Assembly (NCBI RefSeq): GCF_027620315.1 | Contig: NZ_JAPNNL010000006.1 | Span: forward strand, 27,388-91,387 | Direction of reading: 5' to 3' | DNA length: 64,000 nt | DNA from: Nonomuraea corallina | GTDB taxonomy: Bacteria > Actinomycetota > Actinomycetes > Streptosporangiales > Streptosporangiaceae | Part shown: positions 1 to 64,000 of the stretch, piece by piece | How the letters are laid out: each line of letters starts with the position of its first letter | Numbering within the stretch: position 1 is the stretch's first letter | Program-made: the position numbers and the translations under genes | Notes under the pieces: model-generated | Database searches by the model: none | The model's input: only the letters and a program-made list of their open reading frames with translations | What the model was told of the DNA's origin: nothing

Positions 1-905
1 AGGGGGTCCGTCATGTCGGGGCCACCGGAGCGGTCCCGGTCTCGGTCCGGCGCACCGACCGCATCCCCGAGGAGCGGACAGGCGGGATCGCCGTCCAGGC
101 GACCACGTTCGACCTGCTCCGCGCGCTGGACGGCCGGGTCAGCGCGGGCAGGTGGCTGAGCGACGCCACCGCCCGCCATCCCGCCGTCGTGCTCGGCTCC
201 GTGGCCGCGCAACGACTGGGAATCAGCCGCACGGGCACCCGGGTGTGGATCGGCGACCGGTGGTTCACGGTGGTCGGCGTGCTCGGCCCGATGCCGCTCG
301 CCCCGGAGGTCGAACGATCCGCGCTGGTCGGATTCGCCGCCGCGCAGACGTACCTGGGGTTCGACGGGCATCCGACGACGATCTACGAGCGGTCGTCGGA
401 GGAAGCGGTCGCGGCCGTACGGGCGTTGCTGCCCCGCACCGTGAATCCGCGGAACCCCGAGCAGGTGGCGGTCTCCCGGCCCTCGGACGCCCTGGCGGCC
501 CGCGCGGCCGCGGCCGGCACGTTCACCGGCTTGTTCCTGGGGCTGGGGGCGGTCGCCCTGCTGGTGGGCGGCGTCGGCGTGGCCAACACGATGGTGATCT
601 CCGTGCTGGAAAGGCGCAAGGAGATCGGCCTGCGCCGCTCGCTCGGCGCCACCCGTGGCCAGATCCGCGTCCAGTTCCTCACCGAGTCGCTCATCCTGTC
701 GCTGATCGGCTCAGCCGCCGGGCTGGTCGTCGGAGCGCTCGTCACCATCGGGTACGCGCTGTCCCAGGGCTGGCCGGCCGTGGTGCCGCTCTGGGTGTTC
801 GGCGGGACGCTGGCCGCCACCCTGGGCGTCAGCGTGGTCGCCGGCATCTATCCGGCGGTCCGGGCGGCCCGGGTCCCGCCGAGTGTCGCGCTTACTATGA
901 CCTGA
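1..905 (+). CDS. MacB-type ABC transporter permease, 3' part
   Basis: The frame that starts at base 3 is open from the left edge to the stop at 905, so about 301 codons are visible and the N terminus with the first membrane segment is missing. The first half reads as an extracytoplasmic core domain. The second half is an FtsX domain with three hydrophobic segments and the conserved stretch ERRKEIGLRRSLGATR. Permeases of this family work with a cytoplasmic ATPase and move peptides, lipids or drugs, or transmit force. The ATPase and any substrate clue lie outside the window. Family is secure; the cargo is unknown. Confidence 0.88.
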   Translation, partial: GVRHVGATGAVPVSVRRTDRIPEERTGGIAVQATTFDLLRALDGRVSAGRWLSDATARHPAVVLGSVAAQRLGISRTGTRVWIGDRWFTVVGVLGPMPLAPEVERSALVGFAAAQTYLGFDGHPTTIYERSSEEAVAAVRALLPRTVNPRNPEQVAVSRPSDALAARAAAAGTFTGLFLGLGAVALLVGGVGVANTMVISVLERRKEIGLRRSLGATRGQIRVQFLTESLILSLIGSAAGLVVGALVTIGYALSQGWPAVVPLWVFGGTLAATLGVSVVAGIYPAVRAARVPPSVALTMT

Positions 906-943
906 ATCACGGAACCCGGCAGGCTCTACGGACAGTCTTGAGT

Positions 944-1525
944 ATGGAGAGAATGACGCGGGCTCGCATTCGTGAGGGGGACGCCCGGGCTTTCGAGCAG
1001 CTCTACGATGAGTTCGCCCGGTCCGTCTACGGCTATGCCCTGCGGCTGACCGGCGACTGGTCGACGGCCGAGGACGTGATGTCCCTGACGTTCCTGGAGG
1101 CGTGGCGGCTGCGGGAGCGCGTCGATCACGACGGCGGATCCCTGCGGCCGTGGCTCCTGGGCATCGCCACCAACGTGGCCCGCAACACCAGGCGGGCCTC
1201 CCGCCGCTACCACGACGCCCTGGCCCGGCTGCCCCCCGGCGACGACGCCTCCGACTTCGCCGACGAACTCGTCGAACGGATGGACGACAAGGAACGGGTG
1301 ACCGCGCTGCGGCGCGCCTACGGTTCGCTGCGCCGCCCAGAGCAGGAGGTGATCGCGCTGGTCGCGGGATCGGGCCTGAGCTACGCCGAAGCGGCCGAGG
1401 CGCTGGGCACGTCGGTGGGCACCGTCAAGTCCCGGCTGTCCCGGGCGAGAAAGAAGCTGAAGAGAGCTGCCGGGCCCGAACGGACGTGGCCGCAGGAGTA
1501 CGAGCCGATCACGAGGGAGGCCTGA
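944..1525 (+). CDS. ECF-type RNA polymerase sigma factor
   Basis: This 193-residue protein has the two sigma-70 regions of ECF factors. Region 2 lies at about residues 10-80 (FEQLYDEFARSVYGYALRL) and a C-terminal region 4 helix-turn-helix at about 125-185 (SYAEAAEALGTSVGTVKSRL). It would redirect RNA polymerase to a small regulon. The frame is open far upstream, but the upstream codons overlap the permease gene and have no sigma character, so ATG 944 is chosen (ATG 953 is the alternative). It lies 38 bp after the permease stop and 3 bp before the next gene, which is probably its membrane partner. Confidence 0.9.
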   Translation: MERMTRARIREGDARAFEQLYDEFARSVYGYALRLTGDWSTAEDVMSLTFLEAWRLRERVDHDGGSLRPWLLGIATNVARNTRRASRRYHDALARLPPGDDASDFADELVERMDDKERVTALRRAYGSLRRPEQEVIALVAGSGLSYAEAAEALGTSVGTVKSRLSRARKKLKRAAGPERTWPQEYEPITREA

Positions 1526-1528
1526 CAG

Positions 1529-2161
1529 ATGAACGCGAACGAACGCGCGAACCTGGCCCGCGCGCTGCCGCCCGGGAGAGAACTGCCGGAACGGCGGGAG
1601 CAGCAGATCAAGGACTTCGTGATGGCCGAGATCCACCGGAGCGCGGAACCGGCCCGGCCCCGGTTGCGGCTGCCGCGCCCCATGCTGGTGCTGCCGGTCG
1701 CGGCGGCGGCCATGGCACTGGTGATCGCCTTCGGCCTGGGCCTGGGCGGCGCCCCCGCCTACGCCATCACCCTGCTGGACGACGGCACGATCCACGTGAC
1801 GCTCAACGAGATCAGGGACGCCGACGGCCTGGAGGCCGACCTGCGCGACCTGGGCGTGAACGCCGTGGTGGACTACGTGCCCGACGGCCAGAGATGCAGC
1901 CCTCAGCCGCGGAGCACGGATCTCCTGCCGCAGGAGGAGGCCCGCCTGGGGGTCTGGCCGCCCCCGCAGAACCCGGCAGGCGACGGCTTCACGATCGATC
2001 CCGCCGTGGTCGGCCCCGGCCAGACGGCGGTGATCGAACTCAGCATCTCCGACGACGAGCGCATCGCCTCGATCTGGGCCCGCGTGTCCAACGGCCCGGT
2101 GGCCGCGTGCGAGCTGGTGGTGGACCCCGACCACCACCTCGGCCCGGCCCCGCAGAGCTGA
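1529..2161 (+). CDS. Single-span membrane protein, probable anti-sigma partner
   Basis: This 210-residue protein starts 3 bp after the sigma stop, with an AGGGAGG-like ribosome site in the end of the sigma gene. A charged cytoplasmic N terminus of about 55 residues precedes one hydrophobic helix (about 56-82, VLPVAAAAMALVIAFGLGLG) and an extracytoplasmic domain of about 125 residues with two Cys. Gene order and topology fit an anti-sigma factor or sensor for the ECF protein. I cannot see a clear zinc-binding anti-sigma HxxxCxxC motif, so the role is inferred from context only. Confidence 0.75.
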   Translation: MNANERANLARALPPGRELPERREQQIKDFVMAEIHRSAEPARPRLRLPRPMLVLPVAAAAMALVIAFGLGLGGAPAYAITLLDDGTIHVTLNEIRDADGLEADLRDLGVNAVVDYVPDGQRCSPQPRSTDLLPQEEARLGVWPPPQNPAGDGFTIDPAVVGPGQTAVIELSISDDERIASIWARVSNGPVAACELVVDPDHHLGPAPQS

Positions 2162-2181
2162 TACCCCCTTGACCAGCCGCC

Positions 2182-2197
2182 TTGATAACGCTAACAA
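2182..2197. promoter_or_regulatory. Putative LacI-family operator upstream of the arabinofuranosidase gene
   Basis: TTGATAACGCTAACAA is an imperfect palindrome. Its 11-base core TAACGCTAACA (2186-2196) recurs exactly at 10703-10713, in front of a LacI-family gene. It sits about 90 bp before the arabinofuranosidase start. Binding is inferred from the match to a typical LacI-family site shape. Confidence 0.55.
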
Positions 2198-2219
2198 TCG
2201 CAGCAGCCATAACACCGGC

Positions 2220-2270
2220 GACATCCGTGACATCCGTGACATCCGTGACATCCGTGACATCCGCGACATC
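2220..2270 (+). repeat. 9-bp tandem repeat GACATCCGT, about 5.7 copies
   Basis: Four exact GACATCCGT units are followed by one GACATCCGC and a partial GACATC, ending 4 bp before the AAGGAG ribosome site of the arabinofuranosidase gene. The unit is a multiple of three, so frames stay open through it on both strands, which produces misleading repetitive ORFs. It lies in the likely 5' leader, between the putative operator and the start codon. Confidence 0.95.
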
Positions 2271-2286
2271 GCGCAAGGAGCCCCCC

Positions 2287-3768
2287 GTGCACGACGCCCG
2301 CCTCACGATCGATCCCGCGTTCCGGGTCGCGCCGGTGCGGCGCCGCACCTTCGGTGCCTTCGTCGAGCATCTGGGCCGGTGCGTCTACACCGGCGTCTAC
2401 GAGCCCGGCCACCCGAGCGCCGACGAGGACGGCTTCCGCCGCGACGTCCTCGACCTCACCCGCGAGCTGGGCGTCAGCACCGTCCGCTACCCCGGCGGCA
2501 ACTTCGTCTCCGGCTACCGGTGGGAGGACGGCATCGGCCCCAAGGAGAACCGCCCCCGCCGGCTCGACCTGGCCTGGCACAGCACCGAGACGAACGAGGT
2601 CGGCGTCGACGAGTTCGTCCGCTGGTGCCGCAAGGCCGAGGTGGAGCCGATGATGGCGCTGAACCTCGGCACCCGGGGCATCGCCGAGGCCCTCGACCTG
2701 CTGGAATACTGCAACCACCCGTCCGGCACCGCGCTGTCCGACCTGCGCGTCGCCCACGGCGCCGAGGAGCCGCACGCCATCCGGATGTGGTGCCTGGGCA
2801 ACGAGATGGACGGCCCCTGGCAGACCGGGCACAAGACCGCCCTGGAGTACGGCCGGCTCGCCGCCGAGACCGCCAGGGCCATGCGCATGGTCGACCCCGG
2901 CCTCGAACTGGTCGCGTGCGGCAGCTCCGGCTCGACCATGCCGACGTTCGGCGCGTGGGAGGCGACCGTGCTGGAGGAGACGTACGACGTCGTCGACCTC
3001 ATCTCGTGCCACGCCTACTACGAGGAGAAGGACGGCGACCTCGGCAGCTTCCTGGCGTGCTCGACCGACATGGAGTACTTCATCCGCTCGGTCGTCGCCA
3101 CCGCCGACCACGTGGGGGCCAGGCTGAAGTCACGCAAGCGGATCGACGTCTCGTTCGACGAGTGGAACGTCTGGTACCTGTCGCGCTTCCAGGCGGCCGA
3201 ACCGCCGCGGGACTGGCCGGTCGCGCCGCCGCTGCTGGAAGACCACTACCACCTGGCGGACGCGGTAGCCCTCGGCGGGCTGCTCATCACCCTGCTGCGC
3301 AACAGCGACCGGGTGACGGCCGCCTCGCTGGCCCAGCTCGTCAACGTGATCGCGCCGATCATGACCGAGCCCGGCGGGCGGGCCTGGCGGCAGACCACCT
3401 TCCACCCGTTCGCCCAGGCCAGCCGGTACGCGGCCGGTGACGTGCTGCGGGTCGAGCCGGTCTCCCCGCTGTACGAGACCGCGGAGTACGGGGAGGTGCC
3501 GCTGCTGCACGCGGTCGCCACCCGCTCCGACGACGGCGTCACGATCTTCGCCGTCAACCGCGCCACCGACGGGCCGCTCTCCCTGGAGCTCGACGCCCGC
3601 GGCCTGCGGATCACCTCGGCCACCACCCTCACCGACCCGGACGTCTACGCCCGCAACACCGCCGACGACCCGGACCGCGTGGCCCCCCGTCCCAACGAGA
3701 ACGTGGAACAGGACCCGATGCGCGTCCTCCTCCCCCCGGTCAGCTGGAACGTCATCCACCTGTCCTAG
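2287..3768 (+). CDS. abfA: GH51 alpha-L-arabinofuranosidase
   Basis: This 493-residue protein matches the length and motifs of intracellular GH51 arabinofuranosidases, which release arabinose from arabino-oligosaccharides by a retaining mechanism. Visible motifs are GAFVEHLGRCVYTG near the N terminus, WCLGNEMDG with the likely acid/base Glu173, and DVSFDEWNVWY with the likely nucleophile Glu292. There is no signal peptide. GTG 2287 is chosen because AAGGAG ends 6 bp upstream; a longer frame through the tandem repeat exists but lacks a ribosome site. A LacI-type site upstream suggests sugar-responsive repression. Its stop overlaps the stop of the convergent SARP gene. Confidence 0.92.
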   Translation: MHDARLTIDPAFRVAPVRRRTFGAFVEHLGRCVYTGVYEPGHPSADEDGFRRDVLDLTRELGVSTVRYPGGNFVSGYRWEDGIGPKENRPRRLDLAWHSTETNEVGVDEFVRWCRKAEVEPMMALNLGTRGIAEALDLLEYCNHPSGTALSDLRVAHGAEEPHAIRMWCLGNEMDGPWQTGHKTALEYGRLAAETARAMRMVDPGLELVACGSSGSTMPTFGAWEATVLEETYDVVDLISCHAYYEEKDGDLGSFLACSTDMEYFIRSVVATADHVGARLKSRKRIDVSFDEWNVWYLSRFQAAEPPRDWPVAPPLLEDHYHLADAVALGGLLITLLRNSDRVTAASLAQLVNVIAPIMTEPGGRAWRQTTFHPFAQASRYAAGDVLRVEPVSPLYETAEYGEVPLLHAVATRSDDGVTIFAVNRATDGPLSLELDARGLRITSATTLTDPDVYARNTADDPDRVAPRPNENVEQDPMRVLLPPVSWNVIHLS

Positions 3769-6700
3769 CGGCGGACGCCCTCGGCGTCACCCCCGACGGT
3801 TTCGAGCAGCGCCGTGAGCTCCTTCACCTCGGCGTGATTGTCGAGCTGCACGAAGAGCCGGCGGGCCGCGCTCCAGGCCGTACGGGCCTGGTCTGGATCG
3901 GTGGTCGCGTGCAGGGCGCCGAGGGACTTGAGGGCCTGCCCCTCGTGGAAAGGGCTGGCGAGCTCGCGCCAGATCTCGACGGCGGCGGCGGTGTGGGCGA
4001 CGGCCAGGGCATGGCGGCCCTCAGCCTGTTCGAGCTCTCCGAGCGCGCTCAGTGACATGGCCTCCTGGAAGCGTGCCCCCCAGCGGCGGGCCGCCCGGAG
4101 GCTCCTGTCGAGCACATGCCTGCCGCGCGAGTCGCCCAGCTTGACGTAAGTCATGCCCAGGTGCGGCAAGATGGTGATCTCGCTGCTTCTGCTGCGGAGC
4201 GAACGGGCCAGTTCCACGCCTCGCGTGAAGTGCGCCTCGGCCTCGACAAGGCCGCCCTCCTCCCGCCGTACGATGCCGAGCAGGGTGTGGATGCGGCACA
4301 GCTGCGACAAGAGGGGCACGTCCTCGGCGAGTCGGAGGCCGGCCTCCAGATGGACGGTCGCCCGCTCGATGTCGCCCTGGATCCAGTGGCCGTACCCGAG
4401 CTGCCATTCGGCCTCCACCTGACCGAGCACGTAACCGGCTTCCCTCGCCTTCGCCAGCGCCGCGTCGAGGTAGGCCACGGCCTTGCGGGGCTCTCCCCGG
4501 ACCAGGAACGCCATGCCGGCGAGGATTCGGGCGTCGGCCTCGCCGTTGACCTCGCCCAGGCTCTCGAAGAGCGCGACCGCGGAAAGGCCGTGCTCCAGTG
4601 CCTCCTCCTCGGCGTGCCGGGGGCCCATGCGCAGGCACTCGGCGAGGTCGCGCAGCATGAAGGCGCGGCCGCGGGCGTTCCCGGCGCGCTCGCAGGCGTC
4701 CAGCGCGAGCCGGCTGGTCGACTCCCAGTCGTCGTAGTAGTCGCGCAGCTCGAAGAAGTTGACGGCCGCGTCGGCGAGCTGCCAGCACAGTTCGTCCGCG
4801 CCGAGCGCGGCGGCCTGCGCCACCGAGGCCCGCAGCGCGCCTCTTTCCGCCTCGAACCAGGCCCAGGCATCGGAGATCTCGACGTGCGGCTCGTGGGTCA
4901 CGCCTTCGGCGGGAAGCGTCGGGAAGACCCTCCCGGGCAGCCGGGTGTCGGCCCGCCGGGCGAGGACCAACCAGCCGCCGAGCGCACGGGACATCGCCGC
5001 ATGGATCTCCTGCGGGGAGGCCTCGGCTTCGGCGCGGTCGCGGGCGTGCAAGCGGATCAGGTCGTGGAACCGGTAGCGGGACTGGCCCGTGGCGTCGGTG
5101 CCCGCGAAGGTGAGGAGGTTGGCGCTCAGCAGCTCGCCGAGGCGGCGCTCGGCCTCCTCCAGGGACGCGTCGAGCACGGCCGCGGCCACCCAACCCGCGA
5201 AGTCGGGGGCGTACAGCTCGCTGAGCAGGCAGTAGAGACGCCGGGCCGAAGGCGACAGGGCTGTGTAACTCAACCCGAGCGAGGCCCGTACGGTGAGGTC
5301 TCCGACCGCGAGTTCGTCGAGGCGGCGTCGCTCGTCGCGCAGCAGATCGGCGACACGCGAAAGGGGCCAGTCGGGCCGGGAGGCCAGGCGTGCCCCCGCG
5401 GCCCGGACGGCGAGCGGCAGGTGGTCACAGAGCCGGACGATCTCGGCCGCCTCGCCAGGCGCGGCCCACACCTGATCCGATCCCGTGATCCGGGCCAGTA
5501 GCTCGATCGCCTGGGCGGGCCGGAAGACGTCCAGGTGCAGGTGCCGCACGCCGGCCAGGCCCGTCAGCCGGGGGCGGCCGGTGATCAGCACGCCGCAGCT
5601 GCCCGACCCCGGCAGCAAGGGGACGACCTGCGACTCGTCGGTCACGTTGTCGATCACTATGAGCATCCGCTTGCCCGCCAGCAGCGACCGGAAAAGGGCC
5701 GTGCGGTCGTCGATCGACCCCGGGACGGTGGACCCGTCGACGCCGAGGACGCGCAGCATCGACTCCAGTGCCCGGCCGACGGCGATGCGGTCAACGGTGC
5801 CGGAGAAGCCGACGTAGAGCTGGCCGTCCGGAAACGCGTCCGCGAGCTGATGCGCCACGTGGAGAGCGAGTGCGGTCTTGCCGACCCCGCCCATGCCGGA
5901 GATCGCGCAGATCGTCGGCGCCTGGTGCCAGTCCGGGGACAGCGCGTCCCTGAGCGTCGCCACCTCCTCGTCCCGGCCGGTGAAGTCAGCGATCGTGGGT
6001 GGGAGCTGGCGAGGGACCACGGTGCCTCCCGCCGGCGGCCACGCACCGGATCTCGCGGACAGGTCGACCCGATCGTCACCGCGGAGGATCGCCTCGTGCA
6101 CGCGGCGCAGCATGGGGCTCGGCTCGATGCCCAGTTCGTCCCCCAGCAGGTCGCGGACGGCGGCGTAGGTCTCCAGCGCCTCGGTCTGACGGCCGGACCT
6201 GTAGAGGGCGAGCATGAGGTGCGCGTGCAGGCTCTCCTGGTAAGGGTGGGCCCGCGCCACTTCGCGCAGCTCGGCCAACGCCTCCGCGTGCCGCCCGAGG
6301 GCCAGCTCGTTCTCCGCCCATCGCTCGTACACGGTGAGCCGAAGTTGTTCGAGGGACAGCGCCTCCTCTGCGAGAGGCTCGGAATCGAGGAATTCCGCGA
6401 ACGCCGGCCCCCTCCACAGATCCAGAGCACGCCGGAAACACCGGCCGGCGGATTCGTGACTTCGACGGTCGAACGCCGCCGTTCCCTCTGCTGCGAGTTT
6501 CCGGAACTGCGCCGCGTCCACCTCTCCGTGGGTGACGAGCAGATATCCTTCCGGCTTTCTCAGCAGTCGCTCCGCGCCCAGTTGAAGGCGGAGTTGGTGC
6601 ACGTACGACTGGAGGTTGCTGCGAGCCGAGACCGGCGGCCGGTGACTCCACAGAACGGCGGTCAGGAAATCGCTGGAGACCGGCTGGTCCGCCCTCGAGA

Positions 6701-6800
6701 TGAGACCGGCGAGCAGCATCCGTAATTTCCGGGCGTTGCCGAGAAAGGTGTGCCGACCGTCATGGATCACCTGGAGTGGGCCCAAAACCTCGAAACGCAT
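3765..6800 (-). CDS. SARP/AfsR-type regulator with NB-ARC and TPR domains
   Basis: This protein of about 1011 residues has the AfsR layout: an N-terminal winged helix (starts MRFEVLGPLQV), a BTAD helical domain (to about 245), an NB-ARC ATPase module with P-loop GMGGVGKTALAL near residue 300, and C-terminal TPR-like helices (about 600-1000). Such proteins activate specialised-metabolite promoters, with ATP binding as a switch. Start 6800 gives the family N terminus and has GGAG about 10 bp upstream; ATG 6824 in the same frame would add eight residues. It diverges from the peptide cluster at 7129 and is the obvious candidate for its regulator. Confidence 0.9.
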   Translation of the reverse strand: MRFEVLGPLQVIHDGRHTFLGNARKLRMLLAGLISRADQPVSSDFLTAVLWSHRPPVSARSNLQSYVHQLRLQLGAERLLRKPEGYLLVTHGEVDAAQFRKLAAEGTAAFDRRSHESAGRCFRRALDLWRGPAFAEFLDSEPLAEEALSLEQLRLTVYERWAENELALGRHAEALAELREVARAHPYQESLHAHLMLALYRSGRQTEALETYAAVRDLLGDELGIEPSPMLRRVHEAILRGDDRVDLSARSGAWPPAGGTVVPRQLPPTIADFTGRDEEVATLRDALSPDWHQAPTICAISGMGGVGKTALALHVAHQLADAFPDGQLYVGFSGTVDRIAVGRALESMLRVLGVDGSTVPGSIDDRTALFRSLLAGKRMLIVIDNVTDESQVVPLLPGSGSCGVLITGRPRLTGLAGVRHLHLDVFRPAQAIELLARITGSDQVWAAPGEAAEIVRLCDHLPLAVRAAGARLASRPDWPLSRVADLLRDERRRLDELAVGDLTVRASLGLSYTALSPSARRLYCLLSELYAPDFAGWVAAAVLDASLEEAERRLGELLSANLLTFAGTDATGQSRYRFHDLIRLHARDRAEAEASPQEIHAAMSRALGGWLVLARRADTRLPGRVFPTLPAEGVTHEPHVEISDAWAWFEAERGALRASVAQAAALGADELCWQLADAAVNFFELRDYYDDWESTSRLALDACERAGNARGRAFMLRDLAECLRMGPRHAEEEALEHGLSAVALFESLGEVNGEADARILAGMAFLVRGEPRKAVAYLDAALAKAREAGYVLGQVEAEWQLGYGHWIQGDIERATVHLEAGLRLAEDVPLLSQLCRIHTLLGIVRREEGGLVEAEAHFTRGVELARSLRSRSSEITILPHLGMTYVKLGDSRGRHVLDRSLRAARRWGARFQEAMSLSALGELEQAEGRHALAVAHTAAAVEIWRELASPFHEGQALKSLGALHATTDPDQARTAWSAARRLFVQLDNHAEVKELTALLETVGGDAEGVRR

Positions 6801-7128
6801 CCAGTGTCGCTCCGCCCTGGACATTCATAGGGAGATCGCCGGCGGTGGTCCGCCGCTCGGTCATGCTCGCTGAGCGGTGCGGCTCAAGGGGGGTGAGCGT
6901 GCCGATTTTAGGTCGTCGCCGTGCCGGGCGCAAAGGCACTTTCCGGTCTCCCGGCAGGTCGCTGCCCGGGGTTGCGGGGACGGCCCGCTCGGGCTGTCCG
7001 GCGGCCACCCCGCCGCCGTAACACACCCGCCACCGTCAGTGATGTAGCGCGGCCATGGCGGCGGTTCGTAGGTTTTGGACATCCTTACGGATGCGATTCG
7101 ACGGCGCACGAAAACACGGGAGGTGTGC
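6801..7128. promoter_or_regulatory. Divergent intergenic region between the SARP gene and the peptide operon
   Basis: About 330 bp with no credible gene. It must hold the promoters for both directions. A possible -35 element TTGGAC is at 7075-7080, without a convincing -10, which fits an activator-dependent promoter. The ribosome site GGGAGG (7118-7123) precedes the small peptide gene. I could not define SARP direct repeats with confidence. Confidence 0.45.
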
Positions 7129-7224
7129 ATGGAGACGCAGAAGACCGAGACCAAGAAGCTTGAGCTCAAGGTCCGCAAGCTCGAGAAGATCGAGACGACC
7201 AAGCTCCGCGAGGGCAGCGGCTGA
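7129..7224 (+). CDS. Small peptide, putative RiPP precursor (31 residues)
   Basis: The gene is too short for a normal gene call but has a strong ribosome site (GGGAGG, 5 bp before ATG) and stops 72 bp before the E1-like enzyme. The product is 31 residues, about 55 percent Lys, Glu, Thr or Leu, with KLELKVRKLEKIETT in the middle and the C terminus KLREGSG. It has no Cys, no aromatic residue and no signal peptide. The N-terminal part could be an amphipathic leader and the end a core, or the C-terminal Gly could be adenylated as in MccA or ubiquitin-like proteins. Precursor status is inferred from context; I do not recognise the family. Confidence 0.7.
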   Translation: METQKTETKKLELKVRKLEKIETTKLREGSG

Positions 7225-7296
7225 GCTGGTACGACGCGCCGGGGTCGGTCGAGCCGCGATCGGCTCCGGCGTTCCAGGTAACGAAAGAGTGCGCGC

Positions 7297-8397
7297 ATGC
7301 GGAAACCTCGCGTCAAACGTGTTCACCTGCCGATGGTCCTCCCGGACGGCCGGATAAGAATCGGCCTCGGCCAGTACGGCGTGGCCGCCGAACTGGAGGA
7401 CGACGCCGAGGGGAACATCGCCCGCATTCTCACCCTCATGGACGGCACCCGGGACATCGAGCAGATCTGCTCCGACTTCGTGGCGGACAACCCGGAGGTG
7501 GACCGGGAGAACGTGCGCGAGATCGTCGAGGCGCTCATCGGGGAAGGGTTCATCGAGGACGCCGAGGCGGAGCCGCCCGCCAACCTCTCCACACGGGAGT
7601 TGGAAAGGTACGCACGCGCCGGCCACTTCTACTCCTGGATCGACACCGTCCCGCGGGAGTCCCCCTACACGGTCCAGTCGAAGATCAAGGACGCCAAGGT
7701 GGGAATGCTGGGCCTGGGCGGCACCGGATCCGCCGTCGCGGCGGGCCTGGTGGCGAGCGGCATCGGCGCCCTGCACGTGGCCGACTTCGACGAGGTCCAG
7801 GAATCGAACCTGACCCGGCAGCTCCTCTACACCGAGCAGGACATCGGCGCCCCCAAGGTGGAGCGGGCGGTCGCCCGGCTGCGCGCGATGAACAGCCTGG
7901 TCACGGTGACGGGCAGCGACGTCAAGGCGACCGGGCCCGACGACGTGGCAGCGTTGATGACCGGCTGCGACGTGTTCGTGCTCTGCGCCGACGAGCCCCA
8001 GCCGGACATCATGCTCTGGACGAACGAGGCCGCGCTGCGTACGGGAACGCCGTGGTTCGTCAGTTTCTACGCCGGGCCGATGGCGGTGGTCGGCTCCTTC
8101 CATCCCGGCGAGACGGGATGCTGGCTCTGCGCGCGCCGTGACGAGGACGCCAGGCAGGCCGACTCGGGGGAGCGACTGCTCGTGGCCGCGGGCCGCCCGC
8201 CGAACGCGGTGGTCGCCGCCAGCGCCAACATCAGCGGTCACATGTGCGCGCTGGAGGTGCTCTACCACCTCGGCGGCCTGCCCGCCCAGGCGCGCGGACG
8301 GATCTTCCACTGGAACTTCGCGGTCTGGGACCACTGCTACGCCGTGCCGGTGGCGCGTCACGACGACTGCCCCGCCTGCGGCTCGGTGAGCGGATGA
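7297..8397 (+). CDS. E1/ThiF-like adenylating enzyme with N-terminal PqqD/RRE-like region
   Basis: This 366-residue protein has two parts. Residues about 5-95 resemble a PqqD/RRE winged-helix fold that binds leader peptides (GQYGVAAELEDDAEGNI, ending EALIGEGFIEDA). Residues about 125-366 are an E1-type domain with nucleotide loop GLGGTG (139-144), DFDEVQESNLTRQ and DIGAPKVERA downstream, plus two zinc-type pairs (Cys275/278 and Cys358/361). Known relatives of this architecture, MccB of microcin C7 and PaaA of pantocin A, adenylate a peptide carboxylate with ATP. All visible catalytic motifs are intact. It overlaps the next gene by 4 bp (ATGA). Reaction and product are not known. Confidence 0.85.
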   Translation: MRKPRVKRVHLPMVLPDGRIRIGLGQYGVAAELEDDAEGNIARILTLMDGTRDIEQICSDFVADNPEVDRENVREIVEALIGEGFIEDAEAEPPANLSTRELERYARAGHFYSWIDTVPRESPYTVQSKIKDAKVGMLGLGGTGSAVAAGLVASGIGALHVADFDEVQESNLTRQLLYTEQDIGAPKVERAVARLRAMNSLVTVTGSDVKATGPDDVAALMTGCDVFVLCADEPQPDIMLWTNEAALRTGTPWFVSFYAGPMAVVGSFHPGETGCWLCARRDEDARQADSGERLLVAAGRPPNAVVAASANISGHMCALEVLYHLGGLPAQARGRIFHWNFAVWDHCYAVPVARHDDCPACGSVSG

Positions 8398-9647
8398 CGG
8401 CGCCCGCCGCCGTCGACGCGACCGGCACGCTCCTGTTGCGCCCGCTCAGCATCCAGGCGGACGACGACCCGGACAGCGTCATCGTCGGACGGCCGGAGCT
8501 GGGCGAGTTCGTCAGCCTGCCCGCCCTCTACGGCAAGGCGGTCGAGCTGCTCGGCGACGGCCTCCCGGTCGGCGTGGTCCAGCGCCGGATCGAGGACGAG
8601 CACGACGTCGAGCTGGATGTCGTGCAGCTCGTGGAGGCGCTCGTCGACCTCGGCTTCGTGGCCCGGCTGAACGACGTGGACCTGCCGGACGCGGCCGACG
8701 AGGCCCCGCCGCCCCATCTGCCCTGGCTGGCCGAGAGGCACGTGGGGTGGCTGTTCGGCCGCCCGATGGGGGTGCTGTGCGCGGTCCTGGTCGGCGCGGC
8801 GGTCGTGACTCTGTTCGGCCGGCCCGATCTGGTGCCCGTGTACCACGACTTCTTCTGGAGTGACTACATCGGGCTCACGACGCTGGTCAACACCGCGATG
8901 TTCTCGGTGGTGATCAGCCTGCACGAGCTGATGCACCTGGCGGCGGCGCGATCGCTCGGCACGCCCGCGCGCATCGGGTTCGGCACCCGGCTGCACAACC
9001 TGGTCGTGCAGACGGACGTCACCGCCATCTGGTCGGTGCCGAGGCGCTCGCGTTACCGCGTCTACCTGTCCGGCACCTACTGCGACCTCTTCCTCCTGGC
9101 GATCCTGCTGCTCGTGCTCGCCTACGCGAACCCGCCGGAGGAGGTCGCGGCGCTCCTGCGGGCCCTCGCGCTGATCACCATGCTGAGCGTGCCGATCCAG
9201 GCACACGTCTACATGCGGACCGACTTCTACTTCGTGCTCGCCGACCTCCTGCGCTGCCGCAACCTGTTCGGCGACGGGCTCGACTACGCCCGCTACCTGC
9301 TCCGCCGGGCGGTCGCCGTCGTCAGGCGGACGCCGCCCCCCGCCGACCCGAGCACCGAGCTGTCCGCCCGCGAACGGCGGGCGGTGCGGATCTACGCGGT
9401 GCTGCTCGTCCCCGCCGCGACGATCGCCCTCGGCACGTTCGCGATCTACACCCTGCCGATCATCGTCAGCTCGCTGCTCCAGGCGCTGGTCGCCGTCTGG
9501 GGCGGCCTGAACGGCGGCTCCGCGCTGCAGGGCGTCGACGGCGGCCTCTTCCTGCTGGTCGAGGGCGGCATCCAGGTCCTGTTCGTGGTCACGTTCATCC
9601 GGTCGCACCCCCACTGGTTCCGCCGCGGGCGGTCGTCCGGCGCGTGA
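8394..9647 (+). CDS. M50 (site-2-type) membrane metalloprotease with N-terminal RRE-like region
   Basis: This 417-residue protein starts inside the stop of the E1 gene, so the two are translationally coupled. Residues about 20-105 again look PqqD/RRE-like (LPALYGKAVELLGDG, VEALVDLGFVARL). Then come several hydrophobic segments with the zinc motif HELMH at 177-181 and a conserved GTYCDLF helix that fits the second half of an M50 active site. Further membrane helices follow at about 330-410. M50 proteases cut within or near the membrane; here the likely job is leader removal or processing of the 31-residue peptide, possibly with export. Not recognised as a member of a named RiPP family. Confidence 0.82.
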   Translation: MTAPAAVDATGTLLLRPLSIQADDDPDSVIVGRPELGEFVSLPALYGKAVELLGDGLPVGVVQRRIEDEHDVELDVVQLVEALVDLGFVARLNDVDLPDAADEAPPPHLPWLAERHVGWLFGRPMGVLCAVLVGAAVVTLFGRPDLVPVYHDFFWSDYIGLTTLVNTAMFSVVISLHELMHLAAARSLGTPARIGFGTRLHNLVVQTDVTAIWSVPRRSRYRVYLSGTYCDLFLLAILLLVLAYANPPEEVAALLRALALITMLSVPIQAHVYMRTDFYFVLADLLRCRNLFGDGLDYARYLLRRAVAVVRRTPPPADPSTELSARERRAVRIYAVLLVPAATIALGTFAIYTLPIIVSSLLQALVAVWGGLNGGSALQGVDGGLFLLVEGGIQVLFVVTFIRSHPHWFRRGRSSGA

Positions 9648-9651
9648 GGGG

Positions 9652-10677
9652 TCAGGCGGGACCGGTGCTCTCGCGTACGACCAGCTCGGGCTCGACCAGG
9701 CGGCGGGCCGGCTCCGTGTGGCCGGCCATGCGGTCGAGCAGCAGGTGGAAGGCGTGCCTGCCGACCTCGCCGAACTCCTGGCGGACCGTCGTCAGCGGCG
9801 GCCAGAAGTAGGCCGCCTCCGGGATGTCGTCGAACCCGACCACGCTCACCTCGTCCGGCACCCGGCGGCCCGCCTCGCGCAGGGCGCGCATGAGGCCGAG
9901 CGCCATCTGGTCGTTGCCCACGAAGATCGCCGTCACCGACGGGTCGTCGGCGAGCCGCCGGCCCAGCTCGTGGCCCGAGCGCGGGCTCCAGTCGCCGCGC
10001 AGCGGTTCGGGCACCGGCCGGCCCTCGGACTCCAGGACCTCGCGCCAGCCGTCGATCCGGTAGTTGGCGTCCAGCCAGTCGACCGGCCCGCCCAGGTGGT
10101 GGACGGTCCGGTGGCCCAGGTCGAGCAGGTGGCGGGTGGCCCTGGCCGCCCCGGCGCGCTGGTCGACGGTGACGACGGGGACGGGGATGTCCTCACCGGC
10201 GTCGACCGCCACCACGGGCAGGTCGCGCGGCAGGTGGCGCAGGCCGTCGGCGGCGGACTCGTGCGGGGCCAGGATGACGACGCCGTCGACCGCCTGGGCG
10301 CGCAGCCGCCGCACCGCCTCCTCGATGGAGCGCCTGCTGAGCTGGCTGAGGCTGGCGATGCTGACGCTGTAGCCGCTCAGCCTGGCCGTCTGCTCGATGC
10401 AGTAGAGGGTGGACGCGGGACCGTACAGGGTGGTGTCGATGCTGACCACGCCGAGCACGCCCGAGCGGCCGGTGACGAGCTGGCGCGCGGCCAGGTTGGG
10501 CCAGTAGTCGAGCTCGCGGACGGCCGCGAGGACCCGCTCGCGGGTCTCCGCGCGCACCCGGTGCGGCGCGTTGAGCACCCGCGAGACCGTCATCGCCGAG
10601 ACCCCCGCCAGCGCTGCCACGTCACCCAGCACGGCGGGCTTGCGCGGGGCCTCGGTCTCGTCTCCTGCGCCGGCCAT
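9652..10677 (-). CDS. LacI-family transcriptional regulator
   Basis: This 341-residue protein has an N-terminal helix-turn-helix (VAALAGVSAMTVSRVLN, about residues 18-35) and a periplasmic-binding-like sugar domain ending with the family signature VSVVGFDDIPEA and TTVRQEF. It is convergent with the M50 gene, 4 bp away. A likely operator, TAACGCTAACA, lies 26 bp upstream of its start and is identical to a core in front of the arabinofuranosidase gene at 2287, so it probably represses itself and that enzyme, with an arabinose-type sugar as inducer (inference). Confidence 0.92.
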   Translation of the reverse strand: MAGAGDETEAPRKPAVLGDVAALAGVSAMTVSRVLNAPHRVRAETRERVLAAVRELDYWPNLAARQLVTGRSGVLGVVSIDTTLYGPASTLYCIEQTARLSGYSVSIASLSQLSRRSIEEAVRRLRAQAVDGVVILAPHESAADGLRHLPRDLPVVAVDAGEDIPVPVVTVDQRAGAARATRHLLDLGHRTVHHLGGPVDWLDANYRIDGWREVLESEGRPVPEPLRGDWSPRSGHELGRRLADDPSVTAIFVGNDQMALGLMRALREAGRRVPDEVSVVGFDDIPEAAYFWPPLTTVRQEFGEVGRHAFHLLLDRMAGHTEPARRLVEPELVVRESTGPA

Positions 10678-10702
10678 GCGTTCCCCCTCGTGATGTCCGC
10701 AT

Positions 10703-10713
10703 TAACGCTAACA
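10703..10713. promoter_or_regulatory. Putative LacI autoregulatory operator
   Basis: TAACGCTAACA, preceded by AT, lies in the intergenic region just upstream of the LacI gene start at 10677. It repeats the core at 2186-2196 exactly. Confidence 0.55.
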
Positions 10714-10790
10714 GGAGGAAATCCCGGCTTGGCGCCCGGATGATTGACGGAACGAGTAACAGAATGAGGTTCCACCACGGAGGAGGACCG

Positions 10791-12209
10791 TTGAACCTGC
10801 CCGAGACCGGGATGACCGCCGACGAGCTGCTCGCGGAGCTGGCCCGGCTCACCGAGCACGACCTGCCCGTGCGCGGCGGTCAAGTGACCTCCTACGTGTA
10901 CGACACCGGCCGGCCGGAGGTGCACGAGGCGGCGGCTCGCGCGTACGCCGCGATGCTGGAGGTCAACTGCCTGGACCCGACGGCTTTCCCGAGCATCGTC
11001 GAGATGGAGAAGCAGGTCGTCGGCGCGGTCGCGGACCTGCTGGGCGGCGGGCACGGCGTCTTCACCAGCGGCGGCACCGAGTCGATCATGCTGGCCGTGA
11101 AGGCGGCCCGCGACGCGGCGGGCAGGGACCGGCCCAACCTGGTGCTGCCGGTCACCGCTCACCCGGCCTTCCACAAGGCGGCCCACTACCTGGGCGTGGA
11201 GGTCAGACCGGTGCCGGTGGACCTCGCGACGTTCAAGGCCGACGTGCGGGCGGTCTCGGAGGCGATGGACGAGGACACGGTGCTGGTCGTCGCGTCGGCT
11301 CCCTCGTACCCGCAGGGGGTGATCGACCCCGTCGGGGAGATCGCCGCGGTCGCGGCGGAGGCGGGCGTGCTCTGCCACGTGGACGCGTGCGTGGGCGGGT
11401 GGCTGCTGCCGTGGCTGCGCGAGGCGGGCGCGGACGTGCCGCCGTTCGACCTGTCGGTGCCGGGGGTGACGTCGCTCTCCTGCGATCTGCACAAGTTCGG
11501 GTACGCGCCGAAGGGGGCGTCGGTGGTGCTGTTCGCCGACCCGGCGATGCGGCGGCGGGCGTACTTCGCGTCGGCGGCCTGGCCCGGCTACACGATCATC
11601 AACGCGACCGTGCAGAGCTCCCGCTCGGCGGGGCCCCTCGGCGGGGCGTGGGCCACCTTACGGGCGCTCGGCCGCGAAGGGTACGTCGCGCTGGGGAAGG
11701 CCACGCTGGAGGCGGCGGACCGGCTGCGCGCGGGCCTGGCCGGGATCGGCGGGCTGCGGGTGCTGGGCTCGCCGGAGTCGACGCTGGTCGCGTTCACCGG
11801 CGACGACGTGGACGTGTTCACCCTCGCCGACGAGGCGCGGGCGCGCGGGTGGTTCCTGCAGCCGCAGCTCTCGTACGCGGGCATCCCGGCGAACCTGCAC
11901 ATCACGGTCACGGGGGTGACGCTGGCCGGGGTGGACGCGATGCTCAAGGTGATCGCCGAGTCGGCTGAGGCCGCCCGGCGGCTCGGGCCGCCCGTCGTCC
12001 CCGACGGGCTGGTGGAGCTGATCAACGGGCTGGACCTGGACACCCTGGACGACGCCACGTTCGCCGAGCTGGCCGCCTCGGTGGGGGTGGACCTGCGGCC
12101 GGGGGCCGGCCAGCCCCGGATGGCCGTGGTCAACGCCGTGCTGGACGCGCTCCCGGCCGAGCTGCGGGAGGCGATCCTGGTGCGGTTCCTGTCGGTGATC
12201 TACAGCTAG
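10791..12209 (+). CDS. PLP-dependent decarboxylase/lyase, sphingosine-1-phosphate lyase-like
   Basis: This 472-residue fold-type I PLP enzyme carries FTSGGTESIMLAV, CHVDACVGGW and CDLHKFGYAPKG, where the Lys of HKFGY is the expected PLP-binding residue. The set resembles sphingosine-1-phosphate lyase (Dpl1) and group II decarboxylases more than amino-acid aminotransferases. TTG 10791 is chosen because GGAGGAGG lies about 4 bp upstream; ATG 10764 in frame would be an alternative. There is no signal peptide or membrane anchor, unlike eukaryotic S1P lyases. It has no operon partner. The substrate (a phosphorylated amino alcohol or an amino acid) is not determined by sequence reading. Confidence 0.8.
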   Translation: MNLPETGMTADELLAELARLTEHDLPVRGGQVTSYVYDTGRPEVHEAAARAYAAMLEVNCLDPTAFPSIVEMEKQVVGAVADLLGGGHGVFTSGGTESIMLAVKAARDAAGRDRPNLVLPVTAHPAFHKAAHYLGVEVRPVPVDLATFKADVRAVSEAMDEDTVLVVASAPSYPQGVIDPVGEIAAVAAEAGVLCHVDACVGGWLLPWLREAGADVPPFDLSVPGVTSLSCDLHKFGYAPKGASVVLFADPAMRRRAYFASAAWPGYTIINATVQSSRSAGPLGGAWATLRALGREGYVALGKATLEAADRLRAGLAGIGGLRVLGSPESTLVAFTGDDVDVFTLADEARARGWFLQPQLSYAGIPANLHITVTGVTLAGVDAMLKVIAESAEAARRLGPPVVPDGLVELINGLDLDTLDDATFAELAASVGVDLRPGAGQPRMAVVNAVLDALPAELREAILVRFLSVIYS

Positions 12210-12223
12210 TACCGTTCGCGTTC

Positions 12224-13197
12224 GTGCCCCCGTTACCGCGCCCCGTCCTCGCCGCCTGGTGGGCCGCCGTCGTCGTCGCTCTCGTACCCACGTGGTGGTG
12301 GTGGGGGAGCAGTTGACACCGGAAACGCTGGAGGAGCTGGAGTGGGGCACCACCGACATCTACGGCATGGTTCGCGCTTTCGGCAGCGTGAAGCCGACGC
12401 CGGTGCTGTCGGCGCTGGCCGACGACCTCGGCATGATCGCGGAGCTCGCGTACACCTGGGCGCTCCCGGCGTTGCTGGTGCTGGCCGGGTTCCTGGGCTG
12501 CCTGCGGCAGAGCGACCCGGAGGCGTTGGGGCGGCGGGTCGCGTGGGGGCTGGTGGCGGTGGCGGCGGCGGGGCCGGTCACCGCGGTGGATCTCTCGCTG
12601 ACAGTTCTCAGCCCGGAGTGGTTCGCCGCCATGGCCGACTGCTGGGGGCGTGACCAGGTCTGCTACCTGCTCGCGGCCCTGCTGGTGCTGGCCGCCTCGC
12701 TCGGCATGCCGCGCCGTCCCGGCCCGGCCCCCGAAGGGACCGGGCTCAGGGCGGCGGCGCTGCTGGCCGATTACGTGATCTTCTCCGTGGCGCTCGGGCT
12801 GGTGACGCCGTTGCTCTCCGATAGCCGCCGCTTCCTCCACTCCGACGGTTTCCGAGGGCTCCTCTCCCTTCTGGAGCCGGAGATACTGCCGTCGGGCGAC
12901 GAACTGGCCACGCTGGGGCTGCTGTTCCTGTACGTGTGGATCCCGCGCGGCACGACCGTCGGCAAGCGGCTGGTCGGGCTGCGGGTGGAGGGTGCCGGGG
13001 CAGGGAAGGCGGCGCTGCGGGCGCTGCTCTTCCCCGTCGCCGTGCTGTGGCCGGTCTACGGGGTGTTGTGGCTGGCCGCCGACGTGCTCTGGTCGTTCGT
13101 GGACCGGGACGGGCGGATGCTGCACGACCGGCTCCTGGGTACTTCCGTCACCTTCACCAGGGGGCATCCGGCCACCCTGACGCCATCTGTGCCGTGA
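12224..13197 (+). CDS. RDD-family membrane protein, apparent frameshift near its N terminus
   Basis: The gene appears to start at GTG 12224 (PPLPRPVLAAWWAAVVVALV, a membrane helix), but this frame hits TGA at about 12314, after a GTGGTGGTGGTGGGGG run. The rest continues in another frame to 13197: membrane helices, then an RDD domain with VGKRLVGLRVEG and MLHDRLLGTSV. A partial copy at 17984 reads without a break across the same point, which supports a one-base loss here, either genuine or a sequencing error. The function of RDD proteins is poorly defined (some are linked to ion exchange). If translation starts after the shift, GTG starts near 12292 are possible. Confidence 0.7.
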
Positions 13198-13295
13198 GCC
13201 CTCCATCTTGCCTCGCGATCAGCGTGGCCTTGCTATCTCTCGCCGCCGACCGCCGCCCAGACACTGACGATCCGCTGACCGTGGATAGAGGGATT

Positions 13296-13311
13296 TCAGA
13301 ACGTGTTCTGA
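13296..13311. promoter_or_regulatory. 16-bp palindrome TCAGAAC-GT-GTTCTGA
   Basis: A perfect inverted repeat with 7-bp arms and a 2-bp centre, in the spacer between the RDD gene and a gene remnant. The AACnnGTT core is like sites of TetR-type repressors such as KstR. No regulator or intact target is next to it, so it may be an orphan site. Confidence 0.35.
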
Positions 13312-13503
13312 TATGGAGCCTTCACCCTGGAACTGGTCGAAGCACTCTCCGACGCGGCCGAGCTCGACGTCGATGCCACCACCCGCGAGGTCGTCGCGGG
13401 CTGGCGAGCCACCGCCAGAATCAAGGCCGACCCTGCACATTACGCCGAGGCCCGCAAGCCCATCAGCGGCGACTTCGGCCCGGTGACACGAGCCGCCCCA
13501 TAG
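13312..13503 (+). pseudogene. Remnant of a small antitoxin-like protein
   Basis: An open stretch of about 63 codons follows an in-frame TGA at 13309 and has no normal start codon. It reads LELVEALSDAAELDVD, GWRATARIKADPAHY and ends GDFGPVTRAAP. This type of tail is familiar from small actinomycete antitoxin-like proteins (Phd-type), but I cannot confirm the family. It appears to be the 3' part of a truncated gene. Confidence 0.4.
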
Positions 13504-13536
13504 CCGGAGCAGGTCGCGTTCCGGGCAAGTCAGGAG

Positions 13537-13986
13537 TCACCTGAGGAACTCTTCCGCACCCTCGAACTCAGACGTCGGGAGCACACCCAGCGTGGAGACC
13601 TCGGCCCAGGCCAGGTTCCAGCGCCGCGGCACGGACCGGGTCCCCCACCTGATCGCGGTCTGCTCAACCAGCCACAGACCACGACCACCGCACTCATCGT
13701 CACCCGGCCGGCGAGAACGAGGAACCGTCGCCGCACCCTCATCGATCACCTCGATCCTGGCCAGCACGTCGGTAACCCCGAAGACCTTCACCCTCACCAG
13801 CCCGCCCGGCCGCCCTGACGCGGTATGCAGCACGGCGTTCCCTGCCAGCTCACTCGCGACAAGCCGGGCACCGTCCACATCGCGATGCCCGGCCACCATC
13901 AGAGCGTCAGCCACCCAGCGGCGAACCAGGCAGACCCACGCCGCGCTCCCTGGAATCGTCAGCTCCACCAGAGTCCGCTCGCTCAC
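13537..13986 (-). CDS. Histidine-kinase-like ATPase, anti-sigma (RsbW) type
   Basis: This 149-residue protein is a lone HATPase domain with N box ELAGNAVLHT, DEG and GRGLWLV, as in the RsbW/SpoIIAB-like ATPases common in actinomycetes. These bind sigma factors or anti-sigma antagonists and may phosphorylate the latter. GTG 13986 overlaps the stop of the upstream gene (GTGA), so the two are co-translated. A PP2C phosphatase 1.5 kb away is the natural opposite of such a kinase, but the genes are not in one operon. Confidence 0.85.
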   Translation of the reverse strand: MSERTLVELTIPGSAAWVCLVRRWVADALMVAGHRDVDGARLVASELAGNAVLHTASGRPGGLVRVKVFGVTDVLARIEVIDEGAATVPRSRRPGDDECGGRGLWLVEQTAIRWGTRSVPRRWNLAWAEVSTLGVLPTSEFEGAEEFLR

Positions 13987-14243
13987 TGCGCCACCTCCCA
14001 CACCCGTTCGAACGCGTTCTCGTCCCGCACCTCCACCCACCGATCACGGCCTCGTCCCCACGAGAACACCCACCTCTCGCCCCGCAGAGAAGCCCGTACG
14101 AGCAACGGCCCCGACGCTCGCCGGACTGTGACGCACGGCTCGTCACGCCTCGGCAGCTGCACCGAAACAGCCAGCCCACGCCTCGCCAGGCCCCATGCGA
14201 GCTGCGTCAGGTAATGGAACTGCACCTGCTCACGAGTCGGCAT
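13983..14243 (-). CDS. Hypothetical 86-residue protein, partner of the ATPase
   Basis: Starts at ATG 14243 (MPTREQVQFHYLTQL) and ends overlapping the GTG of the ATPase gene. It has no recognisable domain. It is basic and Trp/Arg-rich near the end (WVFSWGRGRDRWVEV). Tight coupling to the RsbW-type ATPase suggests a common function. A long upstream extension of the frame has no coding character. Confidence 0.7.
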   Translation of the reverse strand: MPTREQVQFHYLTQLAWGLARRGLAVSVQLPRRDEPCVTVRRASGPLLVRASLRGERWVFSWGRGRDRWVEVRDENAFERVWEVAQ

Positions 14244-14615
14244 GGAACGTTCCAGAATGTTCTCTCTCCGTTTGCGTCGCATTTGATCCAACCGCCCTTC
14301 GTGCGCGAAGCCGATCCAGCCCGACCACTGCGCCAAACCAAACTGCACACGGGCGCAAGACCCATGACGACCCCACCGAAGTAGCCCGCCCGGCCACCCC
14401 GTCGGCCACCTGGAGGACAGCGCGCGCGTTGACCGCCTGCGTTTCTGCCGGTCCGGCGGCCAGGGCCGGGGTCCCCATCGGGGGTCTGGTACGGAGGCGC
14501 TGCGGGTTGCCGAGGTGGGGGCAGGCAAAGGTGCCGCTGGTAGCGGAGCCGCATGTCGGGCGGTTGGCGCAATTTGGCGTGCTGGTTGTGTCTACTGTCT
14601 CCTTGTACGACGAAA

Positions 14616-14695
14616 TGTCCGGGGACAATCCTTGGCTTGTCTGGGACCATGGTGAACGCGAGAGGGAGCCGTGTCAAGGATTGGTCGGGGACAAT
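14616..14695. promoter_or_regulatory. Three related GntR-type boxes upstream of the GntR gene
   Basis: The 469-bp spacer 14244-14712 has no gene. Near its right end are ATGTCCGGGGACAAT (perfect arms TGTCC/GGACA), TTGTCTGGGACC at 14638-14649 and GGTCGGGGACAAT at 14683-14695. The last ends about 18 bp before the GntR start. They look like autoregulatory operators; binding is inferred. Confidence 0.5.
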
Positions 14696-14712
14696 CTCGG
14701 AAAGGGAGTAGC

Positions 14713-15537
14713 ATGCAGCACTCGCGCTATCTGGACATCGCAGCGGAGATCAGGCGCAGGGTTGAGGCCGGCGAATGGGAGCCGGGCTCCCGCCTTCCCC
14801 GACTCAACGATCTCGCGGCCGAGTACGGCGCGAATCGCGACACCATCGGTCGAGCCATCGCGGCGCTGGAGTCCCAAGGCGTGTTGTGGGCCGTGCAGGG
14901 CCGGGGCATCATCGTCCGGCACGGGATGATGCGCCTTCGCAGACCGCGCGGGAACCTGGTGAAGCGCAACAGGGCCACGCCCAGCGCCGGTTACTCCTTC
15001 CCCTCGGCCTCCGGCCAGGAGAAGTGGAAGCACCACATCACCCCCTTGGCAGGCCACGAACCACTGACCGACCCGAGGATCGCCAAGCTGCTGGGCGTCG
15101 AACCGGACACACCCGTCATGCGCCGGTTCCGGGTCACCGGGCCCGAGTCCGAGCCGCCCTTTCAGATCAACATCTCGTGGATACATCCGCGGGGAGTGGC
15201 CGACGCCCCCGAGACGGCGTCCGAGGACCCCGGCCCAGGCCACTGGCTGTACCTGCTGGAGAAGGCCGGCCACTGGCCGATCAGTTGGACCGAGTTCCAC
15301 CGGGCACGCACCCCGACCCCCGACGAGGCGCGCCTGCTGGAGATCCCGATCAGCCTGCCCGTCCTGGAGATCGTGCGCGTAGGCACATCCGGAGCGGACG
15401 GCAAACCGATCGAGGTCACCGAGTACATCGTCGCCGGCGATCGGGTGGAAACCGTGCACGTGCTGCATCGAGACGAGTCCGCGCGATCCCCCTGGCCCGA
15501 CATCCCAAGCCCCGACCAGGTCGAGACCGGCAGGTGA
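14713..15537 (+). CDS. GntR-family regulator with UTRA domain
   Basis: This 274-residue protein has an N-terminal GntR winged helix (IAAEIRRRVEAGEWEPGSRL, LAAEYGANRDTIGRAIAAL) and a C-terminal UTRA-like effector domain (about 105-260). ATG 14713 has AAAGGGA about 8 bp upstream; an upstream in-frame GTG is less likely. The PP2C gene follows 6 bp later, so the two probably form an operon, with the boxes at 14616-14695 in the promoter. The effector ligand is unknown. Confidence 0.88.
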   Translation: MQHSRYLDIAAEIRRRVEAGEWEPGSRLPRLNDLAAEYGANRDTIGRAIAALESQGVLWAVQGRGIIVRHGMMRLRRPRGNLVKRNRATPSAGYSFPSASGQEKWKHHITPLAGHEPLTDPRIAKLLGVEPDTPVMRRFRVTGPESEPPFQINISWIHPRGVADAPETASEDPGPGHWLYLLEKAGHWPISWTEFHRARTPTPDEARLLEIPISLPVLEIVRVGTSGADGKPIEVTEYIVAGDRVETVHVLHRDESARSPWPDIPSPDQVETGR

Positions 15538-15543
15538 ACGCCC

Positions 15544-16284
15544 ATGAGCCGCCTCACCGTTGAAGCGTCCGCCCGCACACACATCGGACTCGTACGCCGC
15601 CACAACGAGGACGCCGTTTACGCGGGTCACCACCTGTTCGCGGTCGCCGACGGCCTCGGCGGGCACGCGGCCGGCGACGTGGCCAGCTCCACGGTGATCG
15701 ACACCCTGAAACCGTATGACCGCGTGCACTCGCCGCCGGATCTCCCTGACGTGCTCGGACACGCGATCCACGCCGCGAGTCTGGCGCTGCGCGACAGGAT
15801 CGCGATCGACCCGGACGCCGCGACCATGGGCACCACCCTGGTGGCCATGCTCTGGTCCGGGACGACCGCGGTCGTGGCCAACATCGGCGACTCGCGGGCA
15901 TACCTGCTGCGAGATGGCGACCTGACCCAGATCAGCGAAGATCACACCTACGGCAATCTGGTGGCGGACGCGGCCGACGTGCCCAATCTGTCCGAGAAGA
16001 TCGCACGATTTCTCGACGGCCGCGCCGACGGGCGCTCCCCCGACCTGAGCCGGCGACAGCTCCACTCGGGAGATCGGTATGTGCTGTGCTCGGACGGCTT
16101 GAGCGGCGTCGTGCCCACCGGGGTCATGCGGGCTGTCCTGGACTCGACCACTGATCCGGGCGACGCGGCCGAGCGGCTGGTCGCGCTGGCTCTGGAGAGT
16201 GGCGGGCCGGACAACATCACTGTGGTCGTCATAGACGTACGCAGCGACGACGACGATCCGGTGGTGGAGACAGCCTCGTGCTGA
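15544..16284 (+). CDS. PP2C-type Ser/Thr protein phosphatase
   Basis: This 246-residue protein is a single-domain soluble PP2C (PPM) phosphatase. Metal and catalytic motifs are all visible: RRHNEDA, ADGLGGHAAGD, GDSRAYLLRDG, CSDGLSG and GPDNITVVV. It would remove phosphate from Ser or Thr of proteins, for example targets of the Pkn-type kinases that actinomycetes carry (one starts at 63281). It follows the GntR gene by 6 bp. A fragment of a second copy lies at 17713-17832. Confidence 0.92.
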   Translation: MSRLTVEASARTHIGLVRRHNEDAVYAGHHLFAVADGLGGHAAGDVASSTVIDTLKPYDRVHSPPDLPDVLGHAIHAASLALRDRIAIDPDAATMGTTLVAMLWSGTTAVVANIGDSRAYLLRDGDLTQISEDHTYGNLVADAADVPNLSEKIARFLDGRADGRSPDLSRRQLHSGDRYVLCSDGLSGVVPTGVMRAVLDSTTDPGDAAERLVALALESGGPDNITVVVIDVRSDDDDPVVETASC

Positions 16285-16410
16285 CCGCGTGAGACAGCCG
16301 GTCGGCGTCGCGGAGTTCGGGGCGGCGGTGACCGGGCCGAGGTTGATGATCACCTGCTCGTCCTCGCGACAGGTGCGTTCGGCCTCGGTCATGACGCGTT
16401 CTCGCGCGCC

Positions 16411-16709
16411 TCGTTGACGCAGCGGAAGCCGGGGACGAGGTGAGCGCTGACGGTCCAGGGCGGCGTCCGAGGCGATGTGGAAGGTGGCGCTCTCCCCCGA
16501 CAGGAGGGTGACCAGCATGGTGTCCACCGAGGCGGCGAGGTCCAGCCGGTCAGGGAAGAGCGCCACGTCACGCAGGATCGCCCAGGCGGTGACCGTGACG
16601 CGGTAGCCGCCATCCACCGTGTCCACCGCCGCGTCGTAGGCCGCCGGAGGGAAGGCCACGGCCGGGTCCTCGGCGAAGAAGAACCGGGTGCGCTCGTCGC
16701 CAAGGCGCT
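16411..16709 (-). pseudogene. Partial copy A of the GH2 gene 3' end
   Basis: About 300 bp align closely, base by base, to the last 300 bp of the intact GH2 gene (18474-18770). On the minus strand it reads FFFAEDPAVAFPPAAYD, GGYRVTVTAWAILRD and VDTMLVTLLSGESATFHI, then shifts frame and ends with FRCVNEAREN. It has no start and ends abruptly at both sides, so it is a dead duplicate. The flanking 16285-16410 and 16710-16781 hold nothing I recognise. Confidence 0.85.
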
Positions 16710-16781
16710 AGGACCTGACAATCGAGAACATCGAGCGCGTCCGTGTCTCAACCCCGTCGAAACAAGAAACGGCAGAGTGAC

Positions 16782-17333
16782 CTAATTTTTCCAAAAGCTC
16801 GAGTTCTCTGGCGGATCGTCTGCCGGCTGTTCAGCAGGTGGGGCCGAAGGTTGCTCAGGAAGAGGGTCGAGATATTCCTCGGACTTGGCGGAGGGAGCGG
16901 TTTCCTGGCTCGGCGCAGTAAACTCGCGGAAGCCCTTCAGAGTTTCCTGTATTGCACTTGCCTGAGTGCTCATGGCGCGCATCGTGTGTTCGTGAAGGGT
17001 CGCAAGGTTCTTCGCGATCTCTTCATGAGTGGCCGCCAGACTCCTCGAGACCTCTTCCTGGTCGGCAGCCAGTCGGATCAGTGTGTCTTCGAGCTTCTCC
17101 AACGGGCTTTTCTCTGGGGGCAGCCCTCGTTTTTCCACTTCCGCACGCACGCGGGACAGGCGATCACGCCAGTCGTGCAGACCGTTGGGATAGTTGTGGA
17201 TGACGCCGATTACGCTCTCATCCCACTCGCCCTCGCTGAAGAGAGCTTTGAGTCCTTCGCCGGCCTGCGCGAGCCTGTCCAATGTTTGCGCATCGGAATC
17301 AAGCCATGCCTTGACCTCATCGTAATTGGCCAT
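16782..17333 (-). CDS. Hypothetical coiled-coil protein, 183 residues
   Basis: ATG 17333 has a good ribosome site (AGGAGG about 9 bp upstream). The N-terminal half is a small acidic helical domain with Trp and Asp residues (YDEVKAWLDSDAQTLDRL), followed by a predicted coiled coil (LEKLEDTLIRLAADQEEV to about residue 140) and a Pro/Glu-rich tail ending FWKN. Base composition is clearly less GC-rich than in neighbours, and the gene sits between fragments of other genes, so recent arrival is likely. I do not recognise the family. Confidence 0.65.
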   Translation of the reverse strand: MANYDEVKAWLDSDAQTLDRLAQAGEGLKALFSEGEWDESVIGVIHNYPNGLHDWRDRLSRVRAEVEKRGLPPEKSPLEKLEDTLIRLAADQEEVSRSLAATHEEIAKNLATLHEHTMRAMSTQASAIQETLKGFREFTAPSQETAPSAKSEEYLDPLPEQPSAPPAEQPADDPPENSSFWKN

Positions 17334-17615
17334 GAAGTTCCTTCCTCCTGTCCCCAGGAATCGACAGCCGAAGATTGGCACCCCCTTACTATCGACGCTT
17401 GCCAGAGTTTCGGGAAGTCTTCTCCTCGATGAATTCTGTTAAGCTGTGTCGTTCGGTCATCAGGAGTTCTCTCCCGTCACCCGATCCACAGTCACCAGCA
17501 ATAGTGGGCGGCGCGCATCCCGCCTTCGGCGAACTCCCTTTTTATTCAAGTGCGCAAAATCAAGGAATATGGCATGTCGTTCAGAGGGCGGTACCGCCGG
17601 GCTCCGCCGTGTGCC
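17334..17615. other. Low-GC spacer without a gene
   Basis: About 280 bp, notably AT-rich for this window (for example GATGAATTCTGTTAAGC near 17430 and TTTTTATTCAAG near 17540). No credible gene on either strand. It probably came in with the neighbouring coiled-coil gene. Confidence 0.5.
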
Positions 17616-17712
17616 TCGTTGACGCAGCGGGGGACCGGTTGCGTGATGAGGGCCGACGGGTTCAGGGCCGCGGCGAAGATGATGCGGAAGGTGGCGGTCT
17701 CGCCCGGTAGCC
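17616..17712 (-). pseudogene. Partial copy B of the GH2 gene 3' end
   Basis: About 97 bp read, on the minus strand, GETATFRIIFAAALNPSAL then PVPRCVNEA, matching the last 32 codons of the intact GH2 gene and copy A. It joins directly to a PP2C fragment. Confidence 0.75.
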
Positions 17713-17832
17713 GCCGCATGACGTGCTCGGGCAGGCGACCCACTCCGCGAGTCTGGCGCTGCGCGACAGGATCGAGATCGACCCGGACGCCGCGACCATG
17801 GGCACCACCCTGGTGGCCATGCTCCAGTCCGA
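17713..17832 (+). pseudogene. Internal fragment of a PP2C gene
   Basis: About 120 bp match 15750-15862 of the intact PP2C gene. The translation HSASLALRDRIEIDPDAA and TMGTTLVAML is nearly identical to it, with no start and no C-terminal half. The join to the next fragment is at about 17832. Confidence 0.85.
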
Positions 17833-17940
17833 GACGGGCGGATGCTGCACGACCCGCTGCTGGGCACCTCGCCAGGCATCCGGCCACTCTGGCACCGCCG
17901 TGCCGTAAGCCCTCTATCCAGCCTCGCAGTCAGCGTGGCA
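17833..17940 (+). pseudogene. 3' end fragment of an RDD gene
   Basis: GACGGGCGGATGCTGCACGA and the following 100 bp match 13108-13233, the last codons and downstream spacer of the RDD gene at 12224, with a short internal deletion. It is joined on the left to the PP2C fragment and on the right to a 5' RDD copy. Confidence 0.8.
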
Positions 17941-17983
17941 GCGGTGGTGCCGGCGTGAGCGCTTTGGCCGTATCGTGTCCGCC

Positions 17984-18502
17984 ATGTCCGCGTTACCCCG
18001 CGTCGCCGCCTGGTCGGCGGCCGCCTTCGCTGCTTTTCTCCCTTCCTGGTGGCGGTGGGAGGTGTGGAGAGAGCTGCACCCACTGGACGACAAGCCGGGC
18101 CTGACCGTGATCTACGGCCTGGTCCGCCCGCCCGCGGACTTCCCCGGGACGCCGGTGCTGACACCGCTGCTCACCGATCTGGACACGCTCATGGAGATAT
18201 CCCTGAGGTGGGCGCTCCCGTCGGTGCTCGTGGTGGCCGGATTGCTCGCCTGGCTGCGAGGGGGTGGCCCTGAGGCGGTGGGGCGGCGGGTCGCCTGGGG
18301 GCTGGTGGCGGTCGCGGTGGTCGCGCCGGCCCCCGTCATCGATCCTGCGGTCCAGGTGCCCAGCTTCGAGTGGGTCGCCCAGGTCGCCGAAGGGTGGGGG
18401 CCTGACCAGGTCTGCTACCTGCTCGCGGCGGTGCTGGTGTTGACCGGGTTCCGGCGTCCGGAGGAGTCAGGACTCGTTGACGCAGCGGAGCACCGGGGGT
18501 GA
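17984..18502 (+). pseudogene. 5' part of an RDD-type membrane gene, truncated
   Basis: ATG 17984 begins a paralogue of the RDD gene at 12224. It has the same head (LPRVAAWSAAAFAAFLPSWW), the same middle (RWALPSVLVVAGLLAWL, RRVAWGLVAVAVV, GPDQVCYLLAAVLVL) and then loses homology near 18445, before the RDD domain. The frame ends at 18502 inside the 3' end of the GH2 gene on the other strand. It has no frameshift where the 12224 copy does. It may still be translated as a 172-residue membrane protein, but the family domain is gone. Confidence 0.7.
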
Positions 18503-20839
18503 GGTGAGCACCGCCAGGTCGAGATCTGCGCTGGTGGTGATGTGGAAGGTGGCGGTCTCACCCGGCAGGAGGGTGACCAGCATGGTGTCCACCGAGGCCG
18601 CCGAGTCCAGGCGGTCGGGGAAGAGGACCAGGTCGCGCAGGATCGTGCGGGCGGTGACTGTCACCCGGTAGCCGCCGGTCACCCGATCAACGGAAATGTC
18701 GTAGGCCGCCGGAGGGAAGGCCACGGCCGGGTCCTCGGCGAAGAAGGACAGGGTGCGTTCGTCGCCCAGGCGGACCGAGAGGAGTTCGCGGGAGGGGTCG
18801 CCGGGGGTGGCGACAGAAGGCGGGAGCGGCACCCGCGCCACCGACCGGGGTTCGGCCGAGACTTCCAGGACGTCCTTGGCCAGCGGCCTGCCGTCCAGGT
18901 CGAGCCGGGTCACGAGCAGCGAGCCCCGCCATGCCGTGCCCGAGTCGTTGACCACGGCCACCGAGTCGCCCTGGACGGTGAGGAGACGGTCGGCGTAGAG
19001 GCGGCGCAGCGCGTACCACAGGGGTTTGCGCCTGCCGTCGCCGTCTACGGCGGCCCACGAGGTGACCGGCCAGCAGTCGTTGAGCTGCCAGACGATCGTG
19101 CCCATGCAGTACGGCATGAGCGCGCGGAACCGCTCGATGGCGAAGGTGATCGCGCGGGCCTGGTTGAGCTGGGTCAGGTAGTGCCAGTCGTCGAACGAGT
19201 CCGGCGCGGGCAGGTGGTCGCCGAGGCCGCGCAGCAGTTTGCCGTTGCCGTCGTCGGCCTTCTGGTGGTGCAGCACCAGCGGGGCGTCGGCGGCCAGTTC
19301 GCCGGAGACGGCGCGGTGGAGCGTGGCGTACGCGGGCGGCCCCTGGAAGCCGAACTCGGCCACGAACCGGGGCGTGTAGGTGGCGTAGTGGCGGTAGTCC
19401 TCGCGGTTCCACACGTCCCAGATGTGGATGGTGCCGCTCGACGGGTCCAGCGGCGCGGCGGCGGGGTCGGCGGAGAAGGGGCTGCCGGGGATGTACGGGC
19501 GGGTCGGGTCCAGCTCGGCCACGATCGACGGCAGCAGATCGTGGTAGAGGCCGCCGCCCCAGCTCCGGCCCTCCAGCTTGTCCTGCCAGCCCCAGTCGGC
19601 GTACCCCTCCAGGTTCTCGTTGTTGCCGCACCACAGCACCAGGCTGGGATGGGCGCAGAGCCGGGTCACGTGCTCGCGCGCCTCGGCGGCCACCTCCGAA
19701 CGGAACGGCTCCTCCTCCGGGTAGGCGGCGCAGGCGAACGGGAAGTCCTGCCACACCAGCAGCCCGAGCTCGTCGGCCAGGTCGTAGAAGTCCTCGCTCT
19801 CGTACAGGCCCCCGCCCCATACGCGCAGCAGGTTGACGCCCGCGCCGACGGCCTGCCCGAACCGCTCGGCGAGCCGGGAGCGGGTCACCCGGGAGGGGAA
19901 GCAGTCGTCGGGGATCCAGTTGACGCCGCGCACGAACACGGGCGTCCCGTTGACGGTCAGCCGGAACGCGTCCTCGTCCAGTTCGACGGAACGGAACCCG
20001 ATCTTCCCGGTCCACGACGACTCCCCGAGGCGCACGGTCAACTCGTAGCGGTGCTGCTCCCCGTACCCGCGAGGCCACCACAGCCGCGGCGAGGGCACGG
20101 CCAGCGGCACGACGGCCGAACGCTGACCGGCGGCGAGCCGCACCTGCGCCGTGACCCCGGCCACCGAGGCGGTCAGGGTGAGCGGCGCCTCGGTGGCGCG
20201 CTCGACGCTGACGTGCACGTCCACCCGGCCGGAGCCGTCGGCGGCGACGGTGGTGAGCGGGCGGACCGAGGCCAGGCGGGCGCCGGTCCAGCTCTCCAGC
20301 CCGATCGGCCGCCAGATCCCGGCGGTGACCAGGGCGGGCCCCCAGTCCCAGCCGAAGTTGCAGGCCATCTTGCGGATGAACGCGTACGGCGCCTCGTAAG
20401 CGCCGGGGCGGAACCCGAGCGCGGCCCTCCGCTCCTCCGCGTACTCCAGCGCCGAGCCGAAGACGACGGTGAGCGTGTTGGCCCCTTCGCTCAGCAGGTG
20501 GCGCACCGGGAACCGGTAGGAGCGGTGCTGGTTGGCGGTGGCGGCGACGCGCACCCCGTTGAGGGTGATCTCCGCCACCGTGTCCAGTCCGTCGCACACC
20601 AGGTCGGTGCGCTCGTGCTCGTCGGGCGACCAGGAGAACTCGGTGGTGTACGTCCACGCGGTGCGGCCGATCCAGCCCAGCCGGTTCTCGTTGTCGTCCA
20701 GGTACGGGTCGTCGATGAGACCGGCGGCGAGCAGGTCGGTGTGCACGCAGCCGGGCACCGTAGCGGGTACCGGGGGCGGCGCGTCCCCCGAGGCCGCCGA
20801 CAGGACCCAGCCGTCGTGCAGCCGCCGGTACGAGCTCAC
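18467..20839 (-). CDS. GH2 beta-mannosidase
   Basis: This 790-residue protein has the GH2 layout: a sugar-binding N-terminal domain (WVLSAASGDAPPPVPATVPG), an immunoglobulin-like domain, a TIM barrel from about residue 300 (RGVNWIPDDCFPSR), and a C-terminal domain. Likely catalytic residues are Glu408 in WCGNNENLEG and Glu495 in VAEFGFQG. The motif set fits beta-mannosidases, which trim mannose from manno-oligosaccharides in the cytoplasm. There is no signal peptide. GTG 20839 overlaps the stop of the importer ATPase (GTGA), so it is the last gene of the import operon. Fragments of its 3' end are scattered at 16411 and 17616. Confidence 0.88.
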   Translation of the reverse strand: MSSYRRLHDGWVLSAASGDAPPPVPATVPGCVHTDLLAAGLIDDPYLDDNENRLGWIGRTAWTYTTEFSWSPDEHERTDLVCDGLDTVAEITLNGVRVAATANQHRSYRFPVRHLLSEGANTLTVVFGSALEYAEERRAALGFRPGAYEAPYAFIRKMACNFGWDWGPALVTAGIWRPIGLESWTGARLASVRPLTTVAADGSGRVDVHVSVERATEAPLTLTASVAGVTAQVRLAAGQRSAVVPLAVPSPRLWWPRGYGEQHRYELTVRLGESSWTGKIGFRSVELDEDAFRLTVNGTPVFVRGVNWIPDDCFPSRVTRSRLAERFGQAVGAGVNLLRVWGGGLYESEDFYDLADELGLLVWQDFPFACAAYPEEEPFRSEVAAEAREHVTRLCAHPSLVLWCGNNENLEGYADWGWQDKLEGRSWGGGLYHDLLPSIVAELDPTRPYIPGSPFSADPAAAPLDPSSGTIHIWDVWNREDYRHYATYTPRFVAEFGFQGPPAYATLHRAVSGELAADAPLVLHHQKADDGNGKLLRGLGDHLPAPDSFDDWHYLTQLNQARAITFAIERFRALMPYCMGTIVWQLNDCWPVTSWAAVDGDGRRKPLWYALRRLYADRLLTVQGDSVAVVNDSGTAWRGSLLVTRLDLDGRPLAKDVLEVSAEPRSVARVPLPPSVATPGDPSRELLSVRLGDERTLSFFAEDPAVAFPPAAYDISVDRVTGGYRVTVTARTILRDLVLFPDRLDSAASVDTMLVTLLPGETATFHITTSADLDLAVLTSPPVLRCVNES

Positions 20840-21726
20840 GTGGGTTCTCCCCGGCACTCGTCGAGTCTGGCGCAGGCCACGAAGTGGCCGGGTTCGGCCT
20901 CGGCCAGGCCGCCGGTCGCGCCGCGCTCGTGGTACGGGCAGGTCTCCACGGGCGCGGCGTCCTCCCAGGGGGCGTGCAGCCGGGGCACGGACGACAGGAG
21001 CTGCCTGGTGTAGGGGTGCAGCGGGTTGTCGAACACCTGGTGCGTCGGCCCCATCTCGACGACCGCGCCGTCGCGCAGCACCACCGTGCGCTCGGCCAGG
21101 TAGTGGCCGAGCGACAGGTCGTGCGTCACGTACAGCACGCTCAGTCCGCGGCCCTTGAGCTCGGCGAGCAGGTTGAGCACGTCGATGCGGGTGGAGGCGT
21201 CGAGCATGCTGGTGATCTCGTCGGCGATGAGCAGCTTCAGGTCGAGCAGCAGCGCCCTGGCGATCAGCAGGCGCTGCAGCTGGCCGCCGCTGAGCTGGTG
21301 CGGGAACTTGCCGAGGACCTCGCGCGGGTTGAGCCGCACGTCCTCGATCGCCGCGTGGACCCGCTCGGTCCACTCCCGGCCGGGGACCGACGGATAATAG
21401 CTGTCCTTGATCATCTGGAACACTCGGTCGGCCTTGAAGACCGGGTTGTAGCAGCTGAACGGGTCCTGGAAGACGCCCTGGACGGTCCGGTAGTACTCCT
21501 TGCCGGGCTTGACGGGCACGCCGTCCACGGTGATCGAGCCGCCGGTCATCGGGATCAGCCCGAGGATCATCTTGCCGATCGTGCTCTTCCCGCTGCCGCT
21601 CTCCCCGATGAGGGAGACGACCTCGCCGGCCCGCACCTCGAAGCTCACCGCGTCGACGGCCGTCAGCGTCCGCCCGCCGAAGGTCCCGACCTTGTAGACC
21701 TTGGTGACGTTCTCGACTTTCAGCAT
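20836..21726 (-). CDS. Opp/Dpp-type ABC transporter ATPase (F subunit)
   Basis: This 296-residue ATPase has Walker A GESGSGKST, signature LSGGQLQR and an aspartate-containing Walker B (ADEIT), plus the C-terminal oligopeptide/oligosaccharide extension with three Cys (ACARLDECRGE). ATG 21726 overlaps the stop of the D subunit gene. With its neighbours it powers uptake of a di- or oligosaccharide, most likely manno- or cello-oligosaccharide given the GH2 enzyme downstream and the CebR-like boxes (inference). Confidence 0.92.
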   Translation of the reverse strand: MLKVENVTKVYKVGTFGGRTLTAVDAVSFEVRAGEVVSLIGESGSGKSTIGKMILGLIPMTGGSITVDGVPVKPGKEYYRTVQGVFQDPFSCYNPVFKADRVFQMIKDSYYPSVPGREWTERVHAAIEDVRLNPREVLGKFPHQLSGGQLQRLLIARALLLDLKLLIADEITSMLDASTRIDVLNLLAELKGRGLSVLYVTHDLSLGHYLAERTVVLRDGAVVEMGPTHQVFDNPLHPYTRQLLSSVPRLHAPWEDAAPVETCPYHERGATGGLAEAEPGHFVACARLDECRGEPT

Positions 21727-22667
21727 CAGACCTTCCAGCACGCGGCGAAGTGGTTGGGCTCGATCTCTGTCACCGGCGGCTCCTCGGCGCACTCGTCGCC
21801 GGCCAGCGGGCAGCGGTCGCGGAAGCGGCAGCCGCTGGGCGGGTCGAGCAGCGACGGCGGGCTGCCGGGGATGCCGGTCAGCTTGCGGTCGGCGTGGCGG
21901 ACGCCGATCTCCGGCAGCGAGTTGATCAGCAGTCTCGTGTACGGGTGCCTCGGCGCTTTGATCAGCTTCTCCGCGGGCGCCTTCTCCGCCAGTTTGCCCG
22001 CGTACATCACCATGATCGTGTCGGCGATGTGCGAGGTCAGCGCCAGGTCGTGGGTGATGAAGAGCATGCTCTTGACGTAGCCGCCGTCACGGAACCCGAG
22101 CAGCGCCCTGGCCACCGCCTTCTGGGTGGACACGTCCAGCGCCGAGGTGACCTCGTCGGCGATCAGCAGGGCCGGGTCGAGCAGCGTGGAGATGACCATC
22201 ACCATGCGCTGCTTCTGGCCGCCGGACAGCTCGATCGGGTAGCGGTCGAGCACCTCGCGCGGCAGTCCCACCAGGCCGATCCGGCTCTCCAGCTCCTTCC
22301 TGTCGAGCGGCACGCCGCGCGAGCGGAGCAGTTCGCCCACCATCTTGCCGATGCGGCGGGTCGGGTTCATCGCGCTCATCGAGTACTGCGGGATGAGCGA
22401 GATCTCGTGGAAGCGGAAGGCGTTCATCGCCCGGTCGTCGCCGATCGGCAGCTCGCGGCCGTCCAGTTCGACGGTCCCGCCGACGTGCCGCATCCGGCCG
22501 TCCATGCGGATGAGGCTCTTGCCCAGCGTGGTCTTGCCGCAGCCGGACTCGCCCGCGAGGCCGAGTATCTCGCCGTCGTCCATGGTGAAGGAGACCCCGT
22601 CGAGCGCCTTCACATCGCCTCTGAGGGTCCTGTAGTGCACCCTCAGGTCACTGACCCGCAGACTCAT
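21726..22667 (-). CDS. Opp/Dpp-type ABC transporter ATPase (D subunit)
   Basis: This 313-residue ATPase has Walker [14 protein letters not shown], signature LSGGQKQR, the Walker B-like region [14 protein letters not shown] and a C-terminal cysteine cluster ([14 protein letters not shown]) that may bind an iron-sulfur cluster as in the DppD/OppD family. Start 22667 overlaps the stop of the upstream permease gene by 4 bp. It pairs with the F subunit to form the heterodimeric motor. Confidence 0.92.
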
Positions 22668-23548
22668 GTCTCCCTCAGTTTCGGGTTGAAGACCTCGTCG
22701 AGGCCGACGTTCGCCACGTACAGGGCGCCGACGACGGCGGTGATGGCCGCTCCCGGCGGCACGAACCACCACCACAGGCCGAGCTGGAGCGCGCTCCACT
22801 GGGTCGCGTTCTGCAGCATCAGCCCGAGCGAGACGCCCTCCGTGGGCCCGAGCCCGATGAAGTCGAGCGAGGCGGCGATCAGCACCGAGCTGCCGAACAG
22901 CAGGATGAACGTCATGAACAGGTAGCTGCTCATGTTCGGCGCGATCTCCCTGGCGATGATCCTGGGCGTGCCGACCCCGCTCAGCCGGGCCAGGTCGACG
23001 AAGTCCCTGGACCGCAGCGAGAACGTCTGCGCCCGGATCGCCCGCGCCGCCCACGGCCAGGAGGTGAGGCCGATGAGCAGCGCCTGCATGCCGACGCTGC
23101 GGATGCCGAGGTAGGCGTTGATGATCAGCAGCACGGCCAGGGTCGGGATGACCAGCACGATGTTGGTGAGCATGCTGAGCACCTCGTCCACCATCCCGCC
23201 CCGGTAGCCGGCGGTGAACCCGACCACCATCGCGATCACCGCGGCGATCCCGCCGCCGATCGCCCCGGCCAGGAACGTGGTCCGCAGCCCGTACACGAAC
23301 TGGGTGAAGACGTCCTGGCCCTGCATGGTCGTCCCGAACCAGTGCTCCGACGAGGGCGGCAGCATCGGCAGGGCCACGTACTCGTTGGGCGCGGCCACGC
23401 TCCAGATGACCGGCCCGAACAGGGCGACCAGTGCGAGCACGAGCACGATGGAGAAGCCGATGACCAGCTTCGGGTTCCGTACGGCGAAGTGGAGCGCCTC
23501 GCGGCGCACCACGCGCTCCTCGGTGGGCAGTGCCGTCGTCGCGGTCAA
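22664..23548 (-). CDS. Opp/Dpp-type ABC permease (C subunit)
   Basis: This 294-residue permease has about six membrane helices, with an N-terminal helix and a periplasmic loop typical of DppC/OppC. A coupling-loop stretch EIAPNMSSYLFMTF is present. It forms the channel with the B subunit. The start overlaps the stop of the B subunit gene (ATGA), so the four membrane and motor genes are translationally coupled. Confidence 0.92.
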   Translation of the reverse strand: MTATTALPTEERVVRREALHFAVRNPKLVIGFSIVLVLALVALFGPVIWSVAAPNEYVALPMLPPSSEHWFGTTMQGQDVFTQFVYGLRTTFLAGAIGGGIAAVIAMVVGFTAGYRGGMVDEVLSMLTNIVLVIPTLAVLLIINAYLGIRSVGMQALLIGLTSWPWAARAIRAQTFSLRSRDFVDLARLSGVGTPRIIAREIAPNMSSYLFMTFILLFGSSVLIAASLDFIGLGPTEGVSLGLMLQNATQWSALQLGLWWWFVPPGAAITAVVGALYVANVGLDEVFNPKLRET

Positions 23549-24540
23549 GCCTGTGCTCCCGCCATCCCGGTGCGCGTGCGCGGGTCGATCAGCACGTACA
23601 CGATGTCGATGATGAAGTTGGCCACCAGCACCCCGATCACGATGAACATGAACGAGCCCTGGAGCAGGAAGAAGTCCTGGTTCTGGATCGCCTTGAGGAT
23701 CAGGCTGCCGATCCCCGGATAGGAGAAGACGATCTCGGTGACGAGCGCGCCCGCGACCAGCACGCCGAGCTGCAGCGCCAGGCCGGTGATCTGGGGCAGG
23801 ATCGCGTTGCGGTAGGCGTAGCGGCGGATCAGCCTGGCCGGCGCGCCGAGCGCCGCCAGGTAGGTGGAGTAGTCCGACTCCAGCTCATAAATGATCATGT
23901 TGCGCATGCCGATCGCCCACCCGCCCAGCGCCACCAGGAACAGCGACAGGAACGGCAGCGCCCAGTGGTGCAGCAGATCCTGGAAGAACGTCCAGGACCA
24001 GCTCGGCGTGAGCGAGAAGCTGTAGCCGCCGGCCACCGGGAACCACCCGGCCACCACGCCGAGCCCCCAGGCCAGCAGCACGGCCAGCCACATGTACGGG
24101 GTCGCGGTGAGCACGTAGCCCACCGGCAGCACGGTGTTGTCCAGCAGCTTCCTGCGCGCGGCGAACGCGCCGAACCGGTTGCCCACCCAGTAGCTGAGCA
24201 GCACCGCCGGGATCATCAACCCCAGCGTGTACGGGACCGCGCCCAGGATCACGTCGGCCACCGGCGTCGGGAACACGTAGATGCTGAGCCCGAAGTCGCC
24301 CCGGAACATCGCGGCCCAGAAGTTCAGGTACTGCTGCCAGATCGGCTCGTCGAAGCCGAAGAGGTTGGTGTAATAGGCCCGCATCGTCTCGACGGCCTCG
24401 GGCTGCGAGACCCGGGCCCTGGCCAGCATGCTCGAGACGGGGTCGCCGGGCATGAAGCGCGGGATCACCCAGTTGACCGTGACGGCGGCCACGAAGGTCA
24501 GGCCGTAGATGAACAGTTTCCTGCCGAAGTATTGGCGCAC
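23545..24540 (-). CDS. Opp/Dpp-type ABC permease (B subunit)
   Basis: This 331-residue permease has the DppB/OppB N terminus (GRKLFIYGLTFVAAVTVNW, then PRFMPGDP), six membrane helices and a final TEIVFSYPGIGSLI motif typical of the family. It is separated from the binding-protein gene by 65 bp that hold a strong hairpin, so its expression is probably lower than that of the binding protein. Confidence 0.92.
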   Translation of the reverse strand: MRQYFGRKLFIYGLTFVAAVTVNWVIPRFMPGDPVSSMLARARVSQPEAVETMRAYYTNLFGFDEPIWQQYLNFWAAMFRGDFGLSIYVFPTPVADVILGAVPYTLGLMIPAVLLSYWVGNRFGAFAARRKLLDNTVLPVGYVLTATPYMWLAVLLAWGLGVVAGWFPVAGGYSFSLTPSWSWTFFQDLLHHWALPFLSLFLVALGGWAIGMRNMIIYELESDYSTYLAALGAPARLIRRYAYRNAILPQITGLALQLGVLVAGALVTEIVFSYPGIGSLILKAIQNQDFFLLQGSFMFIVIGVLVANFIIDIVYVLIDPRTRTGMAGAQA

Positions 24541-24557
24541 GAGATCTCCCCACTGGG

Positions 24558-24591
24558 GCCCCCTCCGCCTGAACGGGCAGGCGGAGGGGGC
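24558..24591 (-). terminator. Hairpin between the binding-protein and permease genes
   Basis: A perfect 14-bp stem (GCCCCCTCCGCCTG with its complement) and a 6-base loop lie just after the stop of the binding-protein gene and before the permease start. No U tract follows. It may be a leaky terminator or an mRNA end stabiliser within the operon. Confidence 0.7.
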
Positions 24592-24605
24592 GGCGACGTG
24601 TCAGG

Positions 24606-26366
24606 TCAGCCGGCCGCCGGCTGGAGCTGCGTCAGCATCTCGAAGCCGCCGAGCTCGAACCAGTTGCGCCACATCGCGGGCGCGTGCTTGGGAGCTCCGT
24701 CCGCCGCGGAGGGCCAGTTCTTCCAGGTGGTGTTGCTGGACTGGGCCCACAGGCCGTTGTACCAGAGCGGAATGATCGGCATCTCGTCCATGTGGATCTT
24801 CTGGAGCTTGGAGGTGATCTCCTTCATGCCCTCGATGTCGTCCGTCTTGACCCGGTTGAGCTGCTGGACCAGCCCCCAGGCCTCCTTGTTCTCGTAACGC
24901 CCGTAGTTGACGGTGTTCTGCACCTTCCTGATGGGGAGCTGGAAGATGTAGTCGTAGTAGGTCCACGGGCTGCTGGACAGCTGGCGCTCGTTGTTGATGA
25001 GCAGGTCGAAGTCGCCCTTGCCGCGCTTGGCCACCAGCGCGTTGAAGTCGGGGAACTCCGGGGTGACCTCGATGCCGGCCGCCTTGGCGCTGGCGGAGAT
25101 GACCCGGGCCGCCTCCATCCAGTCGGTCCAGCCGGTCGGCACCTCGATGGTCAGGTTGATCTTCGAGCCGTCCTTGTTCTCCACCAGCCCGTCGCCGTCA
25201 CGGTCGCGGTAGCCGGCGTCGGCGAGCATCTTCTTGGCCTCGTCGGTGCTGAAGGAGAACCCGTCGGAGCTCACCACGCCCTGGTCGACGAACTGGTCCC
25301 ACTGCGGCAGCAGGCCGGTCGGGTCGGCCGCCTGGACCAGGTTGCCGTAGACGCCTTCGACGATCTTCTTGACGTCCACCGAGGCGGCCAGCGCCTTGCG
25401 GAAGGCCGGGTCGTTCATCGGCTTCTTGGTGGTGTTGGGCACCATCCAGGCCGTGTTGGCCGACAGCATGTACGGCGGCTTGTCGTAGTACGAGGTGATG
25501 CCGAAGTTGCCGTCGATCAGGTTGGCCACGCCCGGCAGGAAGTTGTTGCTGAGGTCCAGGCCCTTCTGCAGCAGCATGCCCATGGCGACCTCGTTGCTGG
25601 GGGTGGCCACGTCCACGATGTAGCGGGGCTTGGGCTCCATGCCGAGCGCGGTCTTGCCCCACCAGTCGTCGCGCCTGACCAGCACCACGCGGTCCTGGTC
25701 GTGGCTCTGGAACTTGTAGGCGCCGCTGCCGACGGGGTTCTCGTTGACGCCGTTGAGCACGTCCTCCTCGGAGCGGCCGGCCCACAGGTGCTCGGGGACG
25801 ATCGAGCGGCTGTAGAGGTTGAAGTCCCACTCCTGGTAGTTGGCCTCGGAGAAGGTGAAGCGGACCGTCTGGTCGTCGACCGCCTCCACCTTCTCCAGCC
25901 AGTCCCAGATGTTGTGGAACGGGATCGTCTCCATCTTGCCGAGGCTGTAGGAGAACGCCACGTCCTTGGCCGTCAGCGGCTTGCCGTCGGCCCAGGTGAC
26001 GCCCTGGCGGACCTTGACCTCGTACGTCTTGTCGTCCGTCCAGGAGCCGCTCTCGGCGATCCAGGGCACGAGCTTGGCCTGGGCGGGGTCGTAGTGGAAG
26101 AGCGTCTCGTACACCAGGCCCTTGGTGCCGGTGGCGGAGTCCCACTCGCGGATCGGGTTGAAGTTGGCGGGCGGGCCCCACTGGACGCCGGTCGTGTACA
26201 GCGTCTCGTTGCGGGGCAGCGCTCCGGCGTCGCCGCCCGCCGCGGGCGCGCTGCCCGTCTGGGAGGTCTGGGGTGTCGGTGCGGCGGTGCCGCCGCCACC
26301 GGTACAGGCGGCTGCGAGCGTGCCCGCCGCGAGGAGCGGTATCAGGATTCGCGCCCGGGTCTGCAT
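24606..26366 (-). CDS. Family 5 ABC substrate-binding lipoprotein
   Basis: This 586-residue protein is the first gene of the import operon. ATG 26366 has AAGGAG 8 bp upstream and starts a lipoprotein signal (RILIPLLAAGTLAAACTGG, Cys in the lipobox LAAAC), followed by a Thr/Pro/Gly linker. The mature part shows the family 5 layout (VKVRQGVTWADGKPLTAKD, a hallmark segment) and fits a large oligosaccharide- or peptide-binding protein. The GH2 enzyme downstream points to manno-oligosaccharides. Expression is probably repressed through the boxes at 26466 and 26601. Confidence 0.92.
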   Translation of the reverse strand: MQTRARILIPLLAAGTLAAACTGGGGTAAPTPQTSQTGSAPAAGGDAGALPRNETLYTTGVQWGPPANFNPIREWDSATGTKGLVYETLFHYDPAQAKLVPWIAESGSWTDDKTYEVKVRQGVTWADGKPLTAKDVAFSYSLGKMETIPFHNIWDWLEKVEAVDDQTVRFTFSEANYQEWDFNLYSRSIVPEHLWAGRSEEDVLNGVNENPVGSGAYKFQSHDQDRVVLVRRDDWWGKTALGMEPKPRYIVDVATPSNEVAMGMLLQKGLDLSNNFLPGVANLIDGNFGITSYYDKPPYMLSANTAWMVPNTTKKPMNDPAFRKALAASVDVKKIVEGVYGNLVQAADPTGLLPQWDQFVDQGVVSSDGFSFSTDEAKKMLADAGYRDRDGDGLVENKDGSKINLTIEVPTGWTDWMEAARVISASAKAAGIEVTPEFPDFNALVAKRGKGDFDLLINNERQLSSSPWTYYDYIFQLPIRKVQNTVNYGRYENKEAWGLVQQLNRVKTDDIEGMKEITSKLQKIHMDEMPIIPLWYNGLWAQSSNTTWKNWPSAADGAPKHAPAMWRNWFELGGFEMLTQLQPAAG

Positions 26367-26465
26367 CAGAGTTCTCCTTCCCCCGCCGAGGCGGAGGGTC
26401 GCGTGAGTCCAACCCCCGAGGTCGGCGGCCCGGGACCTACGCCGCCGCAGAGCCGCCACGCGTCA

Positions 26466-26479
26466 TGGGAGCGCTCCCG
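26466..26479. promoter_or_regulatory. CebR-like operator TGGGAGCGCTCCCG
   Basis: A palindrome with core GGGAGCGCTCCC (26467-26478) that matches the known CebR/CelR box TGGGAGCGCTCCCA of actinomycete cellulose-use regulators at 13 of 14 positions. It lies 100 bp before the binding-protein start on the minus strand. Confidence 0.8.
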
Positions 26480-26600
26480 AAATGGCGCGGGCAGCTTGTC
26501 GCTGAACCGGATAAGTACCGCGAAGGTAAAATCGGCGTGACGACCGAGTCAAGGGCCGTGACGAGTTTGAGATGCGGCTTTTGGAAACCCGGTTAAGTCG

Positions 26601-26614
26601 AGGGAGCGCTCCCA
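26601..26614. promoter_or_regulatory. Second CebR-like operator AGGGAGCGCTCCCA
   Basis: The same 12-bp core as at 26467, with 13 of 14 bases of the consensus. It lies 57 bp before the LacI start and 135 bp from the first box, so the pair can control both divergent promoters and could support looping. Confidence 0.8.
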
Positions 26615-26670
26615 TAGCCGGATGCGCAGGTGCGTGCCGCTCCTGCCGGTAGTAAGGTGCGACTGCACGA

Positions 26671-27723
26671 ATGGCTAACCGGTTCACCACAGGGGGCTCG
26701 GCGTTGAAGCGACCGACGATCGCCGACATCGCCCGCAGGGCGGGGGTGTCCAAGGTGGCCGTCTCCTACGCGCTCAACGACCGCCCCGGCGTGTCACCGG
26801 CGAAACGCGCGGCGATCAAGGCCATCGCCGAGGAGATCGGCTGGCGGCCCAACAGCGCCGCCCGCGCGCTCAACGGCGCCCGCGCCCGCTCCGTCGGCCT
26901 CACCCTGTGCAGGCCCGCCCGCATCCTCGGCGTCGAGCCGTTCTTCATGGAGCTGATCAGCGGCATCGAGACCGAGCTGTCGGCCCGCTCCTACGCGCTC
27001 ATGCTCCAGGTCGTCACCAGCCCCGAGCAGGAGACCGAGATCTACCGCCGCTGGTGGGGCGAGGGCCGGGTCGACGGCGCCATCCTCGTCGACCTGCGCT
27101 TCTCCGACCCCCGCGTCACGGCGCTGGACGAGCTCGGCATGCCCGCCGTCGTCGTCGGCCACCCTTCGGAGGCCGGCGCGCTCACCCCCGTCTGGTCCGA
27201 CGACGCCGCCGCCATCCGCGAGACCGTCGAGTACCTCCACGCCCTCGGCCACCGGCGCGTCGCCCGCGTCGCCGGGCTGCCCGGCCTGGTCCACACCGTG
27301 CTGCGCGACCGGGCGTTCACCGCCGCGTGCCGGGAGCTCGGGCTCGACCGGCACACGATCCTGCACACCGACTACACCGGCGAGGAGGGCGCCCGCGCCA
27401 CCCGGCGGCTGATGAGCGCCCCCACCCGCCCCACCGCGATCGTCTACGACAACGACATCATGGCGGTCGCGGGCATGTCGGCGGCCGACGAGTTGCGGCT
27501 GCGGGTGCCGGCCGACCTGTCCGTGGTGGCCTGGGACGACTCGCCGCTCTCCCAGGTCGTCCGGCCCGCGCTCAGCGCCCTCACCAGGGACATCCCGGCG
27601 TACGGGGCGCACGCCGCCCGCGCGCTGCTGGGGCTGATCGCGGGAGAGGCGGTGGCGGCCGTCCAGGACCAGGCGCCCCGCCTCGTCCCCCGCGGCAGCA
27701 CCGCCCCTCCCCCGGATTCCTGA
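26671..27723 (+). CDS. LacI-family regulator of the oligosaccharide import operon
   Basis: This protein of up to 350 residues has the helix-turn-helix IADIARRAGVSKVAVSYALN and a sugar-binding core ending VPADLSVVAWDDS. ATG 26671 gives 11 residues before the usual KRPTIADIA; TTG 26704 with AGGGGG just upstream is a plausible alternative. It is divergent from the binding-protein gene, with two CebR-like boxes between, and is the likely repressor of both. The inducer would be a manno- or cello-oligosaccharide (inference). Confidence 0.9.
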   Translation: MANRFTTGGSALKRPTIADIARRAGVSKVAVSYALNDRPGVSPAKRAAIKAIAEEIGWRPNSAARALNGARARSVGLTLCRPARILGVEPFFMELISGIETELSARSYALMLQVVTSPEQETEIYRRWWGEGRVDGAILVDLRFSDPRVTALDELGMPAVVVGHPSEAGALTPVWSDDAAAIRETVEYLHALGHRRVARVAGLPGLVHTVLRDRAFTAACRELGLDRHTILHTDYTGEEGARATRRLMSAPTRPTAIVYDNDIMAVAGMSAADELRLRVPADLSVVAWDDSPLSQVVRPALSALTRDIPAYGAHAARALLGLIAGEAVAAVQDQAPRLVPRGSTAPPPDS

Positions 27724-27739
27724 GCGCGCAGCCCGTACG

Positions 27740-28183
27740 TCAGTTCCAGTTGTCGATCTTGACGTCATGCGGGTCGGGCGCGCCCTTGCCGGTCTCGATC
27801 AGCGCCTTGAGGCTCATCAGGAAGAGCGCCCACTTGGTGCCGCAGTGGTGCATGAACTCCACCGGCTCCTTCCAGCCCGCGTGCTTGAAGAGCACCACGG
27901 TGTAGTCGCCGGCCTGGGCGAGGTCCCAGCTCACGTGGGTGCCGAGCCACTCCGGAGGCCCGTCGGCCACCTCCCACAGCACGCGCCTGCCCGGGTCGAG
28001 GTCGAGGACCTTCATGTCGAACCCGCCCGCGCCGAACCGGAACCGGAGCACGCCGCCCACGTCGCCGCCCGAGCCCTGGGTGTCGGCCGTCCACCAGCCG
28101 GCGAGTCCTTCGACGGTGGTCAGGGCCGCGTAGACCTCGGCCACCGGTGCGGTGATGCCCACCCTGTGCAGGATGTCCACCAT
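27740..28183 (-). CDS. SRPBCC (AHSA1-like) domain protein
   Basis: This 147-residue protein has the START-like fold signature (VGITAPVAEVYAALTTVEGL, GWWT, WALFLMSLKALIETG). ATG 28183 has GAGGAG about 6 bp upstream; an earlier in-frame start at 28225 would overlap the ArsR gene. It is the third gene of an SRPBCC-ArsR-SRPBCC operon. Members bind hydrophobic ligands or act as Hsp90-activator-like proteins; no specific ligand can be named. Confidence 0.85.
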   Translation of the reverse strand: MVDILHRVGITAPVAEVYAALTTVEGLAGWWTADTQGSGGDVGGVLRFRFGAGGFDMKVLDLDPGRRVLWEVADGPPEWLGTHVSWDLAQAGDYTVVLFKHAGWKEPVEFMHHCGTKWALFLMSLKALIETGKGAPDPHDVKIDNWN

Positions 28184-28193
28184 GGTGATCTCC

Positions 28194-28547
28194 TCACTGT
28201 CGATGATCGTGCCGGTCCTGGTCACGCTGGATCGCCTCGGCGATCGCCTTGATGCGCCGCAGCCTGGCGTCCCACGCCGCCCCCACCGAGGACAACTGGG
28301 CGACCGCGCGGGCCAGCTGCGCCTCGTCCACGCGGTAGCGCCTCTCCCGTCCGATGGGCGACGCGCGCACCAGGCCGGCGCGGTCGAGCACGCCGAGATG
28401 CTTGGCGACGGCCTGCCGCGTCACGGGCAGCCGGGCGCTGAGGCTCGTGGCGGTGCCGCCCCCCTCCGCGAGGAGCAGATCGAGCATCCGCCGACGGGTC
28501 GGGTCGCCGATCGCGGACCACAGATCGTCGTCGACGGCGGTGCTCAT
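28194..28547 (-). CDS. ArsR-family winged-helix repressor
   Basis: This 117-residue protein has the ArsR fold (LWSAIGDPTRRRMLDLL, LPVTRQAVAKHLGVLDRAG, RERRYRVDEAQL). There is no metal-binding Cys pair, which is usual for ArsR proteins linked to SRPBCC genes. It overlaps the stop of the upstream gene (ATGA). The two 15-bp palindromes upstream of the first gene are its probable operators. Confidence 0.88.
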   Translation of the reverse strand: MSTAVDDDLWSAIGDPTRRRMLDLLLAEGGGTATSLSARLPVTRQAVAKHLGVLDRAGLVRASPIGRERRYRVDEAQLARAVAQLSSVGAAWDARLRRIKAIAEAIQRDQDRHDHRQ

Positions 28548-28996
28548 GAGGCCGCCACCAGCCGCGCGACGTACTCCCCCAGCCGGGGGATGTAGGTGTC
28601 CCAGCCCGCGGTGTGCTCCTGGTAGCCCTGCGCCAGCTTGGCCGCCTCCCAGCCCATCTCCCTGAACCCGGTCTCGACCAGCCGGATCCTGGTGCCGCCG
28701 GCTGACGGGATGAGCTCGAAGGTGACCAGCAGGGAGTCGGCGGAGTCGTCCGCCTTCCCACCGGAATGACACCAGCGGAACGAGAACAGCCGGGGCGGCT
28801 CGGCCCGCACGACGGCGATCGGGGAGACGTCGGCCCTGTCGCCCCAGACGAGCTCGCCGACGGCGCCGGGAACGGGCTCGAAGTCGGCGTCGTCGGTCCA
28901 CCACCGCGAGAGGTGCTCGGGACGGCTGACGACCTCGTAGACCACCTCGGGTGAGGCGTCGACGTGGATCTCGCGTTCGATGCTGCCGTGCTCCAT
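28544..28996 (-). CDS. SRPBCC (AHSA1-like) domain protein, first gene of the operon
   Basis: This 150-residue protein has IHVDASPEVVYEVVSRPEHL, RWWTDDA and GWDTYIPRLGEYVA, typical of AHSA1-like START domains. It is related to, but not a copy of, the gene at 27740. ATG 28996 follows GGAGGATC. The promoter region holds palindromes at 29012 and 29057, which suggests repression by the ArsR protein encoded next. Confidence 0.85.
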   Translation of the reverse strand: MEHGSIEREIHVDASPEVVYEVVSRPEHLSRWWTDDADFEPVPGAVGELVWGDRADVSPIAVVRAEPPRLFSFRWCHSGGKADDSADSLLVTFELIPSAGGTRIRLVETGFREMGWEAAKLAQGYQEHTAGWDTYIPRLGEYVARLVAAS

Positions 28997-29011
28997 GACG
29001 ATCCTCCATGC

Positions 29012-29026
29012 GCAACTTTCGGTTGC
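29012..29026. promoter_or_regulatory. Putative ArsR operator GCAACTTTCGGTTGC
   Basis: A 15-bp imperfect palindrome with arms GCAAC/GTTGC, 15 bp upstream of the SRPBCC start. It is followed by AC, like the second copy at 29057. Confidence 0.65.
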
Positions 29027-29056
29027 ACGTTACGCTAACCTATCGATCGCCCGTTC

Positions 29057-29071
29057 GCAACCAAAGGTTGC
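29057..29071. promoter_or_regulatory. Second putative ArsR operator GCAACCAAAGGTTGC
   Basis: A 15-bp palindrome with perfect arms GCAACC/GGTTGC, centred 45 bp from the first copy. It is again followed by AC. Two sites about four helix turns apart fit binding by two repressor dimers. Confidence 0.65.
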
Positions 29072-29203
29072 ACATGTCGTTGACGCCGCGGGATTCCCCG
29101 CCCTCCTGACTGATTCACTTCTGTGATCATGCAAAGGCACGCGTCCCGATAAAGTCCTGTTACGACAGTGACATTGCGCGTTTCCGGACGAGAGGGATGC
29201 CAC

Positions 29204-29602
29204 GTGAGTGAGGAGTTCCGGCTCACCGTCGAGGCGTTAGCCAAGGAGTACAACCAGCGAACCGCCGGGTTACGCAAGGCCTACGGACAGCTGTCGGAGC
29301 TGACGGCCACCGCCGAGTCCCGGGACGGCATGGTGCGGGTGACCGTGGGGGCGCGCGGCCAGGTGATGTCCATCAAGCTGGACCCCCGCGTGTACCGCAA
29401 GCTCTCCCCGTCAGAACTCGCCCAGGCGATCCTGCACCAGATCGGCGCCGCCGGCCGCCAGGTCACCGACCGTACGAAGGAGCTCATGAAGCCCTTCATG
29501 CCGGACGACCTCCCTTTGGATGACCTCTTCGGCGAGGGGGCCGGCTTCGAGTCGTTCCTGCCCCAGCCGTTGCAGCTGCCGGGACTGGACACCCGTGGGT
29601 GA
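29204..29602 (+). CDS. YbaB/EbfC-like nucleoid protein, type VII cluster member
   Basis: This 132-residue protein starts at GTG 29204 after GAGAGGG. It matches the YbaB fold: a helix (LTVEALAKEYNQRTAGLRKA), a beta part (GMVRVTVGARGQVMSIKLD) and a helix (SPSELAQAILHQIGAAGRQV). In actinomycetes such proteins often precede WXG100-type secretion genes, as here. A DNA-binding or chaperone-like role is family knowledge. The stop overlaps the next start. Confidence 0.8.
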   Translation: MSEEFRLTVEALAKEYNQRTAGLRKAYGQLSELTATAESRDGMVRVTVGARGQVMSIKLDPRVYRKLSPSELAQAILHQIGAAGRQVTDRTKELMKPFMPDDLPLDDLFGEGAGFESFLPQPLQLPGLDTRG

Positions 29603-29903
29603 CATCAGCTTCGAGGGCTACCACGCCGTCTTCCAGGACCTGCGGGCACGGGCCGCGCGGGCCGACTCCGAGGCCGAGCGCCTGCGGGAGGTGCAGCGGG
29701 ACCTGATGAGGGTCTTCGACGAGGTGGGCAATCCTCTCGGGGACGACCAGTACGGCGCCGCGCTCCACGGAGGCCATCACAAGAGGCAGCAGGGCCTCCG
29801 CGACGCGTTCACCTCCTGCATACGGGAGGTCGAGCAGCTACGCGACGGGCTGCGGGAGAACGTGAAGAACTACGAGAACGCCGAGCACCTGCGGGGCGGG
29901 TGA
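29595..29903 (+). CDS. Small helical protein, likely WXG100/ESX-like
   Basis: This 102-residue protein is almost entirely helical (LRARAARADSEAERLREVQ, then EVEQLRDGLRENVKNYENA), the size and shape of type VII secretion partners, but a clear WXG turn is not visible. GTG 29595 overlaps the end of the YbaB-like gene by 8 bp. The large toxin-like protein starts 6 bp downstream, so it may act as its chaperone or co-secreted partner. Confidence 0.7.
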   Translation: MGDISFEGYHAVFQDLRARAARADSEAERLREVQRDLMRVFDEVGNPLGDDQYGAALHGGHHKRQQGLRDAFTSCIREVEQLRDGLRENVKNYENAEHLRGG

Positions 29904-29909
29904 ACTCCG

Positions 29910-32141
29910 GTGGGATTCGACGGATCCCTCGTCCCCGACTGGGCCAAACCGTACGTCGACTACACCATCGACATGGACTGGCCGGAATCAGATGAGAACG
30001 ACTGTTTCCGCCTCGCCGACGCCTGCGCAGCCACCGCCCGCACCATCCTGAACGACCAGGGCATCACCGTCCACACCCGGCCGGGCGACGACTGGAACGG
30101 CGACGCGCTCGAACAGTTCCTCCAACACGTCCAAGACGTATCCGACCCGGCGCTGAGAACCCTCGTCGAGCGCCTCGTCACGGCCGCGCTGCAGTACAAC
30201 GACCTCGGCGTCCAGGTCCAGAACACCAAACGGATGATCGAGGTCTCCGTCTGGTTCATGATCTCCCAGCTCGCCTGGCTCCTGGCCACCACCGGACCCT
30301 GGGGGCCGCTCTCCCTCTCCCTGACGGACTCCCGGGTGCAGGTCACCCGCCTGGCCATCGCCCAGCTCCGCAAGCGCCTGCTGACCGACATCGCCCTCTT
30401 CGACGGCCCCACGGCCGGCCCGGACCCGGCCGCGCAGGAGGCCGCGCGTGAGGAGCTCGACTGGGAGCAGATCATGAGGGCGGGCGGTACGGGAGACCTG
30501 CTGGGCGAGTTCCTGACCGCGTTCAACGGCCTGATGCCGCCCGAGGGCCCCGTGGGCAGGCCGGGACCGGTCGGCGGGGCCACCGACCTGATCACGCCGA
30601 CCGGCGGGGACCCGCCCGACCGGGACCCCGCGACAGACGACGGTTCGCCGGGCCTGCCGCAGCACCCCGGCGGCCCCTACCCGGCCGTCCCCTTCTGGCT
30701 GACGCCGGGAGCTCCCGCCCCGGCGCCCACCCGGCGCGGCTCCGCCGCACCTGGCCGGCCGTCACTCCCGCGCGGCTACGCCGCGGCCGTCCCGTGGCCC
30801 GACGCCGAGGACGCCACCCCGGTCAGGCCGCGGACGTCGCCCGGGCCGGGTTCCATCGACGCCCTGCTCAACGCCCCCCGGCCGGCGGGCCATGCCCAGC
30901 CCGCAGGCCGGCCGCCCGGCCCGTTCCGGGTCCTCGGCAACCCCGGCCTGCCGGGTGACGGCCATGTGATCGGAGCCCAGGGCAGGTACGGCGCCGCGGG
31001 CGTGCTGATCAGGAGCGTCGACGGCGTGGCCCGCCACCTGCTCGTCCAGCAGGCCGAGGCCGCCTCCGACGCGGGGACGTGGCGGTTGCCGGGCGGGGCG
31101 CTCCACAGCCGCGAGCAGCCCGTGAACGCGGCCGCCCGCGAGCTGAGCGGGACGCTCGGGGTGGACCAGAGCCGTCTCGACGAGCTCCGGCTCCGCGGCA
31201 GCCACCCGGTCCAGCCGTACGGAACCGGCTGGACGTACACCCACCTGGCCGCCGAAGGGCCGCTGTTCACGCCGAGGCTCGACTCGTCCGAGATCCGCGA
31301 CGCCAGGTGGTTCACCCTCGACGAGCTCGACCGGCTGGCGAACCGGGGCCGTCTCCATCCCGTCCTGGCCGAGGCCCTGCCCGACGTGCTCGCCCTGTTC
31401 CACGGGGAGCGGGGCCTCACGGCGACCCCCGCGCACCGGTCGGGCCCTGTCCGCTCCGGGCTCGTCCCGCACGGGCCGGACCCGTCTCTCTCGCGGACCG
31501 TCCACCGCACGGCGTCGGGTTCCTTCTACGTCGCGGCCGCCCCGCACGTCCCCCTGGACGCGCCCTTCGGCGCCCGCACCGTCAGCCCGTCCTTCGGGGA
31601 GGCGGTCTGGTCCCCCGTCGTGGCGGAGCTGTCACCGGCTGAGCTGGCGGCGGTGCGCGGCTACGCCGGCAGCGGACACCGCGGCATCAACCGCTACCTG
31701 CGCCGGGCCGACCCCGGTCGTCCCGGCTCCGTCTCGCTCCCCGCGCCTCGGGCCTCACGCCTCAGGGCCAGGATCCAGGCGCTGGACGAGGTTCTGCGCC
31801 GGCGGCCGGTGCCGGAGAGCATCGACGTGTTCCGCAGGCTGCACTTCCGCTCGCGCCCCTTCACCGTGCCCGTCGAGCACCTGCCGGGAACCGTGCAGCG
31901 GGACCCGGCGTTCCTTCCCACGACCATCGGCGACCGGGCCGTGGGCGGGCACGCCGTCATGCTGTGCCTGCGCGTGCCCGCCGGCACCCCCGCCTTCTAC
32001 CTGCCCCTGCTCAGCGGCTCCTCCGGGCAGGAGCTGCTGCTGGGCAGCGGCCTGTCCTGGTATGTGGAGGACGTGCTGCGCAAGGACGGCAGGTGGCACG
32101 TCTACGGGTGGGTGCTGCCGCCCGAGGACTCCGGCGGCTGA
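29910..32141 (+). CDS. Multidomain toxin-like protein: WXG100-like head, Nudix-like, ADP-ribosyltransferase-like tail
   Basis: This 743-residue protein has a WXG100-like helical head (to about 200, with a DWNGDALEQF turn and a membrane-like helix FMISQLAWLLATTG), a Pro/Gly-rich linker (210-345), and a Nudix-like domain at about 355-500. The Nudix box reads GGALHSREQPVNAAAREL then SGTLGV, so the usual metal-binding EE pair is replaced by GT. The tail (about 560-743) resembles VIP2-type ADP-ribosyltransferases: FRRLHF near residue 640, FLPTT, and GQELLLG near 706, where the first Glu of ExE is missing. It starts at GTG 29910 in the YbaB cluster. A polymorphic toxin is likely; activity is uncertain. 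Confidence 0.75.
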   Translation: MGFDGSLVPDWAKPYVDYTIDMDWPESDENDCFRLADACAATARTILNDQGITVHTRPGDDWNGDALEQFLQHVQDVSDPALRTLVERLVTAALQYNDLGVQVQNTKRMIEVSVWFMISQLAWLLATTGPWGPLSLSLTDSRVQVTRLAIAQLRKRLLTDIALFDGPTAGPDPAAQEAAREELDWEQIMRAGGTGDLLGEFLTAFNGLMPPEGPVGRPGPVGGATDLITPTGGDPPDRDPATDDGSPGLPQHPGGPYPAVPFWLTPGAPAPAPTRRGSAAPGRPSLPRGYAAAVPWPDAEDATPVRPRTSPGPGSIDALLNAPRPAGHAQPAGRPPGPFRVLGNPGLPGDGHVIGAQGRYGAAGVLIRSVDGVARHLLVQQAEAASDAGTWRLPGGALHSREQPVNAAARELSGTLGVDQSRLDELRLRGSHPVQPYGTGWTYTHLAAEGPLFTPRLDSSEIRDARWFTLDELDRLANRGRLHPVLAEALPDVLALFHGERGLTATPAHRSGPVRSGLVPHGPDPSLSRTVHRTASGSFYVAAAPHVPLDAPFGARTVSPSFGEAVWSPVVAELSPAELAAVRGYAGSGHRGINRYLRRADPGRPGSVSLPAPRASRLRARIQALDEVLRRRPVPESIDVFRRLHFRSRPFTVPVEHLPGTVQRDPAFLPTTIGDRAVGGHAVMLCLRVPAGTPAFYLPLLSGSSGQELLLGSGLSWYVEDVLRKDGRWHVYGWVLPPEDSGG

Positions 32142-32151
32142 GCGAGGGGGG

Positions 32152-32691
32152 TCACTCGCCGGTGAGGCCGTCGATCGACTCGCGGATGAGGTCGGCGTGG
32201 CCGTTGTGGCGGGCGTACTCCTCGATCATGTGGCACAGGATCCAGCGCAGGGTGGTCGGGGCGCCGCCGGGCCCTCTGCCGAGGGCCAGCTGACCCGCGT
32301 CGCCGTGGGCCAGCGCCTTGTCGACCAGGGTGCGGGAGCGGGCCACCGTGTCGTGCCAGAGCTGCCAGAGCCGCTCGGGGGTGTCGTCGGCCGCCGAGTG
32401 CCAGTCCCAGTCGGAGTCGGCCTTCCAGTCGACCGTGTCCCAGGGCGGCTGCTGGCTCTGGCCGTGCAGGCAGACGGAGAACCAGTGGTCCTCCACGTAC
32501 GCCAGATGCTTGATCATTCCGCCGAGGGTCATCGACGAGGCGGCCACGGTGGTGTTCAGGGCGGCCGCGTCCAGCCCTGAACACTTCCACACGAAGGTGG
32601 CCCGCAGGAATTCGAGGAAACCGAGGAGGGTGCCGGCCTCGTCGCCGTCGAGAGGGGGCTCAGGCCGGCCTTGATCGTCCGTTTGAGTCAT
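32152..32691 (-). CDS. DinB/DUF664-family protein
   Basis: This 179-residue four-helix protein has His residues placed as in DinB-like metalloenzymes (KHLAYVEDHW near residue 62, then HMIEEYARHNGHADLIRE near the C terminus). Actinomycete members include mycothiol-dependent transferases that handle thiol conjugates. The gene is convergent with the toxin-like gene and 10 bp away, with no sign of an immunity role. It has no operon partner. Confidence 0.85.
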   Translation of the reverse strand: MTQTDDQGRPEPPLDGDEAGTLLGFLEFLRATFVWKCSGLDAAALNTTVAASSMTLGGMIKHLAYVEDHWFSVCLHGQSQQPPWDTVDWKADSDWDWHSAADDTPERLWQLWHDTVARSRTLVDKALAHGDAGQLALGRGPGGAPTTLRWILCHMIEEYARHNGHADLIRESIDGLTGE

Positions 32692-32773
32692 GATCGGTGA
32701 GTCTAGGGCCTGGTCCTCCGGCGCATCGGAGCCGGTTCTCGGCCGGACTCCCTTCCCTGACAGGGCGATGGAT

Positions 32774-32787
32774 GTTAAACGATTAAC
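32774..32787. promoter_or_regulatory. Putative LacI operator, upstream copy
   Basis: GTTAAACGATTAAC shares the arms GTTA/TAAC and the central CG with the palindrome at 32886 (11 of 14 bases). The centres are 112 bp apart. Confidence 0.5.
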
Positions 32788-32885
32788 TATGGGATCAGCA
32801 CATGCAGGCGAGGTTTCCCGCCAAGCGGGAATCTTGCCTCATAAGGCATGCCAACCAAACCTACTTTACATATAGGGAATACTAC

Positions 32886-32899
32886 GTTATACGTATAAC
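32886..32899. promoter_or_regulatory. Perfect palindrome GTTATACGTATAAC directly before the LacI start
   Basis: A perfect 14-bp palindrome ends one base before ATG 32900, in an AT-rich promoter (ATATAGGGAATACTACG). A bound repressor there would block transcription or translation start of its own gene. No ribosome site is visible, so the mRNA may be leaderless. Confidence 0.7.
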
Positions 32900-33901
32900 A
32901 TGCGACCCACCGCCAAGCAGGTAGCCGAGCTGGCCGGGGTGTCGACCGCCACCGTCTCGTACGTCCTCAGCGGGCGGGACCGGCGCGTCGGCGCCGAGAC
33001 CAGGCAGCGCGTCCTCGACGCCGCGGCCCGGCTCGGCTACACCCCCAATCAGGCGGCCAGGAGCCTGCGCCGGCGCAGGACGCAGCGGGTCTGCCTGGTC
33101 CAGGGCTCGTTCGGCGGGGTGCCGACCGACGAGCGGCTGGCCCGCGACCTGCACGAGATGGCCGACGGGCACGGATACTCCGTCGTCACGCTGGCCGTCT
33201 ACTCCGAGGCCCGCGCCGTGGCAGCGGTCGACGTGCTGCGCGGCGGCATCGCCGACGCGGTGCTCGTCAACAACGTCGGCGACCACCTCACCGAGGAGCT
33301 GCTCGCGCAGATCGTGTCCGCCCGGCTGCCGACCGTCGTGATCGGCAACGGTCCCGTGCCGCCCGGCTGCGACGTCGTACGGGCTCCGGAGACGGAGGTG
33401 TCGGCCGAGGCGGTGGAGCACCTGATCGCCCAGGGGCGGCGGCGGATCGCGTTCCTGGCCCAGCGCTACGAGCTCTACCGCGACCGGCCGATCGGCCGGC
33501 TCCTCGGCTACCACACGGCGCTCGACCGCCACGGGATCGAACAGCGGACCGTGGTGTCGGGCGCCGACGACCGGGTGAGCGCCCACCAGGCGGTCACCGG
33601 TCTGCTGCGCTCCCCCGACCCTCCCGACGCCGTCTTCGCCGCCAGCGACCGGGCCGCGATCAGCACGATCTGGGCGGTCAGGGACGCCGGGCTGCGCGTC
33701 CCCGCCGACGTCGCGGTGGTCGGCGTCGGCAACATCGACGAAGGCCTCATCACCAACCCCCAGCTCAGCACCGTTGGCCCCATCCGGCACGACTACACCG
33801 ACGTCGTCCGCCTGCTCTTCGACCGGCTCCAGGCCGAGGAGCCACCGCCCGCCCGCGAGATCGTCCGCCCGTGGACGTTCGTGCGGAGGGGCTCCTCCTA
33901 G
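32900..33901 (+). CDS. LacI-family regulator of the sulfatase/sugar import operon
   Basis: This 333-residue protein has the helix-turn-helix [20 protein letters not shown] and a sugar-binding core ([16 protein letters not shown]). It is the first gene of a five-gene unit: the binding protein begins 17 bp downstream. The perfect palindrome at its start indicates autorepression that would silence the whole unit. Inducer unknown, possibly the imported sulfated sugar. Confidence 0.92.
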
Positions 33902-33918
33902 AAGGGAAACCGACGCAG

Positions 33919-35184
33919 ATGTCTCCCCACCTTTCCCGCCGGGACCTGCTCCGCCTCGCGTCCGCCGCCGCGGCCGTGCCCGTCCTGTCCGCGTGCGCGG
34001 GCGCCCCGCCCGCGCGGACCGCCGAGCCCGGCACGTTCACCGCCTACTGGAACGCCGGCCACGACTACCAGGCCTACCGCAAGGTGATCGCCGAGTTCGA
34101 GCAGGCCAACCAGGTCAAGGTCAACCTGCAGAAGTACCAGTGGCCCGACCTGCGCACCCGGCTGCTGGCCGACTTCGCCTCCGGGGTCGTGCCGGACGTG
34201 GTCGAGGAGCCGGGCGGCTGGGTGCAGGAGTTCGCCCTCTCCGGCAACGCCCGCTCGCTGCAGGAGTACGTCGACCGCGACGGCGCCGCCATGGGCTTCC
34301 CCGCCGACTGGCAGCCGGTCACCGTCGGGCGCAACTCGTACCAGAACCAGGTGTACGGGGTGCAGCTCCACCTGACGTGCACGCTGCTCTTCTACAACAA
34401 GGGGATGCTCGACGCGGCCGGCGTGCGGCCGCCGACCACGTGGGAGGAGCTGCTGGAGGCGGCCAAGAAGCTCACCAAGGGTGACGTGTACGGCATCGCG
34501 CTCAACCAGGACTACTCCTACGCCAACCCGTGGCTGCTGCAGAACGGCGTCCGGCATTACGACCCCGCCACCAAGGAGGTGCTGACGCCGCGCGACAAGG
34601 CGATCGAGGCGATGCGTTTCCAGGCGGACCTGGTCCACAAGCACAAGGTGGCGCCGGTGCCGGTGTCGGGCACCGACTACTCGGGGCCGCAGAAGCTGTT
34701 CTCCGCCAAGCGCGCCGCGATGATCATCACGGGGCCGTGGGACATCGGGCCGATCCGGGAGACGAGCCCCGACATCGAGCTCGGCCTGGCCGCCCCGCTC
34801 AAGAAGGACGGTCAGGCCACCAACGCGGCCGGCACCAGCCTGTTCGTGCCGGCCAAGGCCGCCAGGCCCGACCTGTCGTGGGACTTCATCAAGCGCATTA
34901 CCGCGCTGGAGGTCGAGCGGGCCGCCACCGAGGAGGTCGGCATGCTCATGCCGCGCGTCTCCTGGGCGGAGCTGCCCGAGGTGGCGGACGACCCGCTGAT
35001 CAAGCCCTTCGCCGAAGCGCTCGGTTACGCCCAGGACGCCAGTGAGGAGATCCGGCTGACCGGCCAGTCCGGCAGGTTCGAGGAGGAGATGAAGAAGATG
35101 TACCAGTCGGTGGTGATCCAGAACCGGCCGGCCGAGGAGGCGATCCAGGCCATGGCCGACGCCGCCAAGGGCTTCCTGGCGTGA
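33919..35184 (+). CDS. Sugar ABC transporter substrate-binding lipoprotein (family 1)
   Basis: This 421-residue protein has a twin-arginine-like lipoprotein signal (SRRDLLRLASAAAAVPV, lipobox LSAC), then a family 1 sugar-binding core (TFTAYWNAGHDYQAYRK, PDVVEEPGGWVQEF). ATG 33919 follows GAAGGGAAACC. It overlaps the next gene by 4 bp. It would deliver a mono- or oligosaccharide to the two permeases downstream. Confidence 0.92.
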   Translation: MSPHLSRRDLLRLASAAAAVPVLSACAGAPPARTAEPGTFTAYWNAGHDYQAYRKVIAEFEQANQVKVNLQKYQWPDLRTRLLADFASGVVPDVVEEPGGWVQEFALSGNARSLQEYVDRDGAAMGFPADWQPVTVGRNSYQNQVYGVQLHLTCTLLFYNKGMLDAAGVRPPTTWEELLEAAKKLTKGDVYGIALNQDYSYANPWLLQNGVRHYDPATKEVLTPRDKAIEAMRFQADLVHKHKVAPVPVSGTDYSGPQKLFSAKRAAMIITGPWDIGPIRETSPDIELGLAAPLKKDGQATNAAGTSLFVPAKAARPDLSWDFIKRITALEVERAATEEVGMLMPRVSWAELPEVADDPLIKPFAEALGYAQDASEEIRLTGQSGRFEEEMKKMYQSVVIQNRPAEEAIQAMADAAKGFLA

Positions 35185-36062
35185 GCCTCCTCCGGCCGCG
35201 CACCCTGTCGGACAGGTACGCCAGGACCGCCTACCTGTTCCTGCTGCCCGCGATCCTGTTCTTCGCCGCGTTCTTCTACCTGCCGATCGGCAACGTCGTC
35301 TCCACGAGCCTGATGACGGGTCCGCAGGCCGACGAGTTCACCGGCCTGGGCAACTACGCCCAGGCCCTGGCCGACCCGGCGGTGCGCCACTCGTTCCTGG
35401 TGACGGTGGCGTTCGCGGCGGCGGTGGTGGCGGGGTCGATCGTGCTCGGGCTGGGCCTGGCGCTGGCGCTGGACCAGCCGCTCAAGGGCCGGGTGGCGTT
35501 CCGGGTGATGCTGCTCGTGCCGTACCTGACGTCGGTGGCGATCGTCGGCCTGCTCTGGCGCAACATCCTCGACCCGGAGCTGGGCGTGCTCAACCGGACG
35601 CTGTCCTCGTTCGGGCTGCCCGAGCAGCAGTGGCTCAACACGCACCCGCTGCTCACCATCGCCGCGATCACGCTCTGGCAGAGCGCGGGCTACACGATGG
35701 TGCTGTTCCTGGCGGGGCTGCAGGGCATCCCCGAGACGTACCACGAGGCCGCGAGGATCGACGGGGCGGACGCCTGGCAGCGGTTCTGGCGGATCACGCT
35801 GCCGCTGCTGGCCCCGACGACGCTGTTCGTGTCGGTGATGGCGGTGATCTCGGGGCTGCAGGCGTTCGGGCAGGCGTACATCATCACCAACGGCGGTCCA
35901 GGCGACGCCACCGACCTGTCGGTGTTCCACATCTTCAACGTGGCCTTCCGCACCCGCGACTTCGGCTACGCCTCGGCGCAGTCGGTGCTGCTGCTGGTGG
36001 TGATCGTCGCCTTCACGCTGATCCAGCTGCGGGCCGGGCGGCGCGGGGAGGTGCGTCACTGA
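35181..36062 (+). CDS. Sugar ABC permease, MalF type
   Basis: This 293-residue permease has six membrane helices and the EAA-type coupling loop (YHEAARIDGADAWQRFWRI). The start overlaps the stop of the binding-protein gene (GTGA). No ATPase gene is present, so a shared ATPase such as MsiK elsewhere in the genome is expected. Confidence 0.93.
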   Translation: MSLLRPRTLSDRYARTAYLFLLPAILFFAAFFYLPIGNVVSTSLMTGPQADEFTGLGNYAQALADPAVRHSFLVTVAFAAAVVAGSIVLGLGLALALDQPLKGRVAFRVMLLVPYLTSVAIVGLLWRNILDPELGVLNRTLSSFGLPEQQWLNTHPLLTIAAITLWQSAGYTMVLFLAGLQGIPETYHEAARIDGADAWQRFWRITLPLLAPTTLFVSVMAVISGLQAFGQAYIITNGGPGDATDLSVFHIFNVAFRTRDFGYASAQSVLLLVVIVAFTLIQLRAGRRGEVRH

Positions 36063-36868
36063 TGCGGCGCGCGCTGATCTACCTGATGCTCACCCTCGCC
36101 TCGCTGGTGATGGTGCTGCCGCTGCTCTACATGCTCTCGCTGTCGCTGCAGACGGAGGCGGAGACGCTCGCCGCCGAGGCGGTGATCGTGCCGGAGAGCC
36201 CGCAGTGGGGCAACTACGCCGAGCTGTTCGCGCGGGCGCCGTTCGGCGACTTCATCGTCAACAGCTTCGTCGTGGCGGGCGCGATCACGGTGGCCCACCT
36301 GCTGTTCGACCCGCTGGTCGGGTACGTGTTCGCCAAGTTCGACTTCCCGCTGCGCAACACGCTGTTCGTGGCGCTGCTGGCCACTCTCATGGTGCCGTTC
36401 TTCGTCCGGATGATCCCCCTGTACGTGCTCATGGCGCACCTGGGGTGGATCAACACGTACCAGGGGTTGATCACCCCGTTCCTCATGGACGCGTTCGGCA
36501 TCTTCCTCATGCGGCAGTTCATCCAGCCGATCCCGGACGACCTGATCAACGCGGCCCGGATCGACGGCGCGTCGGAGTTCACGATCTACCGGCGGATCAT
36601 CCTGCCGCAGACCCGGCCGGCGCTGGCCGTGCTGGGGCTGTTCACCTTCGTCTTCCAGTGGAACGAGTTCCTCTGGCCGCTGGTGGCGACCACCACGCCG
36701 GAGATGCGGACGATCCCCGTCGGGCTCACGCTGTTCAACCAGGAGTACTTCACGCTCTGGCATCTCACGGCGGCGGGCTCGGTGATCCTGTTCGTCCCCA
36801 CCGCCGTGCTGTTCATCGTCAGCCAGCGCTACTTCGTGCGTGGTATCACGCTGACCGGCCTTCGTTAG
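36062..36868 (+). CDS. Sugar ABC permease, MalG type
   Basis: This 268-residue permease has six membrane helices and a coupling loop (LINAARIDGASEFTIYRRI). It starts on the last base of the MalF-type stop codon (TGATG). Partner of the preceding permease; the sulfatase gene follows 10 bp later. Confidence 0.93.
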   Translation: MRRALIYLMLTLASLVMVLPLLYMLSLSLQTEAETLAAEAVIVPESPQWGNYAELFARAPFGDFIVNSFVVAGAITVAHLLFDPLVGYVFAKFDFPLRNTLFVALLATLMVPFFVRMIPLYVLMAHLGWINTYQGLITPFLMDAFGIFLMRQFIQPIPDDLINAARIDGASEFTIYRRIILPQTRPALAVLGLFTFVFQWNEFLWPLVATTTPEMRTIPVGLTLFNQEYFTLWHLTAAGSVILFVPTAVLFIVSQRYFVRGITLTGLR

Positions 36869-36878
36869 GAGTCATCGA

Positions 36879-38249
36879 GTGCGCCCGAACGTGATCGTCG
36901 TCCTCACCGACCAGCAGCGGTGGGACACCGTCGGCCCGGCCTTCACGCCGAACCTGGACCGCATGGCCAGGCACGGCACGCAGGCGGCGGTGGCGCTGAC
37001 CCCGCAGCCGGTGTGCGCGCCGGCCCGGTCGGCGCTGCAGACCGGGCGCTACCCGACCACGACCGAGGTCTACCGCAACGGCGTCGTGCTGCCGCCCGAG
37101 GAGCGGACGCTGGCCCACCACTTCGGCGCGGCCGGCTACGCCACCGGCTACATCGGCAAGTGGCACCTGGGCAGCGCCGACCCGGTGCCCGCCGGGGAGC
37201 GCGGCGGCTACCGGAGCTGGCTGGCGTCGAACGTCCTGGAGTTCACCTCCGACGCCTACCGGACGATCACCTACGACGACGCGGGCGAGCCGGTGTTCCT
37301 GCCGGGCTACCGCTCCGACGCGCTGGTGGACGCGGCCGTCCGCTTCGTCGCCGACCACCACGACGAGCCGTTCTTCCTGTTCCTGTCCTTCATCGAGCCG
37401 CACCACCAGAACGAGGTGGACGACTACCCGGCGCCCGACGGCTACGAGGAGCGCTACCAGGGGACCTGGCTGCCGCCGGACCTGGCGGCGCTCGGCGGCA
37501 CCGCGCACCGGCACCTGGGCGGCTATCTCGGCCAGATCAAGCGGCTGGACGAGGGACTGGGCCGGCTGCTGGACGCGCTGCGCAGCATGGAACTGCTGGA
37601 CGACACGATCGTGGCCTACACCTCCGACCACGGCAGCCACTTCAAGACCCGCAACGACGAGTACAAGCGGTCCTGCCACGACGCCTCGCTGCGGGTGCCG
37701 CTGGCGCTGCGCGGCCCGGCCTTCGACGGCGGCGGCGTGGTCGCCCGGCCGGTGTCGACCATCGACCTGCCGCCCACGCTGCTGGAGGCGGCCGGGCTGC
37801 CGGTGCCGGAGGAGATGCAGGGCCGCTCGTTCCTGTCGCTGCTGCGCGACGCCCGCGCCGACTGGCCGGAGGAGGTGTTCTTCCAGGTGAGCGAGTCGGA
37901 GGTGGGCCGCGGCGTCCGCACCGGCCGGTGGAAGTACTACGCGGTCGCCGAGGACGCCGACGGCTGGAACGACCCGGCCGCCCCCCGCTACCGCGAGCAG
38001 GCCCTGTACGACCTGGCCAGCGACCCGCACGAGCTGGTGAACCTGGCCGGGCTGCGCTCCCATCTCAAGGAGGCCGCCGAGCTGCGCGAGCGCCTCGTCC
38101 GCCGGATGGTGGCGGCGGGCGAGGCGGAGCCGGTGATCGAGCCGGCGGCCGAGAACGACTCGCGGGAGAGGGTGCTGGCCGACCCGACCGTCAGGCTGGG
38201 CGGCCTGGAGCCGGTGCGGTTCGGTCATCAGCGCCCGAGCCGGTCGTAG
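36879..38249 (+). CDS. Sulfatase (formylglycine type)
   Basis: This 456-residue protein is a type I sulfatase with the formylglycine motif CAPARSALQTGR near residue 48, the N-terminal metal motif VLTDQQRWDTVG, GYIGKWHLG, and the second metal site YTSDHG. The Cys needs conversion by a formylglycine-generating enzyme, not found in the window. It has no signal peptide and should act in the cytoplasm on a sugar brought in by the preceding transporter. The substrate is inferred from context only. GTG 36879 is the start. Confidence 0.92.
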   Translation: MRPNVIVVLTDQQRWDTVGPAFTPNLDRMARHGTQAAVALTPQPVCAPARSALQTGRYPTTTEVYRNGVVLPPEERTLAHHFGAAGYATGYIGKWHLGSADPVPAGERGGYRSWLASNVLEFTSDAYRTITYDDAGEPVFLPGYRSDALVDAAVRFVADHHDEPFFLFLSFIEPHHQNEVDDYPAPDGYEERYQGTWLPPDLAALGGTAHRHLGGYLGQIKRLDEGLGRLLDALRSMELLDDTIVAYTSDHGSHFKTRNDEYKRSCHDASLRVPLALRGPAFDGGGVVARPVSTIDLPPTLLEAAGLPVPEEMQGRSFLSLLRDARADWPEEVFFQVSESEVGRGVRTGRWKYYAVAEDADGWNDPAAPRYREQALYDLASDPHELVNLAGLRSHLKEAAELRERLVRRMVAAGEAEPVIEPAAENDSRERVLADPTVRLGGLEPVRFGHQRPSRS

Positions 38250-38287
38250 TCCTATACTCCTCCCGACAGCCTCGGAGGATGTGAGCC

Positions 38288-38884
38288 TTGACCGTCCCGG
38301 TGCCCGCCGCGAGCAGAGCGGCCGAGCCCCTGTGCTACCCGGCGCGATCCCTGGTGATCATCACCGGGCTGCCGGGGGCGGGCAAGTCGACGCTGCTGGG
38401 CCGCCTCTACCCGCTGACCGGCGCCGAGACCGCCCCGGTCCGGGTGGACGGCGCGACGGTCGTCGACTCGATGCAGTCCCGCCTGCGCTGGGCGGCTCCG
38501 CTGGCCCGGGCGCCGAAGCCGATCCGCACGGCCACCGTGTTCGTCACCCACGTCCGGCGCGTCCGGGCCGCGCTCCGGCGCGGCGAGTCGGTGGTCGCGC
38601 ACAACCGGGGCTGCGGCCCGCTGGTGCTGCGCGGCTTCGCCCGGCTGGCCCGCCGCGCGGGCGCGAGCTTCCATCTGGTGATCCTGGACGTGCCCGCCGA
38701 CGCGGCGATGGCGGGCCAGCGCGCCCGGGGACGGGTCGTCCCCCGGCGCACCTTCGACCGTCACCGCCGCCACTGCGCGGCGCTGCTGGCCCGGGTCCTG
38801 TCCGGCGACCCCGCTCCGGCGGCCTCGGCCCTGGTGCTGGACCGGGAGGCCGCCAGGCGGCTGCCGGGCATCAGATTCGGGTGA
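38288..38884 (+). CDS. P-loop kinase-like ATPase
   Basis: This 198-residue protein has a Walker A motif (ITGLPGAGKSTL, near residue 28) and a short nucleotide-kinase-like fold with Arg-rich helices (RRTFDRHRRHC). TTG 38288 has GGAGG 9 bp upstream. Similar actinomycete proteins are annotated only as AAA-family or kinase-like ATPases, and the substrate is unknown. It is convergent with the GHL10-type gene, overlapping it by 14 bp. Confidence 0.78.
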   Translation: MTVPVPAASRAAEPLCYPARSLVIITGLPGAGKSTLLGRLYPLTGAETAPVRVDGATVVDSMQSRLRWAAPLARAPKPIRTATVFVTHVRRVRAALRRGESVVAHNRGCGPLVLRGFARLARRAGASFHLVILDVPADAAMAGQRARGRVVPRRTFDRHRRHCAALLARVLSGDPAPAASALVLDREAARRLPGIRFG

Positions 38885-40844
38885 TGCGGACCGCGTCGGC
38901 GACCACGTAACCGGTCGTGGTGGTCCAGCGGCTCACCCCGACCACGTTGTACGTGCCCGCGTTCAGCGAGAAGGCGCCGAGGTCGCGCCAGGCGCCGCCG
39001 GTGCGCTGGTCCACGGTGACGGTCCGGTTGCCGCCGGAGGCGGCGACGAGGTGCGGGGTGGCGCTGTTGTAGCCGGCGTTGCCCGGATACCAGACCTCGA
39101 TCCGGTACGTGCCCGCGCTCGGGATGCTCGCCCGGAACCAGGCCGGGTCGCTGGCGGCCACCGGCTCGGCGAACCGGTAGTCGGCGCCGTGCCGCTCGGC
39201 CGAGTACGCGGAGGTGCCCCAGCTCGTCCCGGCGGTGAACCCGGCGTCGGCGTTGTCCACGATGACGCTGAACCCGCCTCCGGAGCCGGTCACGGCCCGG
39301 CCCGCGCTGGGGGCGCTCTCCTGGTGGGTGCGGGCGAGCGCGGTCACGTAGTAGGTGTAGGCGGTGCCGGCGGCGGCCGTGGCGTCGGTGAACGTCTTCT
39401 GCCGGGTGGTGCCGAGCAGGTTGCGGGCGTCGGCGAACGCGCACGGGTCGGCGGCCGAGGGCGTGCCGGTCACCCGGTAGACGGCGTAGGCGGCGCCGTT
39501 GCCGGTCCAGGCGAGCGACACGCCGCCGGCGCCCCGCGTCGCGGAGGTGATCGAGGGCGCGGCGGGGGCGGCGGCCGAGCCGCGCGCGGGGTGCAGCGCG
39601 GGCCTGGTGTAGTGCGCGCCGGCCAGGATGGAGAAGGAGTTGATCCGGTTGGCCCTGACGTCCTTGGCACTGAAGAAGATGTCGCCGGCCACCTCGGGGT
39701 GCTGCCGGTTGAGATGCAGGTGGTCGCTGAGCTCGTTCGGGTCCTGCCAGTCGGCGCCGTGGCTGCTCACCCCGGCCCGGTAGGCGGCCTGGCCGGCCAG
39801 GAGCCGCACGCCGGTGTTCCTGACGACCTCGGACCACCAGGCGATGAGCACCTGGTAGTCGGCGACGGAGTAGCCGATGTGCCAGTAGAGCTGCGGCGCG
39901 ATGTAGTCGACCCAGCCTTCCTTCACCCACTTGCGGGTGTCGGCGTAGATGGCGTCGTACGACTGCAGGCCCGAGGTGCGCGAGCCGAGCGGGTCGGTGG
40001 AGGCGTTGCGCCAGATGCCGAACGGGCTGATGCCGAACGACACGTGCGGCTTGGCCGCGTGGATGCGCTGGTCGAGCTCGCGCACCAGCAGATTGACGTT
40101 CTCCCGCCGCCAGTCGTGGACGCTGGCGAACCCGCCGCCGTACTGGGCGTACGCGGCCGAGTCGGGGATGGTCTGGCCGCTGGCCGGATACGGGTAGAAG
40201 TAGTCGTCGAGATGGACGCCGTCGAGGTCGTACCTGGTGACCGCGTCCATGATCACGTCTTCGATGAAGTCGCGCACCTGCGGCAGGCCGGGGTTGTAGT
40301 AGAGCTTGCCGTCGTAGGCGAAGCGCCAGGAGGGGTTGCGGCGGGCGGGGTGCGAGGCGACCAGCCGGTCGGGGTCGGCGTGGTTGGCCACCCGGTACGG
40401 GTTGAACCAGGCGTGCAGCTCCAGGTCGCGCTGGTGCGCCTCGGCGACCATGAACGCGAGCGGGTCGTAGCCCGGGTTGGCGCCCTGGGTGCCGGTCAGC
40501 CACTGCGACCACGGTTCGAGCGAGGACGGCCAGAACGTGTCGGCCGTGGGCCGCACCTGGACGACGACGGCGTTCATGCGCCGCTGGACGGCCAGGTCCA
40601 GCCAGGCGCGGAACTCGGCCTGCTGCGCCGAGACGCTCAGGCCCGTGCGGCTGGGCCAGTCGATGTTGGCGACGCTGGAGATCCACATGGCCCGGAGCTG
40701 GCGCTTGGGGGTGGCGGGGTCGGTCGTGCAGGCGGCGGTGGTGGCGGTGGTGTTCGCGACGGCCGCGGGGGCGGCGGCGGGCACGACGAGGGTGCCGAGC
40801 GCGGCGGTGAGTGCTACCAGAGCGAGGCGCAGGAGCGAGGTCAC
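38871..40844 (-). CDS. Secreted GHL10-type (DUF187) glycoside hydrolase with C-terminal golvesin-like domain
   Basis: This 657-residue protein has a signal peptide (LALVALTAALGTLVVPAA), a GHL10 barrel at about 50-390 (RAMWISSVANIDWPSR, DLDGVHLDDYFYPYP), a fibronectin-like region (about 420-510) and a golvesin-like domain from about 525 (DNADAGFTAGTSWGTSAYS) to the end. GHL10 proteins are predicted glycosidases, with some linked to peptidoglycan or glycan debris. GTG 40844 puts the signal peptide at the N terminus; TTG 40880 is an alternative. It is divergent from an amidase that carries the same C-terminal domain. Confidence 0.85.
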   Translation of the reverse strand: MTSLLRLALVALTAALGTLVVPAAAPAAVANTTATTAACTTDPATPKRQLRAMWISSVANIDWPSRTGLSVSAQQAEFRAWLDLAVQRRMNAVVVQVRPTADTFWPSSLEPWSQWLTGTQGANPGYDPLAFMVAEAHQRDLELHAWFNPYRVANHADPDRLVASHPARRNPSWRFAYDGKLYYNPGLPQVRDFIEDVIMDAVTRYDLDGVHLDDYFYPYPASGQTIPDSAAYAQYGGGFASVHDWRRENVNLLVRELDQRIHAAKPHVSFGISPFGIWRNASTDPLGSRTSGLQSYDAIYADTRKWVKEGWVDYIAPQLYWHIGYSVADYQVLIAWWSEVVRNTGVRLLAGQAAYRAGVSSHGADWQDPNELSDHLHLNRQHPEVAGDIFFSAKDVRANRINSFSILAGAHYTRPALHPARGSAAAPAAPSITSATRGAGGVSLAWTGNGAAYAVYRVTGTPSAADPCAFADARNLLGTTRQKTFTDATAAAGTAYTYYVTALARTHQESAPSAGRAVTGSGGGFSVIVDNADAGFTAGTSWGTSAYSAERHGADYRFAEPVAASDPAWFRASIPSAGTYRIEVWYPGNAGYNSATPHLVAASGGNRTVTVDQRTGGAWRDLGAFSLNAGTYNVVGVSRWTTTTGYVVADAVRITRI

Positions 40845-41031
40845 GAAGAGAAGTTTCAGTGCATCGTGACCAGACCGCAATAGTTTTCAGATCATTGGCA
40901 GGGGCCCAACTTGCGACGACCTCCGACGCGCGGGCGGAAAGTTTCCTTGAATAGCCCAGTAATGTCAATTATCGACATCTGTCATGAAACTCGCTTACTG
41001 TGCGTGCGGTACCCCCCGAAGTGGAGCTCTC

Positions 41032-42549
41032 ATGACACTGGCACGGACCCGATTAGTAGCCCTCGTCGCCGCCGCCCTCGGCTCCCTCCTGGTCTTCGCA
41101 GGCCAGCCCGCCCTGGCCGAGCGGGGCGCCGCCCCGCTCGCGGACGCCTTCGCCAAGGCCGCCGCCGAGCACGACGTCCCGCGTGACCTGCTCGTCGCCC
41201 TCGGCTACGCGGAGACCCACCTCGACGGCCACGGCGGCGAGCCCAGCGCCAGCCGCGGCTACGGGCTCATGCACCTCGTCGACAACCCCACCAACCAGAC
41301 GCTCCAGGAAGCCGCCAAGCTCACCGGCCTGCCGGCCGCGACGCTGAAGAAGGACGACGCCGCCAACGTCCTCGGCGCCGCCGCCGTGCTCCGCTCGTAC
41401 GCCGACAAGCTCGGCCTCGACGAGGCCGCCAGGAAGGACGCCGGCCGCTGGTACCCGGCGGTCGCCGAGTACGGCCACGCGTCCTCGCCGGAGACGTCCC
41501 GCCTGTACGCCGACGCCGTCTACGAACTGCTCGGCCTCGGCCTGGAGGCCCGCGGCGTGCGCGTCAAGCCGCAGGAGGTCACCGCCGACCGCGGCGACCT
41601 CGCCCAGGCCCGCGACCTCAACGCGCAGGCCGCGGTCGCCAGCCCCGACTACCCGCCCGCCGCCTGGGTCCCCGCCTCGACGAGCAACTACCGCGTCTCC
41701 AACCGCGAGACCAGCTACAACATCGACCGCATCGTCATCCACGTCACCCAGGGCTCCTACGCGGGCACGATCTCGTGGTTCCAGAACCCGAGCGCCCAGG
41801 TCTCGGCGCACTACGTGGTCAAGTCGTCCAACGGCGCCATCACCCAGATGGTGCGTGACAAGGACGTCGGCTGGCACGCCGGGAACTCCTCCTACAACAA
41901 CCGCTCGATCGGCATCGAGCACGAGGGCTGGGTCAGCGACGCGTCCTGGTTCACCGACGCGATGTACCGCTCCTCCGCCGCGCTGACCCGCCACCTGGCC
42001 GACAAGTACGGCGTCCCGAAGAACCGCACCGGCATCATCGGCCACAACGAGGTGCCCGGCGCCACCCACACCGACCCGGGGCCGCACTGGAACTGGACCA
42101 CGTACCTCAACTACGTGAACGGCGGCACCACCAATCCGCCGAGCTGGACGACCACGATCGACAACGCCGGCGCCCAGTTCACCGCCAGCACCAACTGGGG
42201 CACCTCGGCGTACTCCGGCCAGCGTCACGGCACCGACTACCGCTTCGCCACCCCGGTGTCGGTCAGCGACGGGGCCTGGTACTCGGCGACCATCCCCAGC
42301 GCCGGCGCGTACCAGATCGAGGTCTGGTATCCCAGTGATCCCGGATACAACACCTCGGCCCCGTACATCGTGGCCACGTCCAGCGGGAACCAGACGGTCT
42401 ACGTCGATCAACGCTCGGGCGGCGGCGCCTGGCGGAGCATCGGCACCTTCCAGCTCAACGCCGGCACGCAGAACGTCGTCGGCGTCAGCCGGTGGACCGG
42501 CGGCACCGGCTACGTGATCGCGGACGCGGTCCGCATCTCCCGCCCGTAG
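41032..42549 (+). CDS. Secreted N-acetylmuramoyl-L-alanine amidase with golvesin-like C-terminal domain
   Basis: This 505-residue protein has a signal peptide (LVALVAAALGSLLVFAGQPA), an N-terminal lysozyme-like domain with a candidate acid (YAETHLDGHGG), an amidase_2/PGRP domain (about 230-360: IVIHVTQGSYAG, IIGHNEVPGATHTDPGPHW, with His ligands) and a golvesin-like tail (about 380-505). It would cut the amide bond between MurNAc and peptide outside the cell. ATG 41032 has GGAG about 7 bp upstream. The C-terminal domain is about 70 percent identical by eye to that of the divergent gene. Confidence 0.88.
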   Translation: MTLARTRLVALVAAALGSLLVFAGQPALAERGAAPLADAFAKAAAEHDVPRDLLVALGYAETHLDGHGGEPSASRGYGLMHLVDNPTNQTLQEAAKLTGLPAATLKKDDAANVLGAAAVLRSYADKLGLDEAARKDAGRWYPAVAEYGHASSPETSRLYADAVYELLGLGLEARGVRVKPQEVTADRGDLAQARDLNAQAAVASPDYPPAAWVPASTSNYRVSNRETSYNIDRIVIHVTQGSYAGTISWFQNPSAQVSAHYVVKSSNGAITQMVRDKDVGWHAGNSSYNNRSIGIEHEGWVSDASWFTDAMYRSSAALTRHLADKYGVPKNRTGIIGHNEVPGATHTDPGPHWNWTTYLNYVNGGTTNPPSWTTTIDNAGAQFTASTNWGTSAYSGQRHGTDYRFATPVSVSDGAWYSATIPSAGAYQIEVWYPSDPGYNTSAPYIVATSSGNQTVYVDQRSGGGAWRSIGTFQLNAGTQNVVGVSRWTGGTGYVIADAVRISRP

Positions 42550-42567
42550 GAACCGGAGAACCCCGCT

Positions 42568-42598
42568 GACGGGGAGCGCCTCGACGGCGCTCCCCGTC
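42568..42598 (+). terminator. Hairpin after the amidase gene
   Basis: GACGGGGAGCGCC and its perfect complement form a 13-bp stem with a 5-base loop, 19 bp after the stop. Typical of actinomycete terminators without a U tract. Confidence 0.8.
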
Positions 42599-42637
42599 AC
42601 TGCTACGCGTCACTGCTGCGCGTCCCGGCGCGGGCGC

Positions 42638-43263
42638 TCAGAGCGGGAGCAGGCCGCCGTCGCCGCCGCCGGTCCGGGTCTGGAGCGTGCGGATGGCGTC
42701 CAGCACGTGGCGCGTGCGGGCCGCCTCTTCCAGCAGGTCGCCGCGGGAGCGCTTCCCGGCGGAGCGTTCCAGCCGGTCGAGGATGCGTACGCGCTCCTCC
42801 AGCCGGTGGACGGCCGCCCACAGCGCCCGTTCCATGGCGTCGGCCTGCGCGTCGACCAGGCTCTCTTCGGACCAGGAGTGCCCCACCCGGCAGATGTGGC
42901 GTCCGGCGGTCTCGTACAGCGGGCCGCCGCACTCCGGGCAGCTGAGGCCGGTAAGGCCGTCGGCCGCCTCGCCGGGGGCACTCGGCGGGCCCAGGAATCG
43001 GGAAACCTCGCGGATCAACTCGGCGTCGTCCACAGCCTCCTCCATGATGAGTCGGGCGCGCCGCTCAGCACGACGGCCGCCACCCGCGCCCGGCATCGGG
43101 CGCCGGCCGGTGGGCCGGCGCCCTGCGGCACCACGAGCGCCGCGGCGGGCAGGTCTGCTGGGAGCGTGCCGAGCAGGAGTCGCAGCGCCTCCGCCGCTCC
43201 GGCGGAGGCGGCGACCACGATCGTGTCGCTTCCGACTGTCAGCACCCTGTCCCTCTGTCCCAC
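42638..43263 (-). pseudogene. CheB-like methylesterase gene, internally deleted
   Basis: The 5' part (start 43263) reads DTIVVAASAGAAEALRLLL and LPADLPAAALVV, the N terminus of CheB-type methylesterases, then jumps to AAVVLSG. The 3' part, in another frame, reads LSCPECGGPLYE, HICRVGHSWSEESLVDAQAD and ALWAAVHRLEERVRI, the zinc-ribbon tail often found on actinomycete CheB-like proteins. Most of the catalytic domain is lost, so this is a remnant, although the 135-residue 3' frame with start near 43045 remains open. Confidence 0.75.
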
Positions 43264-43317
43264 GGGCGCGGGCTCATGCGTGGCGCCGGATAAGCGCCGG
43301 GCAGGCGCCGGGCAGGC

Positions 43318-44136
43318 TCAGGTACGGCGCCAGCGCGACTCGCCGAAGCAGTAGCCCGCGAACAGCAGCAGCCCGAGAGCGACCGCGACCAGCAGCCAGG
43401 GGCCGACGGGGGTGTCGGCGAAGGAGCGCAGCGCCTGGTCGATGCCGCCGGCCTTGTCCGGGTCGTGGGTGATCGCCGCCTGCACGACGAGGATCCCGGC
43501 GAGCCCGGCGATGACGCCGCGGGCCACGTAGCCGGCCATGCCGAGCCTGTCCATCATCGAGCGGGTCTGGGGCGACATCTGCCCGGTGTTGAGCTCCTCG
43601 CGGAACTTCTTGGTGACGCCTCGCCGAATCCAGTAGACGCCGAGCGCGATGATGCCGAGGCCGATGGCGCCCACGATGAACTCCCCGCCGGGGAGGTCGA
43701 GCAGCTTGCCGGTCACGTCCTGCGACTTCTGGTCCTCGGACGCGGCCCGCCCGTCCAGCAGCACGCTGAGCAGGGTGAACACGATCAGTCCGTACACCAC
43801 GGTCCTGGCGGCCGACTCGACCCGGTCGAGGGTCTTGTGATGGCTGAACAGCGCTTCGGAGGCCTGCCAGATGGCGAGCGCGGCGAAGCCGACGACCATC
43901 ACCCACAGGATCACCGAGCCGAAGGGCAGGTCGGCGACCGCGGTGATGGCGCCGCCCTTGTCGGCCTCCCGGTCGCCGCTTCCCATGGCGATCTGGATGG
44001 CCAGCACGCCGATCAACGCGTACAAGACGCCACGGCAGGCCAGTCCGATCCGGGCCAAGCGGTCCAGGGCCGGGCTGTCCGCCGCTCGCCGGGCGGCTGC
44101 CTCCGCCGACCGGCCGGCACTCTGTGCAGTGCTCAT
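43318..44136 (-). CDS. DUF1206 membrane protein
   Basis: This 272-residue protein has three repeats of a two-helix unit, for example GLACRGVLYALIGVLAIQI, AARTVVYGLIVFTLL and MAGYVARGVIAGLAGIL, which is the DUF1206 pattern. The function of the family is unknown. It is divergent from the cytochrome oxidase gene and has no operon partner. Confidence 0.9.
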   Translation of the reverse strand: MSTAQSAGRSAEAAARRAADSPALDRLARIGLACRGVLYALIGVLAIQIAMGSGDREADKGGAITAVADLPFGSVILWVMVVGFAALAIWQASEALFSHHKTLDRVESAARTVVYGLIVFTLLSVLLDGRAASEDQKSQDVTGKLLDLPGGEFIVGAIGLGIIALGVYWIRRGVTKKFREELNTGQMSPQTRSMMDRLGMAGYVARGVIAGLAGILVVQAAITHDPDKAGGIDQALRSFADTPVGPWLLVAVALGLLLFAGYCFGESRWRRT

Positions 44137-44313
44137 GAGGTCCTCCAGGGGGTCGAAGGCCCGTCCAGTGCCCAGAATCCGCGCCGCCAGTCACCACGCC
44201 GCGAACGCCCACGTCAACCGCACCATGGCGCAACCCAACGCGTTCTTGGCCCTATCGTGGCATGACGCAGGGTAGTGGAGTCCTCACGGAACGCCTGCTG
44301 AGGGAGAACCAGG

Positions 44314-45993
44314 GTGACGATCGAGAAGCCGAAGGGCGGCGAACCGGAAACCTCGCCGTTGGCCCCGGTGCGCCACGAGGGCACGGGAGCCTTCATCGCC
44401 CGCTGGCTCACCTCCACCGACCACAAGGTGATCGGCTACCTCTACCTGATCACCTCGTTCGCGTTCTTCCTGGTCGCGGGCATCATGGCCCTCGTCATCA
44501 GGGCGGAGCTGGCGGCGCCCGAACTGCAACTGGTGAACGCGCGGACCTACAACCAGCTGTTCACCATGCACGGCGGGGCCATGCTGCTGCTGTTCGCGAC
44601 CCCGCTGTTCGCGGGCTTCGCCAACGTCATCATGCCGCTGCAGATCGGCGCCCCCGACGTGGCCTTCCCCCGGCTCAACATGGTCAGCTACTGGCTGTTC
44701 CTGTTCGGCGGGCTCATCACCCTCTCGGGGTTCCTCACCAACGCCGGCGCCGCCGACTTCGGCTGGTTCTCCTACACGCCGCTGTCGAACCGCATCTACT
44801 CCCCGCACCTGGGCGGCGACCTGTGGATCATGGGATTGACGCTGGCGGGCGTCGGCACGATCCTCGGCTCGGTCAACTTCTTCACCACGATCGTGTGCAT
44901 GCGCGCGCCCGGGATGACCATGTTCCGGATGCCGATCTTCACCTGGAACGTGCTGCTGACCAGCATGATCGTGCTGATGGCCTTCCCGGTGCTGGCGGCG
45001 GCGCTGCTGGCCGTCGAGGCCGACCGCAAGTTCGGCACCCACATCTACGACCCTGCCGTGGGCGGGCCGATCCTCTATCAGCATCTGTTCTGGTTCTTCG
45101 GCCATCCCGAGGTCTACATCATCGCGCTGCCGTTCTTCGGCATCATCACCGAGGTCATCCCGGTCTTCTCCCGCAAGCCGATCTTCGGGTACGTCGGCCT
45201 GGTCGGCGCGACCATCGCCATCGCCGGGCTGTCGATGACGGTGTGGGCGCACCACATGTTCCCCACCGGGCAGGTGCTGCTGCCGTTCTTCTCGTTCATG
45301 ACGTTCCTCATCGCGGTGCCGACCGGGGTGAAGTTCTTCAACTGGATCGGCACCATGTGGCGCGGCCATCTGAGCTTCGAGCCGCCGATGCTGTTCGTGA
45401 TCGGGTTCCTGGTGACGTTCCTGCTCGGCGGGCTGACCGGCGTCATCCTGGGCTCGCCGCCGCTGGACTTCCAGGTCACCGACTCCTACTTCGTGGTGGC
45501 GCACTTCCACTACGTGGTGTTCGGCACGGTGGTGTTCGCGATGTTCGCCGGGTTCTACTTCTGGTGGCCCAAGATGACCGGCCGGATGCTGGACAACCGG
45601 CTGGGCGCGTGGCACTTCTGGCCGCTGTTCGTCGGCTTCCACACCACGTTCCTGGTGCAGCACTGGCTGGGCTGGGCGGGCATGCCGCGCCGCTACGCCG
45701 ACTACGCCGCCGGCGACGGGTTCACCCTGCTCAACCAGATCTCGACCGCCGGCTCGATGATCCTCGGCCTGTCGACGCTGCCGTTTCTCTACAACGTGTG
45801 GATGACCTCGCGCAAGCCGCGCTGGGTCACCAGGGACGACCCGTGGGGCTTCGGCAACTCCCTGGAGTGGGCCACGAGCTGCCCGCCGCCCCGGCACAAC
45901 TTCTCCTTCATGCCGCCCATCCGCTCCGAGCGCCCCGCCTTCGACCTGCACCACCCGCACGCCTATCCGCGGCGGGACGAGGTCGAGGCGTGA
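44314..45993 (+). CDS. ctaD: Cytochrome c oxidase subunit I
   Basis: This 559-residue protein has about 12 membrane helices and the haem-copper ligands: [13 protein letters not shown] (haem a), [13 protein letters not shown] with the Cu(B) His and Tyr, HHMFPTG (Cu(B)) and [10 protein letters not shown] (haem a3 and a). It is a proton-pumping subunit of the aa3-type oxidase. No other oxidase subunit is nearby, so it is a stand-alone copy and the usual cta operon should be elsewhere. GTG 44314 follows AGGGAGAACC. Confidence 0.95.
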
Positions 45994-46066
45994 GACCTAC
46001 TTTGGTCGGAGCGGCGCATCCCCAAGGCTGATCCGCGGGCGGCTGACCGGTCACTACGGTCGTGAC

Positions 46067-46291
46067 ATGCGCAAAGCGATCCAGCTCGTCGGCCTGATCC
46101 TGGCATTACAGGGCATCAGCGGCGCGATCGACCACGTGGCCGCCCAGCCGATCTTCGGCTTCCTCCTGAACTTCTTCAACCGGGTGATCATTCCGCGCGT
46201 CGACGCGCTGGCCGGCTACGAGCTGTTCGCCAACCTCAGCCTGGCGGCCCTGGGCGTCGTGCTGATCCTGGCCGCCGAGCGCGCCCGCTGA
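46067..46291 (+). CDS. Small hypothetical membrane protein
   Basis: This 74-residue protein has an N-terminal hydrophobic helix (IQLVGLILALQGISGAI), a central amphipathic stretch and a second helix (LFANLSLAALGVVLILAA). It starts at ATG 46067 without an obvious ribosome site. No known family. Confidence 0.65.
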   Translation: MRKAIQLVGLILALQGISGAIDHVAAQPIFGFLLNFFNRVIIPRVDALAGYELFANLSLAALGVVLILAAERAR

Positions 46292-46294
46292 GCG

Positions 46295-47074
46295 CTACCC
46301 GGCATGGCTGAGCTGGGGGTGGTCGCGCAGGATGATCGGGGCCGACAGCATCGTGTGCCGCTCCCCGACCTCGCCCACCAGCACCGGCCAGGTGCCGATG
46401 TTGCGGCAGCCCGCCGCCAGCGGGCGCAGCTCGGCCGGCGGGTTCAGGAGCGAGACGAACCGGCCGCCGTGGGTGCGCACCACGCTCTGCGCCGAGACGA
46501 ACGTCCGCTTGAGCGCCTCCGCCGGCTCCCCGCCCTCCCAGCAGGTGGTGTTGGCCACGGTCACCGTGAGCCGGAACAACCGGTCGCGCAGCCGCACGGC
46601 GCGCGTCTCGGCCCAGCCGTGCAGCGTCTCCCAGCAGCGCAGCACCGCCCCGGCCCGGCCGCGGGCGTCGATCAGCCAGACCGCCTCCTGGTCGCCGGGG
46701 ACGTCGACGCTCATCGTGTACGCCGCTCCGGCCAGGTCGGCCAGCGCCAGCCCGGACACGGCGGCCTCGCGCTCGCGCGCCTCCGTGCCCGGCACGTAGC
46801 GGGTGCCGTCGACGGTCAGCTCCGCCGCCGGTTCCAGCTCGTCGCCGCGCGCCCTCGCCACCTCCCTGGAGACCAGGTGCAGGAACCGTACGTGGACGTC
46901 CACGGTGTCCGAAGGGGCCGCCTCGACCAGGCGCTGCGTCTGCATCAGGGAAGGCAGACCGGCCTGCCCCCGGGCGTACGGCTCCGGGTGGAGGCCGCGC
47001 AGGTGCCGGTCGTCCAGCAGCCGGGGGCGACACTCGTACAGCACGGCCTGCGCGATCTGTCTCACTCTGTCCAT
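46295..47074 (-). CDS. Hypothetical protein, 259 residues
   Basis: A soluble protein with a helical head (MDRVRQIAQAVLYECRPRL) and a beta-rich body (VDVHVRFLHLVSREVA, RLTVTVANTTCWEGGEP). No signal, no membrane segment and no motif I recognise. ATG 47074 is preferred over an upstream in-frame ATG because of AAGGCGG nearby. It is convergent with the small membrane protein and 76 bp from the next gene. Confidence 0.65.
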   Translation of the reverse strand: MDRVRQIAQAVLYECRPRLLDDRHLRGLHPEPYARGQAGLPSLMQTQRLVEAAPSDTVDVHVRFLHLVSREVARARGDELEPAAELTVDGTRYVPGTEAREREAAVSGLALADLAGAAYTMSVDVPGDQEAVWLIDARGRAGAVLRCWETLHGWAETRAVRLRDRLFRLTVTVANTTCWEGGEPAEALKRTFVSAQSVVRTHGGRFVSLLNPPAELRPLAAGCRNIGTWPVLVGEVGERHTMLSAPIILRDHPQLSHAG

Positions 47075-47149
47075 GTCGATCCGCCTTGCAACTGATTCAT
47101 TACTCTTCGTAATCGACATACCGCTGAGACAGAGCGGGCAAACCAGCAC

Positions 47150-47632
47150 TCAGGTGACGGGAACGATCTCCGCCTCCACGAGCGCGCCGTCCGCGATCCG
47201 CAACACCCCCACGGTCCCGTGCGGCTGACGCCTCCGGTCGGTCGGCGAGCCGGGGTTGAAGATGCGCAGGCCGCCCTCGGACGCGTCGAGCGGGATGTGC
47301 GAGTGGCCGAACACCACCAGACCGGCGTCGGGGAACCGCCGCCGCATCCGGGCCATCCGCCCCTTGGCGGGGCCGCTGTCGTGGATCAGGGCCACCCGCA
47401 GCCCCTCCAGGTCCAGCTCCAGCGTCTCGGGCGCGTCCAGGTCAGGCCCGTCGTTGTTGCCCTTCACCACGTGGACGGGCGCGTACGCGGACAGCTCGGC
47501 GATCACGGAGGGCACGCACACGTCGCCGGCGTGCAGGATCACGTCGGCGTCCCCGAGCAGCTCGGCCACCCTCGGCGGGCACGACCTCCAGTGGCGCGGC
47601 GCGTGCGTGTCGGCCAGCACGACCACTTTCAC
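47150..47632 (-). CDS. YfcE/MJ0936-type metallophosphoesterase
   Basis: This 160-residue protein has the calcineurin-like metal motifs: LADTHAPRHW, HAGDVC, KGNNDG, IHDSGP and GHSHIPLD. Members hydrolyse phosphodiesters in vitro. GTG 47632 follows AGGGG-rich sequence; the open upstream extension is Arg/Gly-rich and repetitive, and unlikely to be coding. A single gene with no operon clue. Confidence 0.85.
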   Translation of the reverse strand: MKVVVLADTHAPRHWRSCPPRVAELLGDADVILHAGDVCVPSVIAELSAYAPVHVVKGNNDGPDLDAPETLELDLEGLRVALIHDSGPAKGRMARMRRRFPDAGLVVFGHSHIPLDASEGGLRIFNPGSPTDRRRQPHGTVGVLRIADGALVEAEIVPVT

Positions 47633-47694
47633 ACCGGGCCCCTGCCCGCCCGCGGCACGAGTCACGCCAGTTCCCCGGCGGTCCGCGGCACGCG

Positions 47695-48222
47695 TCACCC
47701 CGGGTGCCCGTCCGTACACAGCACGAGCACCTCCAGGGCCCGCTCCGGCAGCGCCCCGACCCGCCGCCAGCCGAGCGAGCGGTAGAAGCGGGCCGCGGGC
47801 GCCCGGGGCGAGGTGAGCAACCAGGCCCGCGGCCAGCCGTCGACCGCCGCGTCCAGCAGTCGCCGCCCGATCCCCCGGCCCTGGGCGGCGGGGTCCACGA
47901 ACAGCTCCACCACCTCGAACGCGTCACGGGTCATCCGGGCCACCGCCTCCGGGCCGCAGCTCCGCTGGAGCTCCTCGTAGATCGGGCCGGCCGGCAGGTC
48001 GGTGGGCGTGGGCCAGCCGAAGCACACCCCGAGGAGCTCGCGGCCGTCCCTCTCGGCCCACGCCGCGAACCCCGGCCGCCCGGCGTCCCTGGCCAGCTTG
48101 GCGGGGAAGGCGGCGAAGTCGTCCTCGGTCTCGTACCAGGGCGGGTCGGCGAAGCACCGCCGGTAGAGACGGGCGATCTCGTCGGAGATCGCCACACAGC
48201 CGGGACCGTCGAGTCGCTCCAC
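47695..48222 (-). CDS. GNAT-family N-acetyltransferase
   Basis: This 175-residue protein has the acetyl-CoA loop QGRGIGRRLLD (near residue 118) and a C-terminal beta-bulge region (PAARFYRSLGWRRVG). Substrate unknown. It is 7 bp downstream of the ArsR gene in the same direction, so the two may share a transcript. Confidence 0.85.
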   Translation of the reverse strand: MERLDGPGCVAISDEIARLYRRCFADPPWYETEDDFAAFPAKLARDAGRPGFAAWAERDGRELLGVCFGWPTPTDLPAGPIYEELQRSCGPEAVARMTRDAFEVVELFVDPAAQGRGIGRRLLDAAVDGWPRAWLLTSPRAPAARFYRSLGWRRVGALPERALEVLVLCTDGHPG

Positions 48223-48229
48223 GGCCCCA

Positions 48230-48574
48230 TTATCGACGACCGGCGAGCCCCACCTGGTCGCCCACGCCCTCGCCGTCCGCCGCGGTGAGCACCGCGTCGA
48301 GCAGCCCGGGGAAGCGCCGATCCAGGTCGGCGCGGCGCAGCACGACGTAGCAGCGGGTGCCCTCCTGGCGGGTACGGGTGACGCCGGCGTCGCGGAGCAC
48401 CTTGAGGTGATGGCTCAGCGTGGACTTGGCCACCGGCGCCCGCAGCTCGCCCCAGCCGCGCTCGCGTCCGTCGGACAGCACCCGCGCCAGGCCGATCCGG
48501 ACGGGGTCGCTGAGCGCGGCCATCACGGCGACCAGCGTCAGCTCGTCGGCGGTGGGGTGCGGGACTTGTCTCAC
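48230..48574 (-). CDS. ArsR-family regulator divergent from an SDR gene
   Basis: A protein of about 114 residues with the ArsR fold (MAALSDPVRIGLARVL, VAKSTLSHHLKVLRDAG). GTG 48574 gives MRQVPHPTADELTLV. A longer upstream frame lies in the operator region and would not be translated. It probably represses the divergent SDR gene and itself through TTGTTCGA/TCGAACAA arms at 48589-48617. Confidence 0.82.
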   Translation of the reverse strand: MRQVPHPTADELTLVAVMAALSDPVRIGLARVLSDGRERGWGELRAPVAKSTLSHHLKVLRDAGVTRTRQEGTRCYVVLRRADLDRRFPGLLDAVLTAADGEGVGDQVGLAGRR

Positions 48575-48588
48575 GCCCTCATGGTATC

Positions 48589-48617
48589 TTGTTCGACATT
48601 CTACGAACATCGAACAA
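48589..48617. promoter_or_regulatory. Inverted repeat in the ArsR-SDR divergent promoter
   Basis: TTGTTCGA (48589-48596) and TCGAACAA (48610-48617) are perfect 8-bp inverted arms separated by 13 bp, with an inner GTTCG/CGAAC pair. It abuts the SDR ribosome site. Probable ArsR operator. Confidence 0.65.
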
Positions 48618-48626
48618 GGAGGGGTC

Positions 48627-49373
48627 ATGGACCTGGACGGCAAGACCGTGATCGTCACCGGGGCGAGCTCCGGCATCGGACGGGCGACGGCCGTCGCCTT
48701 CGCCCGCGCCGGCGCGCGGGTGCTCGGCGTCGGTCGTGATCGGGACGAGCTCGACCGCACCGCGCGGCACCATCAGGACATCGTCCCGTTCGCCGCCGAC
48801 CTGGCCGAACCGGGCACACCCGAGGCGGTCGTCCGGGCGGCGGCCGACCGGTGGGGCGGGCTCGACGTGCTCGTCAACAACGCCGGAGCCACCGCCGTCA
48901 TGCCGCTGGAGCGGCTCGACGCGGACCGGGCGCGCGCCCTGTTCGAGCTGAACGTGACCGCGCCCAGCCTGCTGGCCAAGGCCGCGCTGCCGCACCTGCG
49001 GCGCTCGCGCGGCTCCATCGTCAACGTCTCCAGCACCTACGGGCACCGGCCGCTGCCGGGCGGCTCCCACTACGCCGCCTCCAAGGCCGCCCTGGAGCAG
49101 CTCACCCGGAGCTGGGCGCTGGAGCTGGCCGGGGGCGGCGTACGGGTCAACGCGCTGGCTCCGGGCCCCACGGAGAGCCGGGCGCTGGCCCGCGCGGGGC
49201 TGCCAGAACCGGAGGTGGAGCGCGTCAAGCAGGACGAGGCCCGCCGCGTCCCGCTCGGCCGGCGCGGCACCCCCGAGGAGGTCGCCACCTGGATCGTCCG
49301 GCTCGCCGACCCCGCCTCGACCTGGCTCACCGGCCAGGTGCTCACCCTGGACGGCGGGCTCGACCTGACGTGA
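48627..49373 (+). CDS. Short-chain dehydrogenase/reductase (SDR)
   Basis: This 248-residue protein is a classical SDR with TGASSGIG, NNAG and catalytic YAASK, and the C-terminal LTGQVLTLDGG region. ATG 48627 follows AAGGAGGGG. It oxidises or reduces an alcohol or ketone with NAD(P)H. Control by the divergent ArsR gene suggests a response to a small molecule. Substrate unknown. Confidence 0.92.
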   Translation: MDLDGKTVIVTGASSGIGRATAVAFARAGARVLGVGRDRDELDRTARHHQDIVPFAADLAEPGTPEAVVRAAADRWGGLDVLVNNAGATAVMPLERLDADRARALFELNVTAPSLLAKAALPHLRRSRGSIVNVSSTYGHRPLPGGSHYAASKAALEQLTRSWALELAGGGVRVNALAPGPTESRALARAGLPEPEVERVKQDEARRVPLGRRGTPEEVATWIVRLADPASTWLTGQVLTLDGGLDLT

Positions 49374-49381
49374 CCGGGGGC

Positions 49382-50236
49382 TCATTCCGAGCGGCGGGCC
49401 CGCCTCGATCTGATCAGGAGGATGGTGACCAGCACCGCGGCGGCCCCCGCGACCGGCACCGCGCCGCCGGCCTCCATCCATCCCGAGATCGTCCCCTGGA
49501 CACCGGTCACCGTGCCGACCACCGGGTCGTCCGGGTCACCTCCGCCGAAGACCCGCAGCTCGTACCAGCCGTAGTAGGTCACGTACAGGCCGGCCAGGAC
49601 GAGCAGCACTCCGCTCACCCGTGACACGTGCGGCAGCGACCGGCGCACCCGGAACAGGACGGCCTCCTTGGTCAGCGCCACGGCCAAGGACAGCAGGGCG
49701 ACGACCAGGCCCATGCCGAGCGCGTACGCGGCGAAGACCGCCAGCCCTCCGGCCACCCCGCCGCTCGTCAGCGAGGCCGACGTCACCGCCAGGAACGGCC
49801 CGACCGTGCAGGACAGCGAAGCCACCGCGTACGCGACCCCGTACCCGTAGAGCGAGCGCGCCGACCTGGCGGGCCGGGCGGAGACCCCGGGCACGCGGAC
49901 GGGCAGGGACCGGCCGGCCAGCAGCCAGCCGCCCAGCACCACCAGGACGATCCCGATCACGATCGTCACCCACGGCAGGACCGTCCCGGCCACCGCCGCC
50001 AGCGGCGTCACCACCAGCCCGAACAGCCCGAACACGGTCACGAACCCGGCGGTCATCGCCGCCGACAGCAGGACCGCGCGCACCACCGGGCCGCGATGCC
50101 AGACGCCGCCCGCGGCCCGCGGCGGCGTGCCCGAGACCAGCAACGTGAGGTACGCGGGCAGCATCGCGAACCCGCACGGGTTGAACGCGGCCACCGTCCC
50201 GGCCGTCAGGGCGAGCACGAGAGGCAGGTCGGCCAC
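49382..50236 (-). CDS. ccdA: CcdA-type cytochrome c biogenesis membrane protein
   Basis: This 284-residue membrane protein has about six helices and conserved Cys in NPCGFAMLPAY and SCTVGPFLAV, as in CcdA/DsbD transmembrane reductases. It passes electrons from cytoplasmic thioredoxin to extracytoplasmic thiol proteins. The TlpA-like lipoprotein gene is 3 bp upstream, its natural electron acceptor. The two genes form an operon. Confidence 0.9.
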   Translation of the reverse strand: MADLPLVLALTAGTVAAFNPCGFAMLPAYLTLLVSGTPPRAAGGVWHRGPVVRAVLLSAAMTAGFVTVFGLFGLVVTPLAAVAGTVLPWVTIVIGIVLVVLGGWLLAGRSLPVRVPGVSARPARSARSLYGYGVAYAVASLSCTVGPFLAVTSASLTSGGVAGGLAVFAAYALGMGLVVALLSLAVALTKEAVLFRVRRSLPHVSRVSGVLLVLAGLYVTYYGWYELRVFGGGDPDDPVVGTVTGVQGTISGWMEAGGAVPVAGAAAVLVTILLIRSRRARRSE

Positions 50237-50239
50237 GAC

Positions 50240-50917
50240 TCAGCCGCTCTTGATCTTGGCGATCTCGGCGTCGAGACCGTCGCGACCGAGCGGCCCGGTG
50301 ACCTTCGCGGTCTCGCCGCCCGGCTTCACGAAGACGAACACGGACTGCTGGGAGACGCCGAGCCTGGTCCACACCGCGCCCTTCTCGTCCGACAGGTGGA
50401 CCAGGCCGTCGGTGCCCGTGCCGCGGACGAAGTCCTTCATCGCGGCCTCGGCGTCCAGCCCCGCCACTCCCACGAACGCCACGTCCTTGTGGGTGTCGGC
50501 GGCGGCCTTCACTGCGGGCGCGTCCGCCCGGCACTTCGTGCACCACGGCGCCCAGAACCAGAACACCACGGGCTTGCCCGCCAGGCTGCCGCCCTCGAAC
50601 GTCCGCCCGTCGAGGGTCCGCGCGCTGAACCGCAGCGCCTGCGGCACGGCTGCGCCCCCGTCCGGGGACGCGCTCTCCATGGGGTCGCCGCTCTTCATCG
50701 GGTCGGCGCTGTTCATGGGATCGGCGCTGTTCATCGGGTCGCCGCTCTTCATGGGGTCGGCACTGCTCATCGGATCAGTGCTCTTCATCGGGTCGGCGGG
50801 CGCCGTGGACGCGCTCTCCATGGGGTCGGCGGGCGCGTCGCCCGGGGCCGCCGCGCCGCACGCGGTCAGGGTCAAGGTCGCTGCGGTGATGAGCACCGCC
50901 AAACCGGCTCTGTTCAC
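50240..50917 (-). CDS. TlpA-like thioredoxin lipoprotein with DPM repeats
   Basis: This 225-residue lipoprotein has a signal (VLITAATLTLTACG, lipobox LTAC), a linker of about 65 residues built of six- to eight-residue DPM-containing repeats, and a thioredoxin domain with active site APWCTKCRAD. It would reduce or oxidise exported thiols, fed by CcdA. The linker carries nine Met-Asp-type units (DPMKSG, DPMNSA and variants), unusual for the family. GTG 50917 is the start. Confidence 0.88.
   Translation of the reverse strand: MNRAGLAVLITAATLTLTACGAAAPGDAPADPMESASTAPADPMKSTDPMSSADPMKSGDPMNSADPMNSADPMKSGDPMESASPDGGAAVPQALRFSARTLDGRTFEGGSLAGKPVVFWFWAPWCTKCRADAPAVKAAADTHKDVAFVGVAGLDAEAAMKDFVRGTGTDGLVHLSDEKGAVWTRLGVSQQSVFVFVKPGGETAKVTGPLGRDGLDAEIAKIKSG
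50674..50825 (-). repeat. Coding tandem repeat (18-bp units, DPMxSx)
   Basis: The linker of the TlpA-like gene is made of about eight copies of an 18-bp unit encoding DPM(K/N/S/E)S(A/G), with GCATCGGGTC-like pattern on the plus strand. Units differ at only a few bases, so recent slippage or recombination is likely. Confidence 0.85.
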
Positions 50918-50967
50918 GATCGTCAGGCTAGACAGGCGGGACCGCCGAGAACCTTACGAGCCGGTGA

Positions 50968-51120
50968 CGCCGCCTCTTCTTCCTGCCGCCGCTCATCACG
51001 ATCGACCACATCCTGGTCGACGAGCGCGCCGGGGTGCGCTCCTTCGCCGTGCTGGACGTGCCGGGCACCGATCACCGGGCGGTGTTCGCGGAGCTGCGGC
51101 TGCCGCCCGCCACTGGCTAG
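50968..51120 (+). pseudogene. 3' remnant of an endonuclease/exonuclease/phosphatase gene
   Basis: Fifty codons after an in-frame TGA read FFLPPLITIDHILVD, then GVRSFAVLDVPGTDHRAVF and a stop. TIDHILVD and GTDHRAV are C-terminal hallmarks of the EEP nuclease family. The rest of the gene is missing. Confidence 0.65.
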
Positions 51121-51130
51121 ACTCGGGCGC

Positions 51131-51148
51131 ATGATCTGGCGACATTGA
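51131..51148 (+). other. Possible five-codon leader peptide before the MFS gene
   Basis: ATG ATC TGG CGA CAT TGA encodes MIWRH 85 bp upstream of the MFS start, followed by GC-rich sequence with CCGCCGGGCCGGCAGGCG-type self-complementarity. A regulatory uORF is possible but speculative. Confidence 0.2.
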
Positions 51149-51232
51149 CGCTTCACCAGAGGCCGTGGTCGCGGACCGCCGGGCCGGCAGGCGCCCGCAG
51201 CCCCCGTCCGTCTCCTCCGGAAGGCCTCACTC

Positions 51233-52435
51233 ATGTCACCGCCTGCCCGGCGGCTCGTCCGCACGCTCTACGTCTACACGTTCCTCGACGAGCTCGTCCT
51301 GCTCTACCCGGTCTACGCGCTGCTGTTCACCCACACCGGGCTGTCCGTGGCCGAGACGTCCTCGCTCTTCGTCATCTGGTCACTCACCGGCATGGTGCTG
51401 GAGATCCCCTCCGGCGCGTGGGCCGACGCCGTGTCCCGGCGGCTGCTGCTGTTCGTCGGCCCGCTGCTCGCCGCCGTCGGCTTCGCGCTGTGGGTGATCT
51501 CCCCCTCCTACGGGATCTTCGCGCTGGGCTTCGTGCTCTGGGGCGCCCGTGACGCCCTGACCTCGGGCGCGATGGAGGCCCTGGTGTACGAGGAACTCGC
51601 CCGCACCGGCGAGACCTCACGCTACGCCCGGGTCATGGGCCGGGCCACGGCGGTCGGCGTGGTGGCGGCCGCCGCGGCCATGGCACTGGCGACCCCGGTC
51701 CTCGCCGCCGGCGGCTACCTCGGGGTGGGCGCGGCCAGCGTGCTCGCCTGCCTGCTCACCGCCGCCACCGCCCTGACTTTCCGCGAGCACCGCGACGCGG
51801 ACTCCCCTGACGGGGCGGACGCCGCGACGCCGGCCTACTGGCAGGTGCTGAAGGCCGGACTGGCGGAGGCGCGGGGGAACCGCCGGGTGCGCGACGGGCT
51901 GGTGCTCGTCGCCACCGTGACCGCCGTCTGGGGCGCGCTGGAGGAGTACGTGCCGTTCCTCGGCGTCGAGACCGGGCTGTCCGAGACGGCGATCCCGCTG
52001 GTGTACCTGCTGCTGTGGGCGGGCGTCACAGCCGGCGGGCTGCTGGCAGGGCGGGTGGGACGGCTGCGGCCGCGCGGGTTCGGCGCGCTGCTCGTGATCG
52101 CGGCCACCACCCTGGCCGGGGGCGCGCTCACCGGGCATCCCGCCGGGTTCGTGCTGATCGCGGCGTCTTTCGCGCTGTTCCAGTCGGCGGGCGTGGTGGC
52201 CGACGCCCGGTTGCAGGACAGCATCACCGGGCCCGGCCGCGCCACCGTCACCTCGGTGGCCGGGCTGGGCACCGGCCTGGTCACCGTGGCGGTCTTCGTG
52301 GTCTACGGGGCAGCCTCCGGTCTGGTCCCGCACGGGCTGATGTTCGCGCTGCTGAGCGTCCCGTACCTGCTCGTGGCCGGGTGGGCGATGACCGGGCGGC
52401 GGACCCGCCCGGTCCGCGAAGGGGCGGTCCGGTGA
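51233..52435 (+). CDS. MFS transporter
   Basis: This 400-residue protein has 12 predicted membrane helices and the family loop GAWADAVSRRLLL. It resembles actinomycete drug-efflux or unclassified MFS proteins. No regulator gene is adjacent. Substrate unknown. Confidence 0.9.
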   Translation: MSPPARRLVRTLYVYTFLDELVLLYPVYALLFTHTGLSVAETSSLFVIWSLTGMVLEIPSGAWADAVSRRLLLFVGPLLAAVGFALWVISPSYGIFALGFVLWGARDALTSGAMEALVYEELARTGETSRYARVMGRATAVGVVAAAAAMALATPVLAAGGYLGVGAASVLACLLTAATALTFREHRDADSPDGADAATPAYWQVLKAGLAEARGNRRVRDGLVLVATVTAVWGALEEYVPFLGVETGLSETAIPLVYLLLWAGVTAGGLLAGRVGRLRPRGFGALLVIAATTLAGGALTGHPAGFVLIAASFALFQSAGVVADARLQDSITGPGRATVTSVAGLGTGLVTVAVFVVYGAASGLVPHGLMFALLSVPYLLVAGWAMTGRRTRPVREGAVR

Positions 52436-52498
52436 GATCTCCGTCCCCCGGCCGCCTGACCTGCGTTCACCCCTTCCCCACGGGGGTATGGGCGGCCC

Positions 52499-54217
52499 AT
52501 GAGATATCACGTGCTCGCCTGCGACTACGACGACACCCTGGCCCGGCACGGCAAGGTCGCCGAGCACACGATCAGGATGCTGGAACGGGTCTCCCGCTCG
52601 GGCCGCAAGCTGCTGCTGGTGACCGGGCGGGAGCTCGACGACCTGCTGTCCGTCTTCCCGCACGCCGACCTGTTCGACGCGATCGTGGCCGAGAACGGCG
52701 GCCTGCTCTACGACCCCGGGCAGCGCACCAGGGAGCCGCTCGCGCAGGCGCCGCCGGCCGAGTTCGCCGAGCGGCTGCGCGGCCAGGGCGTCACCCCCCT
52801 CGGCACCGGGTCCGTGATCGTCGCCACCCGCGACCCGTACGACCCCCAGGTGCAGGAGGCGATCCGGGAGCTGGGCCTGGAGCTGCAGGTCATCAGGAAC
52901 AAGGGTGCGGTCATGGTGCTGCCGCCCGGCGTGAACAAGGCCAGCGGCCTGGCCGCCGCGCTGGACCGGCTGTCCGCGTCGCGCCACAACGTGGTGGCCA
53001 TCGGCGACGCCGAGAACGACCACGCCTTCCTCACCGCCGCCGAGTGCGGCTGCGCCGTCGCCAACGCCGTGCCGTCCCTGCTGGACCAGTGCGACCTGCC
53101 GCTGGACCGCGAGCACGGCGAGGGCGTGGCCGACCTGGCCGACCGGCTGTTGTCGGGCGAGCTCGACGAGGTGGAGATCCCGCGCCACCACGTCCTGCTC
53201 GGCGAAGGGCCGGACGGCGAGGTGCGGCTGCCCCCGTACGGGACCGGCCTGGTGGTGGCGGGGCCGTCGGGCAGCGGCAAGTCCACGGTCACCACGGCGC
53301 TGCTGGAGCGGCTCGTCGAGGCGCAGTACCAGTGCGTGATCATCGACCCGGAGGGCGACTACGCGGAGTTCCCCGGCGTCGCCGTGCTGGGCGAGCCGGA
53401 CCGGCCGCCGGTCGCGGAGGAGGTGCTGCGGCTGCTGGAGTCGCCGGACCAGAGCGCGGTGGTCAACATGATCGGGATGCCGCTGCGCGACCGGCCCGCG
53501 TTCTTCTCCGAGCTGATGCCCCGGCTGGTCGCGCTGCGGGCCCGGCTCGGCCACCCGCACTGCGTGGTCGTGGACGAGGCGCACCACCTGATGCCGGCCG
53601 AGCTGATGGAGGTGCCGGTCAAGGACGTCCGCGACCTCGGCTCGATGTTGATGATCACCGTGCACCCGGAGGCGCTCAGTCCCGCCGCGCTCAACCTGGT
53701 CCACGGCGTGATCGCGGTCGGCCCCGAGCCCGAGGAGACGCTGGGCGCCTTCGCCGCCGCGCTCGGCCGGGACGCCCCCGAGTTGGTGGGCGAGGCGGAG
53801 GGGGTGGCGCTCTGGCGCACCTCCGGCGACGCCGCCGAGCGCGTCCACCCGGCGCCGGGCCGCGCGCACCGCACCCGCCACCGCCGCAAGTACGCCGCCG
53901 GCACCATGTCCAAGGACAAGAGCTTCTACTTCACCGGCCCCGAGGACCGGCTCAAGCTGCGGGCCCGCAACCTGCACGTGTTCGTGGAGCTGGCCGAGGG
54001 CGTGGACGACGAGACCTGGGTCTTCCACCTGGGCCGGGGCGACTACTCGACCTGGATCGGCGAGAAGCTGGGCGACTCGGAGCTGGCCGGCGAGGTCGCG
54101 GAGGTGGAGCGGGAAGGCGGCGACGACAGCCTGCGTCAGGTGGTCGAGCTGATCGAGCGGCGCTACACGCTGCCCGCCGAGCCGACCAAGTACGACCCGG
54201 ACCACGACGACCGCTGA
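52499..54217 (+). CDS. HAD phosphatase fused to a HerA-like P-loop ATPase
   Basis: This 572-residue fusion has an N-terminal HAD domain (about 1-225: CDYDDTLARHGK, LLVTGRELDD, AIGDAENDHAFL) and a C-terminal ATPase domain with Walker A GPSGSGKST near residue 255, IIDPEGDYAEFPG, VVDEAHHLMP and a DNA-translocase-like C terminus. Such HerA/DUF87-type ATPases move on DNA or act in repair and defence. The link to a sugar-phosphatase-like HAD is unusual. ATG 52499 is the first start. No partner nuclease is visible. Confidence 0.85.
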   Translation: MRYHVLACDYDDTLARHGKVAEHTIRMLERVSRSGRKLLLVTGRELDDLLSVFPHADLFDAIVAENGGLLYDPGQRTREPLAQAPPAEFAERLRGQGVTPLGTGSVIVATRDPYDPQVQEAIRELGLELQVIRNKGAVMVLPPGVNKASGLAAALDRLSASRHNVVAIGDAENDHAFLTAAECGCAVANAVPSLLDQCDLPLDREHGEGVADLADRLLSGELDEVEIPRHHVLLGEGPDGEVRLPPYGTGLVVAGPSGSGKSTVTTALLERLVEAQYQCVIIDPEGDYAEFPGVAVLGEPDRPPVAEEVLRLLESPDQSAVVNMIGMPLRDRPAFFSELMPRLVALRARLGHPHCVVVDEAHHLMPAELMEVPVKDVRDLGSMLMITVHPEALSPAALNLVHGVIAVGPEPEETLGAFAAALGRDAPELVGEAEGVALWRTSGDAAERVHPAPGRAHRTRHRRKYAAGTMSKDKSFYFTGPEDRLKLRARNLHVFVELAEGVDDETWVFHLGRGDYSTWIGEKLGDSELAGEVAEVEREGGDDSLRQVVELIERRYTLPAEPTKYDPDHDDR

Positions 54218-54310
54218 CCGGACGCCACACTCCGCCGCTTTCCGGGAACCACGGCAGCCGGAAGATCGTTTTCGGTACGGTCACCGGCCGTCAGGAAACG
54301 GAGAGTTGCA

Positions 54311-55267
54311 GTGGTGTTCAAAAGGATGCTGGGCGCGTTCGGCGTCGGAGCCCCCTCGGTCGACACGGTTCTCAGCACCCCCCGGGTGCGCCCGGGGGGC
54401 ACGATGGCGGGTGAGGTCCGGCTCAAGGGCGGCGACTTCGACGCCTCCATCGAGCACGTGACGCTGGCGCTGGTCGCCCGCGCCGAGGCGGAGGCGGGCG
54501 ACAGCGAGGTCACCGGGGTGGCGGAGCTGCGCCGGTTCCAGGTCTCGGGCCCGTTCACGCTGGCCAAGGGGGAGGAGCGGACGATCCCGTTCCAGACCGA
54601 GGTGCCGTGGGAGGCGCCGATCAGCGAGGTGCGGGGGCAGCCGCTGACCGGGATGGCGCTGGGCGTGCGCACCGAGCTGGCCATCGCCAAGGCGGTCGAC
54701 AAGGGCGACCTCGACCCCATCGTGGTCGAGCCGCTGCCGTCGCAGCAGCGCGTCATGGAGGCGTTCCTGCAGCTGGGCTTCGCCTTCAAGTCGGCCGACC
54801 TGGAGATGGGCCAGATCTACGGCGTGCGCCAGGAGCTGCCGTGTTACCAGGAGATCGAGTTCTACGGCCCGCCCGGTCAGATCGCCGAGGCGGAGCTGAC
54901 GTTCGTGGCCGGGCCTGACGGGATGGACATCGTCATCGAGGCCGACCGGCGCTCCGGCCACTACGGCTCCGACGCCATCGGCCGCTTCCGGGTGGCCCAC
55001 GACGAGGCGCTGCGCATGGACTGGGCGGCCGAGATCGGCGCCTGGCTGAACGGCCTCTCGCAGTACCAAAGCTTCGGCCACCAGGGCTTCGGCCACCAGG
55101 GGTACGGGCACCCGGGCCACCACCACGGGGACGACCATCACCACCACCGCGGAGGCGGTGGCATGGGCGGGATGATCGCGGCCGGCGCCATGGGCGTGGC
55201 CGGCGGGATGGTCGCCGCCGAGCTGATCGACGAGGCGTTCGAGGGCGAGGAGGAAGAGGAGGAGTGA
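54311..55267 (+). CDS. Spo0M-family sporulation control protein
   Basis: This 318-residue protein has an arrestin-like beta-sandwich N-terminal part (FKRMLGAFGVGAPSVDTVL, GGTMAGEVRLKGGDFD) and the Spo0M pattern. The tail is rich in His and Gly (residues about 255-285, GHQGFGHQGYGHPGHHH), then a Gly-rich and acidic end (EGEEEEEE). Spo0M affects sporulation or cell morphology in Bacillus; the role in actinomycetes is unclear. The start is GTG 54311. Confidence 0.88.
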   Translation: MVFKRMLGAFGVGAPSVDTVLSTPRVRPGGTMAGEVRLKGGDFDASIEHVTLALVARAEAEAGDSEVTGVAELRRFQVSGPFTLAKGEERTIPFQTEVPWEAPISEVRGQPLTGMALGVRTELAIAKAVDKGDLDPIVVEPLPSQQRVMEAFLQLGFAFKSADLEMGQIYGVRQELPCYQEIEFYGPPGQIAEAELTFVAGPDGMDIVIEADRRSGHYGSDAIGRFRVAHDEALRMDWAAEIGAWLNGLSQYQSFGHQGFGHQGYGHPGHHHGDDHHHHRGGGGMGGMIAAGAMGVAGGMVAAELIDEAFEGEEEEEE

Positions 55268-55279
55268 CCCCGCGCCGGG

Positions 55280-56443
55280 TCAGCGGGAGCTGACCCGGTC
55301 GCCGCTCAGCAGCTCGGCGAAGAGGTCCTCCCACATGGGCATGACCACGTCCGGGGCGTAGCCCTGGGCGGCGGCGGCCGCGGCGGCGCCCATCTCGATG
55401 CGCCGCCCGCGGTCCCGCACGACCTTCTTGAGCGCGGCGGCCAGGGCGTCGACGTCACGCGGCGGCACGAGGAGCCCGTCGACGCCGTCGGTGAGCACGT
55501 CGCGCGGGCCGGTGGGGCAGTCGTAGGCGACGACGGCCAGGGCGTGCGTCATCGCCTCGATCATGACCATGGGCAGGCCCTCGAAGCGCGAGCTGAGCGC
55601 GTAGACGGAGGCCGCCGCGAGCTCGTCGTCCAGCCGCTCGGTGCGGCCCATCAGGGCGACGTGGCCGCCCAGGCCCAGCTCGTCGATCTGGGCCCGGAGA
55701 CGGGCCTCGCGCGGGCCGTCGCCGAAGATGCGCAGGCTCCACTCGGGGTGTTCGGCCACCACCTGGGCGAACGCCTGGATGAGCAGGTCGAATCCCTTCT
55801 GCGGCACCAGCCGGCCGGCCGCCACCACGACCGGGTTGCGCTGCGCGGAGCGCTCCTGGTCGACCTTGTGGACCGCGTTCGGGATCTGCACGATCCGGGT
55901 GCCGGGCAGGATCTCCTGGTATTCGAGCTGGTTCGTCCTGGTCAGCACCGCCACGGCGTCGAACCGGCCGTAGTGGCGGACGATCTCACTGCGGATCGTC
56001 TCGGGGTAGGCGGTCAGGTTCATGTGCTCCTGCGCCACCTTGACCACGCCCTTGGCCGCGCGTCTGGCGGCGATCAGGTTGAGCGCCGGACGGGTGGTGA
56101 CCAGGACCCCGTCCGGCAGCGAGGCGACGTAGTCCATGACGGCCTTCTCCACCCGCTCGGTGAAGTACTCGGCCGCGAACTCGCCGCGGGGCACCATCTT
56201 GCCGCGAACCCTGCGCCACACCTTGCGCGCCGGCGAGTCCGGCAGGCGGCCCTCGCGCTGGTCCACCAGGGCGCTGATCCGGACGTCCTGGTGGAGGGCG
56301 AACCGGGGCTTGTCCCGGCGGCGGACCACGCTGACGATCTCGACGTCGTGACCGGCCCTCGCCATGGCGTTGGCCTGGTTGACGACGGTGCGGATGGTGC
56401 CGCCCATGCCGTAGGCGTGGAGCATCAGGTAGCGGATCCTCAT
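55280..56443 (-). CDS. Glycosyltransferase family 4
   Basis: This 387-residue protein is a GT-B retaining transferase with MGGTIRTVVNQANAM near the N terminus, AAGRLVPQKGFDLLIQAF, and the Ex7E motif RFEGLPMVMIEAM. It would add a sugar to an acceptor, probably on the cell surface. ATG 56443 overlaps the stop of the upstream sulfotransferase gene, so the two act together, for example to make a sulfated glycolipid or glycan (inference). Confidence 0.9.
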   Translation of the reverse strand: MRIRYLMLHAYGMGGTIRTVVNQANAMARAGHDVEIVSVVRRRDKPRFALHQDVRISALVDQREGRLPDSPARKVWRRVRGKMVPRGEFAAEYFTERVEKAVMDYVASLPDGVLVTTRPALNLIAARRAAKGVVKVAQEHMNLTAYPETIRSEIVRHYGRFDAVAVLTRTNQLEYQEILPGTRIVQIPNAVHKVDQERSAQRNPVVVAAGRLVPQKGFDLLIQAFAQVVAEHPEWSLRIFGDGPREARLRAQIDELGLGGHVALMGRTERLDDELAAASVYALSSRFEGLPMVMIEAMTHALAVVAYDCPTGPRDVLTDGVDGLLVPPRDVDALAAALKKVVRDRGRRIEMGAAAAAAAQGYAPDVVMPMWEDLFAELLSGDRVSSR

Positions 56444-57324
56444 GCCAGGTAGCCCCAGGTGCGGCACATCGGCTTCAGCGAGTCGAGGATCGTGTCGGGG
56501 TCGGGCAGCTCCCTGCCGGGCTGCACGGTGCCCGAGCGGATCTTGTCCCGCCAGTCGCCCAGGCCCTTCTGGATGACCGCCTGCTCGCCGTACGAGAGCA
56601 TCCCCGGCTCCCATTCCAGGCCGAGGAACGCGCAGATCTCGCGGGTCACCCGCTCCGGCTCGGCGCTGAGGTCCTCGTAGCGGACCGTCAGGCCGGGCAG
56701 CGCCGCCTTCGCCCGCTCGACCGCCTTCATGTAGCGCAGGGCGTCGGTGGCGGCCGCCTCCCGGTCGCGTTTGTCGGGGCTGGCCTCGTACCAGGAGGCG
56801 GCGATCGAGGCCGGGTGGCGCAGGAGGAAGATGTAGCGCGCGTCCGGCCAGCAGGCCGCGATCCGGTCGTAGGCGAACGCGTTCGCCGGGGTCTTGTCCA
56901 CGATGAACCGTTTGCCGCTGCGCACCAGCTCCCGGTGGAGCACGCGGTCCCAGAGCAGATGCTCCAGGTCGGCCTGGTTGTGGCCGAGCGCTTCCATTGC
57001 CTTCGCGGCCAGGGTCGTGCCGAACTCCACTCTGAGGCGCCGCACGTGGAGCTCGTGCGGGGCGTGCAGGTCCGAATGGGCGTTCATGAGGGAACGCAGC
57101 AGGGTGGAACCGGACCGCACCGGGGAGATGATGAAGATCGGCGCGGTCAGCAGCCGGTCGGCCTTCGGGTCGGCCGGCGGCCTGATCTCGGCCTCGGTCT
57201 GCTTGACCTTCGAGGGCGCGGTCTTGACCGGCGCCGCCGTCGAAATCCCCTGGTTCCCTACTCGATTGACCTGGAATCCGGTGAACCTGACCAGCGCTTT
57301 GTTGATTTTACGCTGCCAGCTCAT
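56440..57324 (-). CDS. Sulfotransferase
   Basis: This 294-residue protein has a 5'-phosphosulfate loop (IIFISPVRSGSTLL-like, SPVRSGSTLLRSL near residue 70), a 3'-phosphate-binding region (FLLRHPASIAASW) and no signal. It transfers sulfate from PAPS to an acceptor. ATG 57324 gives MSWQRKINKALV; a longer in-frame start has no support. Operon with the GT4 gene. Confidence 0.88.
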   Translation of the reverse strand: MSWQRKINKALVRFTGFQVNRVGNQGISTAAPVKTAPSKVKQTEAEIRPPADPKADRLLTAPIFIISPVRSGSTLLRSLMNAHSDLHAPHELHVRRLRVEFGTTLAAKAMEALGHNQADLEHLLWDRVLHRELVRSGKRFIVDKTPANAFAYDRIAACWPDARYIFLLRHPASIAASWYEASPDKRDREAAATDALRYMKAVERAKAALPGLTVRYEDLSAEPERVTREICAFLGLEWEPGMLSYGEQAVIQKGLGDWRDKIRSGTVQPGRELPDPDTILDSLKPMCRTWGYLA

Positions 57325-57506
57325 GCCGATGCAGACTACCCACCCTTCCTGGCAGTTCCCTGGCAATCTCGGGACATCGCGGGGTGAAGACTTGCGTCGG
57401 GGACCCGTGGCCGGGGATGTTTTGGTATTTCGGACGGGATATTCTCGGGCGCTGTACGGTTACGCGGGTCCGCCGGGAAACCTCTTCGGGGAAGCCTGAC
57501 ATCCAC

Positions 57507-58865
57507 ATGAGACGTGTCCGGGCCGCCTCTGTCCTGTTCGGCGGCTATCAGCACCCCACCCAGATGATCGCGGTGGGTTTCGGCCTCGCCATACTCGTCG
57601 GCACCCTGCTGCTGTCCCTGCCCGCCGCCACCGCCCAGGGGCAGACCACCACCTGGCTGACGGCGCTGTGGACCGCGACCGCGTCCGTCTCGCTGACCGG
57701 CCTGATCATCGTCGACACCCCGACGCACTGGTCGGTCTTCGGCGAGTTGATCATCATCGGGCTGGTGCAGATCGGCGGCCTCGGGATCATGACCCTGGCC
57801 ACGGTCTTCACCGTGCTGGTCTCCGGCAGACTGGGCCTGCGCGCCCGGCTGTTCGCCCAGGCCGAGACCAAGACGCCGACCATGGCCGACATGCGCAAGG
57901 TCGTCCGCAAGGTCGTGCTGTTCAGCCTGGTGTGCGAGGCCGTCGCCGCCGTCGTGTTCACCGGGCGGTTCATGATCGGGTACGGGGAGAGCTTCGGCCG
58001 CGCCCTCTACCTCGGCGTCTTCCACGGCATCTCGGCCTTCAACAACTCCGGCTTCACGCTCTGGTCGGACAACATCATGGGGTACGTCGGCGACCCGTGG
58101 ATCTGCCTGACGATCTCGGCGGCGGTCATCGTGGGCGGGCTGGGCTTCCCCGTGGTGTTCGAGCTGCTGCGCTCCTGGCGGCATCCGGGCAGGTGGAGCG
58201 TGCTGACCAGGATCACCGTGTACGCCACCCTGATCCTGCTGGTCCTGGGCACCCTGGTCTACCTGGCCACCGAATGGCACAACCCCGGCACGCTCGGCCG
58301 GCTGGACGAGCCCACCAGGGTGCTGGCCGCGTTCTTCCTGTCGGCCGTGGTCCGCACGGCCGGGTTCAACAGCGTCGACACCGGCGCGCTGCACCCGTCG
58401 AGCTGGCTGGTGTCGGACGTCATGATGTTCATCGGCGGCGGCAGCGCCGGCACCGCGGGCGGCATCAAGGTGACCACCCTCGGCCTGCTGGTCTTCGTCA
58501 TCTGGTCCGAGCTGCGCGGCGAGCCCAGGGTGAACGTCGGCCACCGCCAGGTCCCCGACACCGCCCAGCGCCAGGCCGTGGTGGTGACCATGATGAGCGC
58601 CGCGCTGGTGGCCTTCTGCACCTACGTGCTGCTGGTGCTCACCCCGTACACCCTCGACCGGGTGCTGTTCGAGGTGATCGCCGCGTTCAGCACGGCGGGG
58701 CTCACGACCGGGATCACGAATGACATCCCGCCCGCCGGGCAGCTGCTGCTGATCGTGCTGATGTTCGTGGGCCGGATCGGTCCGCTCACCATAGGCTCCG
58801 CGCTGGCGCTCAAGGAACGGGCCCGGCGCTACGAACTACCCGAGGAGCGGATGATCGTTGGTTGA
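57507..58865 (+). CDS. TrkH-type potassium transporter subunit
   Basis: This 452-residue membrane protein has about ten helices and four P-loop-like segments (TASVSLTGLIIVDT, ISAFNNSGFTLWSD, VRTAGFNSVDTGA, FSTAGLTTGITND), as in KtrB/TrkH channels. The TrkA-like gene starts 7 bp before its stop. Together they form a regulated potassium uptake system. ATG 57507 lies after GGGGAAGCC. Confidence 0.9.
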   Translation: MRRVRAASVLFGGYQHPTQMIAVGFGLAILVGTLLLSLPAATAQGQTTTWLTALWTATASVSLTGLIIVDTPTHWSVFGELIIIGLVQIGGLGIMTLATVFTVLVSGRLGLRARLFAQAETKTPTMADMRKVVRKVVLFSLVCEAVAAVVFTGRFMIGYGESFGRALYLGVFHGISAFNNSGFTLWSDNIMGYVGDPWICLTISAAVIVGGLGFPVVFELLRSWRHPGRWSVLTRITVYATLILLVLGTLVYLATEWHNPGTLGRLDEPTRVLAAFFLSAVVRTAGFNSVDTGALHPSSWLVSDVMMFIGGGSAGTAGGIKVTTLGLLVFVIWSELRGEPRVNVGHRQVPDTAQRQAVVVTMMSAALVAFCTYVLLVLTPYTLDRVLFEVIAAFSTAGLTTGITNDIPPAGQLLLIVLMFVGRIGPLTIGSALALKERARRYELPEERMIVG

Positions 58866-59517
58866 CCGAAGCAACGACCCTGTGGTGGTGATCGGCCTCG
58901 GCCGGTTCGGCTCCGCCCTCGCCCTCGAACTGACCAGGCGCGGCACGGAGGTGCTGGCCATCGACAACCGACCCAAGATCGTCCAGGGGCTGTCGGGGCA
59001 CATCACCCACCTGGCCACCGCCGACGCCACCGACCTGGAGACGCTGCAACAGCTCGGCGTGCCCGACTTCTACCGCGCCGTGGTCGCGATCGGCGACCTG
59101 GAGGCGAGCATCCTGAGCGCGTCCCTCCTGGTCGAGCTGGAGATCGACGACATCTGGGCCAAGGCCGTCAGCCAGCAGCACCGCCGCATCCTCAGCCGGG
59201 TCGGCGTACACCACGTGGTGCTGCCCGAGCACGACATGGGCGAGCGGGTGGCCCACCTGGTCAGCGGCCGGATGCTCGACTACATGGAGGTGGACGAGAA
59301 CTTCGCGCTGATCAAGACCCGGCCGCCGAAGGAGTACGTGGGCGTCCCGCTGGGCGCGTCGAACCTGCGGCGCAAGTACGGCGTCACGATCGTCGCGGTG
59401 AAGAGGGAAGGCGAGGAGTTCACGTACGCGACCGCCGAGACGGAGCTGTCGTACGGCGACATCATCCTCGTCTCCGGCCGCAGCGACCAGATCGAGCGCT
59501 TCTCCGAGCTGGACTGA
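58858..59517 (+). CDS. TrkA/KtrA-type potassium uptake regulator
   Basis: This 219-residue protein has an RCK N-domain (VVVIGLGRFGSALALEL, NAD-binding) and a C-terminal TrkA_C domain (TVAVKREGEEF-like). It gates the TrkH partner in response to nucleotides. TTG 58858 overlaps the TrkH stop; a later start is not better. Confidence 0.9.
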   Translation: MVDRSNDPVVVIGLGRFGSALALELTRRGTEVLAIDNRPKIVQGLSGHITHLATADATDLETLQQLGVPDFYRAVVAIGDLEASILSASLLVELEIDDIWAKAVSQQHRRILSRVGVHHVVLPEHDMGERVAHLVSGRMLDYMEVDENFALIKTRPPKEYVGVPLGASNLRRKYGVTIVAVKREGEEFTYATAETELSYGDIILVSGRSDQIERFSELD

Positions 59518-59535
59518 CCTTCGAGGACTCATCAC

Positions 59536-59569
59536 GGCGGCCCGCCGGGGCGAACCCCGGCGGGCCGCC
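59536..59569 (+). terminator. Strong hairpin after the trk genes
   Basis: GGCGGCCCGCCGGGG and its perfect complement form a 15-bp stem with a CGAA loop, 19 bp after the TrkA stop. Likely bidirectional terminator for the small minus-strand ORF as well. Confidence 0.9.
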
Positions 59570-59579
59570 GATCGGCCCG

Positions 59580-59810
59580 TCAGCCGCGGACGACGGACGG
59601 CCGGTCGTCGGTCCACCCGGCCTTGAACGTGATGGTGCCGCTCCCCACCACGCGCTTGCCGTCCGGCGTCGTCCGGGAGTGGGTGACCGTGCGATCCTGC
59701 AGCGCATACCGGTCGTCCGCGGGCCCCACCTGGTGAGGGTGGCCCGCGGTCCTCACCCGCTCGATCTGTCGCTCAACCCCCTCTCCACCGATGTGCTCGT
59801 CCGCCTTCAC
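59580..59810 (-). CDS. Small hypothetical protein (doubtful)
   Basis: A 76-codon frame whose second half reads like a beta hairpin (VTHSRTTPDGKRVVGSG, TITFKAGWTDDRP). No ribosome site and no known family. It may be a real small protein or the remnant of a larger beta-barrel protein. Confidence 0.35.
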   Translation of the reverse strand: MKADEHIGGEGVERQIERVRTAGHPHQVGPADDRYALQDRTVTHSRTTPDGKRVVGSGTITFKAGWTDDRPSVVRG

Positions 59811-59838
59811 GGCGCCGGGAGCGTGTCCTGATCAGCGA

Positions 59839-59867
59839 AATGGCAAAAGGAAGGATTTTTCGCCATT
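59839..59867. repeat. Inverted repeat AATGGC(N17)GCCATT in the PBP leader
   Basis: Arms of 6 bp with adjacent A and T runs, 53 bp before the PBP start. It could be an operator or an mRNA stem; no regulator is indicated. Confidence 0.3.
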
Positions 59868-59919
59868 ACCGTGGCTATAGGGTTTTGGCAAGGGTGGCGA
59901 ATCGGGGAGGTTCTCTCAC

Positions 59920-62088
59920 ATGGACCGGGGATCAGGGATCCTGCGGCTCGCGGGTGCGGCAGCGGCGGCCGGCGTGCTCACCGCCGCCCTCGCCCTTCCG
60001 GCTGTCGGCGGCGCCGGGGCGATGTTCGTCAACACCGCGGAAGAGCTCAACCTGAAGGCGATGACCCTCAAGGAGCCCCCGCTGGCCGAGAAGACCACGA
60101 TCCTCGACGCCAAGGGCGACGCCATCGGCCAGTTCTACGAGGAGTACCGCGAGAGCGTCGAGCTCGACGAGATCTCCGAGGTGATGAAGACCGCCATCAT
60201 CGCCATCGAGGACTACCGCTTCTACGAGCACGGGGCCATCGACATCGAAGGCACGCTGCGCGCCCTGGCCAAGAACCTGACCTCCGGCGGCATCGCCCAG
60301 GGCGGCTCCAGCATCACCCAGCAGTACGTCAAGCAGGTCCTGCTCAACTCGGCCGTCACCGACGAGGAGAAGGCCAAGGCGCTGGAGGCCAGCTACGCCC
60401 GCAAGCTCAACGAGCTGCGCTACGCGATGGGCGTCGAGGAGAAGTACACCAAGGACCAGATCCTGGAGAAGTACCTCAACATCGCCTACTTCGGCGCGAG
60501 CGCGAACGGCGTGGAGGCGGCGGCCAAGCGGTTCTTCGGCGTCTCGGCCAAGGATCTCGACCTGGCCCAGGCGGCCACCCTCGCCGGAGCCGTGCAGGAC
60601 CCCAACCGCACCGACCCGAACCTGGGCAGGCAGCACCGCCAGCGCCTGCTGGAGCGGCGCAACATCGTGCTCAACCGGATGCACGAGCTGGGCAAGATCA
60701 CCGATGCGGAGCTCGAAGAGGCCAAGGCCAAGAAGCTCGGCTACAAGGGCACCCCGCTGCCCGGCGGCTGCGGCGCGAGCCGCTACCCCTACTACTGCAT
60801 GTACGTGCGGGCCGAGATCCTCAGCAACCCGACCTTCGGCAAGACCAAGAAGGAGCGCACCCAGCTGCTCAACCGGGGCGGCCTGACGATCAAGACCACG
60901 CTCGACCCCAAGATGCAGAAGGCGGCCGAGCGGGCCATCAAGAAGTGGGTGCACCCCTCGGACCACCCGGTCGCCGCCGAGGCGCTGGTCGAGCCCGGCA
61001 CCGGCGAGATCAAGGCGATGGCCGCGAGCCGCACCTACGGCCGCTCCAAGAAGCGGAACGAGATGTCGTACAACGTCGTGGCCGACGCGGCGCACGGCGG
61101 CGGCGTCGGCTTCCAGGCCGGCTCGACGTTCAAGACCTTCACCCTCCTGACCGGGCTCAAGGAGGGCATGAAGGTCAACGACGGGTTCTCGGTGGGCGCC
61201 GGCTACCGGGCGCCCGGCTACTCGACGTTCAAGAACTGCAAGGGCGAGAACATCGCCGACCCGTCTCACACCGTCACCAACGACGAGGGGTCCGGCGGCT
61301 TCAAGACGCTGCAGACCGGCACCTGGGGCTCGGTCAACACCTTCTTCATGAAGCTGCAGGAGGAGGTCGGCCTCTGTGACACGATCAAGACGGCCAAGTC
61401 GCTGGGCATCAAGCGCTCCGACGGGCTGCCGCTGCAGGAGTTCTCCACGTTCACGCTCGGCATCAACGAGATGGACCCGGTGACGGTCGCCAACGCCTAC
61501 GCGGCGATCGGGGCGCGGGGCAAGTACTGCGAGCCGATGGTCGTCACCGAGATCGTCGACCGCTACGGCAAGGCCAAGAAGTACGAGCCGAAGTGCAAGC
61601 AGGTGATGGACCCCGAGGTCGCGGACGCCGCGGCGCACATCCTCGAAGGGGTGTTCACCAAGGGCACGATGCGCGGCGTCGGCGGCATCGGCCGCCCGGC
61701 GGCGGGCAAGACCGGCACCACCGACGCGCAGGCGACGGCCTGGTTCGCCGGTTTCACCCCCGACCTGGCGGGCGCGGTCAGCATCGGCGACCCGCGCGGC
61801 TCGCAGAAGTACAAGCTGAACAACGTCACGATCGGCGGCCGCTACTACGGGTCGGTCTTCGGCGCCAGCATCCCGGGGCCGATCTGGCGCGACACCATGC
61901 TGGCGGCGCTGAAGGGGACCAAGGCGACGAAGTTCCACCCGCTCGACTCCTCCAGGTTCGGCGGCTGCGGGTCGAGCTGTGCGCCGGTGCAGCGGGACCC
62001 GCGGGACTCGGGGGACCGTGGCGAGCCCCGTGAGCTCCGCGACATCGACAGCGACGACGGCATCAGGGCGGACCTGGGCCTGGACTGA
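59920..62088 (+). CDS. Class A penicillin-binding protein (transglycosylase/transpeptidase)
   Basis: This 722-residue protein has one N-terminal membrane helix, a GT51 domain with catalytic Glu97 in AIEDYRFYEHG and GGSSITQQYVKQ, and a transpeptidase domain with Ser402 in AGSTFK, GSVN and KTGTT near 597. It polymerises and cross-links peptidoglycan. ATG 59920 follows GGGGAGG. The tail after about 660 is Pro/Asp/Arg-rich, with no extra domain. No partner gene is linked. Confidence 0.93.
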   Translation: MDRGSGILRLAGAAAAAGVLTAALALPAVGGAGAMFVNTAEELNLKAMTLKEPPLAEKTTILDAKGDAIGQFYEEYRESVELDEISEVMKTAIIAIEDYRFYEHGAIDIEGTLRALAKNLTSGGIAQGGSSITQQYVKQVLLNSAVTDEEKAKALEASYARKLNELRYAMGVEEKYTKDQILEKYLNIAYFGASANGVEAAAKRFFGVSAKDLDLAQAATLAGAVQDPNRTDPNLGRQHRQRLLERRNIVLNRMHELGKITDAELEEAKAKKLGYKGTPLPGGCGASRYPYYCMYVRAEILSNPTFGKTKKERTQLLNRGGLTIKTTLDPKMQKAAERAIKKWVHPSDHPVAAEALVEPGTGEIKAMAASRTYGRSKKRNEMSYNVVADAAHGGGVGFQAGSTFKTFTLLTGLKEGMKVNDGFSVGAGYRAPGYSTFKNCKGENIADPSHTVTNDEGSGGFKTLQTGTWGSVNTFFMKLQEEVGLCDTIKTAKSLGIKRSDGLPLQEFSTFTLGINEMDPVTVANAYAAIGARGKYCEPMVVTEIVDRYGKAKKYEPKCKQVMDPEVADAAAHILEGVFTKGTMRGVGGIGRPAAGKTGTTDAQATAWFAGFTPDLAGAVSIGDPRGSQKYKLNNVTIGGRYYGSVFGASIPGPIWRDTMLAALKGTKATKFHPLDSSRFGGCGSSCAPVQRDPRDSGDRGEPRELRDIDSDDGIRADLGLD

Positions 62089-62102
62089 CCGGACCGGCGC
62101 AA

Positions 62103-62131
62103 GGGGAGGGTCCGGCGTCCGGGCCCTCCCC
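62103..62131 (+). terminator. Hairpin after the PBP gene
   Basis: GGGGAGGG and CCCTCCCC arms with a 13-base loop, 14 bp after the stop, and outer GCGC arms that extend it. Probable terminator. Confidence 0.6.
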
Positions 62132-62282
62132 TCGCGCGTGAGACGTCAGCCGGGCCGGGGGGCCGGGAAAATGGCGCAGAAAACTCTTCGCTCACATGAG
62201 TCCCATCACCTGCGGATTTCTTTACTGGGAACTAACAGCGCAGTACAGAGGGACTGTTAACGGCGGCGAAACATTGATAACG

Positions 62283-62296
62283 TGGGAGCGCTCCCA
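62283..62296. promoter_or_regulatory. Exact CebR-box TGGGAGCGCTCCCA
   Basis: A perfect 14-bp palindrome identical to the known CebR/CelR consensus, 26 bp before the LacI start at 62323. It shares its 12-bp core with boxes at 26467 and 26602. Confidence 0.85.
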
Positions 62297-62322
62297 GGGA
62301 TCTTCGGCGCGAGGTGTCGAGC

Positions 62323-63294
62323 ATGTCCGAGCAGCCCACACTGGCCCAGGTCGCCGCGGCCGCCGGGGTCTCCCCGGCCACCGCTTCCCGCGTGCTCACC
62401 GGCTCGGTCCGGGTCAGCACGTCAACCCGTCGCCAGGTCTACGATGCCGTGTCCCGGATGGGATACGTGCGGCAGCGGGCGCCCAGAGGATCGGTCTCCA
62501 GAACCACGGCGACAGGAGTCACCGCGGTCATCTGCGACCATCTGCCGCGATTATTCTCCGAACCGTACTATGCCCGGCTGCTGTCCGCCAGCGGGGCCGT
62601 CGTCGCCGAGAGCGGCACCAACCTGACCATCACCACGGTCAACCCGACCTCGTCCATCCTGCCCACGCTGTCCGGCGCGGTGCTGCTCGTCGGGGCCAGG
62701 GAACGGCATCCCCTCGCCATCAAGCTCTGCACGTCCGGCATCACCGTGCGCAACATCGGCCGGCCGCCGCACGACCTGAAGCTGCCGTACGCCGACGTGG
62801 ACAACCACGACGGCGGGCGGCAGGCCGCCGAGCACTTCCTGCTCACCGGCCGCAGGTCCGTCGCCGCCATCGGCGGCCCGCCCTCGCTGCCCGCCGCCAA
62901 GGACCGGCTCGACGGCCTGATCAAGACGCTGCGGGAGGCGGGCGCGGCCGAGGTCCCCGTCGCGTACGGAGACTTCACCGCGGCGTCGGGCACCCACGCC
63001 ATGCAGTGGCTGCTGCGCCATGCCCCCGGCCTGGACGCGGTGTTCGCCGCCTCCGACCTGATGGCCGCCGGGGCGATCCAGGCGCTGCGCCGGGCCGGCC
63101 GCAGGGTGCCCGCCGACGTCGCGGTGATCGGGTTCGACGACGCGCCGGTCGCCCGGCACACGAACCCGGCGCTCACCACCGTGCGTCAGCCTGTCGAGGA
63201 GGTGGCCACCATCGCGACCAGGTTGCTACTGTCCGGAACGACCGGGATCGATCCGATCCTCCCGACAGAACTGGTCATCCGTGACTCGGCATGA
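62323..63294 (+). CDS. LacI-family regulator (possible CebR-like)
   Basis: This 323-residue protein has the helix-turn-helix LAQVAAAAGVSPATASRVLT and a sugar-binding core (VPADVAVIGFDDAPVA, TTVRQPVEEVA). ATG 62323 has GAGG about 8 bp upstream; GTG 62314 is an alternative. The CebR box directly upstream indicates autoregulation. No sugar genes are linked downstream: the next gene is a protein kinase that overlaps the stop. It may also act at the 26.5-kb boxes. Confidence 0.9.
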   Translation: MSEQPTLAQVAAAAGVSPATASRVLTGSVRVSTSTRRQVYDAVSRMGYVRQRAPRGSVSRTTATGVTAVICDHLPRLFSEPYYARLLSASGAVVAESGTNLTITTVNPTSSILPTLSGAVLLVGARERHPLAIKLCTSGITVRNIGRPPHDLKLPYADVDNHDGGRQAAEHFLLTGRRSVAAIGGPPSLPAAKDRLDGLIKTLREAGAAEVPVAYGDFTAASGTHAMQWLLRHAPGLDAVFAASDLMAAGAIQALRRAGRRVPADVAVIGFDDAPVARHTNPALTTVRQPVEEVATIATRLLLSGTTGIDPILPTELVIRDSA

Positions 63295-64000
63295 ACCCGG
63301 AGACGTCCTGGCCCGCAGGTACCTGCTCCTGGACCCGCTGGCCAGGGGTGGCATGTCCGTCATCTGGCGGGCCTTCGACCAGTCGCTGCACCGGATGGTG
63401 GCGGTCAAGGTGCAGTGCTCGTCCCTCCAGACGGGCCTCGGCGACCGGGTCCGAGCGCGGAGCGAGGCACGGGCCGCCGCCCGGTTCATCCATCCGGACG
63501 CCATCGAGATCTACGACTACGGCGAGGCCGTGACCACCAGCGGGGAGGTCGCGGCCTTCGTCGTGATGCCGCTGCTGGACGGGGTGCCGCTGGCCGAGCG
63601 CCTGCAGGAGGGCCCGCTGCCGTGGCCGCAGGCCGCCGCCGTCGCCATGCGGACCGCCCGGGTGCTGGCCGCCGGGCACGCCCGCGGACTGGTCCACCGG
63701 GACGTCACGGCCGAGAACGTGCTGCTCACCGGCGACGGGCTGAAGCTGCTCGACTTCGGCATCGCGGCCTCGGCCGGCGACCCCGACGACGGCCGGGGCA
63801 CGCCGCCGTACGTCGCGCCGGAGCGGCTGGCGGGGGCGTCGACCCACCCGGCCATGGACGTGTACGCGCTGGGCGTCCTGCTGTTCACCATGATCGCGGG
63901 ACGTACCCCGTACCCGGAGACCACGTGGGAGCAGCTGGAGACGGCCCGCCGCCCGTACCCGCCGCCGCGCCCGCCTGGCGCGCCGCACGGGATAGCGGCG
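63281..64000 (+). CDS. Ser/Thr protein kinase, 5' part
   Basis: Runs off the right edge after 240 codons with no stop. The kinase core is visible: glycine loop LARGGMSVIW, VAVKV with the ATP Lys, HRDVTAENVLL (HRD), DFGIAAS (DFG), APERLAG and DVYALGVLLFTM. GTG 63281 overlaps the LacI stop by 14 bp, so translation may be coupled. Soluble at this end; the C-terminal domains are outside the window. The PP2C enzyme at 15544 belongs to the opposing class. Confidence 0.88.
   Translation, partial: MTRHEPGDVLARRYLLLDPLARGGMSVIWRAFDQSLHRMVAVKVQCSSLQTGLGDRVRARSEARAAARFIHPDAIEIYDYGEAVTTSGEVAAFVVMPLLDGVPLAERLQEGPLPWPQAAAVAMRTARVLAAGHARGLVHRDVTAENVLLTGDGLKLLDFGIAASAGDPDDGRGTPPYVAPERLAGASTHPAMDVYALGVLLFTMIAGRTPYPETTWEQLETARRPYPPPRPPGAPHGIAA

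Follow-up and report, generated by a model that had tools for sequence, protein, structure and literature searches.

A short peptide gene conserved beside genes for an E1-like enzyme and an M50 protease in actinomycetes

ThiF-like (E1-like) enzymes of RiPP pathways all activate a carboxylate, but their products are very different, and each branch that has been worked out forms a different linkage. For the locus described here, the nearest worked-out parallel is the ind cluster of Streptococcus pneumoniae (IndA–IndF–IndP), which, in the available excerpts of PMC12150305, likewise combines a short precursor, an RRE-fused ThiF-like enzyme and a dedicated metalloprotease. The ind core, EDTTNWYFI, begins E-D-T-T, which is reminiscent of the ETT conserved in the actinomycete peptides. 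However, IndP is an M16 protease and a transporter is also encoded, whereas the actinomycete set has an M50 protease; IndF joins Trp to the C-terminal Ile, whereas the tails of the close set of actinomycete peptides contain no conserved Trp (PMC12150305).

Further branches are described in excerpts of PMC12250964. Microcin C (MccA–MccB–MccC) likewise uses an RRE plus adenylation domain and a very short precursor, but MccB needs a C-terminal Asn, where 40 of 45 close-set peptides have Gly, and its cluster has an MFS exporter, MccC; our locus has an M50 protease. Pantocin A (PaaP–PaaA–PaaB–PaaC) has a precursor of 30 residues, compared with 31 here, and the N terminus of our E1 aligns with PaaA; its core is Glu–Glu, and our cluster differs further in having the M50 gene. 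The (V/I)RKA leader motif of enterofaecin (EnfA–EnfB) resembles (V/I)RKL in our peptide, and enterofaecin and the GRC thiolactone (GrcA–GrcB) likewise depend on C-terminal activation by an RRE–ThiF enzyme; they differ in their cores, WWIVI and Glu...Cys, and are accompanied by radical SAM or transporter genes, and no M50 protease is described for either in these excerpts.

The window—the whole stretch of 64,000 nucleotides of Nonomuraea corallina DNA analysed here—encodes a peptide that has no Cys, Trp or EE pair and ends in Gly. It therefore lacks the Trp–Ile core of the indolylamide, the Glu–Glu of pantocin A, the WWI(V)I core of enterofaecin and the Cys of the GRC thiolactone. No PaaB-type 2OG-Fe oxygenase, radical SAM or MFS gene was found among the flanking ORFs scanned.

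A parallel for the protease comes from another class. MpaP, which removes the daptide leader in actinomycetes, joins an N-terminal RRE to an intramembrane site-2 protease, the same architecture as the model of our M50 protein, but it acts beside an oxidative-decarboxylation and aminotransferase pathway on a C-terminal Thr, and the excerpts of PMC10036551 do not mention ThiF. The window peptide ends in Gly instead of Thr, and no MpaB, MpaC, MpaD or MpaM enzyme recurs in at least 5 of the 37 close loci.

We conclude that the operon-like set of peptide, E1 of the MccB–PaaA kind and M50 protease probably makes a ribosomal peptide, the C-terminal carboxylate of which would be activated by the E1 and the leader of which would be cut by the M50 protease.

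Gene set in the window

A first-pass annotation had described a 31-residue ORF with a strong ribosome site, an E1 with intact ATP and zinc motifs, a coupled M50 protease with HELMH and a large divergent SARP gene. All of these are present (Table 1), and alignments of relatives bear out the motifs of both enzymes.

Table 1 Features of the peptide–E1–M50 locus (window positions)
Feature	Positions	Strand	Details
AfsR-like SARP (BTAD, NB-ARC, TPR), divergent	3765..6824	-	domain search
GGAGG ribosome-binding site of peptide gene	7119..7123	+	5 nt upstream of ATG; sequence
Precursor peptide gene	7129..7224	+	31 aa, METQKTETKKLELKVRKLEKIETTKLREGSG; ORF
Conserved leader stretch LELKVRKLEKIETT, residues 11-24	7159..7200	+	conservation; predicted RRE-binding strand
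Predicted core/tail KLREGSG, residues 25-31	7201..7221	+	tail conservation
Hairpin between peptide and E1 genes	7236..7272	+	arms 7236-7251 and 7257-7272; 16 pairs including G-U; 5-nt loop
E1/ThiF-like adenylyltransferase, predicted N-terminal RRE-like domain (about residues 1-90)	7297..8397	+	366 aa
M50 site-2 protease, RRE-fused (predicted)	8394..9647	+	417 aa; start overlaps E1 stop (ATGA)
Predicted RRE domain of M50 protein	8424..8675	+	model residues 10-93
HELMH zinc motif	8922..8936	+	third ligand predicted Asp at 9222-9224

In 20 aligned E1 sequences, all four glycines of the GLGGTGS loop, the cysteines C275, C278, C358 and C361, and R174, K187 and D232 are invariant. By residue numbering, the last three have the spacing of R167, K180 and D225, which are named as ATP/Mg residues of EnfB (excerpts of PMC12250964). 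Sequence profile searches place MccB and PaaA as the nearest solved relatives, ahead of MoeB and ThiF, whereas MccB, MoeB and ThiF are tied in fold comparison. At the N terminus, the profile alignment runs from query residue 3 against PaaA residues 7–206, the fold match to MccB begins at residue 29, the first 34 residues of the structure model are poor and a weak PqqD match lies below the cut-off. Taken together, models and profile alignments predict an N-terminal RRE fused to the adenylation domain. PADLOC matches of the enzyme are to E1–E2 models, aligned over the E1 domain.

The genome has four ThiS-family genes, none of them on the contig of the window, and its sole YcaO match is on another contig (C223; the window is on C326), in agreement with the first-pass statement that the cluster has no YcaO gene. 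An azoline-docking role for the E1 is excluded by the lack of a YcaO partner. The enzyme also appears unlike those that serve sulfur carriers, because MccB and PaaA are nearest by profile, the N-terminal region is PaaA-like and the contig carries none of the ThiS-family genes. Features of ThiF-like enzyme RiPP pathways are present: an adenylation domain of the MccB/PaaA type, a predicted fused RRE, an adjoining short precursor and no YcaO partner.

The M50 protein has the HExxH motif in a membrane helix and a distant Asp as predicted ligand, as in M50 site-2 proteases; the HExxH letters and the Asp are invariant in 16 aligned sequences. Its Pfam M50 match (7.7e-05) is below the curated cut-off, and a profile search against solved sequences gave nothing at E 1. 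Matches came from fold comparison alone, which found RRE and site-2 protease folds in the predicted model, a fusion of the daptide type.

The ribosome site of the peptide gene, as GGAGGTG, is retained in the three closest relatives, and the four closest peptide-gene sequences have an excess of differences at the third codon position (26 of 51 pairwise differences). The stretch LELKVRKLEKIETT, in which many relatives have IKR where the window has (V/I)RK, is the candidate strand for RRE binding, and the core probably extends over KLREGSG. In the close set, all 45 tails contain Arg and none ends in Asn. Tail sequence varies across loci, as does tail length: 6–15 amino acids in the 42 pattern hits (6–8 in 36 of these) and 21 in L061. 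Neither the window peptide nor five relatives matched an NCBIfam family. Two of six peptides gave sub-threshold matches to Pfam SWIRM-assoc_1 (E 0.03–0.04, 14–15 bits against a cut-off of 27.2), which we judged to be chance.

Conservation and regulation of the set

Conservation of the small ORF beside E1–M50 pairs had been set as a test beforehand. Of 49 distinct E1 genes, 45 are preceded by a gene for an ETT peptide (42 found by pattern and 3 more by eye). The pattern, with a stop within 30 codons, had no other match in the 817,217 bases of 63 loci; the single apparent off-target was the peptide of L069, a locus in which the E1 is truncated. Translated search found an M50 match within the locus stretch near 47 of the 49 E1 genes, and the two loci without one are those with partial E1 matches. 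Among ORFs of at least 90 amino acids, only E1, M50, AfsR-type genes and ORFs antisense over E1 or M50 recur in at least 5 of the 37 close loci. ORF clustering found M50 in 26 and AfsR-type genes in 13 of the 37; we prefer the translated-search counts.

The association also holds at greater distance. In a wider set of 83 loci with E1 identities of 37–47%, peptide and M50 are both present in 37, both absent in 34 and present singly in 12 (Fisher, 3e-11). Tree-aware pairs gave 8.5 in the same direction, 0.3 in the opposite direction and 5.2 undecided (median p 0.008, range 0.004–0.07). Close E1 relatives occur in 24 of 297 genomes of the order (E < 1e-100), with some match in 132 at 1e-25; across the phylum, 2 of 396 genomes, including the genome studied here, have relatives at 1e-40. 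The small ORF is thus conserved and the check for a sulfur-carrier or cofactor role of the E1 gave no support for one; with both of these outcomes, on which the first-pass reading of a RiPP pathway had been staked, that reading is supported, and the product is a putative one. The pathway had also been called unrecognised, which does not hold for the class: ThiF-like enzyme RiPPs are named in print (excerpts of PMC12250964 and PMC12150305). The E1–M50–ETT branch may be unlabelled in the network of PMC12150305, Figure S1 of which lists further candidate clusters. Open-licence literature searches returned no title describing the E1–M50–ETT peptide set, and a text search for motif strings gave chance words only among the matches listed.

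Gaps between peptide and E1 genes are also conserved in structure. Stems of at least 11 pairs occur in 39 of 42 gaps, with a median of 13.5 pairs compared with 6–7.5 in three controls, and the arms have 34 different sequences; the energy z of the window hairpin is only −1.2. The hairpin is predicted to be an attenuator or mRNA stabiliser. A scan for sigma-70 promoters and T-tailed terminators found nothing, which says little for an actinomycete.

The SARP had been counted as part of the cluster, and we dropped it as a core component: an orthologue is present in only 4 of 37 loci (the window and three others, in the same place, with 77–86% identity). Some AfsR-like regulator is found in the stretch of 12 of the 37 loci by translated search. 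The divergent SARP is likely to be a local regulator. It might instead read the peptide: a modified hormone, released by the M50 protease, would be sensed through NB-ARC and TPR, domains carried by a SARP that diverges from the peptide gene in the window and three relatives, and in streptococci and enterococci quorum-sensing genes are associated with ThiF-like RiPPs (excerpts of PMC12250964). We consider such signalling unlikely, as the AfsR-like genes of the 8 other loci lie at varied distances and orientations, the genome has 15 such genes and activation of the operon by a SARP is simpler.

Proposed chemistry and its alternatives

The E1 might add a nucleotide to the peptide, as in microcin C. 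MccB is its closest solved relative, MFS transporters are found at some sister-group loci and SGNSN- or SNSTGN-like endings among sister-group tails resemble MccA, MRTGNAN; but the MccB reaction proceeds through the amide side chain of Asn at the C terminus (excerpts of PMC12250964), an ending found in 23 of 50 sister-group peptides (37–48% identity) and in none of the close set. With no MFS gene recurring in at least 5 of the 37 close loci either, we regard this chemistry as improbable for the close set.

We have similarly little confidence in a carrier or scaffold role for the peptide, with the E1 loading the terminal Gly and a small molecule being built on the peptide and then released. The ThiS, MoaD and ubiquitin substrates of E1 enzymes do end in Gly, as do most close-set tails, but no further biosynthetic gene recurs in at least 5 of 37 close loci, tails vary in length and sequence, some sister-group clusters (L075, L089, L090 and L108) encode 2–3 ETT peptides with differing tails, and an RRE-bearing leader protease would be left without a function. 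That the small ORF is not a gene and the E1–M50 pair serves a housekeeping pathway is very improbable: short ORFs arise by chance and thiamine and molybdopterin pathways are the main users of E1 enzymes, but conservation, ribosome site, hairpin, the MccB/PaaA relationship and the sparse distribution of close relatives all argue otherwise.

Under the preferred reading, a modified and released peptide, the SARP would switch the set on in the Nonomuraea strain and its closest relatives, and the hairpin would let the peptide exceed the enzyme in amount made. Because an RRE is predicted to front both enzymes, the same leader strand would dock on each, first on the E1 and then on the M50 protein. 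The E1 would adenylate the C-terminal Gly; a group within the short core (TT-x-x-R-x-x-G) would then capture the acyl adenylate, most probably the hydroxyl of a conserved Thr, giving a ring, with Arg as the second choice. The membrane-embedded M50 protease would cut the leader near ETT and deliver the product into the membrane or out of the cell. This chemistry is predicted to be unlike those worked out so far. More tentatively, a Gly-ended core closed as a ring, or otherwise linked at its C terminus through the Thr hydroxyl or Arg guanidine, could be a sixth ThiF-like chemistry of RiPPs, in which one leader is read by two RREs, of a modifying enzyme and of an intramembrane protease, the latter freeing a small peptide from the membrane.

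The actinomycete branch is minimal—a peptide and two enzymes—and its peptides have a short tail after a clearly defined leader; most tails of its relatives have Asn or Ser, not Gly, at the C terminus. The branch therefore offers a direct way to test how a single enzyme scaffold is steered by the end of the core towards microcin-C-like or other chemistry, and to study RRE guidance of an intramembrane protease. Tails also vary in Cys content: the first-pass description of a peptide without Cys is correct for the window but does not extend to Kribbella-type relatives, the tails of which contain two Cys.

A conserved peptide gene upstream of E1

The E1 locus lies on contig C326 of a 7.56-Mb genome, and its nearest named E1 protein, from Nonomuraea, shares 95% identity. 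The flanks, scanned with Pfam, encode an FtsX permease, a sigma factor, an arabinofuranosidase, a LacI regulator, a PLP decarboxylase and RDD, HATPase, GntR and PP2C proteins, none of which is among the genes that recur in at least 5 of 37 close loci.

Features of the E1 locus in the window
Feature	Coordinates	Strand	Remarks
SARP gene	3765-6824	-	leftmost of set
31-codon peptide ORF	7129-7224	+	GGAGG 5 bases upstream
Hairpin	7236-7272	+	between peptide and E1 genes
E1 gene	7297-8397	+	downstream of hairpin
M50 gene	8394-9647	+	start inside E1 stop codon (ATGA)

The close set comprises 63 loci (36 named loci, 25 from genome searches, the window and its copy in its own genome), which reduce to 49 distinct E1 sequences once identical ones are removed. 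A peptide matching [LIV][DE][KRQE][ILVF]ET[TS] ends 66-346 bases before E1 in 42 of these 49, and three more (L050, L061 and L069) carry a peptide that was missed by the pattern or the E1 bounds, giving 45 of 49. No peptide was found at L020, L028, L058 or L068; the E1 match is partial at L068 and starts from residue 13 at L058, and the tree places L028 in the sister group. Elsewhere in 817,217 bases, the pattern followed by a stop within 30 codons gave no match except the peptide of L069 itself. Conservation thus defined argues that the peptide ORF is a real, conserved gene. Among the four closest peptide sequences (six-pair sums), 26 of 51 base differences fall at third codon positions, versus 11 and 14 at the other two, but codons with silent changes are about as frequent as those with amino-acid changes (20 versus 22); taken alone, the third-position excess lends modest backing to peptide coding.

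The longest uninterrupted stem in the 42 peptide–E1 gaps has a median of 13.5 pairs, compared with 6 in the stretch directly before the peptide, 7.5 within the E1 gene and 6 after the gaps were shuffled. Stems of at least 11 pairs occur in 39 of the 42 gaps and energy z-scores below -2 in 34 (the window's own is -1.2), and pairing is kept despite varied arms (34 distinct arm sequences among the 42). As a putative attenuator or stabiliser, the hairpin would allow the peptide to be made in excess over the enzyme.

Peptide tails and linkage to the M50 protease

An Arg is present in the tail of all 45 close-set peptides, outside the letters of the search pattern, and in 36 of the 42 pattern matches it follows ETT at the third position. 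Gly is C-terminal in 37 of the 42 and in the three other peptides (40 of 45 tails); the rest end in Ala (2), Thr (2) or Ser (1). The window peptide ends KLREGSG, and other typical tails are INRGGSSG, GLREGG and VVRNDG. In Kribbella-type relatives the tails are longer and contain two Cys (AIIVTDPGCRNEVCG); upstream of E1 at L062-L066 (Kribbella and Allorhizocola) the tail ends DPGC-R-(N/D)-x-x-C-(G/S), perhaps giving a different product.

The wider set adds 100 E1 loci at 29-48% identity, two of which, L106 and L107, cover L028 and L026 again in broader stretches. At the 83 loci with 37-47% identity, peptide and M50 gene occur together in 37, peptide only in 7, M50 only in 5 and neither in 34 (Fisher 3e-11); the corresponding counts for all 100 are 40, 7, 6 and 47. 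Kinship was allowed for with independent pairs taken from a tree that FastTree built for 145 E1 proteins, with long branches flagged as unsure: on average, 8.5 pairs place M50 with the peptide, 0.3 count against and 5.2 are undecided (median p 0.008, range 0.004-0.07). This co-occurrence across genomes indicates that the ETT peptide and the M50 protease belong together as a linked set.

In the E1 tree the window's clade has 46 rows and a support of 98, and its sister group has 83 rows. The ETT peptide is present at 45 of 84 loci of the 37-48% identity set, four of which encode two or three peptides each with differing tails; the C-terminal residue of the 50 tails is Asn in 23, Ser in 10, Ala in 5, Thr in 5, Gly in 4, Met in 2 and Gln in 1. 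The leader IxIRxLDxIETT is thus constant and the tail end variable, being Gly-ended with an Arg in the window's clade and Asn/Ser-rich in the sister group. At L071, L072, L077, L085-L087 and other sister-group loci the peptide ends SGNSN or SNSTGN. These ends resemble MccA MRTGNAN, and MFS transporters are found at some of these loci; by analogy, it is possible that they direct synthesis of microcin-C-like compounds in actinomycetes.

A possible mechanism and known chemistries

The locus is likely to be a RiPP pathway. Alongside the observed genes, conservation and relationships, the domain make-up is predicted from models, and we infer every chemical step. The leader strand would dock on the RRE of E1, which would adenylate the C-terminal carboxylate of the peptide; a core group would capture the activated carboxylate, and the M50 protein would bind the same leader strand and then cleave the leader within the membrane.

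Two reports describe the groups on which the five characterised ThiF-like RiPP enzymes rely: a C-terminal Asn for MccB (microcin C), two Glu for PaaA (pantocin A), a Cys for GrcB (GRC thiolactone), a backbone amide in WIVI for EnfB (enterofaecin) and a Trp for IndF (ind pathway) (PMC12250964, PMC12150305). Of these groups, the window core offers only the backbone amide. The constant nucleophiles in the peptide family are both Thr of ETT, partly through the choice of pattern, and the Arg. The ind precursor IndA has a comparable EDTT stretch in its core, yet this is not the linked residue (PMC12150305), which weakens the idea of capture by Thr. ThiF-like RiPPs are already known as a kind, as is the RRE–protease fusion, from another RiPP class; the ThiF-like enzyme, the fusion and the ETT precursor family together were not found in the literature searched.

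SARP gene and other E1/ThiF loci

Only N. cavernae, N. harbinensis and Microbispora H11081 have a SARP orthologue (77-86%) in the divergent position seen in the window. The examined flanks of 8 more loci contain weaker AfsR-like genes, a total of 12 of 37 including the window. As the window's genome has 15 AfsR-like genes in 7.56 Mb, chance would place about 1.4 in the 712 kb examined; such genes are enriched near E1 loci, but the relatives counted are not independent. Between the SARP and peptide genes (7009-7036), two copies of a direct repeat, CCCGCC(G/A)CCGT, lie 17 bases apart; they may represent a regulator site or have arisen by chance.

The same genome carries a second peptide–E1–M50 set (L109, contig C300, about 3000-5300), with 30% identity in E1 and 33% in M50 and a 20-residue peptide, MTIEIRKVEEVETTGNSNSC, directly before E1. 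Its one YcaO gene found (contig C223, 80488-82775) adjoins another ThiF-domain ORF, a pair that is likely to be an ordinary azole-type cluster. At L073, L083 and L088, E1 genes lacking an ETT peptide are followed by a DUF6879-type gene and preceded by a PadR-type regulator (annotated on L073, assigned by clustering in the other two); no precursor was found for them. The more distant L093, L094 and L096 have as partners an S9 prolyl-oligopeptidase-type protein, an MFS transporter and a SARP, a gene content that points to another, uncharacterised E1 pathway.
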